In this document: positions 1-64,000 of the stretch, in pieces
How the letters are laid out: each line of letters starts with the position of its first letter
How positions within the stretch are numbered: the first letter of the stretch is position 1
Assembly: GCF_900142205.1 (NCBI RefSeq)
Contig: NZ_FRAA01000007.1
Location: 1 to 64,000 of the forward strand
From: Reichenbachiella agariperforans
GTDB taxonomy: Bacteria; Bacteroidota; Bacteroidia; Cytophagales; Cyclobacteriaceae
DNA: 64,000 bases
Direction of reading: 5' to 3'
The notes under the pieces: generated by a model
What the model saw: only the letters and a program-made list of their open reading frames with translations
Told to the model about the DNA's origin: nothing
Database searches by the model: none
Program-made: the position numbers and the translations under genes

Positions 1-3000
1 GAGCGGATTTCTCAGGTCGAGGGTCAGCCTTTGTCATGGACGGGTTTAACAGCGGCAGGAGTATATACTGTTCATGGTTACATTCCAGATATTATTGTGA
101 CAGAAGAGCCATGTGCAAGTGAGATGATAGGTAGTGCTACTATCGAGATAAGCGCTTTGCCTGAGGTTATTATTCCACAACGAGTTGAAACGTTTCCAAA
201 TCAAACTTTAGATTTACCAATTGCTAACTTATCTGGAGGGCAATGGTCTGTGGAAGGAGATCTTGTTTTTGGCCAAACGATATTTACCTCGGATTTGGGT
301 ATAGGGCTTCATATACTAACTTATTCATATCGAGAAGAAGGGTCAGTTTGTCCTGAGGTTGAGGGTGATTTGATCGTTTCTGTAATTCCTGTTCCTGAAC
401 TAAACATTGATAAATTTATTAGTGACTGCAAAGATATTACTTTAGGAGTGTTATCTACGAGCTCTGGGTATGACTCTTACACATGGTTTAGAGACGATGT
501 GGAGGTAAGTGAGTTAGAACAAGCTTCTGTTGATGTTGGTGAGCCGGGAACTTATAAAGTACTAATCGAAAATAATCTTGGACATAGCATTTTCACGAAT
601 GAGGTGGAAATGAAGTCTTTTATAGGAAGTGTTGACTTTAATTATGTCCATTCTATAAAATACAAAGATGCATATGAAGAGGAGATAGATTTACCTAGTA
701 CAAAAGAGAATATTACTTCATCTATTACATATTATGATGGACTTGGCGAGGAAAGACAAGTTGTTATGATAGGCAATTCTCATAGTGGCTTTGATGCGAT
801 AACACCATATGCATTAGATGGGTTTGGCAGAACTTCGAAGGGGTTTAAGTCATATGTCAGAAATGGCTTTGATGAGGGGTGCTATGATCCCAATGCCCTA
901 TCTCTCAATCAAAACTCAGGAGCAGTCTTCGATTATTATGCGGGATCACCTAATACGCCTGTAGACGCAATACCCTATTCGGAAACTATATACGAGCCTT
1001 CCCCCCTCAACAGAGTTGCGGCACAGTACGGCCCAGGAGAAGTATGGAGAAGAGATGGTAGACCTGTACTTTTCGAGTATTCCACAAATATAGAAGAAGA
1101 GGTAGTTTGGTGGGGAATAGTTTCGAGTAGTCTTACCAACCAAGGCTACTATGAGTCGGCTAGCCTTTATAAAAATACAACCATCGATGAAGAGCAGCAT
1201 AGGGTGATTGAGTACAAAAACCTCGAAGGACAGGTAGTTTTGAAGAAAGTGCAAGCCGATGAAAGTGCATCCGAATGGGCAGAGACCTACTACGTATATG
1301 ATGACTTTGGAAACCTTAGATTTGTATTGCCTCCCAAGTATTCAGCGAACTTAAATATTGCTGATTTTGACTCCCTCGCCTTCCAATATCATTATGACCA
1401 CCGCCAGCGCATGACCGAAAAGCGTGTGCCGGGCGCAGGATGGGTCTACATGGTCTATGACGATAGAGACCGACTGGTGCTGACTCAGGATGCCAATCAG
1501 CGAGCAAACAAGGAATGGCTCTTTACCAAATACGATGCCCTGAATCGTCCTGTGATTACGGGTATCTATACCCATGGCAGTGAAGTAGACCAGGCGACCA
1601 TGCAAGGTCTCATCGACCAGTTCTATGAAGATGCTGAGAGCAATACAGACGAATGGTATGAGGTTCAGGACAACAACGGAACATTCGGCTATACCAACCA
1701 ATCATTCCCCAAAACAGGTTTGGATCATCTATCAGTGATCTTCTACGACAACTATGGCTTTACCAGCATCGCGGACTGGGAGATAGATGAGGTAGATACC
1801 AGCTCAGAACCCACTGCCAAAACCTACGTGACGGGGACTATGACCAAAGTTCTGGGTATCGATTCTAGCCAGGATTGCCCTGAAGGAGAGGGGTGCCTGC
1901 ACGCCGATCAGGCGTGGAACCAAAGCCTGATTCTCTACGACAGCCGCTATCGTGTGGATGAGGTGGTCAACAAAGACTATCAAGGCAATACGGACCAAGT
2001 CGAGACAGACTACTATAGCATCGTCTATCCACTCGTAGTGGAGACCCGTCATGCCCACTATCATGCCGACAGTGATCAGACGACTACCATCACGGAGCAT
2101 TTCGACTATGATCATGCAGACCGACTGATGTCTGTCACGCATCAAATCAACGAAGAGACACCAGTGGTCATACTGACCAATGAATACAACGAACTCGGCG
2201 AACTGATCACTAAGAAGCTCCATCAAGAAAATCCCCCCTCAGAGGAGGGTGCGGAGGGTGTCTACAAACAAGAAATTGACTATGCCTATAATATCCGAGG
2301 TTGGCTGACGCATATTAATGACCCAGGGACGGACGATCCTTCGCGCTATTTCTCCATGCAGCTGAAGTATACGGATGCCACGCATGCTCAGTACAATGGC
2401 AATATCGGTGAGATCGACTGGACTAACCCCATGGAAACCGCTATCCTCAATAGCTATGACTATGCCTACGATCCGATGAACCGTCTCAACGAAGCGATGT
2501 ACTCCAGTACCAAAGCAGGCTTGGACTATGATGTGACTGGGATAGACTATGATCTCAATGGAAATATCCTGCACCTAAACCGACTGGGTGACAAAGACAA
2601 CGGCAGTGCAGGCAATCTGCCAGGCCAGAGCATCGACGAGTTGGTCTATGGCTATCAAGGCAACCAGCTGATCAAAGTTACAGATGATAGCGAATCAGAT
2701 ACTGGTTTTAAGGACGGAGCGGATCAGGACGAAGAATACCGCTATGACGCCAATGGCAACATGACGGTGGATCAAAACAAGGGCATCACCGAGATTACCT
2801 ACAATCACCTGAACTTACCAGTACGAGTGGTGAAATCCCCCCTAGAGGGGGGACAGGGGGGTGTCGAGATAGTGTATATCTACGACGCAGCAGGCGTAAA
2901 GCAAGCCCAGATTGTATATGAGGATGGTGAAGAAGCCAAACGCACCGACTACAAAGGCGCTTTCATCTATGAGACGCTAGCTGAGTTAGGCTTGTCCGCC

Positions 3001-4794
3001 GGGGCGGAGACATCCCTGCAATTCATCCAGCATGCCGAAGGCAGAGTGACTTATTCCCCCCTAGAGGGGGGACAGGGGGGTGTCTACGAATACCAATACC
3101 ACCTCAAAGACCACCTAGGCAATGTGCGAGCCACCTTCACGTCCGAGCCGAAGACCGAGCAAGCCTTGGCGACTATAGAAGAAGCAACCAACGACAACTT
3201 CGGAGACTATGACAAAGCCATGCGGATCAAAGCGGATCTCTTCAATCACACGACGGGTGGAGAATATGCTGTACGTCTCAATGGCTCTGATGACGAAGTG
3301 ATCGGCCTGTCCCGACAGCTACGAGTGAAGCCTGGAGATGTGATCAATCTAGAGGTCTATGCCAAGTATCTGGATGGAGATCAGTCAGGAGGCTGGACCT
3401 CTGCACTCAATACCCTAGTGGGACAGATCGCAGCTGCTAGTACTGGAGTAGTCTTCGAGGGTGCCAACTACGGTTCGGCGCAGCTACCCTTTGCAGACCT
3501 ACTGACAGGCAAGAGCGACCCGAGCACCGCACCGAAAGCTTACCTTAACTACCTGGTCTTCGACAACAACTACCAACCCATCCTAGAGCAGTCCGGTTAC
3601 CAGCAGATGAGCGAAGATGCCGCCGAGGACGGTACAGATGTCGCACACGAGCATTTGTCGCACAGCATAGCGATAGAGGAAGCAGGCTATGTGTATATTT
3701 ACCTATCGAACGAGAACGGGACGACCGATCCGATCGATGTGTTCTTTGACGATTTCAGGGTCGAACAGCAGTACAGTCCGATTGTACAGAAGGATGATTA
3801 TTATCCCTTTGGGTTGAGTTTTAATTCTTACAGCAATGTGGGGATGACTTCTCAATTGTTTAAGTATAACGCAGGTTCAGAGTACGATGTGAATTTAGGA
3901 TTCTATATGACTCAAAATAGAATGATGAATCCTGAGTTAGGTAGGTTTTGGGGAGTTGATGCGCTTGCTGACCTTTTTCCTTCTATGAGTCCGATGTCTT
4001 ATGCCTATAGCAACCCTATAAAGTTCAACGATCCTTTAGGATTAAATCCAGAAGGAGATGGAGTAGGTCCTCAGATATTGGATGAGGTAGTGGTAACTGC
4101 TGAAAAACTACCTGAAGATTACTCTGATTTAATTCAAAGCATAAATCCCTTAGAGAGAGCTGGAGGGATTGCTTTGAGTAAAGGTGATATTCGTCAAGTT
4201 CAGATGTATAGCGATCAATCCAACAACTTCTCCTATGGTGACTACCTTAAGGAAAAATATCGCCCCAATAAAATGGGGGATGCGTGGATGAAAATTGCGG
4301 CCTATAGTATTGGAGGGACTATGGTGGCTATTTATGGATCGCCGATGTTATTGAATTTACTTGGCGAGGGATCAGTTTCATTGTCTGCTTCCTCTATCAA
4401 AATGGCACTCTTTGGGACTACTGATTTAACTTCTAAGGCATATTTGACGAAGGCAGGTTTTAATATGTTTGTTGAGACAACAAATCAATTATTGACAGGT
4501 GACGCAAGTCAGTTGGATGTTTTTGATATTGGAGCACAAGGATTTCTGGGATTAAATACCCCAATAAGTGCGGGAGCTGGAGCTGTGTTTGATATTAAAC
4601 CTTTTGCCAGTGATTATAACTTTGTAAATCTAAATTCAGGATCAGCAGTCGATTTTGTGACTGGTTATGCGGCCGGGAAAGTTGGAGGTTTGGAAGTGAT
4701 AAAAGGGTCTGTTGCTAAACCATTGATTCAGTGGGGGGCTGATCTTTCTATGAAAGTGATTTCTGAAGGTTCTAAAAAAGCAATAGAAGAATGA
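1..4794 (+). CDS. RHS-repeat giant protein, 5' partial
   Basis: The reading frame is open from base 1, so the true start lies upstream; the visible part is about 1,597 codons. A DUF6443-like segment (Y-DGLG-R-Q pattern) lies near residue 235, followed by degenerate YD/RHS repeats. The RHS-associated core (GRFWGVDAL then SYAYSNPIKFNDPLGL) is near residues 1310-1345. After PLGL comes a unique tail of about 240 residues with Gly/Ala-rich hydrophobic stretches, as expected of a polymorphic toxin tip; no known toxin motif was recognised. The middle (about 1.4-3.8 kb) looks GC-richer than both ends, suggesting a mosaic. Three copies of a palindromic C6-TAGA-G6 type element are inserted in frame. 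The stop overlaps the next start as ATGA. RHS family: confident; toxin role: inferred. Confidence 0.9.
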   Translation, partial: ERISQVEGQPLSWTGLTAAGVYTVHGYIPDIIVTEEPCASEMIGSATIEISALPEVIIPQRVETFPNQTLDLPIANLSGGQWSVEGDLVFGQTIFTSDLGIGLHILTYSYREEGSVCPEVEGDLIVSVIPVPELNIDKFISDCKDITLGVLSTSSGYDSYTWFRDDVEVSELEQASVDVGEPGTYKVLIENNLGHSIFTNEVEMKSFIGSVDFNYVHSIKYKDAYEEEIDLPSTKENITSSITYYDGLGEERQVVMIGNSHSGFDAITPYALDGFGRTSKGFKSYVRNGFDEGCYDPNALSLNQNSGAVFDYYAGSPNTPVDAIPYSETIYEPSPLNRVAAQYGPGEVWRRDGRPVLFEYSTNIEEEVVWWGIVSSSLTNQGYYESASLYKNTTIDEEQHRVIEYKNLEGQVVLKKVQADESASEWAETYYVYDDFGNLRFVLPPKYSANLNIADFDSLAFQYHYDHRQRMTEKRVPGAGWVYMVYDDRDRLVLTQDANQRANKEWLFTKYDALNRPVITGIYTHGSEVDQATMQGLIDQFYEDAESNTDEWYEVQDNNGTFGYTNQSFPKTGLDHLSVIFYDNYGFTSIADWEIDEVDTSSEPTAKTYVTGTMTKVLGIDSSQDCPEGEGCLHADQAWNQSLILYDSRYRVDEVVNKDYQGNTDQVETDYYSIVYPLVVETRHAHYHADSDQTTTITEHFDYDHADRLMSVTHQINEETPVVILTNEYNELGELITKKLHQENPPSEEGAEGVYKQEIDYAYNIRGWLTHINDPGTDDPSRYFSMQLKYTDATHAQYNGNIGEIDWTNPMETAILNSYDYAYDPMNRLNEAMYSSTKAGLDYDVTGIDYDLNGNILHLNRLGDKDNGSAGNLPGQSIDELVYGYQGNQLIKVTDDSESDTGFKDGADQDEEYRYDANGNMTVDQNKGITEITYNHLNLPVRVVKSPLEGGQGGVEIVYIYDAAGVKQAQIVYEDGEEAKRTDYKGAFIYETLAELGLSAGAETSLQFIQHAEGRVTYSPLEGGQGGVYEYQYHLKDHLGNVRATFTSEPKTEQALATIEEATNDNFGDYDKAMRIKADLFNHTTGGEYAVRLNGSDDEVIGLSRQLRVKPGDVINLEVYAKYLDGDQSGGWTSALNTLVGQIAAASTGVVFEGANYGSAQLPFADLLTGKSDPSTAPKAYLNYLVFDNNYQPILEQSGYQQMSEDAAEDGTDVAHEHLSHSIAIEEAGYVYIYLSNENGTTDPIDVFFDDFRVEQQYSPIVQKDDYYPFGLSFNSYSNVGMTSQLFKYNAGSEYDVNLGFYMTQNRMMNPELGRFWGVDALADLFPSMSPMSYAYSNPIKFNDPLGLNPEGDGVGPQILDEVVVTAEKLPEDYSDLIQSINPLERAGGIALSKGDIRQVQMYSDQSNNFSYGDYLKEKYRPNKMGDAWMKIAAYSIGGTMVAIYGSPMLLNLLGEGSVSLSASSIKMALFGTTDLTSKAYLTKAGFNMFVETTNQLLTGDASQLDVFDIGAQGFLGLNTPISAGAGAVFDIKPFASDYNFVNLNSGSAVDFVTGYAAGKVGGLEVIKGSVAKPLIQWGADLSMKVISEGSKKAIEE
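2232..2262 (+). repeat. Degenerate in-frame palindromic insert, copy 1
   Basis: A C-run/G-run element related to copies 2 and 3 in the same gene but with several substitutions. It is translated as NPPSEEGAEGV inside the RHS spacer region. It is probably an older copy of the same dispersed element. Confidence 0.6.
2835..2865 (+). repeat. In-frame palindromic insert, copy 2
   Basis: C6-TAGA-G6-ACA-G6-TGTC. It is identical over about 30 bases to copy 3, is self-complementary at C6/G6, and is translated as SPLEGGQGGV. It adds about ten residues to the RHS protein without breaking the frame. Confidence 0.85.
3055..3084 (+). repeat. In-frame palindromic insert, copy 3
   Basis: A second exact copy of the element at 2835-2865, again in the same reading frame and again encoding SPLEGGQGGV. 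It lies 220 bases downstream of copy 2. Confidence 0.85.
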
Positions 4795-5174
4795 CTGTTG
4801 AAAGTTTGAAGTACAGATTGTCTATGATATTTATGATCGGGTTGGTGATCGTAGTTGTTGGGTATTTAGTTTACAAGAACTACGTGAAGTCACAATCAGG
4901 TGTACGGTATACAGTTTGTGAAATCACGACTAAATACATTAGTGCAAAGGATGTAGGTAAGAAGTTTGAGTACGTTGTGGAAGGAAAGAGACTTGAAGGG
5001 ATTTGCACTTCTCAAAAGTGTATTGATGCTCAAATAGGTTCAAGGTTCTTGATGAAATTTTGGGTGGACAATCCAGAATGGACTGAGGTTTATTTTGATG
5101 TGCCAGTATCTAGTGAGATGGAAGTGCCAGACAAGGGATGGGTAACCCCACCCTCTGGTCGTAGCGTCCGCTAA
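4791..5174 (+). CDS. Small membrane-anchored protein, putative RHS partner/immunity
   Basis: 127 residues. It starts in the ATGA overlap with the RHS gene, so the two are translationally coupled. An N-terminal membrane helix (about residues 11-30, IFMIGLVIVVVGYLV) is followed by a soluble beta-type domain with a CTSQKC cysteine pair near residue 75. Position and overlap suggest an immunity or accessory protein for the RHS tail; this is inference, no family was recognised with certainty. The last eight codons and the stop (PPSGRSVR) are encoded by the left inverted repeat of the neighbouring RAYT element, so the natural C-terminus has probably been replaced. Confidence 0.75.
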   Translation: MTVESLKYRLSMIFMIGLVIVVVGYLVYKNYVKSQSGVRYTVCEITTKYISAKDVGKKFEYVVEGKRLEGICTSQKCIDAQIGSRFLMKFWVDNPEWTEVYFDVPVSSEMEVPDKGWVTPPSGRSVR

Positions 5175-5179
5175 GACCC
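5151..5179 (+). repeat. RAYT element, outer inverted repeat, left
   Basis: 29 bases that are the exact reverse complement of 5881-5909. The unit is itself hairpin-forming (GGTCGTAGCG against CGCTAAGACC, one mismatch). It overlaps the 3' end of the preceding gene. Confidence 0.9.
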
Positions 5180-5192
5180 AAAATGTAGAAGG

Positions 5193-5222
5193 GCGCCTGC
5201 CTGTCCGGCGAGGCAGGTCCGC
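5193..5222 (+). repeat. RAYT element, inner inverted repeat (REP-like), left
   Basis: 30 bases that are the exact reverse complement of 5838-5867. The unit has an internal stem, CCTGCCT against AGGCAGG, around GTCCGGCG: the classic REP hairpin form. It is separated from the outer repeat by 13 bases, the same spacing as on the right side. Confidence 0.9.
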
Positions 5223-5262
5223 CCGTTGATGATGTTTTGCAGGAAGTGCTTATCTTGTATTC

Positions 5263-5833
5263 ATGGGTAGAAAATACGCCATTCGAGATCAGTTATCAGC
5301 TCATAGTGTGACTTTTACAATAGTCAACTGGATAGATATATTCATACGTGATATTTACAAAGAAGTGATTCTGTCCAGCTTGAAGCATTGTCAGGAAAAC
5401 AAACATCTACAAGTACATGCCTATTGCATCATGACGAGTCATATTCACCTCATTTTGAGTGTATCGGAAGGGGAATTGTCAGATGTAATTCGGGATTTCA
5501 AGAGTTTCACATCCAGACAGATCAAAGAAATCTTACAAGACAAAACCAATCCAGAGAGCAGACGAGAATGGTTGCTATGGATGTTTGAGCGAGCAGGAAA
5601 GAAAAATAAGCGAAACCAAGATTACCAATTTTGGCAACAACATAATCATCCCATAGAGTTGTCCACCAATGAGATGATAGATCAAAGACTGGAGTACCTG
5701 CCCGATCCGGCAGGCGGGTATACATTACAACCCAGTAGAGGCAGGGTTTGTATATAAGCCAGAAGACTGGGTGTGGAGTAGTGCCAGACAGTATGCAGGT
5801 GAACATGGTGAATTAGAGCTACGTTATCTGTAA
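5263..5833 (+). pseudogene. REP-associated transposase (RAYT/TnpA-REP), frameshifted
   Basis: Y1/HUH-like transposase of the RAYT group. The N-terminal part shows the metal-binding HxH motif (SHIHLIL, near residue 51) and the FKSFTSRQI segment; relatives often have Tyr where this reads Phe. The original frame ends early at 5757, but the C-terminal signature (EAGFVYKPEDWVWSSARQYAG) continues in the +1 frame to a TAA at 5831-5833. The break is caused by about 22 extra bases near 5700-5721 that look like the element's own REP sequence (CCCGATCCGGCAGGCGGG). The gene sits between nested inverted repeats, so the whole unit at 5151-5909 resembles a RAYT/REP mobile element. Family: confident. Inactive as read here, unless rescued by frameshifting. 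Confidence 0.88.
5700..5721 (+). repeat. REP-like insert disrupting the transposase gene
   Basis: Removing these roughly 22 bases joins GAGTAC to ATACATTACAACCC, restoring the conserved EYIHYNPVEAGFVY motif. The insert is GC-rich and resembles the flanking REP unit (CCTGCC...CCGG...CAGGCGGG). Confidence 0.7.
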
Positions 5834-5837
5834 TCGA

Positions 5838-5867
5838 GCGGACCTGCCTCGCCGGACAGGCAGGCGC
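5838..5867 (+). repeat. RAYT element, inner inverted repeat, right
   Basis: Exact reverse complement of 5193-5222. It starts four bases after the transposase stop codon at 5833. Confidence 0.9.
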
Positions 5868-5880
5868 TCTACTTTATAAA

Positions 5881-5909
5881 GGGTCTTAGCGGACGCTACG
5901 ACCAGAGGG
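5881..5909 (+). repeat. RAYT element, outer inverted repeat, right
   Basis: Exact reverse complement of 5151-5179. Together with the inner repeat it forms a nested terminal structure of about 72 bases on each side of the transposase. Confidence 0.9.
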
Positions 5910-5943
5910 ATCAGTCAGGAGGCTGGACCTCTGCACTCAATAC
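5909..5943 (+). repeat. 35-bp scrap of the RHS gene
   Basis: Identical over 35 bases to RHS coding positions 3379-3413 and in the same orientation. It lies between the right end of the RAYT element and a second RAYT remnant, so it marks a recombination junction. Confidence 0.88.
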
Positions 5944-5945
5944 TG

Positions 5946-6029
5946 TACGAGCCAGAACATTATGTTTATAGCAGTGCCCGGGATTACGCTGGGATGCCTG
6001 GGCTACTCGCATTGAAAATGCCATGCTAA
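5946..6029 (+). pseudogene. 3' remnant of a second RAYT transposase
   Basis: 28 codons read YEPEHYVYSSARDYAGMPG up to a TAA. This matches the conserved C-terminal signature of RAYT proteins (compare YKPEDWVWSSARQYAG in the neighbour) but differs enough to come from another gene. Upstream coding sequence is missing and replaced by the RHS scrap. A hairpin at about 6033-6055 (AGCACGCTTT / AAAGCGCGCT) follows it and may be that element's REP. Confidence 0.75.
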
Positions 6030-6195
6030 ATGAGCACGCTTTGCAAAAGCGCGCTAGGGGATGATCAATCGAACTTTATCATAGAATGACTTTCAGTCAT
6101 CACCAAAACCATGGTGCTTTCAGCTCATAGTGGTTTATTTCTATAGTCGAGTCTTTCCTGTTTGTCCAAATTTTACATTTACACCCTTTTTTTAT

Positions 6196-6226
6196 CCTCA
6201 AAAAGGCCATTTGGAGGCATTTGAGC
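6196..6226 (-). repeat. 31-bp conserved inverted-repeat block of HU locus 1
   Basis: Read on the minus strand this is GCTCAAATGCCT, ten variable bases, then TTTTTGAGG. The same 31-base layout occurs on the plus strand at 53937-53967, beside the second HU-related gene. The outer GCTCAAA/TTTGAG(C) bases can form a stem. It lies 12 bases before the first palindrome unit. Confidence 0.75.
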
Positions 6227-6238
6227 GGGGTGCTCAGA

Positions 6239-6326
6239 CCACCTGTGGTTGGCGGCTCAACCACAGGTGGTCCGGGCGTCAACCACAGGTGATTGGAGTG
6301 CGAACCACAGGTGTTTGTATTTAACT
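6239..6326. repeat. 22-bp-period palindrome array of HU locus 1 (4 units)
   Basis: Palindrome cores start at 6239 (CCACCTGTGG), 6261 (CCACAGGTGG), 6283 (CCACAGGTGA) and 6305 (CCACAGGTGT), exactly 22 bases apart. Spacers are 12 bases and mostly unrelated, except that each of the last three cores is preceded by AA. A 22-base period keeps all sites on about the same helical face, as in cooperative operator or iteron arrays. It lies about 310 bases upstream of the HU-related start codon. Confidence 0.85.
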
Positions 6327-6633
6327 TTTTTTAACGTCATTCGTGGTTTTTTTGGATCGAAAATTGTTATTGAACTCTATATCTAATAGATGCACTGAAA
6401 AGGCCATTCGGTACACTCGCTTTTACAGCCCAGGCCCAGCCAAGTCGAGCACTACACTGTCGCGACCCAGCAAAGCAACACCCCTTTTTGTAAGTACATA
6501 CTTAGCAAAGCTCCAGACAAGCATTGTCGGCTTCTGCCAAGGTCTCCCTCAGAGAAGGACGCTGTCCGAACTGTGCTAAAGGGTTAGTTAAGCGATTCTC
6601 AAATTTTTGTTTAACCCTTTAAATATTAAAATT
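6327..6633. other. Gene-less leader region of HU locus 1
   Basis: About 300 bases without a convincing gene. Immediately before the ATG it carries TTTAACCCTTTAAAT (6610-6624), which is shared exactly with the second HU locus. No other structure was recognised; a 78-codon open frame here lacks any family resemblance. Confidence 0.6.
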
Positions 6634-7047
6634 ATGTCTGTGAAATTTAAAGCCATCCCCAAAGGCTACCCAGGAGTAGTCGGTGGAGGAGTCACTAAGT
6701 ATTATGCAAATATCGTAAGAGGCGAAAAGATTGATTTTCGGGATCTCTTGGTTGAGATCGAAGAGTTGAATGTCGTTCATCCCGGTGTTTTTCTAGCCGT
6801 GTTAGAAGCATTCCTGCGCAAAACCAACCAGCATCTGCTCAATGGTCGTGCGGTACATTTGGGTCAGTTAGGGACTTTTTATCCTTCCATCAGTAGTTCG
6901 TCTGCCGAAAGCGAGGATGAGGTCAGTAGCAACTCTATCCGAAGGTTCAAGATAATCTATCGCCCCAGTGCACTGCTGCAAGAGGGACTGGATCATGTGA
7001 AATTTGAAAAAGTATCTGATGCAAGTAGAGAGGAGAACGCTGCATAA
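6634..7047 (+). CDS. HU-related DNA-binding protein (DNABII family), copy 1
   Basis: 137 residues from the ATG at 6634, chosen because the second copy (54120) has the same start context and the same MSV N-terminus. It belongs to the HU-related (HU_rel) Bacteroidota DNABII proteins: a helical segment (FRDLLVEIEEL...FLAVLEAFLRKTNQHLLNG), then GRAVHLGQLGTFYPSI leading into the beta-arm, and a C-terminal extension ending HVKFEKVSDAS. Known role of the family: nucleoid-type DNA binding and bending. It is preceded by the private palindrome array and followed by a terminator. The array suggests it may bind its own upstream region; this is inference. Confidence 0.85.
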   Translation: MSVKFKAIPKGYPGVVGGGVTKYYANIVRGEKIDFRDLLVEIEELNVVHPGVFLAVLEAFLRKTNQHLLNGRAVHLGQLGTFYPSISSSSAESEDEVSSNSIRRFKIIYRPSALLQEGLDHVKFEKVSDASREENAA

Positions 7048-7071
7048 ACCGCAGCAATGTACTAATGAAAA

Positions 7072-7119
7072 GAGGCCATGAATGACATATATAGGTGTTA
7101 ATTCATGGTCTCTTTTTTA
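7072..7119 (+). terminator. Rho-independent terminator after HU copy 1
   Basis: An AAGAGGCCATGAAT / ATTCATGGTCTCTT hairpin followed by TTTTTT. It lies about 25 bases after the stop codon. Confidence 0.85.
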
Positions 7120-7263
7120 TTCGTCCGCGTTTAGAGGATGATTGAGATTGAGCGTTTGCAACGCGACTTAAAAGAGGTAATCCAACAAAGAAGATTCTAT
7201 AATTATTCCCCCATTTCCCTTATTTTTACTCCCATCATATACCAACCCTCATCACATCACTCC

Positions 7264-8592
7264 ATGAGACAGCTATTGCTTTTTATTTTGCTTTCGATCA
7301 CCACGCTCAGCCTACCAGCGCAGAACTTCGATGTGAGCTTTTTTGAGAAGTCTGGAGGCAAGGTCGGTTCGGAGGTAGACAAAAACATAAAAGAATACCG
7401 CCATCTCAAGAAGGAGAATGAAGCCTGGCTCAAGGAGCAGGACAAGCGCTATGAGACCATGGAGGATAGCTTGCGTTTGGCTAGCGATAGCGACAGCCTA
7501 GAGCAGCAGATCGGAGAGGATTCGCTGGCAGTATTACAGGAGCTACAGCGAGAGCACTACCGCTACACCGACTCACTCTACAGCTACGAAGCGCTCATGA
7601 GCTGGGACGAGGCGAAACGCATCGCCAAGGAAGAAACCAAATCCCGCTCTCGTGACATCCTAGAGTCCCACGACCAGCTAAGCAAATACACCTCACTCAA
7701 CAACAGCCTGCTCAAGGATGAAAAGGAGTACCGAGAGTACAAAGACAGTCTCAAGCATGAGAACCTCCCCAACTACGAAGAAGAATACCTACTGGAAGTC
7801 AAACGAAAGGAACTCGCTGAAAAATATAATGAAGAGCTAGAGGGCTATGCCAAAAAGGAACTAGAGCAAAGCGAGCAACTTGTTCTACCAGTCTCTAGCC
7901 CAGAGATGGAGCGTTTACAGGAGATGAACAAACTCGCCAAAGCAGCTTCTCTACCCGACGAAGACCTAGCCAATACGGCTACAGCGAATGAGGATTTTTT
8001 TGCAGACAAGAGTGAGGCACTAAGTGGAGCGATGGAGCAGACTGAGGAGCTCAAGGAGAAATACAGTGCCGTGACCGATGCTACTGACTTGACCAGCGCT
8101 ACCAAACGAAACTCGATGAAAGGTAAGCCAATGGCTGAGCGTCTAGTGCTTGGGGGTAATTTTCAGTTGCGCATCGATGAGCATACGTCAGTGGATGTTA
8201 GTCCAGAGCTACAGTACCTGATCACCAAGAAATGGAGCGTAGGCGTAGGTGGAAACTACCGTGCCAATGGAGACTTGATAGAGATCAATAGTGATTTTCA
8301 AGAAACACAGGTGTATGGCTATCGCGTCTTTACGGAGTACTACCTTGTGAGCCATTTCTATGCACATGTGGAGATGGAGTCTCTATCCAATGGCTCTGCC
8401 CTCAAGACACCAGAGATGTCCAAAGCGCAGACTTGGCAATACAGTGCTCTGGCAGGGATCGAGAGCCAGTTCAAGATCAGAGGTCGCCTCAAAGGCCAAG
8501 TGTCTATCCTCTACAACTTTATGCACCAGACCAACCCGCTTAACGCTAAACCTTGGAATGTTCGCTTTGGGTTGATGGGGGCTTTGAAATAG
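7264..8592 (+). CDS. Secreted coiled-coil protein with C-terminal beta-barrel-like domain
   Basis: 443 residues from the ATG at 7264, chosen because it begins a clear signal peptide (MRQLLLFILLSITTLSLPAQ). A long Glu/Lys-rich helical region with heptad character (about residues 30-280) follows. The C-terminal ~150 residues alternate hydrophobic and polar residues (RLVLGGNFQLRID, SVGVGGNYRANG, WNVRFGLMGALK) and end in a barrel-like strand, suggesting an outer-membrane or periplasmic envelope protein. No named family was recognised. It stands alone between HU copy 1 and the convergent HPPD gene. Confidence 0.8.
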   Translation: MRQLLLFILLSITTLSLPAQNFDVSFFEKSGGKVGSEVDKNIKEYRHLKKENEAWLKEQDKRYETMEDSLRLASDSDSLEQQIGEDSLAVLQELQREHYRYTDSLYSYEALMSWDEAKRIAKEETKSRSRDILESHDQLSKYTSLNNSLLKDEKEYREYKDSLKHENLPNYEEEYLLEVKRKELAEKYNEELEGYAKKELEQSEQLVLPVSSPEMERLQEMNKLAKAASLPDEDLANTATANEDFFADKSEALSGAMEQTEELKEKYSAVTDATDLTSATKRNSMKGKPMAERLVLGGNFQLRIDEHTSVDVSPELQYLITKKWSVGVGGNYRANGDLIEINSDFQETQVYGYRVFTEYYLVSHFYAHVEMESLSNGSALKTPEMSKAQTWQYSALAGIESQFKIRGRLKGQVSILYNFMHQTNPLNAKPWNVRFGLMGALK

Positions 8593-8615
8593 TTTTTGGA
8601 GTTCATTCATCCATC

Positions 8616-9743
8616 CTACAGCGTGCCTCTCAATTCCTGCTCTCGCTCTATCGCTTCGAAGAGCGCTTTGAAGTTTCCCTTACCAAATGATTGTGCACCT
8701 TTTCGCTGGATGATTTCAAAAAATAATGTAGGCCGAGGCTCTACTGGTTTGGTAAAAATCTGTAGGAGATAACCTTCATCATCTCGATCCACCAGTATGC
8801 CTAGTTCCTGTAGCGGGGTGATGTCTTCGTCTATTTTCCCGACGCGGTTTAGTACAGTTTCGTAGTAGCTGGCAGGCACCTGTAGGAACTCCACTCCACG
8901 CTGTTGCATCGATTGGACGGTCTCTATGATGTTATCAGTTGCTACAGCGATGTGTTGTATGCCAGGTGACCCATAGAAATCGAGGTATTCTTCGATTTGA
9001 GATTTCTTTTTCCCCTCGGCAGGTTCATTGATAGGGAATTTGATTCGACCATTGCCATTGCTCATGACCTTGCTCATTAGGGCAGTGTAGTCGGTCGAGA
9101 TATCTTTATCATCGAAAGAGATTAACTGAGCAAACCCCATCACATCTGCATAGAAATCTACCCACTGATTCATCTCGCCCCAGCCAACATTGCCGACCAT
9201 GTGATCAACATACTTCAGCCCAATAGGGCTCGGTTGGTAGCTTGGAGTCCAAGGTTGGTAGCCGGGCATAAAGACGCCATTATAGTTTTTTCGCTCTACG
9301 AAGTAGTGAACGGTTTCCCCATAGGTGTGGATGCCAGAGATGATTATTTCGCCATTTGAGTCTTTGTGTGTTTCGGGTGCGAGGAATGATTTTGCACCCC
9401 GACGAACGGTCTCCTGATGAGAATAGGTCGCGTCATCCACCCAGAGAGCGACAGCTCTGACCCCATCGCCATGTGCATCGATGTGCTTGCCGATTTTTGT
9501 ACCTGCTACCAATGGTGAAGTCAGGATTAGTCTGATTTTGTCTTGTATGAGGACGTAGGAGTCGGTTTCTGTATTGCCAGTTTCTAGTCCACTATGCGCG
9601 AGAGGTTGAAACCCAAATGCTGTCATGTAGTAATGAGCGGCTTGTTTGGCATTGCCTATATATAGTTCGATGAAGTCAGTACCATTGAGCGGTAAGAAAT
9701 CATCTGCTTCGGCGAATATTTTTTCTATGGGTTGTGTTTTCAT
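8616..9743 (-). CDS. hppD: 4-hydroxyphenylpyruvate dioxygenase
   Basis: 375 residues. Converts 4-hydroxyphenylpyruvate to homogentisate in tyrosine catabolism, using Fe(II) and O2. It is a two-domain vicinal-oxygen-chelate fold. The iron ligands are visible: His181 (VDHMVGNV), His264 (GIQHIAVATDN) and Glu343 (FFEIIQRKG). The GNFKALFEAIE C-terminus is typical of the family. Its ATG overlaps the stop of the upstream dehydrogenase gene (ATGA), so the two form one operon. The divergent Lrp-family gene beyond is a likely regulator. Confidence 0.96.
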   Translation of the reverse strand: MKTQPIEKIFAEADDFLPLNGTDFIELYIGNAKQAAHYYMTAFGFQPLAHSGLETGNTETDSYVLIQDKIRLILTSPLVAGTKIGKHIDAHGDGVRAVALWVDDATYSHQETVRRGAKSFLAPETHKDSNGEIIISGIHTYGETVHYFVERKNYNGVFMPGYQPWTPSYQPSPIGLKYVDHMVGNVGWGEMNQWVDFYADVMGFAQLISFDDKDISTDYTALMSKVMSNGNGRIKFPINEPAEGKKKSQIEEYLDFYGSPGIQHIAVATDNIIETVQSMQQRGVEFLQVPASYYETVLNRVGKIDEDITPLQELGILVDRDDEGYLLQIFTKPVEPRPTLFFEIIQRKGAQSFGKGNFKALFEAIEREQELRGTL

Positions 9744-10993
9744 GGTGTTGCTGTTTCTAAGGGTTGTGGGGATAATTGGGTCAATGAATTTTCGAACGCT
9801 GTCTGTGTCAGTCCTGTTTTGGATGGATTCACTTGGTGGATTTTGACCAGTGCATTTTTGATGGTGCGGGAGGTATCCTCGAAGATGGCCAAATCCGAGA
9901 GGTCTGCTTTCCCTTCCATGAAATAAGCAAAGGCTCGCGCCATACCACAGTTGGCGATAAAGTCTGGGATCACAGCTACTTGGTGATCCACGTATTCGCT
10001 GATCGGACCATAAAAGATCTCTTTGTCAGCAAATGGAACATTGGCACCAGAAGCGATCAGCTCCAGCCCGCTAGCGATCATACGATCTACGTGATAGCGA
10101 TCGATCAACCGAGACGCTGCGGCAGGTACGAAGATGTCAGTTTTGAGATGCCAGATTCTATTGTCTGTCTCTTCGTAGCTGAGGAGTTCAGGGTGTGTGA
10201 GGGTGTTTTTCTTTTTGGATACAAAGAGGGAAACGATTTCATCGTGAGAGAAACCATTTTCACGGATTAGTCCTCCACTTTTGTCAATAATCCCGACGAT
10301 TTTAGCCCCCTTGGCAGATAGATAAAAGGCAGCTGCTGCGCCGACATTGCCCCAGCCTTGTATGGTGACACGCTTCCCTACGAGTTCGTCATCCCATAGC
10401 TCATAGTAGTGAGAGATACTTTCAGCCACACCAAATCCTGTGATCATGTCTGCTATGGTGTATTTTCGTTTTGGGTCGGGGGAGTAGGCAGTGTCTTCGA
10501 TGACCTTGATGACGCCAAGGCGGAGCTGTCCGATACGGTTGATTTTGTCTGCTTCGTTGGGTTGGAAGTGACCGTTAAAGACCCCTTCTTGTGGATGCCA
10601 TAGTCCGTTGGATTCTGTGATCGGGATGACCTCATGTATCTCGTCGACGTTTAGATCCCCCCCTGTACCATAGTACGATTTTAGTAGTGGGGTGACTGCT
10701 GCGTACCATCGCGCTAGGACTTCTTTTTTTCGTGGGTCTGAGGGGTCAAAATTGATTCCTGATTTGGCACCACCGATAGGAGGGCCTGATACGGTAAATT
10801 TGATCTCCATGGTCTTGGCGAGAGATTCTACCTCATTTCGGTTTAGGCCAAGACGCATTCTAGTACCGCCACCCGCAGCTCCACCGCGTAGTGAATTGAT
10901 TACCACCCAGCCTTCTGCACCTGTTTCGTCATCGTACCACTCGAATACCACTTCGGGTCTTTTTTGTTCAAATTGTCTTAATAATTCTTTCAC
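9740..10993 (-). CDS. Glu/Leu/Phe/Val-type amino-acid dehydrogenase
   Basis: 417 residues. NAD(P)-dependent oxidative deaminase family. Dimerisation/catalytic domain: GGGTRMRLG, then the catalytic lysine in GGAKSGINF (about residue 87). The Rossmann domain follows, with the VTIQGWGNVGAAAAFYL motif near residue 215. ASGANVPF near residue 320 is also typical. Substrate cannot be fixed from sequence; coupling to HPPD by a 4-base overlap suggests a role in aromatic or general amino-acid breakdown. Confidence 0.9.
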   Translation of the reverse strand: MKELLRQFEQKRPEVVFEWYDDETGAEGWVVINSLRGGAAGGGTRMRLGLNRNEVESLAKTMEIKFTVSGPPIGGAKSGINFDPSDPRKKEVLARWYAAVTPLLKSYYGTGGDLNVDEIHEVIPITESNGLWHPQEGVFNGHFQPNEADKINRIGQLRLGVIKVIEDTAYSPDPKRKYTIADMITGFGVAESISHYYELWDDELVGKRVTIQGWGNVGAAAAFYLSAKGAKIVGIIDKSGGLIRENGFSHDEIVSLFVSKKKNTLTHPELLSYEETDNRIWHLKTDIFVPAAASRLIDRYHVDRMIASGLELIASGANVPFADKEIFYGPISEYVDHQVAVIPDFIANCGMARAFAYFMEGKADLSDLAIFEDTSRTIKNALVKIHQVNPSKTGLTQTAFENSLTQLSPQPLETATP

Positions 10994-11163
10994 TCATTTG
11001 ATGATTTAAAAAAGAATAAAAGTATTAATAGGTTATATTTGATAGTTGTATATCCTGACAAAATATCTGTATTAAGAATTAAATGGTTATTATTTGAGTT
11101 TTATATAGTGATAATTCTTTAAAATTATGCCGGTGAGATTGTGGGAATAATTAAATTCTAAAA
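10994..11163. promoter_or_regulatory. Divergent AT-rich promoter region (dehydrogenase-hppD / Lrp)
   Basis: 170 bases, strongly AT-rich, between two divergent start codons. Similar GAATTAAAT / AATTAAATTC stretches at about 11077 and 11149 could be Lrp-type sites; this is a weak inference. Confidence 0.4.
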
Positions 11164-11628
11164 ATGGCATTATTAGACGAGGTAGATATTAAGATTTTGA
11201 ATCTGCTACAGGCCGAAGGGCGAATTACGAACAAGGCGTTGGCAGAAAAAATGGGGATGTCTACGACTCCTGTTTTTGATCGGGTCAAGCGATTAGAAAA
11301 GGAAGGTGTGATCAAGCAATATGTAGCGCTTTTGGATCAGCGAAAGATTGATAAGAAGCTGACGGTTTTTGTTTTTATCTCTCTCAAGAATCATACGCGA
11401 TCATATTTGGATAAATTTATTGGTGAGATGAATGACTATCCAGAGGTGCAGGAGTGTTATCACATAGCGGGTGATTTTGATTATATGCTCAAGATCGTAA
11501 CGAGAGATATAGAGTCTTTTCAGTCATTTATACTGGCTAAGCTATCTGTCAACTCCAATATTGCACATGTCAAGAGTCAATTCGTCCTGTCAAAGAATAA
11601 ACATACAACAGCCTTTAAAATAGATTGA
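11164..11628 (+). CDS. Lrp/AsnC family transcriptional regulator
   Basis: 154 residues. N-terminal winged helix-turn-helix (DEVDIKILNLLQAEGRITNKALAEKMGMS, residues 4-33), then the RAM/ligand-binding domain (AGDFDYMLKIVTRDIESF). It is divergent from the dehydrogenase-hppD operon and three bases upstream of a deiodinase-like gene, which fits control of aromatic amino-acid breakdown by an amino-acid ligand. Confidence 0.93.
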   Translation: MALLDEVDIKILNLLQAEGRITNKALAEKMGMSTTPVFDRVKRLEKEGVIKQYVALLDQRKIDKKLTVFVFISLKNHTRSYLDKFIGEMNDYPEVQECYHIAGDFDYMLKIVTRDIESFQSFILAKLSVNSNIAHVKSQFVLSKNKHTTAFKID

Positions 11629-11631
11629 AAG

Positions 11632-12312
11632 ATGAAAACGAAAGATGTCAATGGATTCAGACATGTGAAACATGATACACAGAGCTATGCAGAAGATGAA
11701 ATGCGAGAACGAAGCAAGGCATATTATGAGTGGCTAGATAAGCGTCGCAGTGTACGAGAGATTTCTGACCGTTCTTTCCCCAAAGAAGTATTAGATAATA
11801 TAATACGTGCAGCGTCTACTGCGCCCTCAGGGGCACACAAACAGCCGTGGACTTTTTGTGTAGTGACAGACTCTGGCATTAAATCCAAAATCCGTGAAGC
11901 AGCTGAAAAGGAAGAGTATGAGAGCTATCAGTCACGTATGAGTGAGCGTTGGCTTGATGATTTGAAGCCTATCGGTACGGATTGGAAGAAACCGTTTTTG
12001 GAGACAGCTCCTTATCTGGTCGTATTGTTTAAACGAGTCTTTGAGCGTGATGCGTCAGGTGTTAAGTCTAACAACTACTATGTCAATGAGTCGGTGGGGA
12101 TTGCCGCGGGGATGTTTATCTCGGCAGTGCATCATGCGGGATTGGTGACGCTGACCCATACACCTAGCCCGATGAATTTTCTCTCTGATATTCTAGAAAG
12201 ACCAGATAATGAACGTGCTTTTTTGGTACTGCCCGTGGGCTACCCCGAAGATGAGGTTTATGTACCTGATTTTGATCGGAAATTGCTCAGTGAAGTGGCG
12301 GTGTATTATTGA
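11632..12312 (+). CDS. Nitroreductase-fold flavoprotein, iodotyrosine-deiodinase-like
   Basis: 226 residues. FMN nitroreductase superfamily: the RRSVR phosphate-binding motif (38-42) and TAPSGAHKQPW (63-73). The active-site lid that holds the halotyrosine zwitterion in vertebrate iodotyrosine deiodinase is conserved in residues and spacing: Glu95, Tyr99 and Lys120 (human Glu157, Tyr161, Lys182). THTPSPMNF corresponds to the Thr segment near flavin N5. Predicted reaction: reductive dehalogenation of halotyrosine. It is co-oriented with the Lrp gene (3-base gap) and next to HPPD, so dehalogenated tyrosine could feed the same pathway. A generic nitroreductase is the alternative. Confidence 0.82.
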   Translation: MKTKDVNGFRHVKHDTQSYAEDEMRERSKAYYEWLDKRRSVREISDRSFPKEVLDNIIRAASTAPSGAHKQPWTFCVVTDSGIKSKIREAAEKEEYESYQSRMSERWLDDLKPIGTDWKKPFLETAPYLVVLFKRVFERDASGVKSNNYYVNESVGIAAGMFISAVHHAGLVTLTHTPSPMNFLSDILERPDNERAFLVLPVGYPEDEVYVPDFDRKLLSEVAVYY

Positions 12313-12446
12313 TTTGTAGTTGTTTTAGCTTTGTGTCTTGAGTTTAAGACCGAACTTTTTCATAATTAGGGGGGGGATCAAAATCAGTATGAACTTTGAA
12401 TTGAATGTAAATAGGCCTATTTTTTAGTTGTAGACCTATCTAGATT

Positions 12447-13886
12447 ATGGAGAAAGAATTACTAGACCAGATAAATCATTCAGAAGATCGCTTATGGTCT
12501 TATGATCGTGATTTGATATGCACGGTGGTGAATCGTAACATGTCGGAGGATTTTAAAACTGCTTTTGGTTATGCACTCAAGCCAGGAGATTATATCCTCG
12601 AGAATGTCCCAGAACCTTTAAGCTCAATGTGGGTTGAACGCTACGAGTTAGCACTACAGGGAGAGAAGGTAGAGTTTGAGGATCAGTTCGATATACGTGG
12701 TATACCGACTTATGTTAAGGTCGTGTTGATACCCATCATTGAAGAAGAGCGCGTAATTGGCGCAGCATGTACTTCCCGAGATATAACCGAGAGAAGGTTA
12801 GCGGAACTAAAGGTGATTCAGAATGAAGCGTACCTGATCGCTCAAATAGAGAATACGAGTGATGCGATCTGGTCAGTGGATAGGAATTACAACCTGTTGA
12901 CAATTAACACGGCCATGACCGTAGGTTATGAGCAAGCTATCGGTGTGAGACTATCAGTGGGTGATAATATCGTCGAATCTACTCCCGAAGGACAGGGAGT
13001 GAAAAAGATGTGGAAAGGTTGGTATGATAGGGCACTAAGGGGTGAGCATTTTAAAGAATTACAAACTTTTGATTATGGGGGAGAAACCGCGTACGTCGAA
13101 CTTTCTTTTAATCCGATCAGAATAGCCAGTGAGGTGGCAGGTGTAGCTTGTTTTGGGAAGAGTATCACGGAGCTTAAATCGTCAGAGCTAGCTTTGAAAA
13201 AGAGTTTGGAAAGTAAGGATAGGTTCTTTTCTATTGTTGCTCATGACCTAAGGGGACCAGTAGGGAACATAAGAGAGCTCATTAAAATTTTATCCGCTAA
13301 GGGAATGAAACTTTCAGCGTCTCAAGAGCAGGAACTCATCAAACACCTGCGCTCTGCTTCTGAAAATGTGTACGAGCTATTGGATAACCTGCTGAGTTGG
13401 GCTATGTCGCAGCAAAAGATGGTGGCCGTTGATCAAAAAGAAATGGTAGTATTGGAGGTAGCGGAGGATAGTATCAAAAACTACAGACCAAGTGCAGAAT
13501 CTAAGATGATAGCGACGCAGATAGATATTGCTCCTGATCTGATGGTTACAGCTGATCAGCGTTCGTTACAGAGTACGATTAGTAACCTCTACAACAACGC
13601 CATCAAGTTTACCGATGAGTTGGGGACGATCAAGATCACAGCCGTAAGACAAGAAGGCGAAATATTGTTTCAAATCAAGGATACGGGAGTGGGGATGAGC
13701 CCAGAAACGATGGAGGGACTATTCGACGAGTCTAATATATCAAGCCTTCCGGGTACAAAAAAGGAATTGGGTACGGGGTTAGGGTTGTTGCTCTGTCAAG
13801 AATTCGTCAAATTGAACAAGGGTAGAATATGGGTTAAAAGTATCGAAGGAAAAGGGAGTAGTTTCTTTTTTACAATCCCTGATTAG
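12447..13886 (+). CDS. PAS-PAS sensor histidine kinase
   Basis: 479 residues without clear membrane segments, so probably cytosolic. Two PAS-type domains (about 1-120 and 130-250, each closing with ACTSRDITERR or ACFGKSITELK). HisKA follows with the phosphoacceptor His in FFSIVAHDLRGPVGN (about residue 265). The HATPase domain has the N-box (LYNNAIKFTDE), G1 (IKDTGVGMSPE) and G2 (GTGLGLLLC). No response regulator is adjacent; signal unknown. Confidence 0.92.
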   Translation: MEKELLDQINHSEDRLWSYDRDLICTVVNRNMSEDFKTAFGYALKPGDYILENVPEPLSSMWVERYELALQGEKVEFEDQFDIRGIPTYVKVVLIPIIEEERVIGAACTSRDITERRLAELKVIQNEAYLIAQIENTSDAIWSVDRNYNLLTINTAMTVGYEQAIGVRLSVGDNIVESTPEGQGVKKMWKGWYDRALRGEHFKELQTFDYGGETAYVELSFNPIRIASEVAGVACFGKSITELKSSELALKKSLESKDRFFSIVAHDLRGPVGNIRELIKILSAKGMKLSASQEQELIKHLRSASENVYELLDNLLSWAMSQQKMVAVDQKEMVVLEVAEDSIKNYRPSAESKMIATQIDIAPDLMVTADQRSLQSTISNLYNNAIKFTDELGTIKITAVRQEGEILFQIKDTGVGMSPETMEGLFDESNISSLPGTKKELGTGLGLLLCQEFVKLNKGRIWVKSIEGKGSSFFFTIPD

Positions 13887-14030
13887 TTAGAATCTGTCTA
13901 TATAGAAAGAGGCTGATTCAGAATTTTGCTATCAAGGCATGCGAGGAAGAATAAGCGGAATTTCCTTTCGGAAATGAGTGTTTTATTGATGAGCATAACG
14001 CAGAGAGTGGAGGTTATGGGCAAGCTCTAG

Positions 14031-16076
14031 TTAATCAAAATCTTCATCGGTCAAGTCTTCGATAGCCTTTTTTTCGATTGGTTTGGCAGGGCGGTAGATT
14101 TCAAATTCTACGCGGCGATTGAGGTTTTGATCCTCTTTGGTGTGCTCCTCTACGATTGGGTTGTTACTACCAAAACCTTCAGCAATCACACGGTCTCCAG
14201 CGACTCCCCCAAAAACCACGATATAATCTCTGATGGTGTTGGCTCTTTCTACAGATAGTGTCAAATTGAAATCCTCTGTACCGTATTTGTCTGTATGACC
14301 CGAAATTTTCAAGAAGAAGTCAGGATTGTCATACATGAAGTTGACGATTTTATTGAGGTCACCGTACATCTCACTTTTGAGATGGGCGAGACCTGGGTCG
14401 AACTCTATGGATTCGAACTTGACACGGCTGGCAATATGATCGGTGACTTCATCGAACCTTTCTGGCCCATCCAGGTAGAACATTTCTTCTATTCGAAAGA
14501 ACTCATCTCCTTGGATAACCAGTAGGTAGTTGCGGTTGTTGATCAGATCGAACTCAAACGAGCCATCAGGCTTGAGGTATTTAGGAGATACCTCGACTCC
14601 TTCGTCTAGGTCGATGACGGATACGATTCCTGTGAAAGGTTTTCCAGTCAAGGAATCTGTGAGACTCCCAGCTATCTGGGTGAGAGCTTGTGGCTGTGCC
14701 TCCATCGGTAAGGGGAAAGAGTATAGATCCAGCATGTTTAGATCGTCAGTAGCAGACCGTGCGTAGTAGAGATCTTTGGATTTGGAATCTATGGTGAAAT
14801 AAAACTCACTGCCACGTCCATTGACCAGTGGGCCTATGTTGATGGGTTCGCTCCAGATACCACTTTTGTGGTAGGATTTGTAGATATCAAACTCTCCAAA
14901 TTTGTATAACTGTCCATTGGAACTGAAAAACAACACTTCGAATTCGGGATGATAGAATGGACTTACCTCGTTTTTTCGCGTGTTGATCACTGGACCAAGA
15001 TTTTGTGCAGGCATCCAAGCACCATTTTCGTTTTTGTAGGAGAAGTAAATGTCAGACAGACCGAATCCTCCCATACGATCCGAGGCAAAATAGAGCGTGT
15101 CCCCTGTATGAGACAGAGAGGGGTGAGAGTCCCAGGTCAGGCTATTTACATTGGTTCCGAGATTTTGTATGTCGGTCCAGACACTATCTTGGTCGAGGGT
15201 TGCTACGAAAATGTCACAGTCACCTAGTCCCATCGGAGAACCGCAGCGAGAGAAATAGAGTGTCCGACCATCTTTACTGAGACATGCAGACCCTTCATTG
15301 TAATGTGTATTGATTTGAGTCAGGTCGGTACTGAGTTCCCAGTACCCGTCTTCTTTGATGCTAATGAACAGGTCTTCATTTTTGACATAGTCCAGCCCGA
15401 TTCTTCGTTCATTTCTTTGTGAGGTAAAAATCAAAACCTGATTGTTCATACCTATGGAGGGACCATAGTCAGCATGTCTCGAATTGATTTTTCGTCCCAT
15501 GTTGAGCAGTACGCCACGCGGTGGACGGATGGTGTCGATGGCTTTGCGGTGTTCGACGAGCTTATAGTAGTAGTCTAGTGGTACGAAATTTTCAGTCTCT
15601 TGGGTATTGAGGGAATCGTAGTATAGTTCGAGTTCACGGATATCTATGTTTTTGTGGTGGTGACGCAGGACGAGTTTGTAGAGTGAGGTAGCTTCTTCTT
15701 CTGTGCCATAGATCTCTGTCAATTTGGCGAGTCTCCATATCCAATAGGTGTCGACGTAGAAATTTCTGATTCCAAATTTTTTGACATATTCCTGTAGTAC
15801 TGGGTAGAGGTTTGACCAGTCTTTGTTGGCCTCTAGTTTTTGTATTTTTTGGAGTTCGGATTTATTGTAGTATTCGGTGATACGGTTGACGTTGGTGAAG
15901 TTGTAGATGTTGAATTCCCACTCCGAGCTCAGTGTGTCTATATCTGTAATCGCTTGACTGTCTTGCTTTTTCTTTAAGAATTGCGCCTGTGTAGCGTCAG
16001 GATAGCTGATACCGAGTAGTACTACTAAGGCGAATAGGAGTTGGATGTGATTTTTGATAGTTAATAAACTATTCAC
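14031..16076 (-). CDS. OmpA-family protein with TPR and PD40 propeller (PorE-like)
   Basis: 681 residues. Signal peptide (IQLLFALVVLLGISYPDATQAQ), a helical/TPR-like N-terminal part, then PD40/WD40-type repeats (SKDGRTLYFS, HTGDTLYFASDRMGGFGLSDIY, HPEFEVLFFSSNG) over about 210-450. A carboxypeptidase-regulatory-like segment (GSLTDSLTGKPFTGIVSVID) and a C-terminal OmpA peptidoglycan-binding domain (ISGHTDKYGTEDFN...RANTIRDYIV) follow. This domain order is that of PorE of the type IX secretion system, though paralogs with this layout are common in Cytophagales. No other por genes are nearby. Confidence 0.88.
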   Translation of the reverse strand: MNSLLTIKNHIQLLFALVVLLGISYPDATQAQFLKKKQDSQAITDIDTLSSEWEFNIYNFTNVNRITEYYNKSELQKIQKLEANKDWSNLYPVLQEYVKKFGIRNFYVDTYWIWRLAKLTEIYGTEEEATSLYKLVLRHHHKNIDIRELELYYDSLNTQETENFVPLDYYYKLVEHRKAIDTIRPPRGVLLNMGRKINSRHADYGPSIGMNNQVLIFTSQRNERRIGLDYVKNEDLFISIKEDGYWELSTDLTQINTHYNEGSACLSKDGRTLYFSRCGSPMGLGDCDIFVATLDQDSVWTDIQNLGTNVNSLTWDSHPSLSHTGDTLYFASDRMGGFGLSDIYFSYKNENGAWMPAQNLGPVINTRKNEVSPFYHPEFEVLFFSSNGQLYKFGEFDIYKSYHKSGIWSEPINIGPLVNGRGSEFYFTIDSKSKDLYYARSATDDLNMLDLYSFPLPMEAQPQALTQIAGSLTDSLTGKPFTGIVSVIDLDEGVEVSPKYLKPDGSFEFDLINNRNYLLVIQGDEFFRIEEMFYLDGPERFDEVTDHIASRVKFESIEFDPGLAHLKSEMYGDLNKIVNFMYDNPDFFLKISGHTDKYGTEDFNLTLSVERANTIRDYIVVFGGVAGDRVIAEGFGSNNPIVEEHTKEDQNLNRRVEFEIYRPAKPIEKKAIEDLTDEDFD

Positions 16077-16278
16077 TCGTTTTTGGTTAAGACGATGCTC
16101 GATTAATAAAATGTGAAAATAGCTGATTTTTAAAACTAATACAGTAGATGCACTAAACGAATTTATAGGCTTATTAAATATAAGTACTTTGGCATACCGA
16201 TTGCAACTTATGTGTATCTTTAAAATATGGCTGAAATTCTAAGTTTTATGCCATAGTGACAGGCAAGTGAAGTTATTT

Positions 16279-18744
16279 ATGACGCAAAATAATATGTTAT
16301 CAACAAGCTTTTTATCGGATTTATCAGAAGATGACAATGGAGATTTGATTCCATTGGATTTGACAGGAGATGATTCCGAAATATATCAGGATGATCTTCC
16401 TGACGAGTTACCCATACTACCACTTAAGAATGCGGTACTCTTTCCAGGAGTAGTGATTCCGATTACGGTGGGCAGACAAAAGTCCATACGTCTAGTCAAA
16501 AAAGCATATAGAACCAATAAGATCATTGGGGTGATTGCTCAGAAAAATCCATTGGCAGAGGATCCCAAAGAAAAGGAAATATACAGAACCGGTACGGTTG
16601 CTAAGATATTGAAAATGTTGGTTTTGCCTGACGGGAATACGACCATCATTATCCAAGGCAAAAAGCGGATGAATATTGAACAGATCGTTCAGGAAAATCC
16701 GTATTTGACAGCTCGTGTTAAATTGCTAGAGGAGGATTTCGAATCGGGAGAGGAGAGTTTGCGTACGGCAATCATTCATTCGCTTAAAGATGCGGCTAAA
16801 AAAATCCTAAAACTGAATCCAGATATTCCGAAGGAAGCACAAGTGGCACTGGAGAGCATAGATAGTTTTAGCTTTCTTACTCATTTTTTGTGTTCCAACA
16901 TCAATACAGATGTAAAGGACAAGCAGAAGCTCCTAGATATCAATGATGGTACGAAGCGTGCTGAGTTGCTGTTGAAGTATATGCTGAAGGATATACAGGT
17001 TTTGGAACTCAAACATGAAATCCAGAACAAAGTCAATACGGATATAGATCAACAGCAGCGTGACTACTATCTCCGACAGCAGATGAAAGTCCTACAGGAG
17101 GAACTAGGTCAGGGGAGTCCAGAGCAGGAGCTGGATGACTTGAGGGAACGAGGAACTAAGAAGAATTGGCCAGTAGAGATTGCCCAACATTTTCATAAGG
17201 AGATGGATAAAATCTTGCGTATGAACCCTATGGCAGCTGAATATCCAGTTGCGATGAACTATGCGGAACTACTGGTAGAATTACCATGGAACGAGATGTC
17301 AGAAGATAATTTTGATCTCAAACGTGCCAAAAAAATCTTAGACCAAGAGCACTTCGGGTTAGAGAAAGTCAAAGATCGTATCATCGAGTATTTAGCGGTT
17401 AGAAAACTTAAGAATGATCTCAAAGGACCGATCTTATGTTTGTTTGGCCCTCCCGGTGTGGGTAAAACATCCCTCGGAAAATCAATTGCTAAAGCACTGA
17501 ACCGTGAGTATGTCAGAATGTCTCTCGGTGGGGTGCACGATGAGGCAGAGATCAGAGGTCACCGCAAGACCTACATAGGTGCTATGCCTGGCAAGGTGAT
17601 TCAGAATATCAATAAGTCGAAATTTTCTAACCCTGTATTTGTACTGGATGAGATCGATAAGATCGCGACCAACTTTAGAGGTGATCCTTCTTCAGCACTT
17701 CTAGAGGTACTGGATCCAGAACAGAACAACGGATTCAAGGATAATTTCTTGGAGGTAGAATATGACCTGTCCAAGGTGCTTTTCATCGCTACTGCGAACT
17801 CACTGGATACAATTCAGCCTGCACTGAGAGACAGAATGGAGATCATCGAAATCAATGGCTATACCATGGAGGAAAAGATCGAGATTGCGAAGAAGCATTT
17901 GTTCCCTAAACAACTGGAAGAGCACGGTTTGAAATCTTCTGACTTATCTATCGATAAAAAGTCACTCTCGAAAGTTATCGATGATTATACTCGAGAATCT
18001 GGTGTGAGAAACTTAGAGAGAAAATTAGGTTCACTGGTGAGAGATGCAGCCAAGTCTATTGCGATGGAGGAGGAATATGTGAAGAAGGTCGATTCAGAGC
18101 AGGTGCGTCGCATACTAGGAGCAGAAATTTTTGATAAGGAGTTGTACCAAAATAACAAAATGGCGGGTGTCGTGACGGGGCTTGCTTGGACTTCTGTCGG
18201 GGGAGAAATCCTTTTTATTGAGTCTAGTTTGAGTAGAGGTAAGGGGAAATTGACACTTTCAGGTCAGCTGGGTGACGTGATGAAAGAATCTGCCATCACG
18301 GCGCTATCCTATCTCAGATCTAATGCTGAGGAGTTAGGGATCAACTACAAGGCTTTCGATCTATACGACTTGCATGTTCACGTACCAGCGGGTGCTGTTC
18401 CTAAAGATGGGCCATCTGCGGGTATCACAATGCTGACTTCATTGGCATCTATTTTTACGCAACGAAAGGTTAAAAATAAGCTGGCCATGACAGGCGAGAT
18501 CACATTGAGAGGAAAGGTGCTGCCAGTCGGGGGGATCAAAGAAAAGATTCTTGCTGCGCGAAGAGCAGGGATCAATGAGATTATCTTGTGCAAGAAGAAC
18601 CGAAGGGATATTGATGAAATCGATGAGCGATATATCAAAGGATTGATCTTCCATTTTGTGGATACAGTCGATGAGGTTTTGGAGATTGCATTGCTTCCTC
18701 AAAAGGTTCAGAATGCCATGAAATTTGAATTCCCTGAAAAGTAA
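16279..18744 (+). CDS. lon: ATP-dependent protease Lon
   Basis: About 821 residues from the ATG at 16279; a GTG four codons upstream (16267) is an alternative start. N-terminal LON substrate domain (LPILPLKNAVLFPGVVIPI), AAA+ module with Walker A GPPGVGKT (about residue 390) and Walker B VFVLDEIDKI. The C-terminal peptidase has the Ser-Lys dyad: Ser in PKDGPSAGITM and Lys in GGIKEKILAARRAG. Cytosolic quality-control protease. It is followed by a terminator and then hslU. Confidence 0.97.
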   Translation: MTQNNMLSTSFLSDLSEDDNGDLIPLDLTGDDSEIYQDDLPDELPILPLKNAVLFPGVVIPITVGRQKSIRLVKKAYRTNKIIGVIAQKNPLAEDPKEKEIYRTGTVAKILKMLVLPDGNTTIIIQGKKRMNIEQIVQENPYLTARVKLLEEDFESGEESLRTAIIHSLKDAAKKILKLNPDIPKEAQVALESIDSFSFLTHFLCSNINTDVKDKQKLLDINDGTKRAELLLKYMLKDIQVLELKHEIQNKVNTDIDQQQRDYYLRQQMKVLQEELGQGSPEQELDDLRERGTKKNWPVEIAQHFHKEMDKILRMNPMAAEYPVAMNYAELLVELPWNEMSEDNFDLKRAKKILDQEHFGLEKVKDRIIEYLAVRKLKNDLKGPILCLFGPPGVGKTSLGKSIAKALNREYVRMSLGGVHDEAEIRGHRKTYIGAMPGKVIQNINKSKFSNPVFVLDEIDKIATNFRGDPSSALLEVLDPEQNNGFKDNFLEVEYDLSKVLFIATANSLDTIQPALRDRMEIIEINGYTMEEKIEIAKKHLFPKQLEEHGLKSSDLSIDKKSLSKVIDDYTRESGVRNLERKLGSLVRDAAKSIAMEEEYVKKVDSEQVRRILGAEIFDKELYQNNKMAGVVTGLAWTSVGGEILFIESSLSRGKGKLTLSGQLGDVMKESAITALSYLRSNAEELGINYKAFDLYDLHVHVPAGAVPKDGPSAGITMLTSLASIFTQRKVKNKLAMTGEITLRGKVLPVGGIKEKILAARRAGINEIILCKKNRRDIDEIDERYIKGLIFHFVDTVDEVLEIALLPQKVQNAMKFEFPEK

Positions 18745-18755
18745 TAGAAGTATTT

Positions 18756-18800
18756 CATCACCTTTCAAGGGGAGATTCGTCTGAGAGGTGATGTTTTTTA
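18756..18800 (+). terminator. Terminator between lon and hslU
   Basis: CATCACCT (18756-18763) pairs with AGGTGATG (18786-18793), followed by TTTTTT. It lies shortly after the lon stop. Confidence 0.8.
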
Positions 18801-18831
18801 AAGCTAGAGTTGAATAAAAACGAAATATAGA

Positions 18832-20223
18832 ATGTTGTCAACAGATCAATATTTAACCCCAAAGGAAATAGTTGCCGAGCTGGATAAATACATCATTGGC
18901 CAAGATAGTGCCAAGAGAAATGTAGCGATCGCACTGCGAAACCGATGGAGACGGATGAATGTCAAAACTGAGATTCAAGGTGAAATAGTGCCGAATAACA
19001 TTCTAATGATAGGGGCAACGGGTGTTGGTAAAACCGAAATTGCAAGGCGACTAGCTAAGATTGCTGATGCGCCTTTCGTCAAGGTGGAAGCCTCGAAGTT
19101 TACAGAAGTAGGCTATGTCGGGCGTGATGTGGAGAGCATGGTTCGTGACTTGGTTGAGCAGGCTGTTGCACTTGTCAAAACCCACAAAAAAGAGGCAGTC
19201 AAAGAAAGGGCAGAAGAAGCCGTGGAAAACATCATCCTTGACGCGCTGATCCCACCAGTAAAGAAATCTACATCTGCTATGTCGACTGTGGAGAGCAACG
19301 GAGACGCAGTGACTGATGATGAAGATTTGAACGAACGTACGCGTGAGCGTTTTAGAGAGAAAATAAAAAACCGTGAACTGGAGGATCGCAAGATTGACAT
19401 CAGCGTGAGTCAAAATTCGTCACCTGGTGTAGGGATGATCGGTGGAGGGCAGATGGATGAGTCATCCATGATGAATATCCAAGAGATGATCGGCAACATG
19501 ATGCCTAAGAAGAGTAAAAAGCGTAAGGTGACGATCGCTGATGCTCGAAAACTACTCATGGAAGAGGAGTCTTCTCGTTTGATAGACATGGATGAGGTCA
19601 AAGATGAAGCGATTGCCAAAGCGGAGAATACAGGGATTATTTTTATCGATGAGATAGATAAGATAGCAGTAGGGGCATCTAAAAAGGGTGGCCCAGATGT
19701 CAGCAGAGAAGGAGTCCAACGTGATCTCCTTCCTATCGTAGAGGGTAGTGCTGTCAATACCAAATATGGCGTCATCAATACGGATCATGTGCTTTTTGTA
19801 GCTGCAGGGGCTTTTCATTTTGCCAAGCCTTCGGATTTGATTCCAGAGCTGCAGGGTAGGTTCCCGATTAGAGTAGAGTTGGAGAGCTTGACCAAAGCTG
19901 ATTTTGTGCGTATTCTCAGCGAACCCAAAAATGCTTTAACCAAGCAGTATATTGCTTTGATCGGTGCGGAAGATGTGAATGTCAGCTTTAGCGATGAGGC
20001 TGTCGAAGAGATAGCATCGATAGCGTTTGATATCAATGCTGAGATAGAAAATATAGGAGCGAGAAGGTTACATACGGTTATGAGTCGACTGCTCAATGAT
20101 ATACTTTTTGATATTCCAGATGTCATCGGAGCGAATGCTCAAATAGTGGTAGATAAGACGATGGTGCAAGAGAAACTTAGCGGAATGGTAGAAAATAGAG
20201 ACCTCAGTCAGTACATTCTTTAA
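18832..20223 (+). CDS. hslU: ATP-dependent protease ATPase subunit HslU
   Basis: 463 residues. AAA+ unfoldase that feeds the HslV peptidase. Walker A GATGVGKTE (about 61), the family-specific intermediate I-domain (about 110-240, acidic and variable), Walker B GIIFIDEIDKI (about 268) and sensor 2 IGARRLHTVMSRLL near 405. The C-terminus DLSQYIL matches the tail that activates HslV. hslV is not adjacent, which is unusual because the two are often paired. It overlaps nothing but is 10 bases from the bestrophin gene. Confidence 0.96.
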   Translation: MLSTDQYLTPKEIVAELDKYIIGQDSAKRNVAIALRNRWRRMNVKTEIQGEIVPNNILMIGATGVGKTEIARRLAKIADAPFVKVEASKFTEVGYVGRDVESMVRDLVEQAVALVKTHKKEAVKERAEEAVENIILDALIPPVKKSTSAMSTVESNGDAVTDDEDLNERTRERFREKIKNRELEDRKIDISVSQNSSPGVGMIGGGQMDESSMMNIQEMIGNMMPKKSKKRKVTIADARKLLMEEESSRLIDMDEVKDEAIAKAENTGIIFIDEIDKIAVGASKKGGPDVSREGVQRDLLPIVEGSAVNTKYGVINTDHVLFVAAGAFHFAKPSDLIPELQGRFPIRVELESLTKADFVRILSEPKNALTKQYIALIGAEDVNVSFSDEAVEEIASIAFDINAEIENIGARRLHTVMSRLLNDILFDIPDVIGANAQIVVDKTMVQEKLSGMVENRDLSQYIL

Positions 20224-20233
20224 GTAGTCAGGT

Positions 20234-21124
20234 ATGCTCGTTAGATATAGAATTCCTCTCAAATACTTTATTCGATTTGCCTACGTAGATGCGATCGTGG
20301 TACTGTTAGTGTCCATTGGGGTTTTCTTTACGATACGAAAAATTGATTTCCCAATCATTCCCATTAACATACCTGCCTTTATGGGTACGGCAATATCACT
20401 GTTGCTGGGTTTTAAACTGAGCCAGTCGTATGATAGATGGTGGGAAGCGCGAAAGATATGGGGTGCAATCGTCAATGACTCTAGGACGTTGACGATGCAA
20501 CTGCTCAACTATCATACTGATGGGAAATGTGAAATCACAGAGCGAATGGCAATGCGTCAGGCGGGGTGGTCACACAGTTTGGGACAGTCGCTGAGAGGAT
20601 TGTCTCCGTTGGGTAAACTGGATGAGTTTATCAGTGCTGAGGAGCTTGCACGCATTAGTGAGCATAGTAATATTCCCCTAGCACTGCTCAACGAGCAATC
20701 AGCAGACCTGAAGCGAATATTTAGAGATGGAAAGGTTAATGAATATCAGCAGATACAAATTGATAAGACCCTAGTTAGGCTGTGTGAGAGTATGGGACGT
20801 GCCGAAAGGATCAAAAACACGGTGTTTCCTACCACTTATAGGTTGTTTCTACATTTGTTTATATACTTATTTATTACGTTGCTTGCAGTAGCGCTAGCAG
20901 AAGTGGACCGACTGTGGGAGATACCTCTCTTGGTACTGATATCTCTACCTTTTTTCTTACTTGAGAAAACAGCTCTTTACCTCCAAGATCCCTTCGAAAA
21001 CCGACCTACAGATGTGTCTGTATCGGCCATTGCTCATACGATAGAACTCAATATCAAACAACTCTTAAGTAGAGATGACCTTCCCGCTAAGAAACCTGTA
21101 TTAGACGACTTCTTTGTGATGTAA
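20234..21124 (+). CDS. Bestrophin-family (UPF0187) membrane channel-like protein
   Basis: 296 residues. Membrane helices at about 14-60 and 205-245. Bestrophin landmarks: IPAFMGTAISLLLGFKLSQSYDRWWEARKIWGAIVND near residues 42-80, and LQDPFENRPTDVS near 255. Family members are anion channels; the bacterial role is unsettled. It starts 10 bases after hslU, so may be co-transcribed. Confidence 0.88.
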   Translation: MLVRYRIPLKYFIRFAYVDAIVVLLVSIGVFFTIRKIDFPIIPINIPAFMGTAISLLLGFKLSQSYDRWWEARKIWGAIVNDSRTLTMQLLNYHTDGKCEITERMAMRQAGWSHSLGQSLRGLSPLGKLDEFISAEELARISEHSNIPLALLNEQSADLKRIFRDGKVNEYQQIQIDKTLVRLCESMGRAERIKNTVFPTTYRLFLHLFIYLFITLLAVALAEVDRLWEIPLLVLISLPFFLLEKTALYLQDPFENRPTDVSVSAIAHTIELNIKQLLSRDDLPAKKPVLDDFFVM

Positions 21125-21271
21125 AGGTTCTTCTATGTGTCAAGGTTTTTAATTTCTCATCAAAAAGATCAGCTTCTACTATTCTCTTTCTAAATCAGGA
21201 TTCTTATCTTGGATACTGTCATGGCTAGCAATTGTAGCTAATTGACAAGTTGATTTTTTAAAACACTATTT

Positions 21272-21814
21272 ATGTCCGAAAGAAAGGTAATACTATATGT
21301 GAGTATGAGTGTTGATGGGTATTTGGCTACAGAGGATGATGATTTGTCTTGGTTGGATACAGTAGAGCGTGAGGGGGAGGATTATGGTTATGCTGCTGTG
21401 ATGGAAAACGTGGATACCTATCTGGTGGGTAGGAAAACCTATGATAAGATAGTCGATATAGTAGGGTATCTGCCTCAGGCTGAGAAGATGGAGTGTTATG
21501 TGATCACGAGACAAGAACTGTTACCTCAGAAGAATATCATATTTTATAATGATGATATAGAGCATCTGATTGATGAATTGAGAAAAGAGAGTGGTCAGAA
21601 TATCGTCTGTGATGGAGGAGCTGATTTGGTCAAATTGATGATGAAGCATCAGTTGATTGATGAGTTTATTATTTCGATTATACCAGTTTTTTTGGGAGAA
21701 GGTAAAAGGCTGTTCAAAGGCGGGTTACTTCCTCAGGATATTGCACTCATCAATTCGACGAGTTACGAATCTGGTCTTGTACAACTGCACTATGTAAAGA
21801 TCGCTGGCGATTAG
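21272..21814 (+). CDS. Dihydrofolate-reductase/RibD C-terminal-like protein
   Basis: 180 residues. Starts with the strand-plus-turn VILYVSMSVDGYLA and has LVGRKTYDK, CDGGADLVKLMM and a C-terminal IIPVFLGEGKRLF. This is the pattern of RibD_C/YyaP-like reductases found widely as stand-alone proteins. Physiological substrate unknown. Single gene. Confidence 0.88.
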   Translation: MSERKVILYVSMSVDGYLATEDDDLSWLDTVEREGEDYGYAAVMENVDTYLVGRKTYDKIVDIVGYLPQAEKMECYVITRQELLPQKNIIFYNDDIEHLIDELRKESGQNIVCDGGADLVKLMMKHQLIDEFIISIIPVFLGEGKRLFKGGLLPQDIALINSTSYESGLVQLHYVKIAGD

Positions 21815-21817
21815 ATA

Positions 21818-22444
21818 CTACTGCTTTTCAACGTAAACGACCTTTTTCGTTTCGAAAAAGTCTTCCTTAAAATAGTCTGTGAGATTGTACAACTTGTATC
21901 TAAGCTTGGATTCTAGCATTTCATCGCCGAGATCCCCTCCTTTTAGATAAAGTATTCCGTTTTTGAGCGGGTGTTTAGATTCCTTTTTGATCTTTCCTTT
22001 GGTCCATTGATAAAATGGTTTCATGCGAGTCACAGCTCGACTGACGATAAAGTCAAAAGAACCCTTGATTTCTTCTGCTCTGCCGTGGATACCAGTTACA
22101 TTGGTAAGGCCAAGGCCTTTTGATACTTCGTTTACGACTTTTATTTTTTTTCCAATGCTGTCTACTAGTACAAAATCAGTTTCAGGATATAAAATCGCTA
22201 ACGGGATGCCTGGAAATCCACCACCAGTACCAATATCAAGAACAGAGGTTTCTGGTAGGAACTCCATTACTTTAGCGATTCCTAGCGAATGCAGTACATG
22301 ACGCAGGTATAGTTCGTCGATATCCTTACGAGAGACGACATTGATTTGCGCATTCCACTCTTTGTAGAGGGGTTCGAGCTGCGCAAATTGATCCTTTTGT
22401 TTGTCCGTTAGATTCGGAAAATATTTAGTAATAAGTCGGTGCAT
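21818..22444 (-). CDS. rsmG: 16S rRNA (guanine527-N7)-methyltransferase
   Basis: 208 residues. Class I SAM-dependent methyltransferase: motif I VLDIGTGGGFPGIPLAI (about residues 68-84) and the RsmG-specific RKDIDELYLRHVLHSLGI upstream. It starts 8 bases after the end of the sigma-factor gene, so is in a leftward operon with it and the glycosyltransferase. Confidence 0.96.
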   Translation of the reverse strand: MHRLITKYFPNLTDKQKDQFAQLEPLYKEWNAQINVVSRKDIDELYLRHVLHSLGIAKVMEFLPETSVLDIGTGGGFPGIPLAILYPETDFVLVDSIGKKIKVVNEVSKGLGLTNVTGIHGRAEEIKGSFDFIVSRAVTRMKPFYQWTKGKIKKESKHPLKNGILYLKGGDLGDEMLESKLRYKLYNLTDYFKEDFFETKKVVYVEKQ

Positions 22445-22452
22445 CGGTGTAG

Positions 22453-23061
22453 CTAGATGTGCTGCTTTTTGTCTTTGACCAGATCGTACATGAGTTCGCG
22501 AGCACGGTGTAGCTGTGCTTTGACAGTACCTAAGGGTGCATCTAAGGTTTTGGCGATTTCGTCATATGACAATTCGTCAAAGTATCTGAGTCGAACCAAA
22601 CGCTGGTATTTTGGTGGTAGTTTGGTGACGAACATTTGTACCAATTCTATTTTTTGGGTCTTGATCGTTTCGTCCTGTGGATTGAGGTTTTTGTCTTCTA
22701 CATCTATCGTGACAGATTCACCTCCATCATCGGTGAAAGAGGTGTTTAGACTGAAAGTCTTCAATTTCTTTTTTCGGATGAAATCAATGGTGTTGTTGGT
22801 GGCTATTCTGAATAGCCACGTACTAAAAGTGTAGTCTTTTTTGAACTTATGGAGATTTTTGAAAGCCTTGGCAAATGCCTCGATCGTTAGGTCTTCCGCA
22901 TCGTCCGTATTGCGTATCATCTTGAGGATCATGTGGTATACGGGACGCTTGTAGCGATCCATGAGCTCTGCAAATGCCTGCTCGTCTCCTTCATTGATCG
23001 CATGATCTATGAGTTTAAAATCTTTTAGTGCCTTTTCGGAAAACTGCTTCTTTACTTCCAT
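22453..23061 (-). CDS. ECF-type RNA polymerase sigma factor
   Basis: 202 residues. Region 2 (MDRYKRPVYHMILKMIRNTDDAEDLTIEAF ... FSTWLFRIATNNTIDFIRKK) and region 4 (LPPKYQRLVRLRYFDELSYDEIAKTL ... GTVKAQLHRARELM). No anti-sigma gene is adjacent. Its first codons overlap the end of the upstream glycosyltransferase gene by 10 bases. Confidence 0.95.
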   Translation of the reverse strand: MEVKKQFSEKALKDFKLIDHAINEGDEQAFAELMDRYKRPVYHMILKMIRNTDDAEDLTIEAFAKAFKNLHKFKKDYTFSTWLFRIATNNTIDFIRKKKLKTFSLNTSFTDDGGESVTIDVEDKNLNPQDETIKTQKIELVQMFVTKLPPKYQRLVRLRYFDELSYDEIAKTLDAPLGTVKAQLHRARELMYDLVKDKKQHI

Positions 23062-24146
23062 TTAACCTTCTTAGTGAATATCGCGATCGTTCCAGTGATG
23101 GTTACGAATAGTACGTAAAACAAATCTAGAACGGGAACTAGCCAACTGTTCATACGATCTCCAATCTTTTTAGATGTGAAAAAGTTCAGATTCATCAGTA
23201 TGATCCATCTAAACCCAAGCACAGCTAGTGGGATTTCGTATTGGTTGGTTTGTAAGGCTAAAATAATCAAAGACAACCAATAAAGCAGGTTAGATAGACT
23301 TTGTAATCCGAGTAGTGCCTTATCTTTCGTAGAATAGTACTTGCTCACCGAAAAGTGTCTGAGCTTTTGTTTGAAATAGGTGTTCCATCCAGTTTTGGGT
23401 ATGGAGTGGGTGAGAGCGTCTGCCCCGAGTACTACCTGCGTATTTTTCTTGTTGGCGAACTGATTGATCAAAAGATCATCGTCTCCTCCTGTGATATGCT
23501 GAAACTTATTAAAACCTTTGTGTTCTAAGAAACTTGACTTTCGATAGGCGAGGTTTCGACCTACGGCCATATATGGGTTTCCAGCTAGTGCCCAGCTGCT
23601 ATAGTTGATGGCAGTGAGGAGTGTTTCGTAGCGTATGTATCGGTTGAGAAAACCCTTAGTTTTGGTGTATTGGGACACGCCAATGCAAAAATCCGTTTGA
23701 TCGGTAAAGCCGTTGGTCATCTCCTGTATCCACTGGTCCGAGTAAGGCATGCAGTCTGCATCGGTGAATAGCAGTACATCATGTTTGGCAGCTCGTATAC
23801 CAAGAGTGATGGCGTATTTCTTTGTGTTGATGTGGTCGTGTACTTGATCTACAGTTACGTTTTTGATACGATCAGATTTGGTTTCGAGCATGAAATCATA
23901 GGTGCCGTCATCCGATCTGTCATTGACGATGATGATTTCAAAATCTGGATGGTCTTGCTGTAGTAGCTTTGGGATGAGTAGTTTGAGGTTGTGGAGTTCG
24001 TTGTGTGCACAGACGATGATAGACACAGGTTGTGCTGTGGTTTGGGCTGCTTTTCGGTAGAGTCCTATTTTGGTCCATCCCAAAATCCAATAAATGAAAA
24101 GAATACCAGTACTGCTTAGTAAAATGTATAAGTAAATATCCGTCAT
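23052..24146 (-). CDS. Family 2 glycosyltransferase, membrane-bound
   Basis: 364 residues from the ATG at 24146 (MTDIYLYILLSS), preferred because it begins the first membrane helix; a longer frame reaches 24212. GT-A fold: VSIIVCAHNELHNL, IIVNDRSDDGTYD, then LLFTDADCMP (metal-binding DxD-like) and a GGDDDLL acceptor-site motif. Three helices follow at the C-terminus. Likely makes a cell-surface glycan or lipid; substrate unknown. Confidence 0.92.
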   Translation of the reverse strand: MTDIYLYILLSSTGILFIYWILGWTKIGLYRKAAQTTAQPVSIIVCAHNELHNLKLLIPKLLQQDHPDFEIIIVNDRSDDGTYDFMLETKSDRIKNVTVDQVHDHINTKKYAITLGIRAAKHDVLLFTDADCMPYSDQWIQEMTNGFTDQTDFCIGVSQYTKTKGFLNRYIRYETLLTAINYSSWALAGNPYMAVGRNLAYRKSSFLEHKGFNKFQHITGGDDDLLINQFANKKNTQVVLGADALTHSIPKTGWNTYFKQKLRHFSVSKYYSTKDKALLGLQSLSNLLYWLSLIILALQTNQYEIPLAVLGFRWIILMNLNFFTSKKIGDRMNSWLVPVLDLFYVLFVTITGTIAIFTKKVKWK

Positions 24147-24227
24147 AGCTGTTGATCCCGAATTGCCTGCAAATATGCACCAGCACATAAACTTAATCTG
24201 AGAAATCCACATATTTTTGCATCCTCT

Positions 24228-25358
24228 ATGGATTTTAAATTAGAAGTAACTGACGCTAAGTCAAAAGCAAGAGCAGGGGTGATAACGACAGATCACGGGC
24301 AAATCGAAACACCGATATTTATGCCTGTAGGTACTGCTGGTACAGTCAAAACTGTGCATCAACGTGAGCTCAACGAGGATGTTAAAGCTCAAATTATTTT
24401 GGGCAATACCTATCATCTCTACCTCCGTCCTGGACTGGATGTGATCGAAGCGGCAGGTGGTCTGCATAAGTTTAATGGTTTTGAAAAGCCTATGCTGACT
24501 GATAGCGGAGGGTATCAGGTGTACTCATTGAAGCACCGTCGTAAGATTACCGAAGAAGGAGTCAAGTTTCAGTCGCATATCGATGGTTCTCGGCACAACT
24601 TCACACCTGAGGTGGTAATGGATATTCAGCGAACGATAGGCGCGGATATCATCATGGCGTTTGATGAGTGTACGCCATACCCGTGTGATCGAAAGTACGC
24701 ACGGGAATCTATGGAAATGACCCATCGCTGGCTCAAACGCTGTTGTGACCGTTTTGATCAGACCGAATCTAAGTATGGTTATAGCCAAACGTTGTTTCCT
24801 ATCGTGCAGGGTAGCACCTATCATGACCTTCGTGAAAAATCTGCGGAGACTATCGCTTCATTTGGTCGGGAAGGAAATGCTATCGGAGGACTGTCAGTCG
24901 GTGAGCCAGCCGAGATGATGTATGAAAGTACAGATCTCGTATGTAGTATCCTTCCTGCGGATAAGCCTCGTTATCTGATGGGTGTTGGGACTCCTGAAAA
25001 TATCCTTGAGTGCATTGCTTTAGGAGTGGATATGTTCGATTGCGTGATGCCTACTCGGAATGCCCGACATGGATTGATCTATACTTCTGAGGGAATCATC
25101 AATATAAAGAATAAGAAATGGGAGAAGGATTTTTCTCCACTGGACCCTAATCTCGGAGGTTATGTGGATACGGCATATTCTAAGGCCTACGTGAGACATC
25201 TGGTGCATAGCAGCGAAGCTTTGGGAGCGCAGATTGCGAGTATCCATAATTTGGCGTTTTATTTGTGGCTGGTGGGTGAGGCTAGAGCACACATCAAAGC
25301 GGGAGATTTCTCCACTTGGAAAAATCTTATATTACCCAAAATTTCATCAAGACTTTAG
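24228..25358 (+). CDS. tgt: Queuine tRNA-ribosyltransferase
   Basis: 376 residues. Exchanges guanine-34 for the queuosine precursor in tRNAs for Asp, Asn, His and Tyr. The family signature LTDSGGYQVYSL contains the general-acid Asp. The nucleophile region MFDCVMPTRNARHG and the EGIINIKNKK segment are present. The usual CxCxxC zinc site is replaced: this protein reads LDPNLGG and lacks the cysteines, a pattern also seen in some Bacteroidota. It is 7 bases from the LptG-like gene. Confidence 0.95.
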   Translation: MDFKLEVTDAKSKARAGVITTDHGQIETPIFMPVGTAGTVKTVHQRELNEDVKAQIILGNTYHLYLRPGLDVIEAAGGLHKFNGFEKPMLTDSGGYQVYSLKHRRKITEEGVKFQSHIDGSRHNFTPEVVMDIQRTIGADIIMAFDECTPYPCDRKYARESMEMTHRWLKRCCDRFDQTESKYGYSQTLFPIVQGSTYHDLREKSAETIASFGREGNAIGGLSVGEPAEMMYESTDLVCSILPADKPRYLMGVGTPENILECIALGVDMFDCVMPTRNARHGLIYTSEGIINIKNKKWEKDFSPLDPNLGGYVDTAYSKAYVRHLVHSSEALGAQIASIHNLAFYLWLVGEARAHIKAGDFSTWKNLILPKISSRL

Positions 25359-25365
25359 ATAAGGC

Positions 25366-26448
25366 GTGAAGATCAAACTGTTAGATAAGTATATTTTTAA
25401 AAAATTCATGACCACTTTCATCTTCGTGGTAGCCATGTTGGTGGTGGTGATTGTGGTGATTGACTTTACGGAGAAAAACGAGAAGTTCATCAAGAATGAG
25501 GTACCTACTGATTTGATCTTCTATTATTACATGAGCTTCATGCCGTGGATTGCTAATCTGATTGCACCGATTACCGTTTTTATCGCAACAGTACTAGTGA
25601 CGGCAGGAATGGCAGGAAAGACCGAGATAGTAGCGATTCTGGCAGGAGGGATCAGTTTTAGAAGGATGCTTGCGCCTTTTGCTGTGGGATCGATATTGAT
25701 AGCACTCACGACTTTTTATGTTAATGGGTGGATGATCCCTAATTCCAATAAATACCGGATTGCATTTGAGGTCGAGTACCTCAAAAAACCCTTTTATTTC
25801 AATGAAAGAGATATCCATTTTAAAATAGGGCCAGATCAATACCTGTATCTGCAGCGCTATAATAATCGGTCAGAAGTCGGTTATAAAGTGACACTGGAAG
25901 AAATCGTAGGGACAGAACTGAAACAAAAACTAACGGCTAGGAAGATGACGTGGGATGACTCTCTCAAAGTCTGGGAATTCAAAAACTGGGAGCTGCGCGA
26001 GATTGGTGAGTTTGGTGAGACTTACTCGAAAGGGGATGAAATAGATACGCTGCTGAGTATCACGCCAGAGGATTTTGATAACAAATACCAGCTCAATGAG
26101 ACGATGAATCTTAATGAACTGAATGACCATATCGCGATGCTCAAGGATCGTGGAGCTGATGATGTAGCAGTCTACGAAATTGAAAAGTATATACGCTACA
26201 TGTTACCCTTTACGGCGATCATCTTGACGATGATGGGCGTCTCCGTGTCTGCAGAGAAGTCCAGTAGGGGAGGTTCTGGATTTAAGATTGCTTTGGGCTT
26301 CTTGATCGCTTTTGTATTCATTATCATGTTTATTTTGGTCAAGGCGATAGCGGAGGCAGGCTCTATGAATCCACTTTTTGCAATCTGGATACCTAATATA
26401 ATAGGTACGGTTATTACGCTCGTGCTATATCGATTTGTACCGAAATGA
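25366..26448 (+). CDS. LptF/LptG-family permease
   Basis: 360 residues, GTG start at 25366. Inner-membrane component of the lipopolysaccharide transporter: N-terminal helices (FMTTFIFVVAMLVVVIVV; then MSFMPWIANLIAPITVFIATVLV), a periplasmic jellyroll in the middle, and two or three C-terminal helices (PFTAIILTMMGVSV ... LGFLIAFVFIIMF). Which of LptF or LptG is not decidable here. ATGA overlap with the next gene. Confidence 0.93.
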   Translation: MKIKLLDKYIFKKFMTTFIFVVAMLVVVIVVIDFTEKNEKFIKNEVPTDLIFYYYMSFMPWIANLIAPITVFIATVLVTAGMAGKTEIVAILAGGISFRRMLAPFAVGSILIALTTFYVNGWMIPNSNKYRIAFEVEYLKKPFYFNERDIHFKIGPDQYLYLQRYNNRSEVGYKVTLEEIVGTELKQKLTARKMTWDDSLKVWEFKNWELREIGEFGETYSKGDEIDTLLSITPEDFDNKYQLNETMNLNELNDHIAMLKDRGADDVAVYEIEKYIRYMLPFTAIILTMMGVSVSAEKSSRGGSGFKIALGFLIAFVFIIMFILVKAIAEAGSMNPLFAIWIPNIIGTVITLVLYRFVPK

Positions 26449-27368
26449 TGAATGAAGAGTCGCAGATCAAAGCTTATCTACAGCTGCATTTCATTGTGCT
26501 GATATGGGGAGCTACAGCCATTTTAGGAAAGCTGATTAGTCTATCTCCGTTAGGAGTGGTTTTTTATCGTACACTGATTTCAGCGATTGCTTTATATGCG
26601 ATAGTACGGTTTAGAGGTGTTGTGTTCTTACTACCGCGCAAGGAAATTGCAAAAATAGCGGGTACGGGTATCCTGATTGGTTTGCATTGGACTACATTTT
26701 TCTTAGCTGCACGGTTATCTAATATTTCGATTTGTTTGGCAGGGATTGCTACCACTTCTTTTTGGACTAGCTTTATTGACCCGTTAGTGAATAGGAGACC
26801 GATTAAGTTTTATGAACCTTTGTTAGGTGTGTTATCAGTGGTTGGAATTGTACTTGTGTTCAATTCTTCTTTTGATGAATATCTGGGGCTTTCAGTAGCT
26901 ATTTTGTCAGCGATTCTAGCAGCGACCTTTACTGTGATCAATGGTCGGTTGATTACCCACCAGAGTCATTATACAATCACGATGTATGAGATGATGGGGG
27001 CATGTATGACTACTCTTGTGATCATTCCCATTAGCATGTATTGGGTGGGTGAATCTGCATCGGATCATTTTGTGATGGAGGGGCTGGATGGTGTGTATGT
27101 AGCACTATTGAGTCTGCTGTGTACAGTATTTGCTTTTTCGTTAGGCGTCAAACTGATGAAACAGCTCTCAGCATTTTCTATCAATCTGACAATCAATTTG
27201 GAGCCAGTTTATGGGATTGTTATGGCAGTGTTGATTTTTAAAGATGATGAGCATATGGGGAATGGTTTTTACTTTGGGACTGCTCTGATCATCCTGTCAG
27301 TGTTGCTTTATCCATTGGCTAGAAAGTTGGCTAAGGATAAAAATTTGGATTCCGAAGTATTACAATGA
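26445..27368 (+). CDS. EamA/DMT-family transporter
   Basis: 307 residues with about ten hydrophobic helices in two EamA repeats (LIWGATAILGKL ... ; then SVAILSAILAATFTVINGRLI ...). Substrate unknown. The start at 26445 overlaps the upstream stop; a second ATG directly follows at 26448. Confidence 0.92.
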   Translation: MMNEESQIKAYLQLHFIVLIWGATAILGKLISLSPLGVVFYRTLISAIALYAIVRFRGVVFLLPRKEIAKIAGTGILIGLHWTTFFLAARLSNISICLAGIATTSFWTSFIDPLVNRRPIKFYEPLLGVLSVVGIVLVFNSSFDEYLGLSVAILSAILAATFTVINGRLITHQSHYTITMYEMMGACMTTLVIIPISMYWVGESASDHFVMEGLDGVYVALLSLLCTVFAFSLGVKLMKQLSAFSINLTINLEPVYGIVMAVLIFKDDEHMGNGFYFGTALIILSVLLYPLARKLAKDKNLDSEVLQ

Positions 27369-27712
27369 AATATGATTAATCAGATGATAGGTTTCATTAT
27401 TTGGAGAGGATAATGTCACTTATCTAAGAAATGACTCAGTTCATCGAAGAATGTGTTTGATTCTAGCCAAAAAAACGCTACTTTATAGTACAAATTCCAA
27501 AAACCAAACTGACCTAAATACTTTGGTTAAAGCCATCTCTTTTGAGATGGCTTTTTTTTTAAGAGGGAGGAAACCCCTCGTAGCAGAAGCTATGAGGGGC
27601 TATAAGTCAGGATGGTTTGTTTATAAGATCTTGTCAAAAGTTTTGTAGTCTGTATTTTCATCCTAGGGATTGACAAAAATGAATTAGAGAATATCTAAAG
27701 AAGGTATTTCGG
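27369..27712. other. Intergenic region with terminators
   Basis: 344 bases between convergent genes. It holds two hairpins (separate entry for the first). The second is CCCCTC-GTAGC / GCTAT-GAGGGG at about 27572-27599. No convincing gene is seen. Confidence 0.6.
27533..27562 (+). terminator. Rho-independent terminator after the DMT gene
   Basis: AAGCCATCTC / GAGATGGCTT hairpin with a four-base loop, followed by a run of nine T. Confidence 0.92.
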
Positions 27713-29623
27713 TCATTTGTCATTTTGCAATACACCGATCTTGATATAAGAGGGGTTAGCCCCTGATCGACCTAGATAGTGTTTGGCCTGTACAAAATCG
27801 TCTTCTTCCGCTTCGAAGATATTGTCTACATAAGTCTGCGGATTGATATCCATAAGCGGAAACCAAGAGCTTTGCACTTGTACCATGATCCGGTGTCCTT
27901 TTTTGAAGGTGTGTAGAACGTCTTGTAGTTTCAACTTCACCGTTTCGTCTTTTTTTGGTGTGAAAGGCTCTGGGTTTTCTAGGCCGTTTCTGAATCTCCC
28001 ACGGATTGCTTCGCTACGGATCATTTGGTGATAGCCACCCATTATCTTGTCAGGTTGATGTGAGAAGGCTGCATGGTCATTCGGATATACGTCAATGAGT
28101 TTTACTACCCAGTCCGCAGCGGTTTGATCCGTCCGTACAACTAAATTAGCTGTGATAGGACCAGCTACAGTAAGGTTTTCTTCGAGAGGAGCTGTCACAT
28201 AGTACAGCACATCATCACGCGTGATGACAAAACTCTGATCCTCGACCATATACTCTTTCGGTATTCTTAGATTCGGATATTGGGTGAATGGTACTGGGCT
28301 GGCAGGGTTACTTTTGAATATATCTACACCGAATTCATTGGCCTTAGGAGGGGTAAATGATAACTCATTTTTCTTTTTGAAGTAGAGCGTATTGTAGCTC
28401 AGATTTTCGGGAGGCCACTGATCAAACTTTCTCCATTGGTTCGTTCCTGTCTCGAACATGATCGCTTCTGCCAGTGCTGCATCAGTGTCTTCTTTGAGAT
28501 GCTTGGAGAAAAAGGGAGTTAAGACTTCATTATTGAAGAATGTAGATGTTTTTTCTCCAAAATAGACATCTCCTAAAAAGTCCCCTTCGGTTCTACGCCA
28601 TCCACCATGACTCCATGGCCCCATGATGAGCGTGTTGCTGATCTTTGGGTTATTTTTCTCCACCGTCTGATAAATATTGAGCGGCCCATATAGATCTTCT
28701 GCATCGTACCATCCCCCGACGGTGAGGACAGCGCAATTTACATTTTTGAGGTGAGGGAGTATACTTCTGTCTTGCCAGAACTGATCATAGTTCGGGTGAC
28801 TGATGACCTCATTCCAAAACGGTATGCTGTCGTGTAGATAGTTTTTATTGGCCTTGGTCAGTGGTGTCATATTCTGATAGAAACTGTATCCGTCCTCCGT
28901 ACCGAAATCAAATCTTGGAGCCCAGTCTTGGGTAGGTCCCTCACGTGGGACGCCAAAGAAGGAAAAGAACCAAAAGGTGTGGGATGGAAAAAAAGCGCCG
29001 TTGTGGTGGAAGTCATCAAAAAACCAATCTGCTATAGGCGCTTGAGGGGATACTGCTTTGAGCGCTGGGTGAGAATCAATCATGCCTGCAGCAGTATAGA
29101 ATCCAGGGTATGAGATACCCCACTGACCGACATTTCCGTTGTTTTTGGTGTTGGCAATGAGCCATTCGATGGTATCGAAGGTGTCTGTGCTTTCGTTGAC
29201 ACGGCGACCATTGACGATACCGTTGTGTGGTGTCATGTTGACGAAATCTCCTTCGGACATGAATTTTCCTCTGACATCCTGATAGACAAAGATGTATTTA
29301 TCTCTAGTGAGTGCCATGTTAGGCCCTAGATCCATGCGATAGTCTGATTTTTCTATTCCATAAGGTGCGATAGAGTATGGTGTACGAAACAAAATGATTG
29401 GATACTCACCGCCATCATTGGGAGTGTAGACAGCAGTGAATAGCTTGGTTCCATCACGCATCGGTATTTCGACTTCTAATTTGTCATAGTTGTTGACGAT
29501 AAACAGAGAATCGGTCTCATTGCGTACAGGGTTATAGGTTTCTTTTTCGGTTTCGCATGAAGAGAAAAAGATCACAGAGCCTATCAGCCAAAATAAAATG
29601 TTTTGAATTGGAGTTGTTTTCAT
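27713..29623 (-). CDS. CocE/NonD-family hydrolase, lipoprotein
   Basis: 636 residues from the ATG at 29623, chosen because it starts the lipoprotein leader (IGSVIFFSSC). X-Pro dipeptidyl-peptidase-like alpha/beta hydrolase: nucleophile Ser in GQWGISYPGFYTA (about residue 165), catalytic His in MGPWSHGGW, and a C-terminal jellyroll (SFVITRDDVLYYVTAPLEENL). Family members cleave esters or peptide-like amides (alpha-amino-acid esters, glutaryl-7-ACA). Last gene of a tightly packed leftward cluster after crcB. Confidence 0.92.
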   Translation of the reverse strand: MKTTPIQNILFWLIGSVIFFSSCETEKETYNPVRNETDSLFIVNNYDKLEVEIPMRDGTKLFTAVYTPNDGGEYPIILFRTPYSIAPYGIEKSDYRMDLGPNMALTRDKYIFVYQDVRGKFMSEGDFVNMTPHNGIVNGRRVNESTDTFDTIEWLIANTKNNGNVGQWGISYPGFYTAAGMIDSHPALKAVSPQAPIADWFFDDFHHNGAFFPSHTFWFFSFFGVPREGPTQDWAPRFDFGTEDGYSFYQNMTPLTKANKNYLHDSIPFWNEVISHPNYDQFWQDRSILPHLKNVNCAVLTVGGWYDAEDLYGPLNIYQTVEKNNPKISNTLIMGPWSHGGWRRTEGDFLGDVYFGEKTSTFFNNEVLTPFFSKHLKEDTDAALAEAIMFETGTNQWRKFDQWPPENLSYNTLYFKKKNELSFTPPKANEFGVDIFKSNPASPVPFTQYPNLRIPKEYMVEDQSFVITRDDVLYYVTAPLEENLTVAGPITANLVVRTDQTAADWVVKLIDVYPNDHAAFSHQPDKIMGGYHQMIRSEAIRGRFRNGLENPEPFTPKKDETVKLKLQDVLHTFKKGHRIMVQVQSSWFPLMDINPQTYVDNIFEAEEDDFVQAKHYLGRSGANPSYIKIGVLQNDK

Positions 29624-29634
29624 GAGGTCAATCG

Positions 29635-30009
29635 TTATGCAATGAGTAGTCTGCCAATATACCATCCAGCGAATGCAGCTAATAGTCCAAAGACCAGACT
29701 GATCGCCATATATAGCAGTGCGGTATTGATGTTGTTATTAATAAGGTAATTTAAATTTTCTATCCCGAATGTAGAGAAAGTGGTGAAACCACCGCAGAAG
29801 CCTGTGGTCAGCAGTAGAAAGTATTCCTTGTCTAGTTTGGTAGCACTATGCACGAGAACCCCAAGGATAAAACATCCGATAAGGTTAACCGCCAAGGTGC
29901 CTACTGAAGAAAAGCCTGGGAACCATTTGACAAATACCTGTGCTAATAAAAAACGACCTATACTACCTAAGAATCCTCCAATACCAACAAAAAGAGCGAG
30001 TTTGATCAT
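29635..30009 (-). CDS. crcB: Fluoride ion channel CrcB/Fluc
   Basis: 124 residues, four membrane helices. The family signature GFCGGFTTFSTFGIE is present, with the conserved Asn in VNLIGCFILG. It protects the cell from fluoride. Start overlaps the upstream stop by four bases. No fluoride riboswitch was recognised, and the gene lies inside an operon. Confidence 0.95.
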   Translation of the reverse strand: MIKLALFVGIGGFLGSIGRFLLAQVFVKWFPGFSSVGTLAVNLIGCFILGVLVHSATKLDKEYFLLLTTGFCGGFTTFSTFGIENLNYLINNNINTALLYMAISLVFGLLAAFAGWYIGRLLIA

Positions 30010-30443
30010 GCTTCTAATTTTTTCAGTTTCTTCTTCATATACCTCAGTACTTTGTCAAAGTCGGTGTTTTCCTGCTTACTTAGCCCAAATTCTTTTCCTG
30101 ACTTGAGTCTCCATGTGACTTCTTCGTATTGTCCTCCATAAGTTTTGATAGAGCTATGACTCCATTTTTCGATATCCTTTGCGTCGAAACGAAGGCGACT
30201 AAACCTAAAAGGCATTTTGAGATCGAATTTTTCTTTGCCGATGCGCATGTATTTTAGCCCTGTTAACACTTTGAGGAGTACGACGACACCAATTGGCCCA
30301 GAGGTATAAATGAGGATATACCAACCCGTTTTGCTATCCGATTCGGTGATATTCAATAGGCCATAGATCAATGCCCCGAACGCTAGGACAAGAAATATAC
30401 TAATAGAAAATAGGGTTGTAACTTTTGGTTTAGATATGATCAT
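30006..30443 (-). CDS. Two-helix membrane protein of unknown function
   Basis: 145 residues. Two N-terminal membrane helices (about 10-30 and 42-62) then a soluble domain (FRFSRLRFDAKDIEKW ... TWRLKSGKEFGLSKQE) that resembles a bacterial PH-like membrane-associated domain. ATGA overlaps at both ends tie it to its neighbours. Confidence 0.75.
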   Translation of the reverse strand: MIISKPKVTTLFSISIFLVLAFGALIYGLLNITESDSKTGWYILIYTSGPIGVVVLLKVLTGLKYMRIGKEKFDLKMPFRFSRLRFDAKDIEKWSHSSIKTYGGQYEEVTWRLKSGKEFGLSKQENTDFDKVLRYMKKKLKKLEA

Positions 30444-31030
30444 ACCACTTCTAATTGAGTGGTAAAATTATGGATATGATCAATAATTTCTTTGAAAAAC
30501 ACATCAAATTCTTTTTCGAGTAATGTATAATCCTTCTTAAGGTTGATTGTGGCACGCTCCATACCTGATTCGAAGGGGGTACGTTGGGACATGCCCGTTA
30601 ATGCAGATTGGAGCCCTTCGATATATTGATAGTTATATAACCAGTTTCCTCTTTTCATGTGATGGAGGAGGTAATTGGCCTTCTCAGGGATTAACACTTT
30701 GTTCTTTTCAAATAAGGTGTAATGTCGTGCAGCGTAGTTTTGTAAGGTCTCATTCGAATAGCGACTCCAGTTTTTGGCTAAGATATGATCGTAGTACATG
30801 TCCATAATCACTCCAGAGTAATGGCGGTATTCAGATAGCCGCCTCTTGCCCTGTCTGACCAATAGGTGTTGGTCAGTAAATGAATCTATCTCTCTGTGAA
30901 TCAGTATGCCTTTTTGGATTTCAGGACTATAGTCTAGGACTTTTTTTCCTTTGACAAAATCAGCAATGACATTGCCAATAGTGATGGATTCGTCACCAAA
31001 AGAGAGGAAGATATGCGCGAGGTAATTCAT
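30440..31030 (-). CDS. Acyl-carrier-protein phosphodiesterase-like protein
   Basis: 196 residues from the ATG at 31030 (MNYLAHIFLSF), the normal start of the family. The AcpH-type pattern is visible: FLSFGDESITIGNVIADFVKG, ILIHREIDSFTD and GVIMDMYYDHILAKNW, with conserved Asp/His residues typical of HD-like metal hydrolases. Known role of AcpH: removes 4'-phosphopantetheine from ACP. First gene of the leftward cluster. Confidence 0.87.
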   Translation of the reverse strand: MNYLAHIFLSFGDESITIGNVIADFVKGKKVLDYSPEIQKGILIHREIDSFTDQHLLVRQGKRRLSEYRHYSGVIMDMYYDHILAKNWSRYSNETLQNYAARHYTLFEKNKVLIPEKANYLLHHMKRGNWLYNYQYIEGLQSALTGMSQRTPFESGMERATINLKKDYTLLEKEFDVFFKEIIDHIHNFTTQLEVV

Positions 31031-31065
31031 TGTGGGGTTAATATAAAGCTTTTCACTTGATTGGT

Positions 31066-31073
31066 TATATTTG
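31066..31073 (+). promoter_or_regulatory. Putative Bacteroidota -7 box before the TerB-like gene
   Basis: TATATTTG matches the TAnnTTTG consensus and lies 24 bases before the start codon. No good -33 partner was seen. Confidence 0.45.
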
Positions 31074-31096
31074 TCAGGTAGCATAAAAATCTAATC

Positions 31097-31492
31097 ATGT
31101 CAGACATTCACCTTAATATCCTCATTCAGCTCGCTAAGATTGATGGAATCGTAGTGCAAGAAGAAATCGATCTGATCAATGAAGTAGGTAAGGCTAATGG
31201 GTTGACAGAAGAGGAGATTATGGCTTTTTATGATCAAGAGATGACGCTAGAAAACCTGTCGGAGCTCAAAGATGATGAAAAGTATGAATTGATTTACTCA
31301 GTAGTGCAGTTGATGAAAATCGACGGCAAACTCTACAACGAAGAGATTAAATACTGTGCTAAGATGGCTGCTCGTCTTGGTTATGATGAGAACGTTTTGT
31401 TCGAACTCATGCTTAAGATATATGCAGACCCAGATCTTTGTGCTGACAAAGAATCACTGAAAAAGGAGATCCAAAAATTTCTTATTTCTTAA
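31097..31492 (+). CDS. TerB-family protein
   Basis: 131 residues, all helical. Two copies of the acidic TerB pattern (LIQLAKIDGIVVQEEIDLINEV and VVQLMKIDGKLYNEEIKYC). TerB-like domains bind metal ions in tellurite-resistance and stress proteins; here no other ter genes are present. Its 3' end overlaps the convergent comEC gene by 11 bases. Confidence 0.85.
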   Translation: MSDIHLNILIQLAKIDGIVVQEEIDLINEVGKANGLTEEEIMAFYDQEMTLENLSELKDDEKYELIYSVVQLMKIDGKLYNEEIKYCAKMAARLGYDENVLFELMLKIYADPDLCADKESLKKEIQKFLIS

Positions 31493-33569
31493 GCATGTAA
31501 GACTCGTCCAGCATAGAACGATAGGCAATATTGAGTTGCTTTGCTTCTTTTTCTAGTTTACGAATCAGTCCTCTACGATTCGAGTTGGATAGTATCACTT
31601 CTTTAAACTCGAAATATTTATCAACTGTTTCTAGACTGCTCAAAGCATTTTTTTCGAGAACCAAGTAGTCTGTTTCTAACTTGAAGCGAATCTTTTGAGA
31701 CTGGAGTTTTTCCGTTAGGAATATGAACTTCTCGTCATTTATAATTTGTGCATAAATACCCGAATCTATCATGTTCTGAGGTTGAGAGATTAAAGTATAA
31801 CCTGTCAGTTCAGGTAAGCCTTTGTGCAGACGGTTGGGGTTAATCTGATAGGCAAGTAGTTCATGGTCACTGACCGAGTCTAGTGCATAGAGTTTAGTTT
31901 TAAGCCCGTCTATGTGATCAATGGTTCGGTTTTTTCGCGTATGATAGAGGAGTGTCTCTTGGGTGTGGTGTTGTTGATAGATACGCCAACTACCTTCGCA
32001 GGCAATCAATAGTATGCAAGACATAATGAGCCATACAAAGCGCATTTTTTTTAATTCAAAAAATGCTATTGCAAAGAGTATAGCTAGATACGTGAGTATT
32101 GTCTGAGTACTTGATAGAAATAGCCAGTTTTTTAGACTTCCAGGTAGCAGGTAGATGAAGTCAACGACCCAATTGAGCCACATGATAGTATGTGATAGTA
32201 TGAAACCAGGCCAAGCTGTTAGGTAAATACTATTCGCTAAAAACATAAACAAGCCCTCGGCCATGATGGCAAAAGCGGCAGGTATAACGACGAGGTTCGA
32301 GCCTAAGAAATAGTTAGGGAATTGGTTGAAATAGTAGATGCTAATCGGTGCTGTGGCTACCTGTGCAGCAATAGAAACAGCGGTCAATGACCAGACTTTA
32401 TCTAAAATCCATAGTCGGGGGCTCCAGAGTTGATAGATTTTGTCATATAGGTAAATAATCCCGATGACGGCTAGATAAGACAACTGAAAACCGACCGAAA
32501 ATATCTGATTGGGATTGAAAAACAGGAGTATGAAGGCAGAGACAGATATCGAGTTATAGATATTAACTGTGCGATCCATGGACTGTCCTAAGATGATAAG
32601 ACTAAACATCGTAACTGCACGCAATATAGATGGAGAAAACCCAGTGAGTAAGGCGTAGACCCATAGGACTGTGATGCTAATCACCGGGAGAACGTATTTT
32701 TTGAAAGTGGCTGATCGAATCGGTCGAAAAAAGAATAGTAGAATGAAGTGGATGACTCCTACATGAAGGCCTGACACGGCCAAGACGTGCATCGCACCTA
32801 CTGCTGCATAGGCGGATTTAATGTCTGTGTCGAGCTGATCTTTGATGCCTAAGAGTAGGGCTAGCGCTATGCCTTGTTCTTTAGGGGTAGGAACTGCGGA
32901 TAGAATGAGGTTTTCGAAATGTTCCCTTAGTCTATATACTGCACCTAGTAGAGGATTGGCCTGATGCTCTTTGAGCAAAATGATGTCTTCGGTAGCAATA
33001 AATTGTTGAAAGTATATCTTTCCTATCGCCATATACTCAGCATAATTGAACTCATGGGGATTGTTCGGAGGTGAAATCCGAAATGGAGAATCTTGCAGTG
33101 TGATGAGGTCTCCATATTGAAATACACTGGGGTTTAGCGTGTCCTTTTTGACGTAGAGTTGAATGTTCTCTTGCCAAGCGATGATGCTTGAGTCGGTTTT
33201 GATGTGTTGTGTTTCGACTTGGTAGATATCATATTTTGCTTTGGATATAGGGTAAGAAGTGATAACACCCGTACTTGCTTGGCATTGGCGAAAAATATCA
33301 TCACTCTGCTGGACGTGGGATTGGTTATAGTTTAGGTAGCGGTAACTACCGAGTGTAGCGACCAACCCGAGTAGTATACAGCCTATTGTGAGAGTGGTCA
33401 GGTGTTTTTTTTCGAACAGGAAAAAAATACTAGTAACCATAAAGGCTATAGTAATCAATAAGACGTGATAAGAGAAACCCCAACTCTGAGGCAATTGAGT
33501 TGAGAGCAGTATTCCCAAAATGAATACTGCAGTAATTCTAACAAATGGAAGGTGCGACCATGCAAACAT
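31482..33569 (-). CDS. comEC: ComEC/Rec2-family DNA-uptake-type membrane protein
   Basis: 695 residues. N-terminal DUF4131-like domain with helices, an OB-like soluble part (QYGDLITLQDSPFRIS), then the competence domain (KEQGIALALLLGIKDQLD ... AVGAMHVLAVSGLHVGVIHFILLFF ... GFSPSILRAVTMFSLI) with many helices. The C-terminal ~180 residues do not show the HxHxDH metallo-beta-lactamase motif of the long ComEC form. Role: DNA transport channel by family; competence in this organism is not shown. Confidence 0.9.
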   Translation of the reverse strand: MFAWSHLPFVRITAVFILGILLSTQLPQSWGFSYHVLLITIAFMVTSIFFLFEKKHLTTLTIGCILLGLVATLGSYRYLNYNQSHVQQSDDIFRQCQASTGVITSYPISKAKYDIYQVETQHIKTDSSIIAWQENIQLYVKKDTLNPSVFQYGDLITLQDSPFRISPPNNPHEFNYAEYMAIGKIYFQQFIATEDIILLKEHQANPLLGAVYRLREHFENLILSAVPTPKEQGIALALLLGIKDQLDTDIKSAYAAVGAMHVLAVSGLHVGVIHFILLFFFRPIRSATFKKYVLPVISITVLWVYALLTGFSPSILRAVTMFSLIILGQSMDRTVNIYNSISVSAFILLFFNPNQIFSVGFQLSYLAVIGIIYLYDKIYQLWSPRLWILDKVWSLTAVSIAAQVATAPISIYYFNQFPNYFLGSNLVVIPAAFAIMAEGLFMFLANSIYLTAWPGFILSHTIMWLNWVVDFIYLLPGSLKNWLFLSSTQTILTYLAILFAIAFFELKKMRFVWLIMSCILLIACEGSWRIYQQHHTQETLLYHTRKNRTIDHIDGLKTKLYALDSVSDHELLAYQINPNRLHKGLPELTGYTLISQPQNMIDSGIYAQIINDEKFIFLTEKLQSQKIRFKLETDYLVLEKNALSSLETVDKYFEFKEVILSNSNRRGLIRKLEKEAKQLNIAYRSMLDESYMLKK

Positions 33570-33626
33570 TTCTATCCGAATAAAATGCTGCTGCTACCTC
33601 CAATTTAGTAAAAAAAATGGAAACGG

Positions 33627-34571
33627 TTATTCATTTTCTGAGGCTTTATCATACGCGTCTATAATGTTTTTGACAAGTGCATGTCGCATGACATCTTTTC
33701 CATCCAAGGTAACAAAACCAATTCCTTTGACATCTTTTAGAATTCTGATAGATTCTCTCAGTCCTGATTTTTGTTTGGTGGGAAGGTCGATTTGAGACAT
33801 GTCTCCCGTAATGATGACTTTAGAATTAGGTCCCATGCGTGTCATGAACATTTTGATCTGCATCGGCGTGGTGTTTTGCGCCTCATCGAGTAGAATAAAT
33901 GCATTGTTGAGCGTACGCCCTCTCATGTAAGCTAGAGGTGCGATTTCTATCACGCCAGTTTCCATGTAGAAACGAAGCTTTTCTGAGGGGACCATGTCGT
34001 TGAGCGCGTCATAAATTGGACGTAAATAGGGGTCGATCTTTTCTTTGAGGTCACCTGGTAAAAAACCTAAATTTTCTCCCGCCTCTACTGCAGGACGGGT
34101 AATGATGATTTTTTTGACCGATCGATCTTTAAGTGCTTTGACTGCCATAGCCACTGAAATGTAGGTTTTGCCCGTTCCCGCAGGTCCTATCGCAAATACC
34201 AAGTCATTCTTTCGAGAACTCAATACGAGCTTTTGCTGGTTCTGAGATTTAGGAGCTATTTTAGAGCCTCTTGTCCCGAATACGAGTACGTCAGACTCTT
34301 CTTCTCCAAACACATCACTATCGCTATTGATGAACGAGGAGACGTGGTTTTTGCTGATTTTACCATATTTGTGATAGTGATCAACGAGACCGTTTAGAAT
34401 TTCATTGATCTTTTTGATCTCAGCCGAAGCGCCTTGGATTCTGATCTCATTGCCACGCGAAATAATCTTCGACTTTGGAAATGCGGTCGCCAATACTTCG
34501 ATGTTTTCATTCTCGATACCGAGGAATTCGGCCAAAGGAATGTTCTCTAGGGTTATAGTTTTTTCTACCAA
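33627..34571 (-). CDS. PhoH-family ATPase
   Basis: 314 residues. N-terminal KH-like segment, then the PhoH NTPase with Walker A GPAGTGKTY (about residue 133), ITRPAVEAGENLGFLPGDL and Walker B-like AFILLDEAQNT. Family role: RNA-related ATPase. It is divergent from the SAM-hydroxide adenosyltransferase gene. Confidence 0.95.
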   Translation of the reverse strand: MVEKTITLENIPLAEFLGIENENIEVLATAFPKSKIISRGNEIRIQGASAEIKKINEILNGLVDHYHKYGKISKNHVSSFINSDSDVFGEEESDVLVFGTRGSKIAPKSQNQQKLVLSSRKNDLVFAIGPAGTGKTYISVAMAVKALKDRSVKKIIITRPAVEAGENLGFLPGDLKEKIDPYLRPIYDALNDMVPSEKLRFYMETGVIEIAPLAYMRGRTLNNAFILLDEAQNTTPMQIKMFMTRMGPNSKVIITGDMSQIDLPTKQKSGLRESIRILKDVKGIGFVTLDGKDVMRHALVKNIIDAYDKASENE

Positions 34572-34599
34572 ATGAAATACCTAATTTGCAGTCAATTTT

Positions 34600-34607
34600 T
34601 ACTTTTG
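34600..34607 (+). promoter_or_regulatory. Putative -7 box for the SAM-hydroxide adenosyltransferase gene
   Basis: TACTTTTG matches TAnnTTTG and is 38 bases before the ATG, in the divergent intergenic gap with phoH. Confidence 0.4.
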
Positions 34608-34645
34608 TGTACCCAAAATAAACAATTTTTTCTCATTCACTCTCT

Positions 34646-35419
34646 ATGGCCATCGTAACTTTTCTTTCTGATTTCGGGTTGTCGGATCATTACGTGGCTG
34701 CTGTCAAAGCAAGTGTGCTGAGAGGGCTGCCAACGGCTGTGATCGTAGATATCTCTCATCAGGTCGAGGTAGGAGATATGGGGCATGCAGCATACTTGCT
34801 CTCATCAGTATTTAGAGACTTTCCTGTGGGGACTGTTCATATCATTGGTGTGTCGAATAGCAACGAACGCAGGCCAAGGTCAGTGGTTGTGGAGATAGAA
34901 GGCCACTATTTCATAGGAGAAGATTCAGGGGTGTTTTCACTGCTGTCAGAACAGCCAGCTACGCGTATGATTGCTTTGGGTGGAAGTATGGGGACGTTCG
35001 CGGCACAGGAGGTGTTTGGCCCTGTCGCGGCACGTTTGGCGAGTGGTGAGGCGTTAGAAGAGGTAGGTACTGAAATCTCAGCTATCAATAAGTACATGCC
35101 TACTAGAGCGAAAGCAACCAAGCAGCAGATTGCTGGTAATATTGTTCGAGTTGATCACTATGGTAATTTGATTACCAACATAATGAAGCATGATTTTGAA
35201 GCGATCATGCAGATCAATAAATATTGTCCTTATGAAATTAATTTCAGGAGGGAAAAAATCGGAATTATTCATGATCATTTTTTTGATGTTGGGCCAGGAG
35301 AGTGTTTCGTGGTTTTTGATTCCTCAGGACGTCTACAAATTGGAATATTGCAAGGGAATGGTTCTGAGCTATTAGGACTAATGGTCAACGATCAAGTGTT
35401 TTTAGATTTTAAGATATGA
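34646..35419 (+). CDS. SAM hydroxide adenosyltransferase (DUF62 family)
   Basis: 257 residues. Starts with the family hallmark VTFLSDFGLSDHYVAAVKA; also IVDISHQVEVGDM, SVVVEIEGHYFIGEDSGVF and VDHYGNLITNI. Members hydrolyse SAM to adenosine and methionine using hydroxide. Its stop overlaps the next start (ATGA). Confidence 0.95.
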   Translation: MAIVTFLSDFGLSDHYVAAVKASVLRGLPTAVIVDISHQVEVGDMGHAAYLLSSVFRDFPVGTVHIIGVSNSNERRPRSVVVEIEGHYFIGEDSGVFSLLSEQPATRMIALGGSMGTFAAQEVFGPVAARLASGEALEEVGTEISAINKYMPTRAKATKQQIAGNIVRVDHYGNLITNIMKHDFEAIMQINKYCPYEINFRREKIGIIHDHFFDVGPGECFVVFDSSGRLQIGILQGNGSELLGLMVNDQVFLDFKI

Positions 35420-35706
35420 TAGTAAGGTTGGTGAAACTAACGATCGCAATAGATCGAGTGGAGGATTTCAGAGCATTGTTTGCGGCATACCATGATGATA
35501 TAGCGGGTTTTCCCGGCTGTCGTTCGGTGGAGTTGTTACAGGATCTACATGAACCGAATGTGTTTGTGACGCATAGTCACTGGGATTCGGAGGAGGAACT
35601 TAACGCGTATCGTCAGTCTGTTATTTTTGGTAGAATCTGGCCTGCTACCAAACTGCTATTTGCTGCCCCAGCAGAGGCTCGTTCATTTGAGGTGAAAATA
35701 AAATAG
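35416..35706 (+). CDS. Antibiotic-biosynthesis-monooxygenase (ABM) domain protein
   Basis: 96 residues. A single ferredoxin-like ABM domain (DFRALFAAYHDDIAGFPGC, FVTHSHWDSEEELNAYRQS). Such proteins act as small oxygenases or dimeric helpers. Coupled to the upstream gene by a 4-base overlap. Confidence 0.88.
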   Translation: MIVRLVKLTIAIDRVEDFRALFAAYHDDIAGFPGCRSVELLQDLHEPNVFVTHSHWDSEEELNAYRQSVIFGRIWPATKLLFAAPAEARSFEVKIK

Positions 35707-35819
35707 CTGGATTTTCATTTGGCTATTGTGTTAATAAAAAACTTTAAATATGTTTGCGTCCCGTTTGAAAGAGAGCGGGCCATTCCGCAAGAAAATGAAG
35801 TAGTCATTTCGAAGAATAT

Positions 35820-35901
35820 GCCCAGGTGGCGGAATTGGTAGACGCGTTGGTCTCAAACACCAATGGCTTAGGTCGTGCCGGTTCGATTCCGGCCCTGGGT
35901 A
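35820..35901 (+). tRNA. tRNA-Leu (anticodon CAA)
   Basis: A full cloverleaf can be folded: acceptor GCCCAGG / CCTGGGT with a G-U closing pair, anticodon arm TTGGT-CTCAAAC-ACCAA, a long class II variable arm, and T-arm GCCGG-TTCGATT-CCGGC. Anticodon CAA. CCA is not encoded. Confidence 0.97.
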
Positions 35902-35913
35902 CATGTAAGCAGT

Positions 35914-35953
35914 TAAAGCCTTGTAAATCAATGATTTGCAAGGCTTTTTTGTT
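35914..35953 (+). terminator. Terminator after tRNA-Leu
   Basis: AAAGCCTTGTAAATCA / TGATTTGCAAGGCTTT hairpin followed by T residues. Confidence 0.88.
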
Positions 35954-36372
35954 TAGGTCACGTTATAGGTCATGTTGTTGAAGAAAAACTAATTAGTTAT
36001 ATTAAAATAATATAGATATGACACTTACTTCAAGTGTTCTTTTCTCAATTAAAAACTCAATAAATAGACAGATTTTGGGACACCAATTTCGCAATAAGCC
36101 TTTGAATGCATACAGAAAAAGTACCCTAAAATCATGAGAAGAGTAGCTATTTGGGATGAGCAGAACCAACAAACCCTTTGATCACCCGCCTAATTTACCC
36201 ACCAGTTCATACAGGGGGATTTGTTCTAGTAATATCAGGGAAGGCTACAAAACTAAAGAATATTTAGTCAATAAAAAGTATGATGGTTCTGGGATTGATT
36301 AAGTGTAAGCTAGCTGTTAATCAGTTGGTTGTAAGTTTTTTGTTTTAAGTAATTTATGATAATCAAAAAAGC
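35954..36372. other. Gene-poor region downstream of tRNA-Leu
   Basis: About 420 AT-rich bases. The longest frames are short: 36156-36302 (48 codons, starting MSRTNKPFDHPPN). None resembles a known family. No repeat of the tRNA 3' end was found that would mark an integrated element. Confidence 0.5.
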
Positions 36373-36921
36373 TCAATTCACATGTGTTTCACTGTGGAGA
36401 ATCCTCATGGCCAGAGAGAAAGTGTCCTTGGTGAGGGTTTGAAAAGAGGCTAGGTTCTTATGTTCTACTAGTAGCATTCGTTTGATGCGACACTTATTGA
36501 TAAGGTATTCATCGCATGCCAGAATCATTTGTGTTATGGTATTGTTGGGGTCGTCGCTATAGATACTGTCTAAAAAAGCCTGTTTGTATTGTCGGTAGTA
36601 GTATCTGTTTGTGGATAGATGGTTAATTGATTGAAAGTATTTCGTAAGTGATTTTTTATCTCCTGCATGCGTTATCAAGTCTTTTGGGTCCAGAGTTATG
36701 GGATTGATGTTGGCGTATAATGACCACAGCTTTAGGATAGAAGTATTGTTAGGAGTGGGGCTATGGTAGAAGAAGTCAGATCTGAATTTGGTAGATATAA
36801 TGGTGACGTTGCCCGAGGTGAGTGCGCGCATTAGAGATTTGAAATCCGACAGGTATTGCCGATTTAGAAAGAGGCTGCTAGCACTCTGTCTCACTATAGT
36901 CATCAGTTGTATCATAGTCAT
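36373..36921 (-). CDS. Hypothetical protein
   Basis: About 182 residues from the ATG at 36921; the longer frame starting at 36960 would run through the hairpin at 36931-36956 and is less likely. Tyr/Asn/Leu-rich, probably helical (KSLTKYFQSINHLSTNRYYYRQYKQ region split by polar stretches), no signal peptide. Not recognised. It is co-oriented with and downstream of katG, separated by the hairpin. Confidence 0.55.
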   Translation of the reverse strand: MTMIQLMTIVRQSASSLFLNRQYLSDFKSLMRALTSGNVTIISTKFRSDFFYHSPTPNNTSILKLWSLYANINPITLDPKDLITHAGDKKSLTKYFQSINHLSTNRYYYRQYKQAFLDSIYSDDPNNTITQMILACDEYLINKCRIKRMLLVEHKNLASFQTLTKDTFSLAMRILHSETHVN

Positions 36922-36930
36922 GCAATGAAG

Positions 36931-36956
36931 CGAGAGGTTGCCAACGCAACCTCTCG
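36931..36956 (-). terminator. Hairpin after katG
   Basis: CGAGAGGTTGC and GCAACCTCTCG form a perfect 11-bp stem around a four-base loop, 20 bases past the katG stop. No strong T-run follows on the minus strand. Confidence 0.7.
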
Positions 36957-36975
36957 TCATGTTTTCCTATTGGAA

Positions 36976-39554
<2,579 letters not shown>

Positions 39555-39758
39555 TCAGGGTCTGTAGCGACGAGGGGGCTTTTCTCGTTTTTGAATCTTT
39601 TTGGAGCGTTTGCCTTTTTTCTTGTCTAATGAACGGGCGTGTGGGAGGTCCATCCATGCACTTTGTGGTTTGTGTGCGACGCATGCGCTTAAGGAAGAGA
39701 GCATATAAATAGCGATTATCCCAATCCATAGACGGATATTTGATTTAAAAATTCTCAT
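39555..39758 (-). CDS. Small basic lipoprotein
   Basis: 67 residues. Signal helix (IRLWIGIIAIYMLSSLSAC) ends in a lipobox-type Cys near residue 26, then a very basic tail (KKKGKRSKKIQKREK). Not recognised. Similar small Lys/Arg-rich lipoproteins are common in this phylum. Confidence 0.6.
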   Translation of the reverse strand: MRIFKSNIRLWIGIIAIYMLSSLSACVAHKPQSAWMDLPHARSLDKKKGKRSKKIQKREKPPRRYRP

Positions 39759-39973
39759 AGCTGCTGTTTTAAAATATTACTTATCCAATAATATTTTGTA
39801 ATATTATTATAGTATTTATGATTTACCTTTCTTAATCTGGTATTATCTCATGTTTAAGTCGGTGTTACGACGAAATAAAATCAAAATCTCCAGCCTTATC
39901 TTGATTTAGACTGTCTGAGTCATCAGTACTATTTCTTGCGTTTTAGTTCATCAAATTTCTTTTAAAATTTATA

Positions 39974-40012
39974 AGTGTAAAATAGACACTTTATTAAAAG
40001 TTGCTATATTTG
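39974..40012 (+). promoter_or_regulatory. Putative arabinose-operon promoter and operator
   Basis: TATATTTG (40005-40012) fits the -7 consensus, 41 bases before the araB ATG. Upstream is the inverted repeat AGTGTaaaatagACACT (39974-39990), a plausible operator for an arabinose regulator. The regulator gene is not in this window. Confidence 0.55.
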
Positions 40013-40052
40013 TCTAGTAAGTGTGAATCGTACACGAATTAAAAAGCAGAGA

Positions 40053-41705
40053 ATGAAAGGACAACAATATACCATAGGACTAGACTTTGGTTCTGACAGT
40101 GTCAGGGCGTTGGTCGTCAATGTGGAGACTGGCGAAGAAGTAGCGACTGCCGTGTGCAACTACCCGAGATGGGCAGAGGGGCAATATTGCATTCCGCATG
40201 ACAACCAGTTTAGACAGCACCCGCTCGACTACATAGAAGCCATGACAGATGTAATCACTCGATCCATGTTAGAAGCAGGATCAGCAGTGAGTCAAAATGT
40301 AATTGGTATCGGGGTAGATACTACGGGTTCTACACCCGTGCCAGTTGACGCAGCAGGGACACCTCTCGCGCTTAAGTCCGAGTTTGCAGAGAACCCTAAC
40401 GCGATGTTTCACCTCTGGAAAGACCATACGGCACTACAAGAGGCTACCGAAATCAACGCTATCAATGCGCAATCCAACGAAGACTATCTTAAGTATGTCG
40501 GAGGTATCTACTCTTCTGAGTGGTACTGGGCCAAAATAGCACATACCAACCGTGTCGATCCTGTCGTCAAATCGGCTGCTTATACTTGGGTCGAGCACTG
40601 TGATTGGATACCTTTTCTTCTTACAGGAGGAAACAAGGCCGAGGATTTGAAACGTAGCGTATGCGCTGCAGGGCACAAGGCTCTCTGGCACAAAGACTAC
40701 CATGGTGTACCACCCAAAAGCTACTTGACACAGATCGATTCGAGCTTTGCGGAGTACCGTACGGAGCTTCTGGAAAAAACGTATAGTTCAGACGAAACCG
40801 TCGGACAATTGACAGGCGAATGGGCGGATAAACTCGGTCTTTCTACGGATGTGGTCGTTGCAGTGGGGGCATTCGATTGTCACATGGGAGCTGTTGGTGG
40901 TGAGATCGAGCCAGGCTACCTCAGCAAAATCGTCGGGACTTCTACTTGCGATATCATGGTAGCTCCTTTGGAGGCCAAAGAGCACCTTGTCAAAGGAATA
41001 TGCGGGCAAGTCAACGGGTCAGTGATCCCTAACATGCTCGGTCTGGAAGCGGGACAATCTGCTTTTGGAGATGTCTATGCGTGGTTCAAGCGACTGTTGC
41101 TCTGGCCCGTAGAGCACATGAGTACGGAGTTGAAGGAGCAATATGCTACAGAACTGGATGATAAAATCATCCCCGCCCTCGCAGAAGCTGCAGCACAATT
41201 AGAAACAACTGCCAATGACCCGGTAGCACTCGATTGGATGAATGGACGCAGAACTCCGGACGCCAATCAAGCACTCAAAGGTGTACTCTCTGGTATCAAT
41301 CTCGGCACAGACGCGCCACGATTATTCAAGAGTCTGGTCGAAGCGACATGCTTTGGTGCGAAACGCATCTCGGATCGCTTTGCAGACGAGGGAGTCGAAA
41401 TCAAAGGCGTCATCGCGCTCGGTGGGATCGCCAAGAAGTCCAAACTCGTGATGCAGACGCTCTCTGATGTCATGCAGATGCCCATCAAAGTGGCTAGCTC
41501 AGAGCAGACTTGTGCTCTAGGAGCGGCGATGTTTGCGGCAGTCGCAGCAGGCAAATATGAGAAAGTAGAACAAGCGATGAAGGCCATGGGGGGTGGTTTT
41601 GAGAAGACCTATCAGCCCAATGCGGACAAAGCAGAAGTCTATGCACAGCTGTACGTAAAGTACTGCCAGCTAGGAGAATCAATCGAAAAAATAACCATGC
41701 AATGA
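40053..41705 (+). CDS. araB: Ribulokinase
   Basis: 550 residues from the ATG at 40053 (MKGQQYTIGLDFGSDSVRALV); a GTG ten codons upstream is less likely. FGGY-type sugar kinase: N-terminal phosphate-binding DFGSDSVR, and C-terminal GGIAKKSKLVMQTLSDV and EQTCALGAAMFAAVAAG. Phosphorylates L-ribulose. First gene of araB-araD-araA; the next start overlaps its stop (ATGA). Confidence 0.96.
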   Translation: MKGQQYTIGLDFGSDSVRALVVNVETGEEVATAVCNYPRWAEGQYCIPHDNQFRQHPLDYIEAMTDVITRSMLEAGSAVSQNVIGIGVDTTGSTPVPVDAAGTPLALKSEFAENPNAMFHLWKDHTALQEATEINAINAQSNEDYLKYVGGIYSSEWYWAKIAHTNRVDPVVKSAAYTWVEHCDWIPFLLTGGNKAEDLKRSVCAAGHKALWHKDYHGVPPKSYLTQIDSSFAEYRTELLEKTYSSDETVGQLTGEWADKLGLSTDVVVAVGAFDCHMGAVGGEIEPGYLSKIVGTSTCDIMVAPLEAKEHLVKGICGQVNGSVIPNMLGLEAGQSAFGDVYAWFKRLLLWPVEHMSTELKEQYATELDDKIIPALAEAAAQLETTANDPVALDWMNGRRTPDANQALKGVLSGINLGTDAPRLFKSLVEATCFGAKRISDRFADEGVEIKGVIALGGIAKKSKLVMQTLSDVMQMPIKVASSEQTCALGAAMFAAVAAGKYEKVEQAMKAMGGGFEKTYQPNADKAEVYAQLYVKYCQLGESIEKITMQ

Positions 41706-42403
41706 GCCCATATCAGAAAATAAAACAAGAAGCCTACGACGCTAACATGCAGTTGCCTCAACTGGGATTGGTGCTGTTCACTTTTGGCAATGCCAGTGCT
41801 GTTGACAGAGACAAGAAGGTTTTTGCGATCAAGCCTAGTGGGGTGCCTTACGAAGACTTGAAAGTCGAGGACATGGTGATTGTTGATTTTGAGAACAACA
41901 TCATAGAAGGCAGCATGAGACCGTCGTCCGATACCAAAACACACGCTGTATTATATAAAAATTGGGAAAACATCGGCGGGATCGTGCATACGCACTCGAC
42001 ACATGCTACGGCTTGGGCGCAGACCCAACTGGACATTCCGATCTATGGGACGACCCATGCGGATCACTTGGCATTTGATATTCCTTGTGCTCCTGTGATG
42101 ACTGACGAGATGATCGAAGGAGACTATGAGTACGAGACGGGGTTTCAGATCATGGATTGCTTCAAAGATAAAAGTATCACACCAGAAGAAGTGCCGATGG
42201 TAATCGTCGCGAATCATGCGCCATTCACTTGGGGCAAGGATGTAAAAAAAGCCGTGTACCACTCTGCTGTATTGGAAGAAGTTGCCAAGATGGCATGGAT
42301 CACCAAGACGATTAATCCCGAAGCACCACGTCTCAAGGAGTCACTCAAAAAGAAACACTACGAGCGCAAACACGGCAAAGGAGCTTATTACGGTCAGTCA
42401 TAA
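41702..42403 (+). CDS. araD: L-ribulose-5-phosphate 4-epimerase
   Basis: 233 residues. Class II aldolase fold with zinc-ligand histidines in GGIVHTHSTHATAWAQ (about 98-100) and later NHAPFTWGK. Converts L-ribulose-5-phosphate to D-xylulose-5-phosphate. Second gene of the operon; 73 bases separate it from araA. Confidence 0.96.
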   Translation: MSPYQKIKQEAYDANMQLPQLGLVLFTFGNASAVDRDKKVFAIKPSGVPYEDLKVEDMVIVDFENNIIEGSMRPSSDTKTHAVLYKNWENIGGIVHTHSTHATAWAQTQLDIPIYGTTHADHLAFDIPCAPVMTDEMIEGDYEYETGFQIMDCFKDKSITPEEVPMVIVANHAPFTWGKDVKKAVYHSAVLEEVAKMAWITKTINPEAPRLKESLKKKHYERKHGKGAYYGQS

Positions 42404-42422
42404 TTTGGGTGTGTTTTGAGAC

Positions 42423-42446
42423 CTTGGTCTGTATACCACAGCCTTA
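42423..42446 (+). repeat. GGTCTGT...ACAG motif before araA
   Basis: CTTGGTCTGTATACCACAGCC in the araD-araA gap closely matches 51796-51819, where a perfect hairpin is formed. Function unknown. Confidence 0.45.
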
Positions 42447-42476
42447 GCAATAGTTATAAAAGAAACGATTAACACG

Positions 42477-43973
42477 ATGATATCAATAGAACAAAATAAA
42501 GTATGGTTCGTCACAGGGTCTCAGCACCTCTATGGACCAGAGACGCTCAAGCAAGTAGCGACGCATTCAGAAGAGATTTCTAAGTCTCTGAATGCCCACG
42601 GTAAGATTCCGGTACAAATTGAATACAAAGGAGTAGTAACAACTCCAGAAGAGATCAAAAAAATATGTTTAGAATCTAACAATGCAGACGATTGTGTGGG
42701 TTTGATCTTTTGGATGCACACTTTCTCTCCTGCGAAAATGTGGATCGGTGGATTGAAAGTACTCAACAAGCCCTTCTTGCACCTTCATACACAGTTCAAT
42801 GCGGAGATTCCATGGTCGACTATAGACATGGATTTTATGAATCTAAACCAATCCGCTCACGGTGACCGTGAATTTGGATTTATTTGTTCTCGCTTGGGTA
42901 TCCAACGCAAAGTAGTCGTTGGACACTGGCAAGACGAGCGTGTCGTAGAGCAAATCAACGTATGGACGCGTGTGGCCAGCGCACATCAGGATGCTCAGTC
43001 AGGCAAAGTAGCTCGTATCGGTGACAACATGCGCCAGGTAGCTGTGACCGAAGGAGACAAAGTAGAAGCACAAATTAAGTTTGGCTATGAAGTACATGGC
43101 TATGGCGTGGGGGATGTCGTAGCGCACATCGAGTCAGCTACTGATGATCAGGTGAAGGCTTTGATTCAGGAATATGAAGAGACTTACATCATGCAAGATG
43201 TATTGAAATTAGGTGGAGCACAGAGACAGTCATTAGAAGATGCAGCAAAGATCGAGATAGGTCTGAGAAGTTTCTTTAAGGAAGGAGGGTTCACAGCCTT
43301 TACCGATACATTCGAAAACCTACATGGCATAAAACAACTTCCAGGTATCGCTGCACAGCGACTGATGGCTGATGGCTTTGGGTTCGCTGGTGAGGGAGAC
43401 TGGAAAACAGCTGCTCTCACACGTACGATGAAGGTCATGGCTGCCGGTATGGGAGGGGGCAACTCATTCATGGAGGATTATACCTATCACTTCACTCCTG
43501 AGAAGGATTTGGTACTCGGTTCGCACATGTTGGAGATCTGTCCATCTATCAGCGCTGAGAAAGTAAAATGTGAAGTACACCCGCTCGGAATTGGTGGAAA
43601 AGAAGACCCGGTTCGTTTGGTATTCAATGCAGCTGGTGGCAAAGCCCTCAATGCATCTGTAGTAGACATGGGAGGCCGTATGCGCATGATTGTCAACAAC
43701 GTGGAAGGCATCGAGCCTACACAAGACCTGCCACACTTGCCTACGGCTCGTGTACTGTGGGATGCCAAACCAAACCTTGAGATCGCTGCACAAGCATGGA
43801 TCTTGGCTGGTGGCGCACACCACACCGTTTATAGTCAAAACCTAGGCAATGAATACTTAGAAGACTATGCCGATATGGTAGATCTGGAAATCGTGACCAT
43901 CGATGAAAACACGAACATTCGTGATTTCAAAAGCACGCTCCAGCACAACAACGTCTACCGACAAGTAAAATAG
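42477..43973 (+). CDS. araA: L-arabinose isomerase
   Basis: 498 residues. Isomerises L-arabinose to L-ribulose. Opens with the family pattern [17 protein letters not shown]; metal-site and catalytic regions include [34 protein letters not shown] and [27 protein letters not shown]. Last gene of the arabinose operon. Confidence 0.97.
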
Positions 43974-43992
43974 AGTTTTAGTAATTAGTAAT

Positions 43993-44163
43993 TCATAGTT
44001 TAAAGAGGTGCTTGTAGAGGTGCCTCTTTTTTTGATTAGGGCTATGGTTTTCAATTGTTTCAGTTTCGATGGACTCGATCTGTTTTTCTTTCAAGATGAA
44101 GTCTTTGGTGTATTGATTGACATCTTTGTTGTTCTTTGTTGGTAAAGTGGTTTTTACTTCCAT
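43993..44163 (-). CDS. Possible very small basic protein
   Basis: 56 codons on the minus strand (MEVKTTLPTKNNKDVNQ ...), Lys/Glu-rich with a basic end. No family recognised. It overlaps a hairpin that may end the ara transcript (AGAGGTGC...GTGCCTCT then T-run, about 44003-44033), so it may be chance. Confidence 0.2.
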   Translation of the reverse strand: MEVKTTLPTKNNKDVNQYTKDFILKEKQIESIETETIENHSPNQKKRHLYKHLFKL

Positions 44164-44249
44164 GAAAACAAATAAAGCAGAGAATAATATGTGTTCAATT
44201 GCAGGAATCGGATAGTCGTCTATTTTTGTGAAAAACTAAAAACAAGACT

Positions 44250-44864
44250 ATGATTATCATCGGAATAGGCAAAAACTATGTGAATACGCTGGAGGAAATG
44301 CCATCGCCCAAATGGGCTCCTATTATTTTTACCAAACCTGAAACTACGCTGTTGACTGACAATGCTGCTTTTGAAATTCCAGCAGTCTCTCAGAATGTAG
44401 CCTACGAGGTTGAGCTCGCTTTTAAAATCTCTAAGCAAGGTAAAAATATAACGGAAGCAGAAGCATTGTCGCACGTAGACGAAGTGGCTGTTTCGATTGA
44501 TTTTACGGCAAAGGACGTGTTGTCACAAAGTCGCGAAGGAAAGGGACCATGGGCATTGGCCAAGGGGTTTGATGGCGCTACGCCGATTTCAGGCTTTTTG
44601 CCACTGTCGCAGTTTGCTGACATTGATAACATCAATTTTGCGTTAGATCTCAATGGGGAGCGTGTACAGACAGGTCATTCTTCGCTTATGGTTTACAAAC
44701 TGCCAGAAATTATCGCGCATGTGTCGCAGTATATGACGCTCAACCCAGGAGATATCATCTTGTCAGGAACACCCGCACATGGCGTAGGAGCGGTGAAAGC
44801 AGGCGACAAGCTCGTCGCTACTTTGGAGGGAGAGAGTTTACTAGCGTTTGACGTGAAAGGATAA
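44250..44864 (+). CDS. Fumarylacetoacetate-hydrolase-family protein
   Basis: 204 residues, a single FAH domain. Metal-site region YEVELAFKISKQGK, DFTAKDVLSQSREGKGPWALAKGFDG and the LNPGDIILSGTPAHGVG motif. Family members hydrolyse acylpyruvates or isomerise aromatic ring-cleavage products; the short length fits the YcgM/FAHD1 (acylpyruvase) type. Single gene. A role in homogentisate breakdown together with hppD is possible but the genes are 34 kb apart. Confidence 0.92.
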   Translation: MIIIGIGKNYVNTLEEMPSPKWAPIIFTKPETTLLTDNAAFEIPAVSQNVAYEVELAFKISKQGKNITEAEALSHVDEVAVSIDFTAKDVLSQSREGKGPWALAKGFDGATPISGFLPLSQFADIDNINFALDLNGERVQTGHSSLMVYKLPEIIAHVSQYMTLNPGDIILSGTPAHGVGAVKAGDKLVATLEGESLLAFDVKG

Positions 44865-44926
44865 AGCATCAATGACGCTAGAGGTACGTCGAAAGTACTC
44901 TAGCGTCAGTTTTTTGTCATACCGAT

Positions 44927-45169
44927 CTACAACACATCAGCGACGACTTGTAGGCAATATCTGTGAGGGGGGCGTTTCCAGGTTTTGTTACCGTTGATGC
45001 GGTAATAGCTGTACCTGTTAGCCAGTGGTTTTACTTCATAGGATAGGGAGCCTACATCTGAAGATTTTCTCTCTGTTTCTAAGGTAACTACGAAATCTTC
45101 ATTTATCTGCAAATCATATTTGGACAGATCTAGTGTTAGCCAACCTTCTTTGATCGATTGAGATTGCAT
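44927..45169 (-). CDS. Small hypothetical protein
   Basis: 80 residues (GWLTLDLSKYDLQINEDF ... VTLETERKSSDVGSL). The strand pattern resembles the C-terminal end of carboxypeptidase-regulatory-like proteins of Bacteroidota, but no N-terminal part is present, so it may be a decayed fragment. Confidence 0.45.
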   Translation of the reverse strand: MQSQSIKEGWLTLDLSKYDLQINEDFVVTLETERKSSDVGSLSYEVKPLANRYSYYRINGNKTWKRPPHRYCLQVVADVL

Positions 45170-45300
45170 GATGGGTAATATGTCTTAGAATTTTAACGTG
45201 ACTGTACCTTTACTATCTCCTTTTAGCTTCGTCTGCATAAACGATAAAAGCGCTATTAGGGAATCCTATGAGAAAGAACTACAAAGAATAATACAGTCTG

Positions 45301-45334
45301 CCCGATGTGAGGGATACCTCGATCTCATGTCGGG
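45301..45334 (-). terminator. Hairpin after the MFS gene
   Basis: CCCGATGTGAG against CTCATGTCGGG (9 of 11 pairs plus wobble), 27 bases past the MFS stop. Confidence 0.5.
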
Positions 45335-45360
45335 GTGATGAGGGTAGTTCAGTTCGATGA

Positions 45361-46518
45361 TTAACCTTGCCGCTTAACCGCGTGAAAGTACATCAGCGAA
45401 ACGGGAAGAATCAATAGACCCATCAAGGCAAAGAAGAGAAAGGACACTTGCAACCCAAACGCCTCGGATATAAAACCTATCAAGGGAGGGCCAAATAACA
45501 TACCAACCACACTGTAGCTCGATATGATAGAGATAGCCATGCCTGCGGAGTATTTTTTGGAATCCCCAGCCATCAGAAAAGTAGTTGGGATCACGACTGC
45601 AGTACCCATACCGACTACTGAAAAACCAATCATAGCTGGTATGAGGTTTGGGAGGAGTACAGCGAGGAGTATGCCTCCGACGATGAGTAATGAACTCCCT
45701 ATGTAGATTTTTTTGTTGTCTATGTGAGCGATTAGTTTGTCTAAGAGTAGTCTGGCTATCGTCATACAGATCATGAAAGTGAAATAGCCTGCGGTATAGA
45801 CTTCTACGTTGACGATGTCTTTGAAATACACACCGCTCCAGTCAAACATCCCTCCCTCACAGAACGAAGCGAGTAATATCAGTACACCCAGTAGAAACAG
45901 TGGTTTGTCTGGCTTGCCCATTTTGATTTTAGAGCCTTCGGTAGCACGATCTCCTGAGGGTAACCACGGGTAACACACGATCGCAAAAATACCGATGCAT
46001 ACAGAGGTCCAGATGAGGTGGGTATGCATAGGGACGTCTAAGGCGATCATCAGAGACGTGAGCCCTACAGCGAGTATCCCACCAAAACTCCACATGGCGT
46101 GAAAAGAGCCATTGATCGGTTTGGCGTAGGATTTTTGTAGAATCACAGCTTGTGTATTCATGGCTATGCCTCCTACACGAAATGCCAGCGCCATGAAAAA
46201 CAATGAGCTGCCTAATGCGATGAGGTTGCTACTGATGCCGATACATGCCAGCGCGATAGATTGGGCGATCATGGCGACTATCAGCGGTACTTTGTTGTCG
46301 AAGCTCCGCAGTATCCAGCTACTCGCAGCGAGCCCTAGTAGAGAACTGATGGGCATAACGAGTAGTAGTGTACCCATCTGCGCATCATTGATATCCATGG
46401 CAGCCTTGATGTCTGGGATACGTGAGGCCCACGAGGCAAGGTTGATGCCATGGATCAAAAAGAAGATACTAACCGCAGCGCGAGAGCTGTGGGGAGATTG
46501 AGTAGATATATTATTCAT
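45361..46518 (-). CDS. MFS transporter (YbjJ-like)
   Basis: 385 residues from the ATG at 46518 (MNNISTQSPHSS), chosen because it starts four bases after the ABC-transporter stop. Twelve helices expected; typical opening HGINLASWASRIPDIKAAM and GTLLLVMPISSLLGLAASS. Substrate unknown. Last gene of a leftward operon. Confidence 0.9.
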   Translation of the reverse strand: MNNISTQSPHSSRAAVSIFFLIHGINLASWASRIPDIKAAMDINDAQMGTLLLVMPISSLLGLAASSWILRSFDNKVPLIVAMIAQSIALACIGISSNLIALGSSLFFMALAFRVGGIAMNTQAVILQKSYAKPINGSFHAMWSFGGILAVGLTSLMIALDVPMHTHLIWTSVCIGIFAIVCYPWLPSGDRATEGSKIKMGKPDKPLFLLGVLILLASFCEGGMFDWSGVYFKDIVNVEVYTAGYFTFMICMTIARLLLDKLIAHIDNKKIYIGSSLLIVGGILLAVLLPNLIPAMIGFSVVGMGTAVVIPTTFLMAGDSKKYSAGMAISIISSYSVVGMLFGPPLIGFISEAFGLQVSFLFFALMGLLILPVSLMYFHAVKRQG

Positions 46519-46522
46519 TCTG

Positions 46523-49500
46523 TTATCGCTTTTCAAATTGGCGAGAGGACCATTTGAGCACTTTTCGCAAGAGGTCAAAGTAGAGCATCAGGTAGGTGAT
46601 AAAGGTCATGATCCATATCACTGCCAAGTTGAAGTAGAAGGTGTCTATCTCCCAGTTGCCCAGTACCTTGACATGGGCGTAGAATGGAGCATCACCCCAG
46701 TTCGAATCAGGCGTGATGAAGAGCGGATCTTTTTTGCGAATCAGCTCATCTTCACCTTCATATATTTTTTGTATTTGGTCTCGGTTGAGGACGAGCGAGT
46801 GCAGCGCATCGTTGTGATGGGTTCGTTTGAGTTCTAGCAATCCATCTTGTCCGATCTCTTTGATGAGCTGACGGTAGATTGAGTCACGTTCGTTGACTGC
46901 CTGTTGTTTGATGTTTTTGTACTTCTTTCTCAGCCCTCTTAGGTAGGCTAGGGACTGTTCGTACAGTGCCGAGTCTAGGTTCTCAAAGTACAGCTGGTCC
47001 ATCGCTGCAAAGCGTGGATTGCCTTCCTCGTTTTGGAGTTTCTCGATTTCGTGGCGGCACATCTTGAGGTTATAGATGGCTTTTTGGCTATGGTTGTCTT
47101 CTAGCACTTCCATATAGGCTTCTCGGAGTTTACCAGATAGGTCAGGAATCAAATACGCAAAAGTGTAGCTGGCGTCACTCATGCGTTTGTCATAAGCCAT
47201 GAAGTGACTTCTGTAGGCATTGTTAGACGCTTGCTCTACTGCGAGAGCCTCATAAGCCCATCTGGATACCATCATGTCTCCGATAAAGGGCACATTCTTC
47301 TTGTCCCCAACGCCATGGTTGAGATCGTCGAAGCGGATCATCGCACCGCCTAGCAGCAGCTGTGGCACGAGAATCAATGGGATCAGGATGTAGATCGTGA
47401 CGATAGAGTTGAACCCCGATGAGATGTTGAGCCCGACCATGTTGGCAAAACAAGCGGTAGAGAACAGTATCAGCCAGTATTGGAAAGTCAGCCCTTTGAT
47501 CTCAAGCAGGTAGTTACCAAACAGGGTGAAAATCAATACTTGCACAGCGGATAACCCAAACAGATAGATAATCTTCGAGTTGAGATAACTAAACCGACTG
47601 AGGTTTAGGAAGGACTCCCGTTCTAGGATTTTCTTGTCCTTGAAAATCTCCTCTGCACTGACCGTCAGTCCTGTAAACAGCGATACGACGATGGTCATAA
47701 AGAGATAGATCGGGATGTTTCGGTTTTCGCTAAAGTCATACACACTACTCTCCGAATACTTGGCTAGGAAACCCAATATGAGTGCCAGCAGTGGTGGTTC
47801 TAGGATGTTGAGTAGGATGTACTGCGTGTTGCTACGCTTGGATAGCAGTACACGTTTGAGGTAGATCGTAGACTGCTGTATGAGGTTAGGGATCGAAAAG
47901 TTGGACGGAGGGAGTGCCGTTTCGAATTTTATTTTTTCAGTCTTAGACTCTATGTTCTCTTTGTATTTTTCGTACCACTCTTCGGGTGATGTTTTTCGGT
48001 GTTTGGTGGAGCCACCTTTTTCGTCGATCTCTTTGGTCTCGATGATGTGGAGGATCTGCTCTGGGATGACATTGCCACAGGTACGGCATTCGCTTTCCGC
48101 AGCGTTGACCTCCGTATTCATGGTTTTGAAATAGACGATTGCATCGATGGGGTTGCCGGTGTATACGGGGTAGCCTCCTTTGTCTAGTATCCATACTTTG
48201 TCGAAGAGCTTGTAGATGGCCGACGAGGGCTGATGGATGATGATGATGACGAGTTTGCCATTTCGGGTTTGTTCCTTGAGTAGGTTGACGACCTTTTCTG
48301 AGTCCATAGAGGATAGACCGGAGGTAGGTTCGTCGATGTAAAGTACCGATGGCTCACGCAGTAGCTCCAGCGCGATGTTGAGGCGTTTTCTTTGCCCACC
48401 ACTGATGGACTTGTTGAGCGGATCACCGACTTTGAGGTCTTTGATCTCCTCTATGTCTAAGTCTTCGAGCACTTTGTTGACCTCTCGACGAATGCGGTTT
48501 TCGGGCAGGTCTCCAAAGCATAGCTTGGCATTGAAGTAGAGGTTTTCGTACACGGTGAGTTCGTCGAACAGGAGGTCGTCCTGCGGGACATAGCCGATGA
48601 CCCCTTCTTGTACACTGCGGGGTATGCTGTAGCCATTGATTTTGATCTCGCCAGACTTAGGCTCTAGTTTGCCATTGAGCAGGTTCATGAGGGTGGACTT
48701 GCCAGTGCCACTGCCTCCCATGATGCCTATGAGCTGCCCCGACTCTTCACTAAAGCTGAATGGCTTGATGCCATTGTCACTGTTCTTGAAGTTATAGGTC
48801 ATCTCTTCGGCCTGTAGGACGAGCTTTGTTTTTTTGACATCCAGTAGAAACCGTTTGCTGATGTCTGACTCATATATGGGTTTGATCGTACTGCCCTTGA
48901 TGATGGCGCCAGAGTTGAGGATGTATATTTTTCCGTTTTGGATTTTCTTTCCCTCGACGAACAGACTCAGTGGGCCATTGTATCTAAAGATGAAAGTATT
49001 GACACTTTCTACATGGAGTATGACGATGGTGCCGAATAGGTTTTCGACCTGGATGTGTCGAAAATCCGTGATGCCGGGTTCGGTCTTTCGTTTCATCATC
49101 CAAGCGATCTCTTTTGGCCATTCGGTGACTTTGTTGTCGATGACCATGCCATTGCCCTTGTGGACATTTTTGATGTCCTGATCGAGGATGAACGAACAGA
49201 TGTCGTCGGTTTCTTGTTTGGGTAGGTTAAAGTTGAGCGCGACCAATTGCATGAAATCGTTCTCGCGGGTGGAGACTTTCTTGTCCGTATTGATGAGCTC
49301 TACCAGTTCGACGAATACGAGTACGCGCTCATGCTGTAGCAGTTCTTTGTTGAGCTGCTGACAGATTTTGGTGACCTGAATGATGTTTTTGGTTTCGTTT
49401 TCAATCTCAGGCGTATTGGACGAAGCTTCTTTTCTGTAGAAGTCCACATAGTCCTGAAATAGCCCCAGGTACTGGTCTGACAGCTCTTGGTTGAGCTGTC

Positions 49501-49609
49501 GCTGTAGGTAGGGCTTGACGATCATGTGACCCGAATCCACCACTTCATCTTTTACACTTTCGATGATGGCAAATAGCCGCATCAGGGCATTAATAATAGA
49601 TTCACTCAT
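46523..49609 (-). CDS. Giant ABCG-type ABC transporter with TerB-like N-terminus
   Basis: 1,028 residues. Order: helical N-terminal region containing a TerB-like block (RVLVFVELVELINTDKKVSTREND, about 95-118, in pieces); a beta-rich region (about 175-265); then ABC ATPase with Walker A GGSGTGKST (about 297), signature SGGQRKRLN and Walker B SVLYIDEPTSG. A C-x2-C motif (ECRTCGN) follows the ATPase. ABC2-type helices lie at about 620-800 (LALILGFLAKY ... PIYLFMTIVVSLFTGLTV). A coiled region follows, and a last helix (VIWIMTFITYLMLYFDLL) near the end. It is probably a half-transporter homodimer; substrate unknown. Same strand as the MFS gene. Confidence 0.9.
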   Translation of the reverse strand: MSESIINALMRLFAIIESVKDEVVDSGHMIVKPYLQRQLNQELSDQYLGLFQDYVDFYRKEASSNTPEIENETKNIIQVTKICQQLNKELLQHERVLVFVELVELINTDKKVSTRENDFMQLVALNFNLPKQETDDICSFILDQDIKNVHKGNGMVIDNKVTEWPKEIAWMMKRKTEPGITDFRHIQVENLFGTIVILHVESVNTFIFRYNGPLSLFVEGKKIQNGKIYILNSGAIIKGSTIKPIYESDISKRFLLDVKKTKLVLQAEEMTYNFKNSDNGIKPFSFSEESGQLIGIMGGSGTGKSTLMNLLNGKLEPKSGEIKINGYSIPRSVQEGVIGYVPQDDLLFDELTVYENLYFNAKLCFGDLPENRIRREVNKVLEDLDIEEIKDLKVGDPLNKSISGGQRKRLNIALELLREPSVLYIDEPTSGLSSMDSEKVVNLLKEQTRNGKLVIIIIHQPSSAIYKLFDKVWILDKGGYPVYTGNPIDAIVYFKTMNTEVNAAESECRTCGNVIPEQILHIIETKEIDEKGGSTKHRKTSPEEWYEKYKENIESKTEKIKFETALPPSNFSIPNLIQQSTIYLKRVLLSKRSNTQYILLNILEPPLLALILGFLAKYSESSVYDFSENRNIPIYLFMTIVVSLFTGLTVSAEEIFKDKKILERESFLNLSRFSYLNSKIIYLFGLSAVQVLIFTLFGNYLLEIKGLTFQYWLILFSTACFANMVGLNISSGFNSIVTIYILIPLILVPQLLLGGAMIRFDDLNHGVGDKKNVPFIGDMMVSRWAYEALAVEQASNNAYRSHFMAYDKRMSDASYTFAYLIPDLSGKLREAYMEVLEDNHSQKAIYNLKMCRHEIEKLQNEEGNPRFAAMDQLYFENLDSALYEQSLAYLRGLRKKYKNIKQQAVNERDSIYRQLIKEIGQDGLLELKRTHHNDALHSLVLNRDQIQKIYEGEDELIRKKDPLFITPDSNWGDAPFYAHVKVLGNWEIDTFYFNLAVIWIMTFITYLMLYFDLLRKVLKWSSRQFEKR

Positions 49610-49646
49610 TCGTTCGGGATCATGTTATTGTCGGGCGCAAATTAAA

Positions 49647-49676
49647 AAAGGCATATTGAATAATCAATATGCCTTT
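49647..49676 (-). terminator. Terminator after the lipoprotein gene
   Basis: AAAGGCATATTG / CAATATGCCTTT perfect 12-bp stem, with a T-run on the minus strand. It separates the lipoprotein from the ABC transporter gene. Confidence 0.9.
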
Positions 49677-49699
49677 CCAATAAGAAATTGATATTTGGA

Positions 49700-50509
49700 T
49701 CAATCCACGATTTCGTTTCTAGTAGACTCGACGTTGGCGGTGATGTCATCCAACTGTCCTTTGGTGATCCCCACGGCAGGATCGACTCCTTCGTAGGTCA
49801 ACTTCATGAAGTTGAGCAGGGGAGCGATCGCCTGAATATCTTCATCGTCTTTGTATTTTTCGGCAGTATCTACGAGGATGCTGGCTGGTCCTTTCTGCTG
49901 TGCTACGATCGCCATGATGCGTTCGTCGTAGTTACTAGAGACGGCGAGTTGCGTCGTGATATACAATCCCTCGATCCAGCTGGCTGAGATCACGAGGAAA
50001 GAAAGTTTGTCCTGACCTAGTTTGTTTAGTTGCTCGTAGGTGTTGTAAAACGACTCAGTCACGATCAGGATCAGCGAATCTCTGTTGTCCATGTTCTCTT
50101 GCACACGTACCAACATGTCTTCGGTGAATATACCTGGGACATCCAGTCCATCGATAAGCGTCTTCGATGCGTCTAAGAATTCCAAAGTCTGCTCGTTCAT
50201 GTTGTAAGTACTGGCGTAGCTGAGGTCAGCTCCATAGATACCGAGGTTGAGCGCTTTGTCTCGTTGTGTTTCGTATTTGTCTACGTTTTCTACTGGGTTG
50301 GTTATGTCGAGTACGAACGCCGCATCTGCGTCTTGTAGAAGTGTGGTCACTTCGAACGACGTAGGGATAGGGTAGTTAAACTCTTTCTCCACGACTTGCT
50401 TGACATTGGCGGTCGTTACTTTTTCAGTATCAGTTCCTTTTTTGGTGCTACAGCTAATAATCGCAACAGATAGGAGTAGGACAATGAATAAGTTGTATGT
50501 ATTTTTCAT
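49700..50509 (-). CDS. Lipoprotein of unknown function
   Basis: 269 residues from the ATG at 50509 (NLFIVLLLSVAIISC lipobox). Mature part is helical (DAAFVLDITNPVENVDKYETQRDKAL ... in pieces; LGIYGADLSYASTYNM). Bacteroidota-specific by appearance; no named domain recognised. Flanked by the aldo/keto reductase upstream and a terminator downstream. Confidence 0.82.
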   Translation of the reverse strand: MKNTYNLFIVLLLSVAIISCSTKKGTDTEKVTTANVKQVVEKEFNYPIPTSFEVTTLLQDADAAFVLDITNPVENVDKYETQRDKALNLGIYGADLSYASTYNMNEQTLEFLDASKTLIDGLDVPGIFTEDMLVRVQENMDNRDSLILIVTESFYNTYEQLNKLGQDKLSFLVISASWIEGLYITTQLAVSSNYDERIMAIVAQQKGPASILVDTAEKYKDDEDIQAIAPLLNFMKLTYEGVDPAVGITKGQLDDITANVESTRNEIVD

Positions 50510-50592
50510 AATCTGATTTTGGTGACGATTGAATATTGATCTGGGCAATTTAATGAATGATGTACTAATAAGGAATGTCCCTACAGAATTAA

Positions 50593-51546
50593 TCATTCGT
50601 CCCAGAGATTCTTTGCCGTATAGGGAGATCCCTCCAGTGTGATATAGCTGCCTCTCTCATAGCGGTAGCCGCTATCCAAGCGCGCGAGCATGTCCATATC
50701 CTCGGTCGATAGCGATAGGTCGGCTGCTTGGTAGTTTTGTAGCAGTCGGTCGGGGTTGGTAGACTTAGGGATGACAGCCGTGCCCCGCTGGATGCCCCAG
50801 GCGAGTAGTACCTGCGCTACCGTAGCATCGTGCTGATCTGCAATGCGCTGGATGATGGGACTGTCTGAGAGAAAAGGCAGGGAATGGTTGGGCATCAGAC
50901 TGGCACGCTCATAGGCACCCAAAGGAGCGTAGGCCGTCAGGGCGATGTGCTGCTGCTGGCAATATGCCAGTAACTCCTTTTGCTGAAAATACGGGTGGGC
51001 TTCTACTTGGTTGACCGCTATTTTGATTTTAGCGGAGGCCTGAATGCCCTTGATCTTTTTCGTGCTGAAATTGGACACACCGATGTGACGCGTGAGTCCA
51101 GCGAGGACGCATTCTTCCATGCCTTGCCATGTCTCTTCGAGCGGTAGCTGTTGGAGACTGATCAGGTCTTCTTTTGTCTTAGGGATTTTGACTGTTTTGA
51201 GATGGGCGGCAGGCCAGTGGATCAGGTAGAGGTCGAGATAGCCTAACTGTACATCCGCTAGTGTCCGCTTGAGTGCCACGATCACATCCTCGGCACGGTG
51301 ATGGGTGTTCCATACCTTGGAGGTAATCCACAGCTCCTTTCGTGTGACATCTCCAGCCAGCAGCGCATCGTGCAGCGCAGTGCCTATTTCTTTTTCATTG
51401 CCATAGATGGGCGCGCAATCAAAATGCCTGTACCCGATTGCTATGGCTTGTCTAATCGCCGTATAGACTTCTCCTTTTTGAGATTTCCATGTGCCTAGCC
51501 CTAGTGCAGGCATCAGTTGGTCGTTGTACAGCGAGAGTTGTTTCAT
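50593..51546 (-). CDS. Aldo/keto reductase
   Basis: 317 residues from the ATG at 51546. NADPH-dependent carbonyl reductase: GLGTWKSQKGEVYTAIRQAI, catalytic Asp/Tyr region AIGYRHFDCAPIYGNEKEIG, Lys in WITSKVWN and His in YLIHWP. C-terminal cofactor loop AVIPKSTNPDRLLQN. The tail (GSPYTAKNLWDE) fits AKR1-type reductases. Substrate unknown. Confidence 0.94.
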   Translation of the reverse strand: MKQLSLYNDQLMPALGLGTWKSQKGEVYTAIRQAIAIGYRHFDCAPIYGNEKEIGTALHDALLAGDVTRKELWITSKVWNTHHRAEDVIVALKRTLADVQLGYLDLYLIHWPAAHLKTVKIPKTKEDLISLQQLPLEETWQGMEECVLAGLTRHIGVSNFSTKKIKGIQASAKIKIAVNQVEAHPYFQQKELLAYCQQQHIALTAYAPLGAYERASLMPNHSLPFLSDSPIIQRIADQHDATVAQVLLAWGIQRGTAVIPKSTNPDRLLQNYQAADLSLSTEDMDMLARLDSGYRYERGSYITLEGSPYTAKNLWDE

Positions 51547-51931
51547 ACTAGGCAATATACGGATCATGTCCTGTTTCTGGTGCAGGGCAAACATATTTAA
51601 ACCAGAATGATGCAATTCAGGAGATAATCAAAATGATGTCGTCTACTAATGCGACGATACGCTCCAAGGGGTGACAACAGATCTTCTTTGAGAGGAAAGC
51701 CTAAAGTAGGTCTGTTAGAGGCTCCCTAACCTTATAGGTCTATCGGCTGTACTGAACATTAGAGCTATAAGGTGTGATAGAACGAATTAATAGTACTTGG
51801 TCTGTGTGCCACAGACCTTGGGACGGCTTTTATGTCACCCTGCGATTAGTAGGGGATTACCCGATCTGTGTCCTCGTGCCTCGTCCTTGTCGTGTAATGA
51901 CGGTTATTTGACCGTCAGCTGTTTACTCGAT
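51547..51931. other. Intergenic region with hairpin motif
   Basis: 385 bases without a gene. It contains GGTCTGTGTGCCACAGACC (51799-51817), a perfect 8-bp stem with a 3-base loop that resembles the motif before araA. Confidence 0.55.
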
Positions 51932-52120
51932 TCACATCCGTTTTAATTCTTCCCGCAACTCATCTGGATCTTTCTTGTTAGCCCAAACCAAAGTTAGACT
52001 GATATAGTCAGTTTTGAGTTCGTAATAGAGCGTTACCAGTGGATGAATCAGAAGTTGACGGAATTCTTTCTTTTCGTATGTCGGTCCAATTTGAGGGTTC
52101 TTTTTCAGAAAAACGGGCAA
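51932..52120 (-). pseudogene. 3' fragment of a RelE/ParE-type toxin gene
   Basis: 62 codons ending RREEL-like (DPDELREELKRM). The pattern NPQIGPTYEKKEFRQLLI then PLVTLYYELKT and LTLVWANKKDPDEL is that of the C-terminal half of ParE/RelE-superfamily toxins. The N-terminal half and any antitoxin gene are missing. Confidence 0.6.
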
Positions 52121-52399
52121 TTATGAATGTTGTTTTAAAACAGGATGAAATTCTTACGATGAGTCCTCATGATCCTGATGTTTATAGTCGATTTGATTCT
52201 GGCATATAACGACTGGCTAAGAAACGTAGGGGAGTTTGAAATGCTGCCCTTTGGTTTACTCATTAGCCAAGCCAAATATTTTTATAATTCAATTTACTTA
52301 ATCATTATCAAAATTTTGGATTGGCGGAACATGTAAAAGCTCTGAACTTTCGAATACCACCGAACCCCTATGTTTTCTTAGCCCTTGTTGTGCTTAGTT
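52121..52399. other. Intergenic, no gene seen
   Basis: 279 bases of AT-rich sequence between the toxin remnant and the DUF4062 gene. The decayed upstream part of the toxin gene may lie here, but no frame can be followed. Confidence 0.4.
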
Positions 52400-53530
52400 T
52401 TAATCATCATCAGATTCGTTGTTCGATTCTTCAATGAAATCTTCAAATTTCTTGTCTTTAAATCTTAGATGAAAAAATCTATCATCCGAAATGTCCTTTA
52501 TTGCCTTAATAATTGCCGTTTTAGTAGGTTCATTAAGTTTCTTGAATTCATTCCATTCGCCTTCCATGCGTTCCAAAAATCTTAATGGATATCTCATGAT
52601 AAAGAATTTTCTATCTTTACGAATTAAGTATGAAAAAGCTCTAGGTCCTTGAATACCATCGCTTTGTATTATTTCCTCAATTCCGATTTTCGATTTGAAT
52701 ATCGTTTCCCATCGAGAATTAGACATTAAATATTCTTCGTACTTATCAGGAGCTAAAACGGCTAGAGAGTCAATTAATCGTCTGAATCTTATAGCCCCAG
52801 ATGCAGTATCTCTAAGATCTTCACTGGAAATAGAAGAAAATAATGCAGCCTTTATATCAGCAAGTTCGTTTGCAACAAAATCCAATCTTCTAAATTCACC
52901 TTTCTTATTTTGTTGTTCTTGTAGCAATCTCTGGAAGTATGCAGCCCATTGCTTTTTTAAAAATATTTCAATGTCTTCTAACTTTGAAAATTCTACAATG
53001 CTGTTGTTTTCACTTCTTAACCTGATGAAATTAATGAATTCAAAAATGTATTGAGCTGTTTCTTTTTTTTCAATCGATGGAAATTCTATGTTCTTAATGA
53101 ATTCTTTATTCTTGTTTTTTTCATAGACGAAATGATCATGCATTACTCCAGAATCAACAAATGTGAATATTGGCAATCCTAGTTCAACGCATTTTAGAAT
53201 TTCAGCTTGGGTAACTGAGATATGTTCAACTGTCTCCCAAAACTTTACATTTCTGCTTTTAGGTTTAAGCCCTTCAATATCTAGTTCATCTAGAGTTTGA
53301 GGAATTGCTTCACCACCAAACCTTGAGCCAATTATTAGCACAGCCATGTCGCAATTCTCGACTTCCTTTACACAACTGATGTGAGTATGTGTTCTAGGGT
53401 CATACAGAATGTCTGAGTTATCGCTCATAACTGGTTCATATCCCATTTTTTGAATGAATGACCGAACCTGTGACCTAACAATTGATAGATCGTAACAGGT
53501 AGATGATAATAATATCTTAAGATTAGCCAT
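52400..53530 (-). CDS. DUF4062-domain protein, possible conflict/defence effector
   Basis: 376 residues. N-terminal DUF4062 (about 1-110): KILLSSTCYDLSIVRSQV, then CVKEVENCDMAVLIIGSRFGG. The fold is thought to be TIR/nucleotide-binding-like, and the domain is often found at the N-terminus of NTPase-type conflict proteins. The remaining 260 residues are helical and end in an acidic tail; no NTPase is present here. AT-rich composition and position between a toxin remnant and an HU locus suggest an acquired gene. The 26-bp palindrome upstream is a likely operator. Defence role: inference. Confidence 0.78.
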   Translation of the reverse strand: MANLKILLSSTCYDLSIVRSQVRSFIQKMGYEPVMSDNSDILYDPRTHTHISCVKEVENCDMAVLIIGSRFGGEAIPQTLDELDIEGLKPKSRNVKFWETVEHISVTQAEILKCVELGLPIFTFVDSGVMHDHFVYEKNKNKEFIKNIEFPSIEKKETAQYIFEFINFIRLRSENNSIVEFSKLEDIEIFLKKQWAAYFQRLLQEQQNKKGEFRRLDFVANELADIKAALFSSISSEDLRDTASGAIRFRRLIDSLAVLAPDKYEEYLMSNSRWETIFKSKIGIEEIIQSDGIQGPRAFSYLIRKDRKFFIMRYPLRFLERMEGEWNEFKKLNEPTKTAIIKAIKDISDDRFFHLRFKDKKFEDFIEESNNESDDD

Positions 53531-53557
53531 AATCCATTTTAATTAAGCACAACATTC

Positions 53558-53605
53558 GTGTAAAGTACACAGCGCACTGTTTCAAACGTTTATAAACGTT
53601 TGAAA
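53558..53605. promoter_or_regulatory. Palindromic control region upstream of the DUF4062 gene
   Basis: A perfect 26-bp palindrome occupies 53580-53605 (core ACGTTTATAAACGT). Next to it is the inverted repeat GTGTAaagTACAC (53558-53570). Both lie 28-75 bases upstream of the DUF4062 start on the minus strand, so operator function is likely. Confidence 0.65.
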
Positions 53606-53792
53606 AATTGTTTTTCTCTTCTCGAATGATGCTGCGGGAAGCGGACTGCTGATCGGCTTGGTGAGGCCAAACTAGTATTTCCTATCGATATTTCCCAAGG
53701 CTACAAGCAAATCCCTTGGTATATCACAAAACGCTATGAGGTGGGTGCTATATTTTGGGTTGGGAGGGGGGTGAGACCTGACCTGTCCAACC

Positions 53793-53924
53793 TAAGCTTA
53801 GTTCGGCTCCCATGTTGCCTTACCTCAGGGTCGAGGTAAGCTTAGTTTCACCCTGTAGTAAGCTTAGGTTGGGGCTCTGGTAAGCTTACCTTCAGGCTCA
53901 GGTAAGCTAAGCTTTTGTTCAAAG
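53793..53924. repeat. 22-bp-period palindrome array of HU locus 2 (6 units)
   Basis: Unit starts at 53793, 53815, 53837, 53859, 53881 and 53903, each 22 bases apart. Cores: TAAGCTTA in units 1, 3, 4 and 5; TTGCCTTA in unit 2 (half-site kept) and TAAGCTAA in unit 6. Spacers of 14 bases differ. The layout equals that of HU locus 1 but with a different palindrome. It lies about 200 bases before the HU-related start. Confidence 0.87.
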
Positions 53925-53936
53925 CGCATAAAGCCT

Positions 53937-53967
53937 GCTCAAATGCCTTTTTAGAAGGTTTTTGAGC
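53937..53967 (+). repeat. 31-bp conserved inverted-repeat block of HU locus 2
   Basis: GCTCAAATGCCT, ten bases, then TTTTTGAGC; same layout as 6196-6226 on the other strand. Relative to its array the block has the same side and orientation in both loci, but the array-block unit is inverted relative to the HU gene. Confidence 0.75.
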
Positions 53968-54094
53968 AATGAAAAGGCTGTGGTTTTTTAACGTTTTTTG
54001 GCAGAATCAGCCTTCCTTTTGGCATCATACTTGTCTTTAACATGACAAATCCCACACAGAGCGCTCCGTTAGGATTCTTATCACAGTTTTATTT

Positions 54095-54109
54095 TTTAAC
54101 CCTTTAAAT
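54095..54109 (+). promoter_or_regulatory. Shared 15-bp element before the HU start
   Basis: TTTAACCCTTTAAAT is identical to 6610-6624 of locus 1 and lies at nearly the same distance (10 versus 9 bases) from the ATG. Promoter or leader function is likely. Confidence 0.6.
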
Positions 54110-54119
54110 TTTATCAATT

Positions 54120-54530
54120 ATGTCAGTACAGTATAAAGTCACGGAGCGTATCAACCCAAATGATGTTACCCTCCCCAAGAAGTATTATGCACGAATCATC
54201 AATGGCGATGATGTCAGTTTTGAGGAACTGGTCGGTATCATCAGCAAAGTATCCAGTTTGAACTACGGCACGGTGCTGGGTGCGATCGGTACCTTGCTGG
54301 AGGTGATCGAGATGCAGCTTGCATTTGGTAGACAAGTGAGGCTGAGCAACCTGGGTACCTTGTTTTTGACCCTGAATAGCGAAGGGGTAGAGCGCCCAGA
54401 GGAGTACCGTAGCGACAGGATCAAACAGGCTCGTATCAGGTTCAGACCCGGCGCAAGGCTGAAGCGTTTGGCCAAAACGCTAAAGTATGAGAAAGTAAGC
54501 ACGGCCAGCGATGTAGCGCCAGCCCCATAA
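54120..54530 (+). CDS. HU-related DNA-binding protein (DNABII family), copy 2
   Basis: 136 residues. Same layout as copy 1: MSVQYKV, a helical part (SFEELVGIISKVSSLNYGTV ... in pieces), ALGRQVRLSNLGTL-type turn (FGRQVRLSNLGTLFLTL), then IRFRPGARLKRLAKTLKYEKVSTAS. The two copies share the C-terminal KFEKVS/KYEKVS motif but are clearly diverged. Preceded by its own palindrome array, followed by a terminator. Confidence 0.87.
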   Translation: MSVQYKVTERINPNDVTLPKKYYARIINGDDVSFEELVGIISKVSSLNYGTVLGAIGTLLEVIEMQLAFGRQVRLSNLGTLFLTLNSEGVERPEEYRSDRIKQARIRFRPGARLKRLAKTLKYEKVSTASDVAPAP

Positions 54531-54571
54531 GTTCACTTAAATCAACAGCCATGTTTAGTATCAGACCATGA

Positions 54572-54602
54572 AACGGTCTCGCAGCAGTGAGACCGTTTTT
54601 CG
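54572..54602 (+). terminator. Terminator after HU copy 2
   Basis: AACGGTCTC / GAGACCGTT hairpin followed by TTTT. Confidence 0.88.
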
Positions 54603-54866
54603 TTATAGGGCTTTTAGCCTGAGTGTCTGCTTTGTGCCATCGGTCGCCCTGCTGTATGTCGATTTTGTATCCTTCTCGCAGACGACTATCAGTGGGATTT
54701 ATAGCCTCGCTTTTGTCAAGGCTGGAAAACGATAAGTAGCAGTCTTTGCTTTTTGGTAGTCGCGTTACAAACGTACTCGATCGGGTAAGATAATTCGATA
54801 AGAAAATGTAGGCGGGCGGGTTTTAATGGTCTTGTTGGCTGCCGCCATTTTTCTCTGTCCAATCTA
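54603..54866. other. Intergenic, no gene seen
   Basis: 264 bases between the HU terminator and the convergent SIP gene; nothing recognisable. Confidence 0.4.
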
Positions 54867-55592
54867 TTAAAGCCCAATTTTACCGTCTGCCCAAAAGGGT
54901 TTGGTATAAATGTTTTTGCTTGACACGCCTTTCTCTTTTAATGCTCGTCTAAAAGCTTGTATTGACTTAGCATTGCCCATTAGATAGAAATATCCGTTTT
55001 GCCAGAGATCCCAAATCTTATCATCCAATTCATTTAAACTCTCAATTGCGAATTCAGCATGGTTTATTGATTTTGGGACTGTGTCCAACATCAGACCTAG
55101 GTTGTAGAGTTCGTCAATCGATACTTCGTCTACTTCCAGAACCCCCAAATAATTATTATTGTCACTATTTATTTTGTCTTTCAGGCTTTTAAAAACACTA
55201 ATACACGTTTCATCACCAAAAAAGAACTGATATTGAGCTTCTTGTTTGTAAATATTAAATCCTCTTGGTAGACCCACCGTGATTTGGTCATCGGCTTTTA
55301 GATGATTAATAAAATGACTTCCTGGTCCATTGCCGTGCATATGAAAGACAACTTCGAATATCCCTAATTCACTGTCCCATTTACTGGGTGTGTAGTTTCG
55401 GTAGTTTGTATCGTTGACTCGAATGAGTATTGCTTGTCCTATTTTGAATTTAATCTTTGGGAATGACCCTTTAAATGTGATCGTTTTGACATTAGGGCTT
55501 GATATTTCAGTTGAAACGACGCTTGCTTTACAAAATTTGTTACTAAGACGTAACTCCATAAAGTCGCCTATGAATTTTGGTGCTGTTGGCAT
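54867..55592 (-). CDS. Siderophore-interacting-protein-like flavin reductase
   Basis: 241 residues (or 230 from an internal ATG at 55559). SIP/FAD-binding-9 pattern: FKIGQAILIRVNDTNYRNYTPSK (flavin-binding R-x-Y-T-P), VVFHMHGNGPGSHFINHL and LPRGF. The usual role is flavin-dependent reduction of ferric siderophores. It lies 80 bases after the AraC-type gene on the same strand. Confidence 0.87.
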   Translation of the reverse strand: MPTAPKFIGDFMELRLSNKFCKASVVSTEISSPNVKTITFKGSFPKIKFKIGQAILIRVNDTNYRNYTPSKWDSELGIFEVVFHMHGNGPGSHFINHLKADDQITVGLPRGFNIYKQEAQYQFFFGDETCISVFKSLKDKINSDNNNYLGVLEVDEVSIDELYNLGLMLDTVPKSINHAEFAIESLNELDDKIWDLWQNGYFYLMGNAKSIQAFRRALKEKGVSSKNIYTKPFWADGKIGL

Positions 55593-55672
55593 AATTGTTT
55601 TCTATTAATTCAATGGCAAAACTGGAGCGAAAACAAAAAAATAGAAATGGATAGCTTGGCGTAATGATAGGA

Positions 55673-56569
55673 CTATTTACGGAATTTTTTTCTAAAGGCT
55701 AATGGGGTTTCGTGGGTTAATTTTTTAAACATTCTTGAGAAATAGGAATGGTCTTTGAACCCAAGACTAAAAGCAATTTCTTTCACATCATTTTCGGTAT
55801 AATACAAAAGTCTTTGCGCTTCTATTATCATAGCATTTTGAAGCCAGTAAGTTGTCGGTTTTCCTGTACTGGCATTTACACAGTCTGTCAAATGTGAAGC
55901 ACTAATGTTTAGTTTTTTTGCAAAAAAAGAAGGGCTTTCTAAAAAATTACTTTTGGAGATGAGTTTTTTAAAGTTTGTGGAAATGACTGTTGATTGGTTT
56001 CTTGGTTTGGGAATTGTTCTTTCTGACGATTGAAACAAATTCGCAATTTCGTAAATCAAAGCATTGAAAAGCCCATTGATGATTTGTGGTTTGTTTTGTT
56101 TCTGTTTTTCAAAAGAGTTGTGCAGTAATGAAACAAGATTCAGGAAATCATCTTGAAAAAGCGGGTCTATTTTTTTTCCTTGTTCGGAGATTTGTAAAGG
56201 TTGAAATATTTCTAAACAGGCGTCAGGGACAAGGAAAGGGGCAATGCTAATAAAGTAGCCAGTTGTATTATTAGAGATGTGCTTAGCCGCATGTACCTGA
56301 AAAGGTTTGATAAAACCAATTCCGATTTCGTTTAATTCAACCGCTATGTTGTCACATAGCACGACTACATTCCCCTTTGTCAGAACAAAAAAAACATAAA
56401 ACTCGTCCCTATGCGCTCCCATTTTTTCAGGTGGGTAGTCTATGCCTTGGAGTGATGATTTCACAATTTGTATACCGCCAATTGCTTCGCTACTTTGGTT
56501 ATAAATCGGGATGTCTGATTTAGCTTTCAATGTTCTGTTGTAGTTAGGGCTGTTGGATCTAACGTTCAA
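55673..56569 (-). CDS. AraC-family transcriptional regulator
   Basis: 298 residues. N-terminal cupin-like sensor domain (about 1-170), C-terminal two helix-turn-helix AraC DNA-binding domain (FAKKLNISASHLTDCVNAS ... VKEIAFSLGFKDHSYFSRMFKKLTHETP). Probably controls the adjacent SIP gene. Confidence 0.93.
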   Translation of the reverse strand: MNVRSNSPNYNRTLKAKSDIPIYNQSSEAIGGIQIVKSSLQGIDYPPEKMGAHRDEFYVFFVLTKGNVVVLCDNIAVELNEIGIGFIKPFQVHAAKHISNNTTGYFISIAPFLVPDACLEIFQPLQISEQGKKIDPLFQDDFLNLVSLLHNSFEKQKQNKPQIINGLFNALIYEIANLFQSSERTIPKPRNQSTVISTNFKKLISKSNFLESPSFFAKKLNISASHLTDCVNASTGKPTTYWLQNAMIIEAQRLLYYTENDVKEIAFSLGFKDHSYFSRMFKKLTHETPLAFRKKFRK

Positions 56570-56651
56570 ATAAAATGAGTACGCTTTATTTCTACTATAC
56601 CTTTTTTATACTGTACTGTGTTTTTCTACGCAGTTTGGACGGAGGTTGATC

Positions 56652-57023
56652 TTACCTGTGTTGGTCGATCAGGATATGGTTGCCATCAGGGTCGGTCAAG
56701 GTGATGTGTGCTGGGCCAGAGGATGTTTCATCAGCTTCGGCAGTCAGTTCTATACCACGTTTTTTGAGGTGGTTTTGTATCGCGCGTACATCGTCATACT
56801 CTTCTAGTTCTTGTGCACTGCCGTCCCATCCAGGGTTGAAGGTGATGATATTGTCCTCAAACATCCCCTGAAAAAGGCCAATGACGGCATTTTCATTTTT
56901 GAGAACCACCCAGTTTTGGTCGATGTTTCCACCCTTATATACAAAGCCTAGGTTCTCATAGAATGCTTTTGATTTGTGGATGTCTTTGACAGCCAGACTG
57001 ATAGAAAATGCGCCTAATTTCAT
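56652..57023 (-). CDS. VOC (glyoxalase-like) family protein
   Basis: 123 residues, one vicinal-oxygen-chelate domain: GAFSISLAVKDIHKSKAFYENLGF and ITLTDPDGNHILIDQH with likely metal-binding residues. Substrate unknown. A 75-bp internal piece (56733-56807) recurs at 61504-61578. Confidence 0.9.
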   Translation of the reverse strand: MKLGAFSISLAVKDIHKSKAFYENLGFVYKGGNIDQNWVVLKNENAVIGLFQGMFEDNIITFNPGWDGSAQELEEYDDVRAIQNHLKKRGIELTAEADETSSGPAHITLTDPDGNHILIDQHR

Positions 57024-57618
57024 GGTATTTCTGTTTTGTTCTAACCTGAGTTCGATTAATAAAGGAAATAAATTATCTTCTTAATTCAATGTTTTTGAAA
57101 ATTATACTGTCTGAGCGATAGCGAGTTTATAATTTTCCAGCCTTTTTGCTTCCTTTTTTGGCAATGAAAAAGGAAGCGTTTACCTGCCGGAAGCATGGCC
57201 TGTCTGGCTTGAAGACAAAGTACAATTGATGTATTTCAGAAACGGTTTTAATGAAAGTTAAAATCGGACGCAGGTTTCTAGGTATTGCATCCCTAGTGGA
57301 TGACCTAATAAATATATGCATTGGGTCGTATTGTTCACTTTTTTTGGAATATTATGAGCGATTTGGATCTAAGGATCAGCATTCTCTCCACAGGTAGCAT
57401 ACTCACGGGTCAAGAGTTCCTGAAGCAGGGGCGTTGGTTCGGGAGAGGCTACTCAGATGTATAGCAGTTTGGGGTTGTCTGTAGTACTCCGAGCATACCG
57501 TTGCTTGATATATACCTAGATTAGGGTATTGCTTGATCTAAACGGCCTTCCTAACTTTATCATATGATGATATGGAGTGAGACAAGATTCATTCTATGGC
57601 AAACAAACTCACCACACC
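57024..57618. other. Gene-less region before the copper-oxidase operon
   Basis: About 600 bases. Contains a hairpin GCTTCCTTTTTT / GAAAAAGGAAGC (57148-57177), REP-like GC-rich scraps, and repeat copy A (57361-57450). The open frames here show no family resemblance. Confidence 0.55.
57361..57450 (-). repeat. 90-bp repeat, copy A (3' remnant of a secreted-protein gene)
   Basis: 86 of 90 bases match 61581-61670. On the minus strand it encodes the tail SRTNAPASGTLDP and stop, matching the end of the protein at 61623-61952, so it is a remnant of a paralogous gene. Confidence 0.85.
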
Positions 57619-59451
57619 ATGAAATTATTCTATCTGCACAGGTTTCAAATAGTTTATATCCTGTTTTTCTCTGTTATATTCTCTTGTCAGGAGCCAGTCG
57701 ATGCACGGTTGACGACCCGAGCGACTTCAGACATTCTGAGCGAAATAGCTAATATTCAGTCGAGTCTCAGGCCATCATCAGCTCTTTTGAAGAATCAGGA
57801 GCAAGGGCTGGTTTACCTGCCATTTGCTAATCCAGAAGAAATTTCCTCCATAGATGGCAAACTTGATACTGAGATGGTAATCAAGTTTGCGACCAATCGC
57901 CTCTACAATACTATAGAAAAGAAAAATATTGAACTTTATCATCGATCATACAATGGTCGATTGGTGGGGCCTACGCTCCGAGTGAAACCTGGAGATTCGC
58001 TTCTGGTGAATTTGATTAACAAACTACCCGTCTATGAAAACCCTGGACCATGCGACCCTTACCAGCCACTACATGATGATCAGGATCCTAATATCATTGA
58101 TTCGCTCCGATTTAACAACACCAACTTACATACACATGGCCTGCATGTTTCGCCTATGGCACATGGGGACAACGTCTTTGTCAACTTGGCTCCTGGCTGT
58201 GATTTTCAAAACAGAATAGCTGTTCCGTTGGATCATGCATCAGGCACTTTCTGGTACCATGCCCATGTACACGGGTCTACGGCGATTCAGGTGTCCTCAG
58301 GGATGGGAGGGACCATCCTCATCGAGGGAGGTTTGGATGACCAACCACAAATCAAAGAGATGGATGAGAAGGTTTTCGTGATGCAGCAGATACCCTATGT
58401 GCCAGATACAGGTGCAGGAGGTGATCCGAATAGGTATGCTTTAAAGTTCATTGAGGATAAAACCTTTGGCCCAGGTACTTGGGGGGATGGAATTAAGGAT
58501 TCTACAGGTTGGAGAACGACCATCAATGGCATGGTACTGCCTGTGATCGAAATAGAATCAGAAGAAGCACAAAGGTGGCGGTTTGTACATGCAGGCGTAC
58601 GCGAGACACTCAACCTCAAACTGATCAAATCAAAGGAGGGCAAGGTGATTCATGAAAAATTATACGCTATTGCCGAAGACGGCATAGCCTATGGCTACCG
58701 CAGTGATATAGACAGTATGCTACTACAGCCAGGGTATAGGGCAGACCTATTGGTACAAGCCAAACTGACCGATGGACTCGGTCAAGACACCCTCTATCTG
58801 ATAGATGCTAGTTCTCCCGTTTTGGACGAAACGAACACTGACGAGTATGAGTCCGAAAGAGTACTCGCTCTGGTGGTGTTGAAGGCTAAGACGACTAAGC
58901 CAGTGGCTAGGCAGCTCCCCACTTCAGTAGCATTGCGCCAATATGCACCTTATCCTTCATTGGTCAATGTACCAGTTACAGACACGATGCAGTATGTTAA
59001 TTTTGAGATTAAACCTGGCGATACGACATTGTTTCAAATCAACAATGTTTCATTCGATCATAGCAATCCACCACGTACACTTGGTCTCAATAATATACAA
59101 GAATGGACACTGACCTCATCTCTAGGTGGCCACCCATTTCATATTCATATCAATCATTTTCAGATCCAGGAGCGCTACACCAAAGGGAATAACCAGTGGA
59201 TAAAGCAACAAGTGAAACCTATATGGAAAGACACTTATTTCGTACCAAGTTCAGACTCTATTGTTCTCAAAACTGTCTACAAAGACTTTGTTGGAGATTT
59301 TGTACTACACTGTCATATTTTGGATCATGAAGACCAGGGGATGATGCAGTGTGTACGTATAGATAGTGCCAATACTATTGGTAACTATCTCTTGGATCAG
59401 GGGATCGAGTTTTGTGGACCACAGTATACCAATAGCCTCACCAGTAACTAA
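57619..59451 (+). CDS. Multicopper oxidase, lipoprotein
   Basis: 610 residues from the ATG at 57619 (MKLFYLHRFQIVYILFF), chosen for the lipoprotein leader ending IFSC. Three cupredoxin domains. All four copper-site motifs are present: NLHTHGLHVSP, GTFWYHAHVHGST, GGHPFHIHINHF and HCHILDHEDQGMM (His, Cys, His, Met of the T1 site). Laccase-like: oxidises phenols or metals with O2 to water. First gene of an operon with a tyrosinase (22-base gap). Confidence 0.95.
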   Translation: MKLFYLHRFQIVYILFFSVIFSCQEPVDARLTTRATSDILSEIANIQSSLRPSSALLKNQEQGLVYLPFANPEEISSIDGKLDTEMVIKFATNRLYNTIEKKNIELYHRSYNGRLVGPTLRVKPGDSLLVNLINKLPVYENPGPCDPYQPLHDDQDPNIIDSLRFNNTNLHTHGLHVSPMAHGDNVFVNLAPGCDFQNRIAVPLDHASGTFWYHAHVHGSTAIQVSSGMGGTILIEGGLDDQPQIKEMDEKVFVMQQIPYVPDTGAGGDPNRYALKFIEDKTFGPGTWGDGIKDSTGWRTTINGMVLPVIEIESEEAQRWRFVHAGVRETLNLKLIKSKEGKVIHEKLYAIAEDGIAYGYRSDIDSMLLQPGYRADLLVQAKLTDGLGQDTLYLIDASSPVLDETNTDEYESERVLALVVLKAKTTKPVARQLPTSVALRQYAPYPSLVNVPVTDTMQYVNFEIKPGDTTLFQINNVSFDHSNPPRTLGLNNIQEWTLTSSLGGHPFHIHINHFQIQERYTKGNNQWIKQQVKPIWKDTYFVPSSDSIVLKTVYKDFVGDFVLHCHILDHEDQGMMQCVRIDSANTIGNYLLDQGIEFCGPQYTNSLTSN

Positions 59452-59473
59452 ACTTTTAAAACCATAGCGAATC

Positions 59474-60961
59474 ATGACACGAACCAAAACAATGAATGTA
59501 CATGTCTACAGACTGCTTTTAGTAGGTCTGCTCTGGGTATTGTCAGCATCACTGAGCCATGCACAGGTGATCAGAAAGAATATTGACTCCCTTAGTACCG
59601 AGGAACTAGCTGCATATCAACATGCTATACAGCTGCTAAGAGATCGTAGTGCGGACAACCCTTATCTAATGGATGGCTATGCATGGCAGGCCTGGGTGCA
59701 CAACAAGAACCGTGTTTCAGTCCCTAAGGAGAATACACTAAGTCAAGGAGATCAAGACCCTACGGCATTTTATGAAATGGCTGCTACGCAAACCTATGCT
59801 GATGGATCCTATGGGTACCCCGGTATGTGCGAGCACGGCAAGGATATCTTCTTTGTCTGGCATAGAGCGCAGTTTTATTATTTCGAAAAAGTGCTTCAAA
59901 ACACAGACCCTGAGGGTACGATTGTAGACAGCAGGGGGAATAAATGTCCTACTGCTAAGGTAGGCGTCCCGTTCTGGAATTTTACCAACGAGCCCAGTGG
60001 TACTAAATTCCCAGCGATATTTGAAGACAGCTCCTCGGTACTATATCACGCAGGTCGAAACTTACAAGTCAATCCTGATTATAGGCGTTTTACCTCTCCG
60101 TATTTGCTAGCCAAACTAATGCAAGAAAGCAATTGGTCTACATTTGGAGGATATCCAAATGCTACCCATGGTGGTTATGGTACTTTTGAAAGCCAAATGC
60201 ACAATCCGATGCATACCCCCTATATAGGAGGAGATATGACTTATCCTTCGAGAGCTGCATATGATCCGATTTTCTATTCTTTTCATGCCTACATCGATTA
60301 TATCTTTGAGGCATGGATACAAAAGCATGGCTCAGGAGATATCACATCATTAGATTACTTTTTGAGGGCGGAGCAACCCAAGGACTTTAACTTGCCAGGC
60401 TATGATCCCGGGTTAGGTGATAGACCAAATATGGGGAGAGCCGAATTGTATCTTGATATCTCTGAATTGGGCTATCAGTATTTAGCCAGAGGCAAGGATG
60501 ATTTTTATACTGAGCAGGAATTAGAGGGGCTTCTCAAGGATAAAAAGGGTCGTCCACTTGTCTTGGGAAAAAGCAAAGAGAGTCCCTACTATAGACTCTT
60601 TACCAGTAGAGTGTCATGGAGACCAGAGACTAAGGGGCAGTTGACATCTGAAACGATAACGATTAGAGCCGCTGACGTAGCTAATCCATACAGCTATAGC
60701 TATACCGAGAAAGACCCTTCTTCCTCCTACCAAATAGACCTCTATATGCATCCAGTAAAAGTGAAGCCTAATGTTTCTTTGGAAAAATTTAGAAAGAGAT
60801 ATTTTGTAGGAGCTGCCACCGCATGGCTAGATAGTAGTCATGCTCACCACATGATGGGGGAGCACAAGTTGAATGTGAACCTAACGGAAGCTATGAATGC
60901 CTTGAATCAGAATCATGCTGGAGAGGCATACCAAATAACTGTAAACTATACTAAACGATAA
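59474..60961 (+). CDS. Secreted tyrosinase-family copper enzyme
   Basis: 495 residues, or 489 from the ATG at 59492 that starts the signal peptide (YRLLLVGLLWVLSASLSHAQ). Type 3 copper centre: CuA histidines in AWVHNKN, EHGKDIFFVWHRAQF; CuB in QMHNPMHTPYI and DPIFYSFHAYIDYIFEAW. Expected to hydroxylate or oxidise phenols to quinones in the periplasm or outside. A C-terminal domain (about 370-490) contains SHAHHMMGEH. It is between the multicopper oxidase and a small partner gene. Confidence 0.93.
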   Translation: MTRTKTMNVHVYRLLLVGLLWVLSASLSHAQVIRKNIDSLSTEELAAYQHAIQLLRDRSADNPYLMDGYAWQAWVHNKNRVSVPKENTLSQGDQDPTAFYEMAATQTYADGSYGYPGMCEHGKDIFFVWHRAQFYYFEKVLQNTDPEGTIVDSRGNKCPTAKVGVPFWNFTNEPSGTKFPAIFEDSSSVLYHAGRNLQVNPDYRRFTSPYLLAKLMQESNWSTFGGYPNATHGGYGTFESQMHNPMHTPYIGGDMTYPSRAAYDPIFYSFHAYIDYIFEAWIQKHGSGDITSLDYFLRAEQPKDFNLPGYDPGLGDRPNMGRAELYLDISELGYQYLARGKDDFYTEQELEGLLKDKKGRPLVLGKSKESPYYRLFTSRVSWRPETKGQLTSETITIRAADVANPYSYSYTEKDPSSSYQIDLYMHPVKVKPNVSLEKFRKRYFVGAATAWLDSSHAHHMMGEHKLNVNLTEAMNALNQNHAGEAYQITVNYTKR

Positions 60962-60965
60962 TACC

Positions 60966-61274
60966 ATGAGTGTCTACTTCGATCCCGATATCAAAACCAT
61001 CTTTGCACCCTATGTACAGCCTATGCTCGCAGTCTCTATCGCTACCGATGAAGGTACCTTTAGTTTGGATTTGAGCAACTATGAGTCTGTATGTCAACTG
61101 AGCCAACGAATCAAAATCGCCATAGAAGGTTACAGACCTGAAACACCTACTGCACATCGTATGCCTCCAGGTGGTCCATTGCCAGATGAGTCCATTGCGA
61201 TGTACAATGAATGGCTCGAAGCTGGTATGCCCGAGAAAAAAGACGCTCTGGCTTCTGATGATCTGATTGTCTAA
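60966..61274 (+). CDS. Small cytochrome-c-like protein without heme motif
   Basis: 102 residues, 4 bases after the tyrosinase stop. The start FDPDIKTIFAPYVQPML and end RMPPGGPLPDESIAMYNEWLEAGMPE match the frame of small class I cytochrome-c-type domains found at the start of planctomycete-like oxidases, but the CxxCH heme site is missing (YVQPML stands in its place). No signal peptide. Probably a partner, chaperone or scaffold for the tyrosinase; inference. Confidence 0.8.
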   Translation: MSVYFDPDIKTIFAPYVQPMLAVSIATDEGTFSLDLSNYESVCQLSQRIKIAIEGYRPETPTAHRMPPGGPLPDESIAMYNEWLEAGMPEKKDALASDDLIV

Positions 61275-61622
61275 ACGGATTATACCTGAGATCTCAATGA
61301 TGATTGCTATGATTAGCAGAATGTATAACTCATTATAGCAATCATCAGGGTGTAGTGGTATCTGCTCTACCTTAGTTTGTACTAAAAAATAGGTTCTAAA
61401 ATAGTTAGGCCTATGTCTAAATGATTAAGAGTCAAGAGGCTGTGTATGCTTTGTACTGAAGGTTCAGTTCAGATTGGGTTGGAATGTGCTCCATTCTGAC
61501 TTTAGCTTCGGCAGTCAGTTCTATACCACGTTTTTTGAGGTGGTTTTGTATCGCGCGTACATCGTCATATTCTTCTAGGGATTTGGATTTATGGATCAGC
61601 ATTCTCTCCACAGGTAGCATAC
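61275..61622. other. Mosaic gene-scrap region
   Basis: 350 bases with no gene. 61504-61578 copies an internal piece of the VOC gene (74 of 75 bases), followed after two bases by repeat copy B (61581-61670). The order equals that of the VOC-to-57450 region with about 550 bases deleted. Confidence 0.75.
61504..61578 (-). pseudogene. VOC gene fragment
   Basis: Matches 56733-56807 at 74 of 75 bases; encodes EEYDDVRAIQNHLKKRGI and onward. No start or active-site residues remain. Confidence 0.85.
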
Positions 61623-61670
61623 TCACGGGTCAAGAGTTCCTGAAGCAGGAGCGTTGATTCGGGAGAGGCT
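61581..61670 (-). repeat. 90-bp repeat, copy B
   Basis: Second copy of 57361-57450 (86 of 90 identical). It includes the 3' end of the secreted-protein gene at 61623. Together the copies flank the copper-oxidase operon as direct repeats 4.2 kb apart. Confidence 0.88.
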
Positions 61671-61952
61671 GCAGCGATTCTCATGGGGTTCGGATATGCA
61701 GACGTACTTATAGGCTCGCCCGGCCTTGTCTTGGCAGTTGTATCCTGTAGCTCCTCCGGTATCTGTCTCACGGCAAAACCAGCCTCCTGTTTCCTTCATT
61801 TTGGACAGTTCGCTGTTGAACCTATCGACAGTCACTTCTACCTCATCAAGGTAATATTTGGTGACAGTATCTTGCTCCATCGCCAGGGCACTGCTGGATG
61901 TAGCACTCAGCACCATGATGAAAACCCAAAAAGCTTTAATTGCTTCAATCAT
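61623..61952 (-). CDS. Small secreted Cys-containing protein
   Basis: 109 residues. Signal peptide (FWVFIMVLSATSSSALA), mature part of about 85 residues with four cysteines (WFCRET, YNCQDK, YVCISE, NRCSLS), possibly two disulfides. Not recognised. A tail remnant of a paralog lies at 57361. Confidence 0.7.
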   Translation of the reverse strand: MIEAIKAFWVFIMVLSATSSSALAMEQDTVTKYYLDEVEVTVDRFNSELSKMKETGGWFCRETDTGGATGYNCQDKAGRAYKYVCISEPHENRCSLSRINAPASGTLDP

Positions 61953-62320
61953 CCTTATTGAAAAAGTGGTAGGTAAAATATGCTGTATCCCTGATATAGA
62001 ATTCTTTTTAGGTCTGACGACAAAATAGCTTCGACCTGTGAGACCAAACTAGTACAAGCTCCTCAGATATCCCAGACCATTTTCTCATTTAGACCCAATC
62101 AGTTTAGACTTATCTTGATTTGCTTCTTGCGGTCTGCAGTTACTCCGTTTTGGAGTGTACAAACCTGTGCGATTTATGCCTTGTGCCGTGTCAATAATTG
62201 TCTACCTTTTAGGATAAGAAAAAAAGACGGGAAAAAGCGAAAAAATTCGTCTCAATATTCATTCGAAAAAAACGAATCTCCGTATGCATGCTGCCATGTA
62301 TATGGTGTTAGCATAAACAC
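61953..62320. other. Upstream region of the PLP-enzyme gene
   Basis: 368 bases without a gene. It holds the inverted repeat ATTCG-A7-CGAAT (62261-62277), and GTGAGACCAAACTAGTA (62038-62054), which is almost identical to 53661-53677 upstream of HU copy 2. Confidence 0.5.
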
Positions 62321-63388
62321 ATGAAAACGGAAAAAAAACCAGACCCCAACTTCTTACAAAAAGCCATCTCACCAGAGTCCAAAAAGCTCAGTGAAATGGT
62401 CAAGGACACCTCCTTGTCGCTGCTGGATCGGATCGAGTCCTTTGAGGACATTATCAACTTAGAAGTGGGAGATACCTCTCTGTCTCGTGCCCGAAACATC
62501 GAGCGGGAGACGGGTTTTCGGCAGTTGTTTCTCAAGTTTGAGGGCGGCAATCCGACCGGCACCCAAAAGGACCGCATAGCCTTTGCGCAGTGTCTAGATG
62601 CGCTGCGCCGAGGCTATGACACGATCACCGTCGCTACCTGTGGCAACTATGGTGCTTCTGTAGCATTGGCGGCTTATTTGGCAGGTCTGCGCTGTGTGAT
62701 TCACATCCCCGAAAACTACCATACCGACCGCATCAGTGAGATGGAGATGGCAGGCGGAGAAGTGCATCGTGTCGTGGGGACCTACGAAGATACCGTACAG
62801 GCATCCAGTGAAGCTGCAGCTGCTGAAGGCTGGTATGATGCCAATCCGGGAGGAGCGAACACGGCACTACAGATTATGGCTTATGCCGAGATGGCCAACG
62901 AGATCTACGACCAGCTGAGAGACGCGCCCAAGATCATCGCAGTGCCTGTGTCCAACGGTACGCTGCTGGCAGGGATATACCGTGGTTTTGTGAGTCTCTA
63001 CAAGCGAGGCAAAACCTCGCGGGTGCCACTCATGGTGGCTGCTTCGTCTACGCACAAAAACCCCATCGTGTATTCCTTCAAAAAGGGGATGGAAAACTGT
63101 GTAGACCTGCGACCCGAAAAGATCAAGGAGACTGTGGTAAACGAGCCATTGATCAACTGGCACAGTTTCGATGGAGAGGAGGCACTGTACGCCATTCGTC
63201 AGTCCAACGGCAGTGCGCACAACATCAGCGATGAAAAAATGCTGAAAGTGTCCAAACTGCTCAAGGAAAAAGAGGGTTTGCATGTACTGCCCGCCTCGGT
63301 CGCTGGCTTGGTGGCTTTGTTAGAGATAGATGATCAAAAAGAATTAGAACCTGACCGCTATGTGGCGGTCCTTACGAGTAGAAGATGA
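62321..63388 (+). CDS. Threonine-synthase-like PLP enzyme
   Basis: 355 residues. Fold-type II PLP enzyme: PLP-lysine in GGNPTGTQKDRIAF (about residue 87), phosphate-binding TCGNYGASVALAAY and SNGTLLAGIYRG. Shorter than housekeeping threonine synthase and lacks its N-terminal lid domain. Overlaps the DgcN-like gene by ATGA, so it acts with it; substrate unknown, possibly a D-amino-acid or its precursor. Confidence 0.86.
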   Translation: MKTEKKPDPNFLQKAISPESKKLSEMVKDTSLSLLDRIESFEDIINLEVGDTSLSRARNIERETGFRQLFLKFEGGNPTGTQKDRIAFAQCLDALRRGYDTITVATCGNYGASVALAAYLAGLRCVIHIPENYHTDRISEMEMAGGEVHRVVGTYEDTVQASSEAAAAEGWYDANPGGANTALQIMAYAEMANEIYDQLRDAPKIIAVPVSNGTLLAGIYRGFVSLYKRGKTSRVPLMVAASSTHKNPIVYSFKKGMENCVDLRPEKIKETVVNEPLINWHSFDGEEALYAIRQSNGSAHNISDEKMLKVSKLLKEKEGLHVLPASVAGLVALLEIDDQKELEPDRYVAVLTSRR

Positions 63389-64000
63389 CAAAAATTATAG
63401 ATGGAAATGCTCTGGTCTATTGTGAAGGAGCTTTCAATACACCCAATGGTAAAACGGCACACGGCTTGGTTCGCTTTACGGAGCGCTACAAAGTTCTCGG
63501 TGTGATAGACTCACGGTACGCTGGCCAAGATGCGGGTGAAGTACTGGATGGCAAAAAGAACGGAATCCCTGTTTTTGCGAGTTTTTTAGAGGCACTGGAC
63601 CAAACGGATGGTGCGAAGTATTTCGTCATGGGACTCGCACCGGATGGGGGGAGGCTGCCCGATGCGGCGCGTGCAGATGTGCATGCTGCGGTGAAGAAGC
63701 GACTCAATGTAGACTCGGGCTTGCATGACTTCATGTACAAGGATGCGGAACTCGTCGCGCTGGCTAAGACCAATGGTGTCAAGCTCAGAGACATTCGCCG
63801 TACGCCTGAGCGTGAAGAGCTGCATTTTTTCTCAGGGAAGATAGAAGAGGTTAGCTGCTTGAAGCTGGCAGTGCTAGGGACGGACTCTGCGGTAGGTAAA
63901 CGTACCACGGCATGGATCATCGTGCATGGCCTGCGTCAGGCGGGCAAGAAAGCCGAAATGATAGGGACAGGACAGACGGGCTGGATGCAGGGGGCAAAGT
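63385..64000 (+). CDS. DUF1611/DgcN-family protein, 3' partial
   Basis: 205 codons visible; the frame runs off the window end. N-terminal Rossmann-like part (LGVIDSRYAGQDAGEVLDG), then a P-loop-like motif LGTDSAVGKRTTAW typical of DUF1611. Characterised relatives (DgcN) acetylate D-glutamate in D-Glu catabolism with the epimerase-fold partner DgcA, which may lie just beyond the window. Confidence 0.9.
   Translation, partial: MTKIIDGNALVYCEGAFNTPNGKTAHGLVRFTERYKVLGVIDSRYAGQDAGEVLDGKKNGIPVFASFLEALDQTDGAKYFVMGLAPDGGRLPDAARADVHAAVKKRLNVDSGLHDFMYKDAELVALAKTNGVKLRDIRRTPEREELHFFSGKIEEVSCLKLAVLGTDSAVGKRTTAWIIVHGLRQAGKKAEMIGTGQTGWMQGAK

What the first reader, a model, noticed from the sequence alone, without database searches (positions are those of the whole stretch)
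53793..53924. HU locus 2: six units of a different palindrome, again 22-bp period
Units at 53793 to 53903 step by 22 bases with TAAGCTTA cores. The same architecture as locus 1 with unrelated sequence suggests that each HU-related protein has its own recognition array: a specific, not general, DNA-binding role for this DNABII branch.
Basis: partly seen in the sequence, partly recalled or inferred. Interest (0 to 1): 0.85.

Follow-up and report, generated by a model that had tools for sequence, protein, structure and literature searches.

The report
HU-type genes with matching palindrome arrays
Upstream of an HU-like DNA-binding gene lies a row of short palindromes spaced two DNA turns apart; related genes carry the same layout with other palindromes, and similar rows are scattered through the genome, which suggests that such proteins each have their own set of DNA sites.

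Summary
Six units start at 53793, 53815, 53837, 53859, 53881 and 53903; four carry an exact TAAGCTTA core, two are degenerate. In the 64-kb window only two places stand out as 22-bp palindrome arrays (80 and 79; next 60; 60 Markov sequences at most 65). Each lies upstream of one of the window's two HU-HIG genes.

Of 55 HU-HIG genes examined in the family, 30 pass the cut-off; none of 20 canonical HU genes does. Palindromes differ between paralogues, and similar proteins tend to have similar ones (Mantel r 0.18, 20 of 5000 permutations). Arrays are also dispersed intergenically. One class occurs only in the 3 of 42 genomes with the matching protein clade. A search of genome contigs with one palindrome pair hit 8 stretches, 7 in Bacteroidota; four of five such genomes (one known before) hold an HU-HIG gene with that or a near palindrome upstream.

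Best reading: sequence-specific HU-HIG dimers bind their own phased arrays. Binding is inferred. Against a strict one-to-one code: orphan arrays, shared cores, HU-HIG clades without arrays. P. gingivalis BrickBuilt repeats may be the same kind.

The parts
53793..53910 (.). Array 2: six 22-bp-period palindrome units (cores at 53793, 53815 degenerate, 53837, 53859, 53881, 53903 degenerate)
   Evidence: read directly; score 79 against a Markov maximum of 65
54120..54530 (+). HU-HIG gene (136 aa), HU fold with N-terminal beta extension and short arm
   Evidence: Pfam PF18291 1.4e-26, TIGR01201, AlphaFold2 mean pLDDT 90.7
54020..54034 (+). sigma54-type -24/-12 element TGG-N8-TTG (TGGCATCATACTTGT) between array and gene
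   Evidence: TGG-N8-TTG[CT] in 15 of 30 array genes, other spacings from 3 to 15 in 0-3; seen in the clade alignment of 7 leaders
54058..54119 (+). conserved leader (GAGCGCTC..GTTAGGATT and a CTTTAAAT-type stretch before ATG)
   Evidence: alignment of 7 leaders of the clade
53619..53975 (.). dispersed repeat that includes array 2; of the ten other TAAGCTTA arrays of this genome four share 327-440 bp with this region and four share 155-216 bp
6238..6315 (.). Array 1: four 22-bp-period units, core ACCACAGGTGGT-like
   Evidence: score 80
6634..7047 (+). HU-HIG gene of locus 1 (137 aa)
   Evidence: 33% identical to the locus-2 protein; PF18291 92.4 bits; TIGR01201 below its cut-off, 54.3 against 68.6
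6353..6367 (+). sigma54-type element of locus 1 (TGGATCGAAAATTGT)

Best explanation
The HU-HIG protein is a sequence-specific relative of HU/IHF. Its two-fold dimer reads a palindrome of about 10-18 bp, chiefly through the tip of its short beta arm. Because the units are two helical turns apart (22 bp), four to six dimers would line up on one face of the DNA, bend or wrap it together, and so control the HU-HIG gene. In several clades a sigma54-type promoter element lies between array and gene; in another clade the array lies close before the start codon. Paralogues have diverged in arm tip and palindrome, so that one genome holds several partly private protein-site sets. Copies of the arrays have spread as intergenic repeats and would give each protein further sites around the chromosome. 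SHOWN: arrays, dominant period, position, dispersal, co-occurrence of two array classes with protein clades, high variation of the arm tip in clades whose cores vary. INFERRED: binding, bending, autoregulation, use of the sigma54-type element, any role of the dispersed copies.
For: Period 22 scores at least 67 in 30 of 55 HU-HIG upstream regions; 20 canonical HU plus L007 reach at most 63 at period 22 and 66 at any period; the pooled null of other periods has its 99% point at 67.1, so about one region in a hundred would pass by chance. Window: two arrays, two HU-HIG genes, nothing else. Protein distance and core distance correlate (r 0.18; 20 of 5000 permutations reach it), and for 17 of 26 proteins the nearest core belongs to one of the two nearest proteins (tree). 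AAGTCTGCGCAGACTT arrays occur in 3 of 42 genomes, those with that protein clade, 0 in 39 others, reversed-pattern control 0. AGATACGTATCT arrays occur in 4 of 42 genomes, all with the KVVSKRP clade. Both patterns came from arrays already known at some of these genes; the dispersed copies in G039 and G067 and the absences are what the searches added. TAAGCTTA pairs: G000, G001, G004 have 37, 15, 16 forward matches; the 5 other genomes of the genus are at or below control. Pattern search over genome contigs: 7 of 8 stretches are Bacteroidota; HU-HIG genes with that or a near core upstream in 4 of 5 Bacteroidota genomes, one of which appears to be G067, known before. Where cores vary, the arm tip varies much more than the helices (0.54 against 0.20); in the clade with a near-constant core it does not (0.48 against 0.62). 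Predominant 22-bp spacing, and G:T against A:C dyad mismatches of 69 to 59 in gene-oriented arrays, fit DNA binding.
Against: No binding data. 25 of 55 HU-HIG genes in the family, 17 of 17 loci from other families and 6 of 6 examined plasmid-record loci (one at 66) do not reach the array cut-off. 3 of 5 arrays in a 400-kb stretch have no HU-HIG with that core in this genome. G078 has a KVVSKRP-clade protein but no match to that clade's pattern; its own core differs. G322 has an array but no HU-HIG match at E 1e-6. The AAGTCTGC units often combine different half-sites: perfect palindromes are 12% against 18% expected from free combination, and single arrays of this class have one-sided G:T or A:C mismatches, for example 8 to 1. 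L018 mixes two cores. Strong arrays of 23 and 24 bp exist, and the other-period null reaches 78 once. Arm tips are exposed and may vary for other reasons; clades are small. The Mantel correlation is weak. The 55 genes include near-identical orthologues.
Confidence: 0.6

Rival explanations
1. The arrays are primarily mobile intergenic repeats (MITE- or BIME-like). HU-HIG is either a helper of their spread or a silencer of them, and the copy upstream of the HU-HIG gene is where the element and its partner meet.
For: 11 TAAGCTTA arrays counted in this genome; of the ten besides array 2, eight share 155-440 bp with it, flanks or spacers included, and one place has two copies in tandem. AAGTCTGC arrays share mosaic flanks. 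In a Bacteroidales MAG an array is enclosed by inverted repeats (L214, seen by eye). P. gingivalis BrickBuilt is described as a MITE.
Against: No transposase or target-site duplication was identified here. Arrays of related HU-HIG genes in different genera keep core and 22-bp phase while spacers differ. The GATACGTATC matches of G094 lie only at its HU-HIG gene, and the L001 array has no copy found in 8 genomes.
Confidence: 0.2
2. The arrays are upstream activating sites of sigma54 enhancer-binding proteins, and HU-HIG is only the regulated gene.
For: A TGG-N8-TTG[CT] element lies 43-263 bp downstream of the last scored unit in 15 of 30 array genes, other spacings 0-3; tandem palindromic sites in that position are usual for such activators (recalled).
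Against: Dispersed arrays are not clearly enriched for the element (5 of 34; 2.6 expected; other spacings 1-4). The KVVSKRP-clade genes have arrays but no such element. A different activator would be needed for each core.
Confidence: 0.1
3. REP elements mobilised by a REP-associated tyrosine transposase, which happens to lie near array 1 (5263-5754).
For: A RAYT-like gene lies about 0.5 kb from array 1 and another close to the L002 array.
Against: RAYT matches occur in 8 of 8 genomes of the genus (above the curated cut-off in 6), including the five without arrays above control level. A separate short repeat near the RAYT beside L002 recurs on both sides of a G007 RAYT.
Confidence: 0.03
4. The arrays act as RNA: a transcribed multi-hairpin leader.
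For: Self-complementary units can pair with each other. Single AAGTCTGC arrays have one-sided wobble-type mismatches, for example G:T 8 to A:C 1, though these arrays are largely copies of each other.
Against: Predominantly fixed 22-bp spacing; no strand asymmetry over the gene-oriented arrays, 69 to 59; dispersed arrays lie in all gap types, 18 tandem, 9 divergent, 7 convergent.
Confidence: 0.05

Closest known systems
BrickBuilt repeats of Porphyromonas gingivalis (PMC4596501; abstract, outline and sections 5 and 9 read)
   Same: Tandem repeats of near-equal period (23 nt), 19 intergenic dispersed copies with leader and tail; Table 1 lists BrickBuilt_14 beside PGN_0872, a DNA-binding protein (PF00216).
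   Different: The authors call it a minisatellite MITE; the terms palindrom, histone, HU protein and IHF do not occur in the held main text. The unit sequence was not seen, so palindromy is untested; whether PGN_0872 is HU-HIG is unknown.
IHF and HU (DNABII), solved structures
   Same: HU fold; profile match to HU/IHF chains and fold matches.
   Different: Short arm without the long ribbon, N-terminal beta extension, tandem 22-bp palindromic sites with paralogue-specific cores.
BVU_2165, PDB 4fmr (Bacteroides vulgatus)
   Same: Best fold match, TM 0.65 by query length.
   Different: 13% identity; a longer chain (about 235 residues); described only as a putative DNA-binding protein.
REP/BIME elements and RAYT
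   Same: Dispersed intergenic palindrome mosaics said to be bound by host proteins (start of the abstract of PMC2817692, seen in the listing only).
   Different: Here the partner is a small HU-like gene, the main period is 22 bp, and RAYT occurrence does not follow the arrays.

Membership tests
HU-HIG (PF18291) | profile match over the full length above cut-off | tested here: met
   1-125 of 125, 93.5 bits against 26.2
Canonical HU/IHF | HU fold | tested here: met
   AlphaFold2 model and Foldseek
Canonical HU/IHF | Pfam Bac_DNA_binding above cut-off | tested here: not met
   20.3 bits against 22.4
Canonical HU/IHF | long beta-ribbon arm | tested here: not met
   in the model strands 79-87 and 101-110 are joined by a 13-residue tip
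Array-bearing HU-HIG | 22-bp palindrome array upstream of the gene | tested here: met
   score 79
Array-bearing HU-HIG | protein binds its own array | not testable with these tools
   needs EMSA or ChIP
BrickBuilt | 23-nt unit with leader, tail and inverted-repeat ends | tested here: inconclusive
   22-nt unit here; shared flanks exist but inverted-repeat ends were not seen at this locus and were not searched for systematically
REP/RAYT | occurrence follows the RAYT gene | tested here: not met
   RAYT matches in 8 of 8 genomes, TAAGCTTA arrays above control in 3
sigma54 upstream activating site | array always paired with a -24/-12 element | tested here: not met
   5 of 34 dispersed arrays, 2.6 expected

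The most novel reading that the evidence does not exclude
Bacteroidota hold a family of private-address nucleoid proteins: each HU-HIG paralogue reads its own palindrome, seeds phased arrays of it at its own promoter and around the chromosome, and changes address by altering the arm tip. The genome would be partitioned by several parallel HU-like systems, and known repeats such as BrickBuilt would be their sites.
Probability: 0.35. Interest if true: 0.9.

Novelty: new variant of a known kind. Interest (0 to 1): 0.78.

Why it matters
HU proteins are thought of as largely unspecific (recalled). A large, little-studied branch with several specific site sets per genome would give dozens of natural protein-site pairs for learning how an HU fold reads sequence. 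It would also suggest a function for dispersed repeats in Bacteroidota, and can be tested with small proteins and short DNA. Paper searches for HU-HIG, PF18291, CCDC81 with bacteroidetes, DNABII with palindromic 22 bp, HU-like with repeats, TIGR01201, and 22-bp intergenic repeats listed nothing that by title or abstract start describes this; the listed papers were not read, and most subscription journals are not held.

Tried and rejected
Rfam at gathering scores found only a tRNA in the window. A sigmaA-type promoter TTG-N17..23-TAnnTTTG between array and gene: 0 of 30, 1.0 expected. RNA pairing: no wobble asymmetry over the gene-oriented arrays, but one-sided mismatches within single arrays of one class. 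RAYT: rejected as cause. Promoter-only role: dispersed arrays lie in convergent gaps too, 7 of 34, against 3 of 34 control gaps. The IMG/VR hit L266 is three near-identical 22-bp direct repeats without an HU-HIG match; GATACGTATC pairs in viral contigs: 0. The Rhizobium hit L211 has two units, and its genome's only match to the HU-HIG profile looks like a canonical HU. A first array detector resting on repetition alone missed L015, L018 and L080 and was replaced by the dyad score, which in turn misses arrays visible by eye at L001 and L073. The P0001 scan of genome contigs gave no relatives.

Full report
OBSERVATION. Array 2 was read directly: cores at 53793, 53815, 53837, 53859, 53881 and 53903, four exact TAAGCTTA and two degenerate. 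A score combining dyad symmetry within units and identity between four units (maximum 96) was scanned over the whole window. At period 22 the only two outstanding places are array 1 (80) and array 2 (79); the third is 60, other periods from 14 to 40 reach at most 65, and 60 Markov sequences of 64 kb reach at most 65. The window holds two HU-HIG genes, each downstream of one array.

GENERALITY. The window's genome (G000, 5.03 Mb) has eight PF18291 matches, six of them over the full profile. All six show a 22-bp array upstream by eye; five pass the later cut-off of 67 and L001 has 64. From the genus (8 genomes) and the family (98 genomes; stretches), 55 HU-HIG upstream regions were examined, near-identical orthologues included: 30 score at least 67 at period 22. 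The 20 canonical HU controls plus L007 reach at most 63 at period 22 and 66 at any period from 14 to 40. A pooled null of other periods (1887 values) has its 99% point at 67.1 and a maximum of 78. L047 has a strong 23-bp array. HU-HIG clades without arrays exist. Outside the family, 17 of 17 HU-HIG loci of the phylum search scored below the cut-off, and so did 6 of 6 examined loci of the 13 plasmid records matched, one at 66.

CORES FOLLOW PROTEINS. Cores include GTAAGCTTAC, GGTAACGTTACC, GTTGCGCAAC, ACCACACGTGGT, AAGTCTGCGCAGACTT, AAACCCGCGCGGGTTT, AGATACGTATCT and CTAGCGCTAG. On the tree, related proteins often share or nearly share cores. With 26 proteins left after thinning at 85% identity, the Mantel correlation is 0.18, reached by 20 of 5000 permutations; for 17 of 26 the nearest core belongs to one of the two nearest proteins. 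In the clade whose cores vary, the arm tip (residues 88-100) is the most variable part before the C-terminal tail, 0.54 against 0.20 in the helices; in the clade with GATA..TATC cores the values are 0.48 and 0.62. The model has an HU fold with a short arm; the best solved match is 4fmr.

DISPERSAL. TAAGCTTA pairs form 11 arrays in G000, two upstream of intact HU-HIG genes and one near a broken copy. Of the ten besides array 2, four share 327-440 bp with its surroundings, four share 155-216 bp, and the arrays of L003 and L122 are not close copies. AAGTCTGC arrays and CACGTG-type arrays are dispersed as well; no copy of the L001 array was found in the 8 genomes. Of 34 loci with dispersed arrays, 31 have the array outside ORFs of 100 aa or more; 18 lie in tandem, 9 in divergent and 7 in convergent gaps; 34 control gaps were 27, 4 and 3. 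In a 400-kb stretch not chosen for arrays, although it held one already known, period 22 gives 5 places at 67 or more and every other period from 15 to 35 gives 0 to 3. None of the five is at an HU-HIG gene, and three have cores (TAGATATATATCTA twice, CTTGCGCAAG) not carried upstream of any HU-HIG gene of this genome.

CO-OCCURRENCE. The AAGTCTGC pair occurs in G000, G001 and G039 only, of 42 genomes; these are the three in which that HU-HIG clade was seen. The AGATACGTATCT pair occurs in G001, G039, G067 and G094 only, all with the KVVSKRP clade; G078, whose member has another core, has none. The patterns were drawn from arrays already seen at some of these genes, so the gene-adjacent matches are not new evidence; the further copies in G039 and G067 and the zeros elsewhere are. 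The 42 genomes were chosen by me: 21 of the genus or with full-length HU-HIG, 21 other family members. The other five genomes of the genus show TAAGCTTA pairs only at or below control level.

PATTERN SEARCH OVER ALL SPECIES. An exact GATACGTATC-N12-GATACGTATC search of genome contigs gave 8 stretches in 6 genomes: five Bacteroidota and one Rhizobium. In four of the five Bacteroidota genomes an HU-HIG gene has this core or a near one upstream: L216, L217, L226, and the gene beside L209, which has only two such units and whose array otherwise fits a 21-bp period. L216 carries the same protein and array as L046, so its genome appears to be G067, already known; that leaves three of four as the independent count. 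G322 shows an array but no HU-HIG match at E 1e-6. Of 30 HU-profile loci read in these genomes (36 matches listed, canonical HU included), 9 pass the cut-off, among them L218, L222, L225, L235, L236 and L244 with other cores. L217 and L226 do not look like the KVVSKRP clade by eye, so the same core may have arisen more than once.

PROMOTER. Between array and start codon, TGG-N8-TTG[CT] occurs in 15 of 30 array genes, other spacings from 3 to 15 in 0 to 3. In the last 300 bp before the gene it occurs in 2 of 25 other HU-HIG and 5 of 20 canonical HU genes, the latter no more than at other spacings. The 15 fall into four groups of homologues (three clades and L067), so they are not 15 independent events; the eight spacer bases differ between groups. 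The spacing equals the sigma54 -24/-12 promoter (recalled). No sigmaA-type promoter was found.

READING. The simplest account is that HU-HIG dimers bind phased palindromes; every binding step is inferred. The mobile-repeat account is not exclusive of it: the arrays do spread, and something may silence or use them. BrickBuilt of P. gingivalis, with 19 dispersed 23-nt elements and one copy beside a PF00216 gene (sections 5 and 9 of PMC4596501), looks like the same kind, but its unit sequence was not seen.

Noticed in passing
window 5263-5754: RAYT-like transposase gene near array 1, below the curated cut-off; a second lies near the L002 array with its own short repeat.
   Followed up: partly
L214 3357-3511: In a Bacteroidales MAG a five-unit GATACGTATC-type array is enclosed by inverted repeats of about 29 bp, like a MITE; similar flanks stand at L209. 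Seen by eye only.
   Followed up: no
L184 about 2517: An AAGTCTGC-type array in G001 contains one AAAGATACGTATCTTT unit, the core of another HU-HIG clade.
   Followed up: no
L015 upstream array: The first spacer is the reverse complement of the fourth, as if part of the array had been copied inverted.
   Followed up: no
L229, L232, L047: HU-HIG genes with strong arrays of period 24, 23 and 23 bp.
   Followed up: no
L008 2237-2330: Repeated GCCTTAGAAGGC-like palindromes at about 23-bp spacing downstream of another HU-like gene.
   Followed up: no
window 31-4794: Large ORF that looks like an RHS-type gene upstream of locus 1, by eye only.
   Followed up: no
window 52400-53530: DUF4062 gene on the minus strand next to locus 2.
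   Followed up: no
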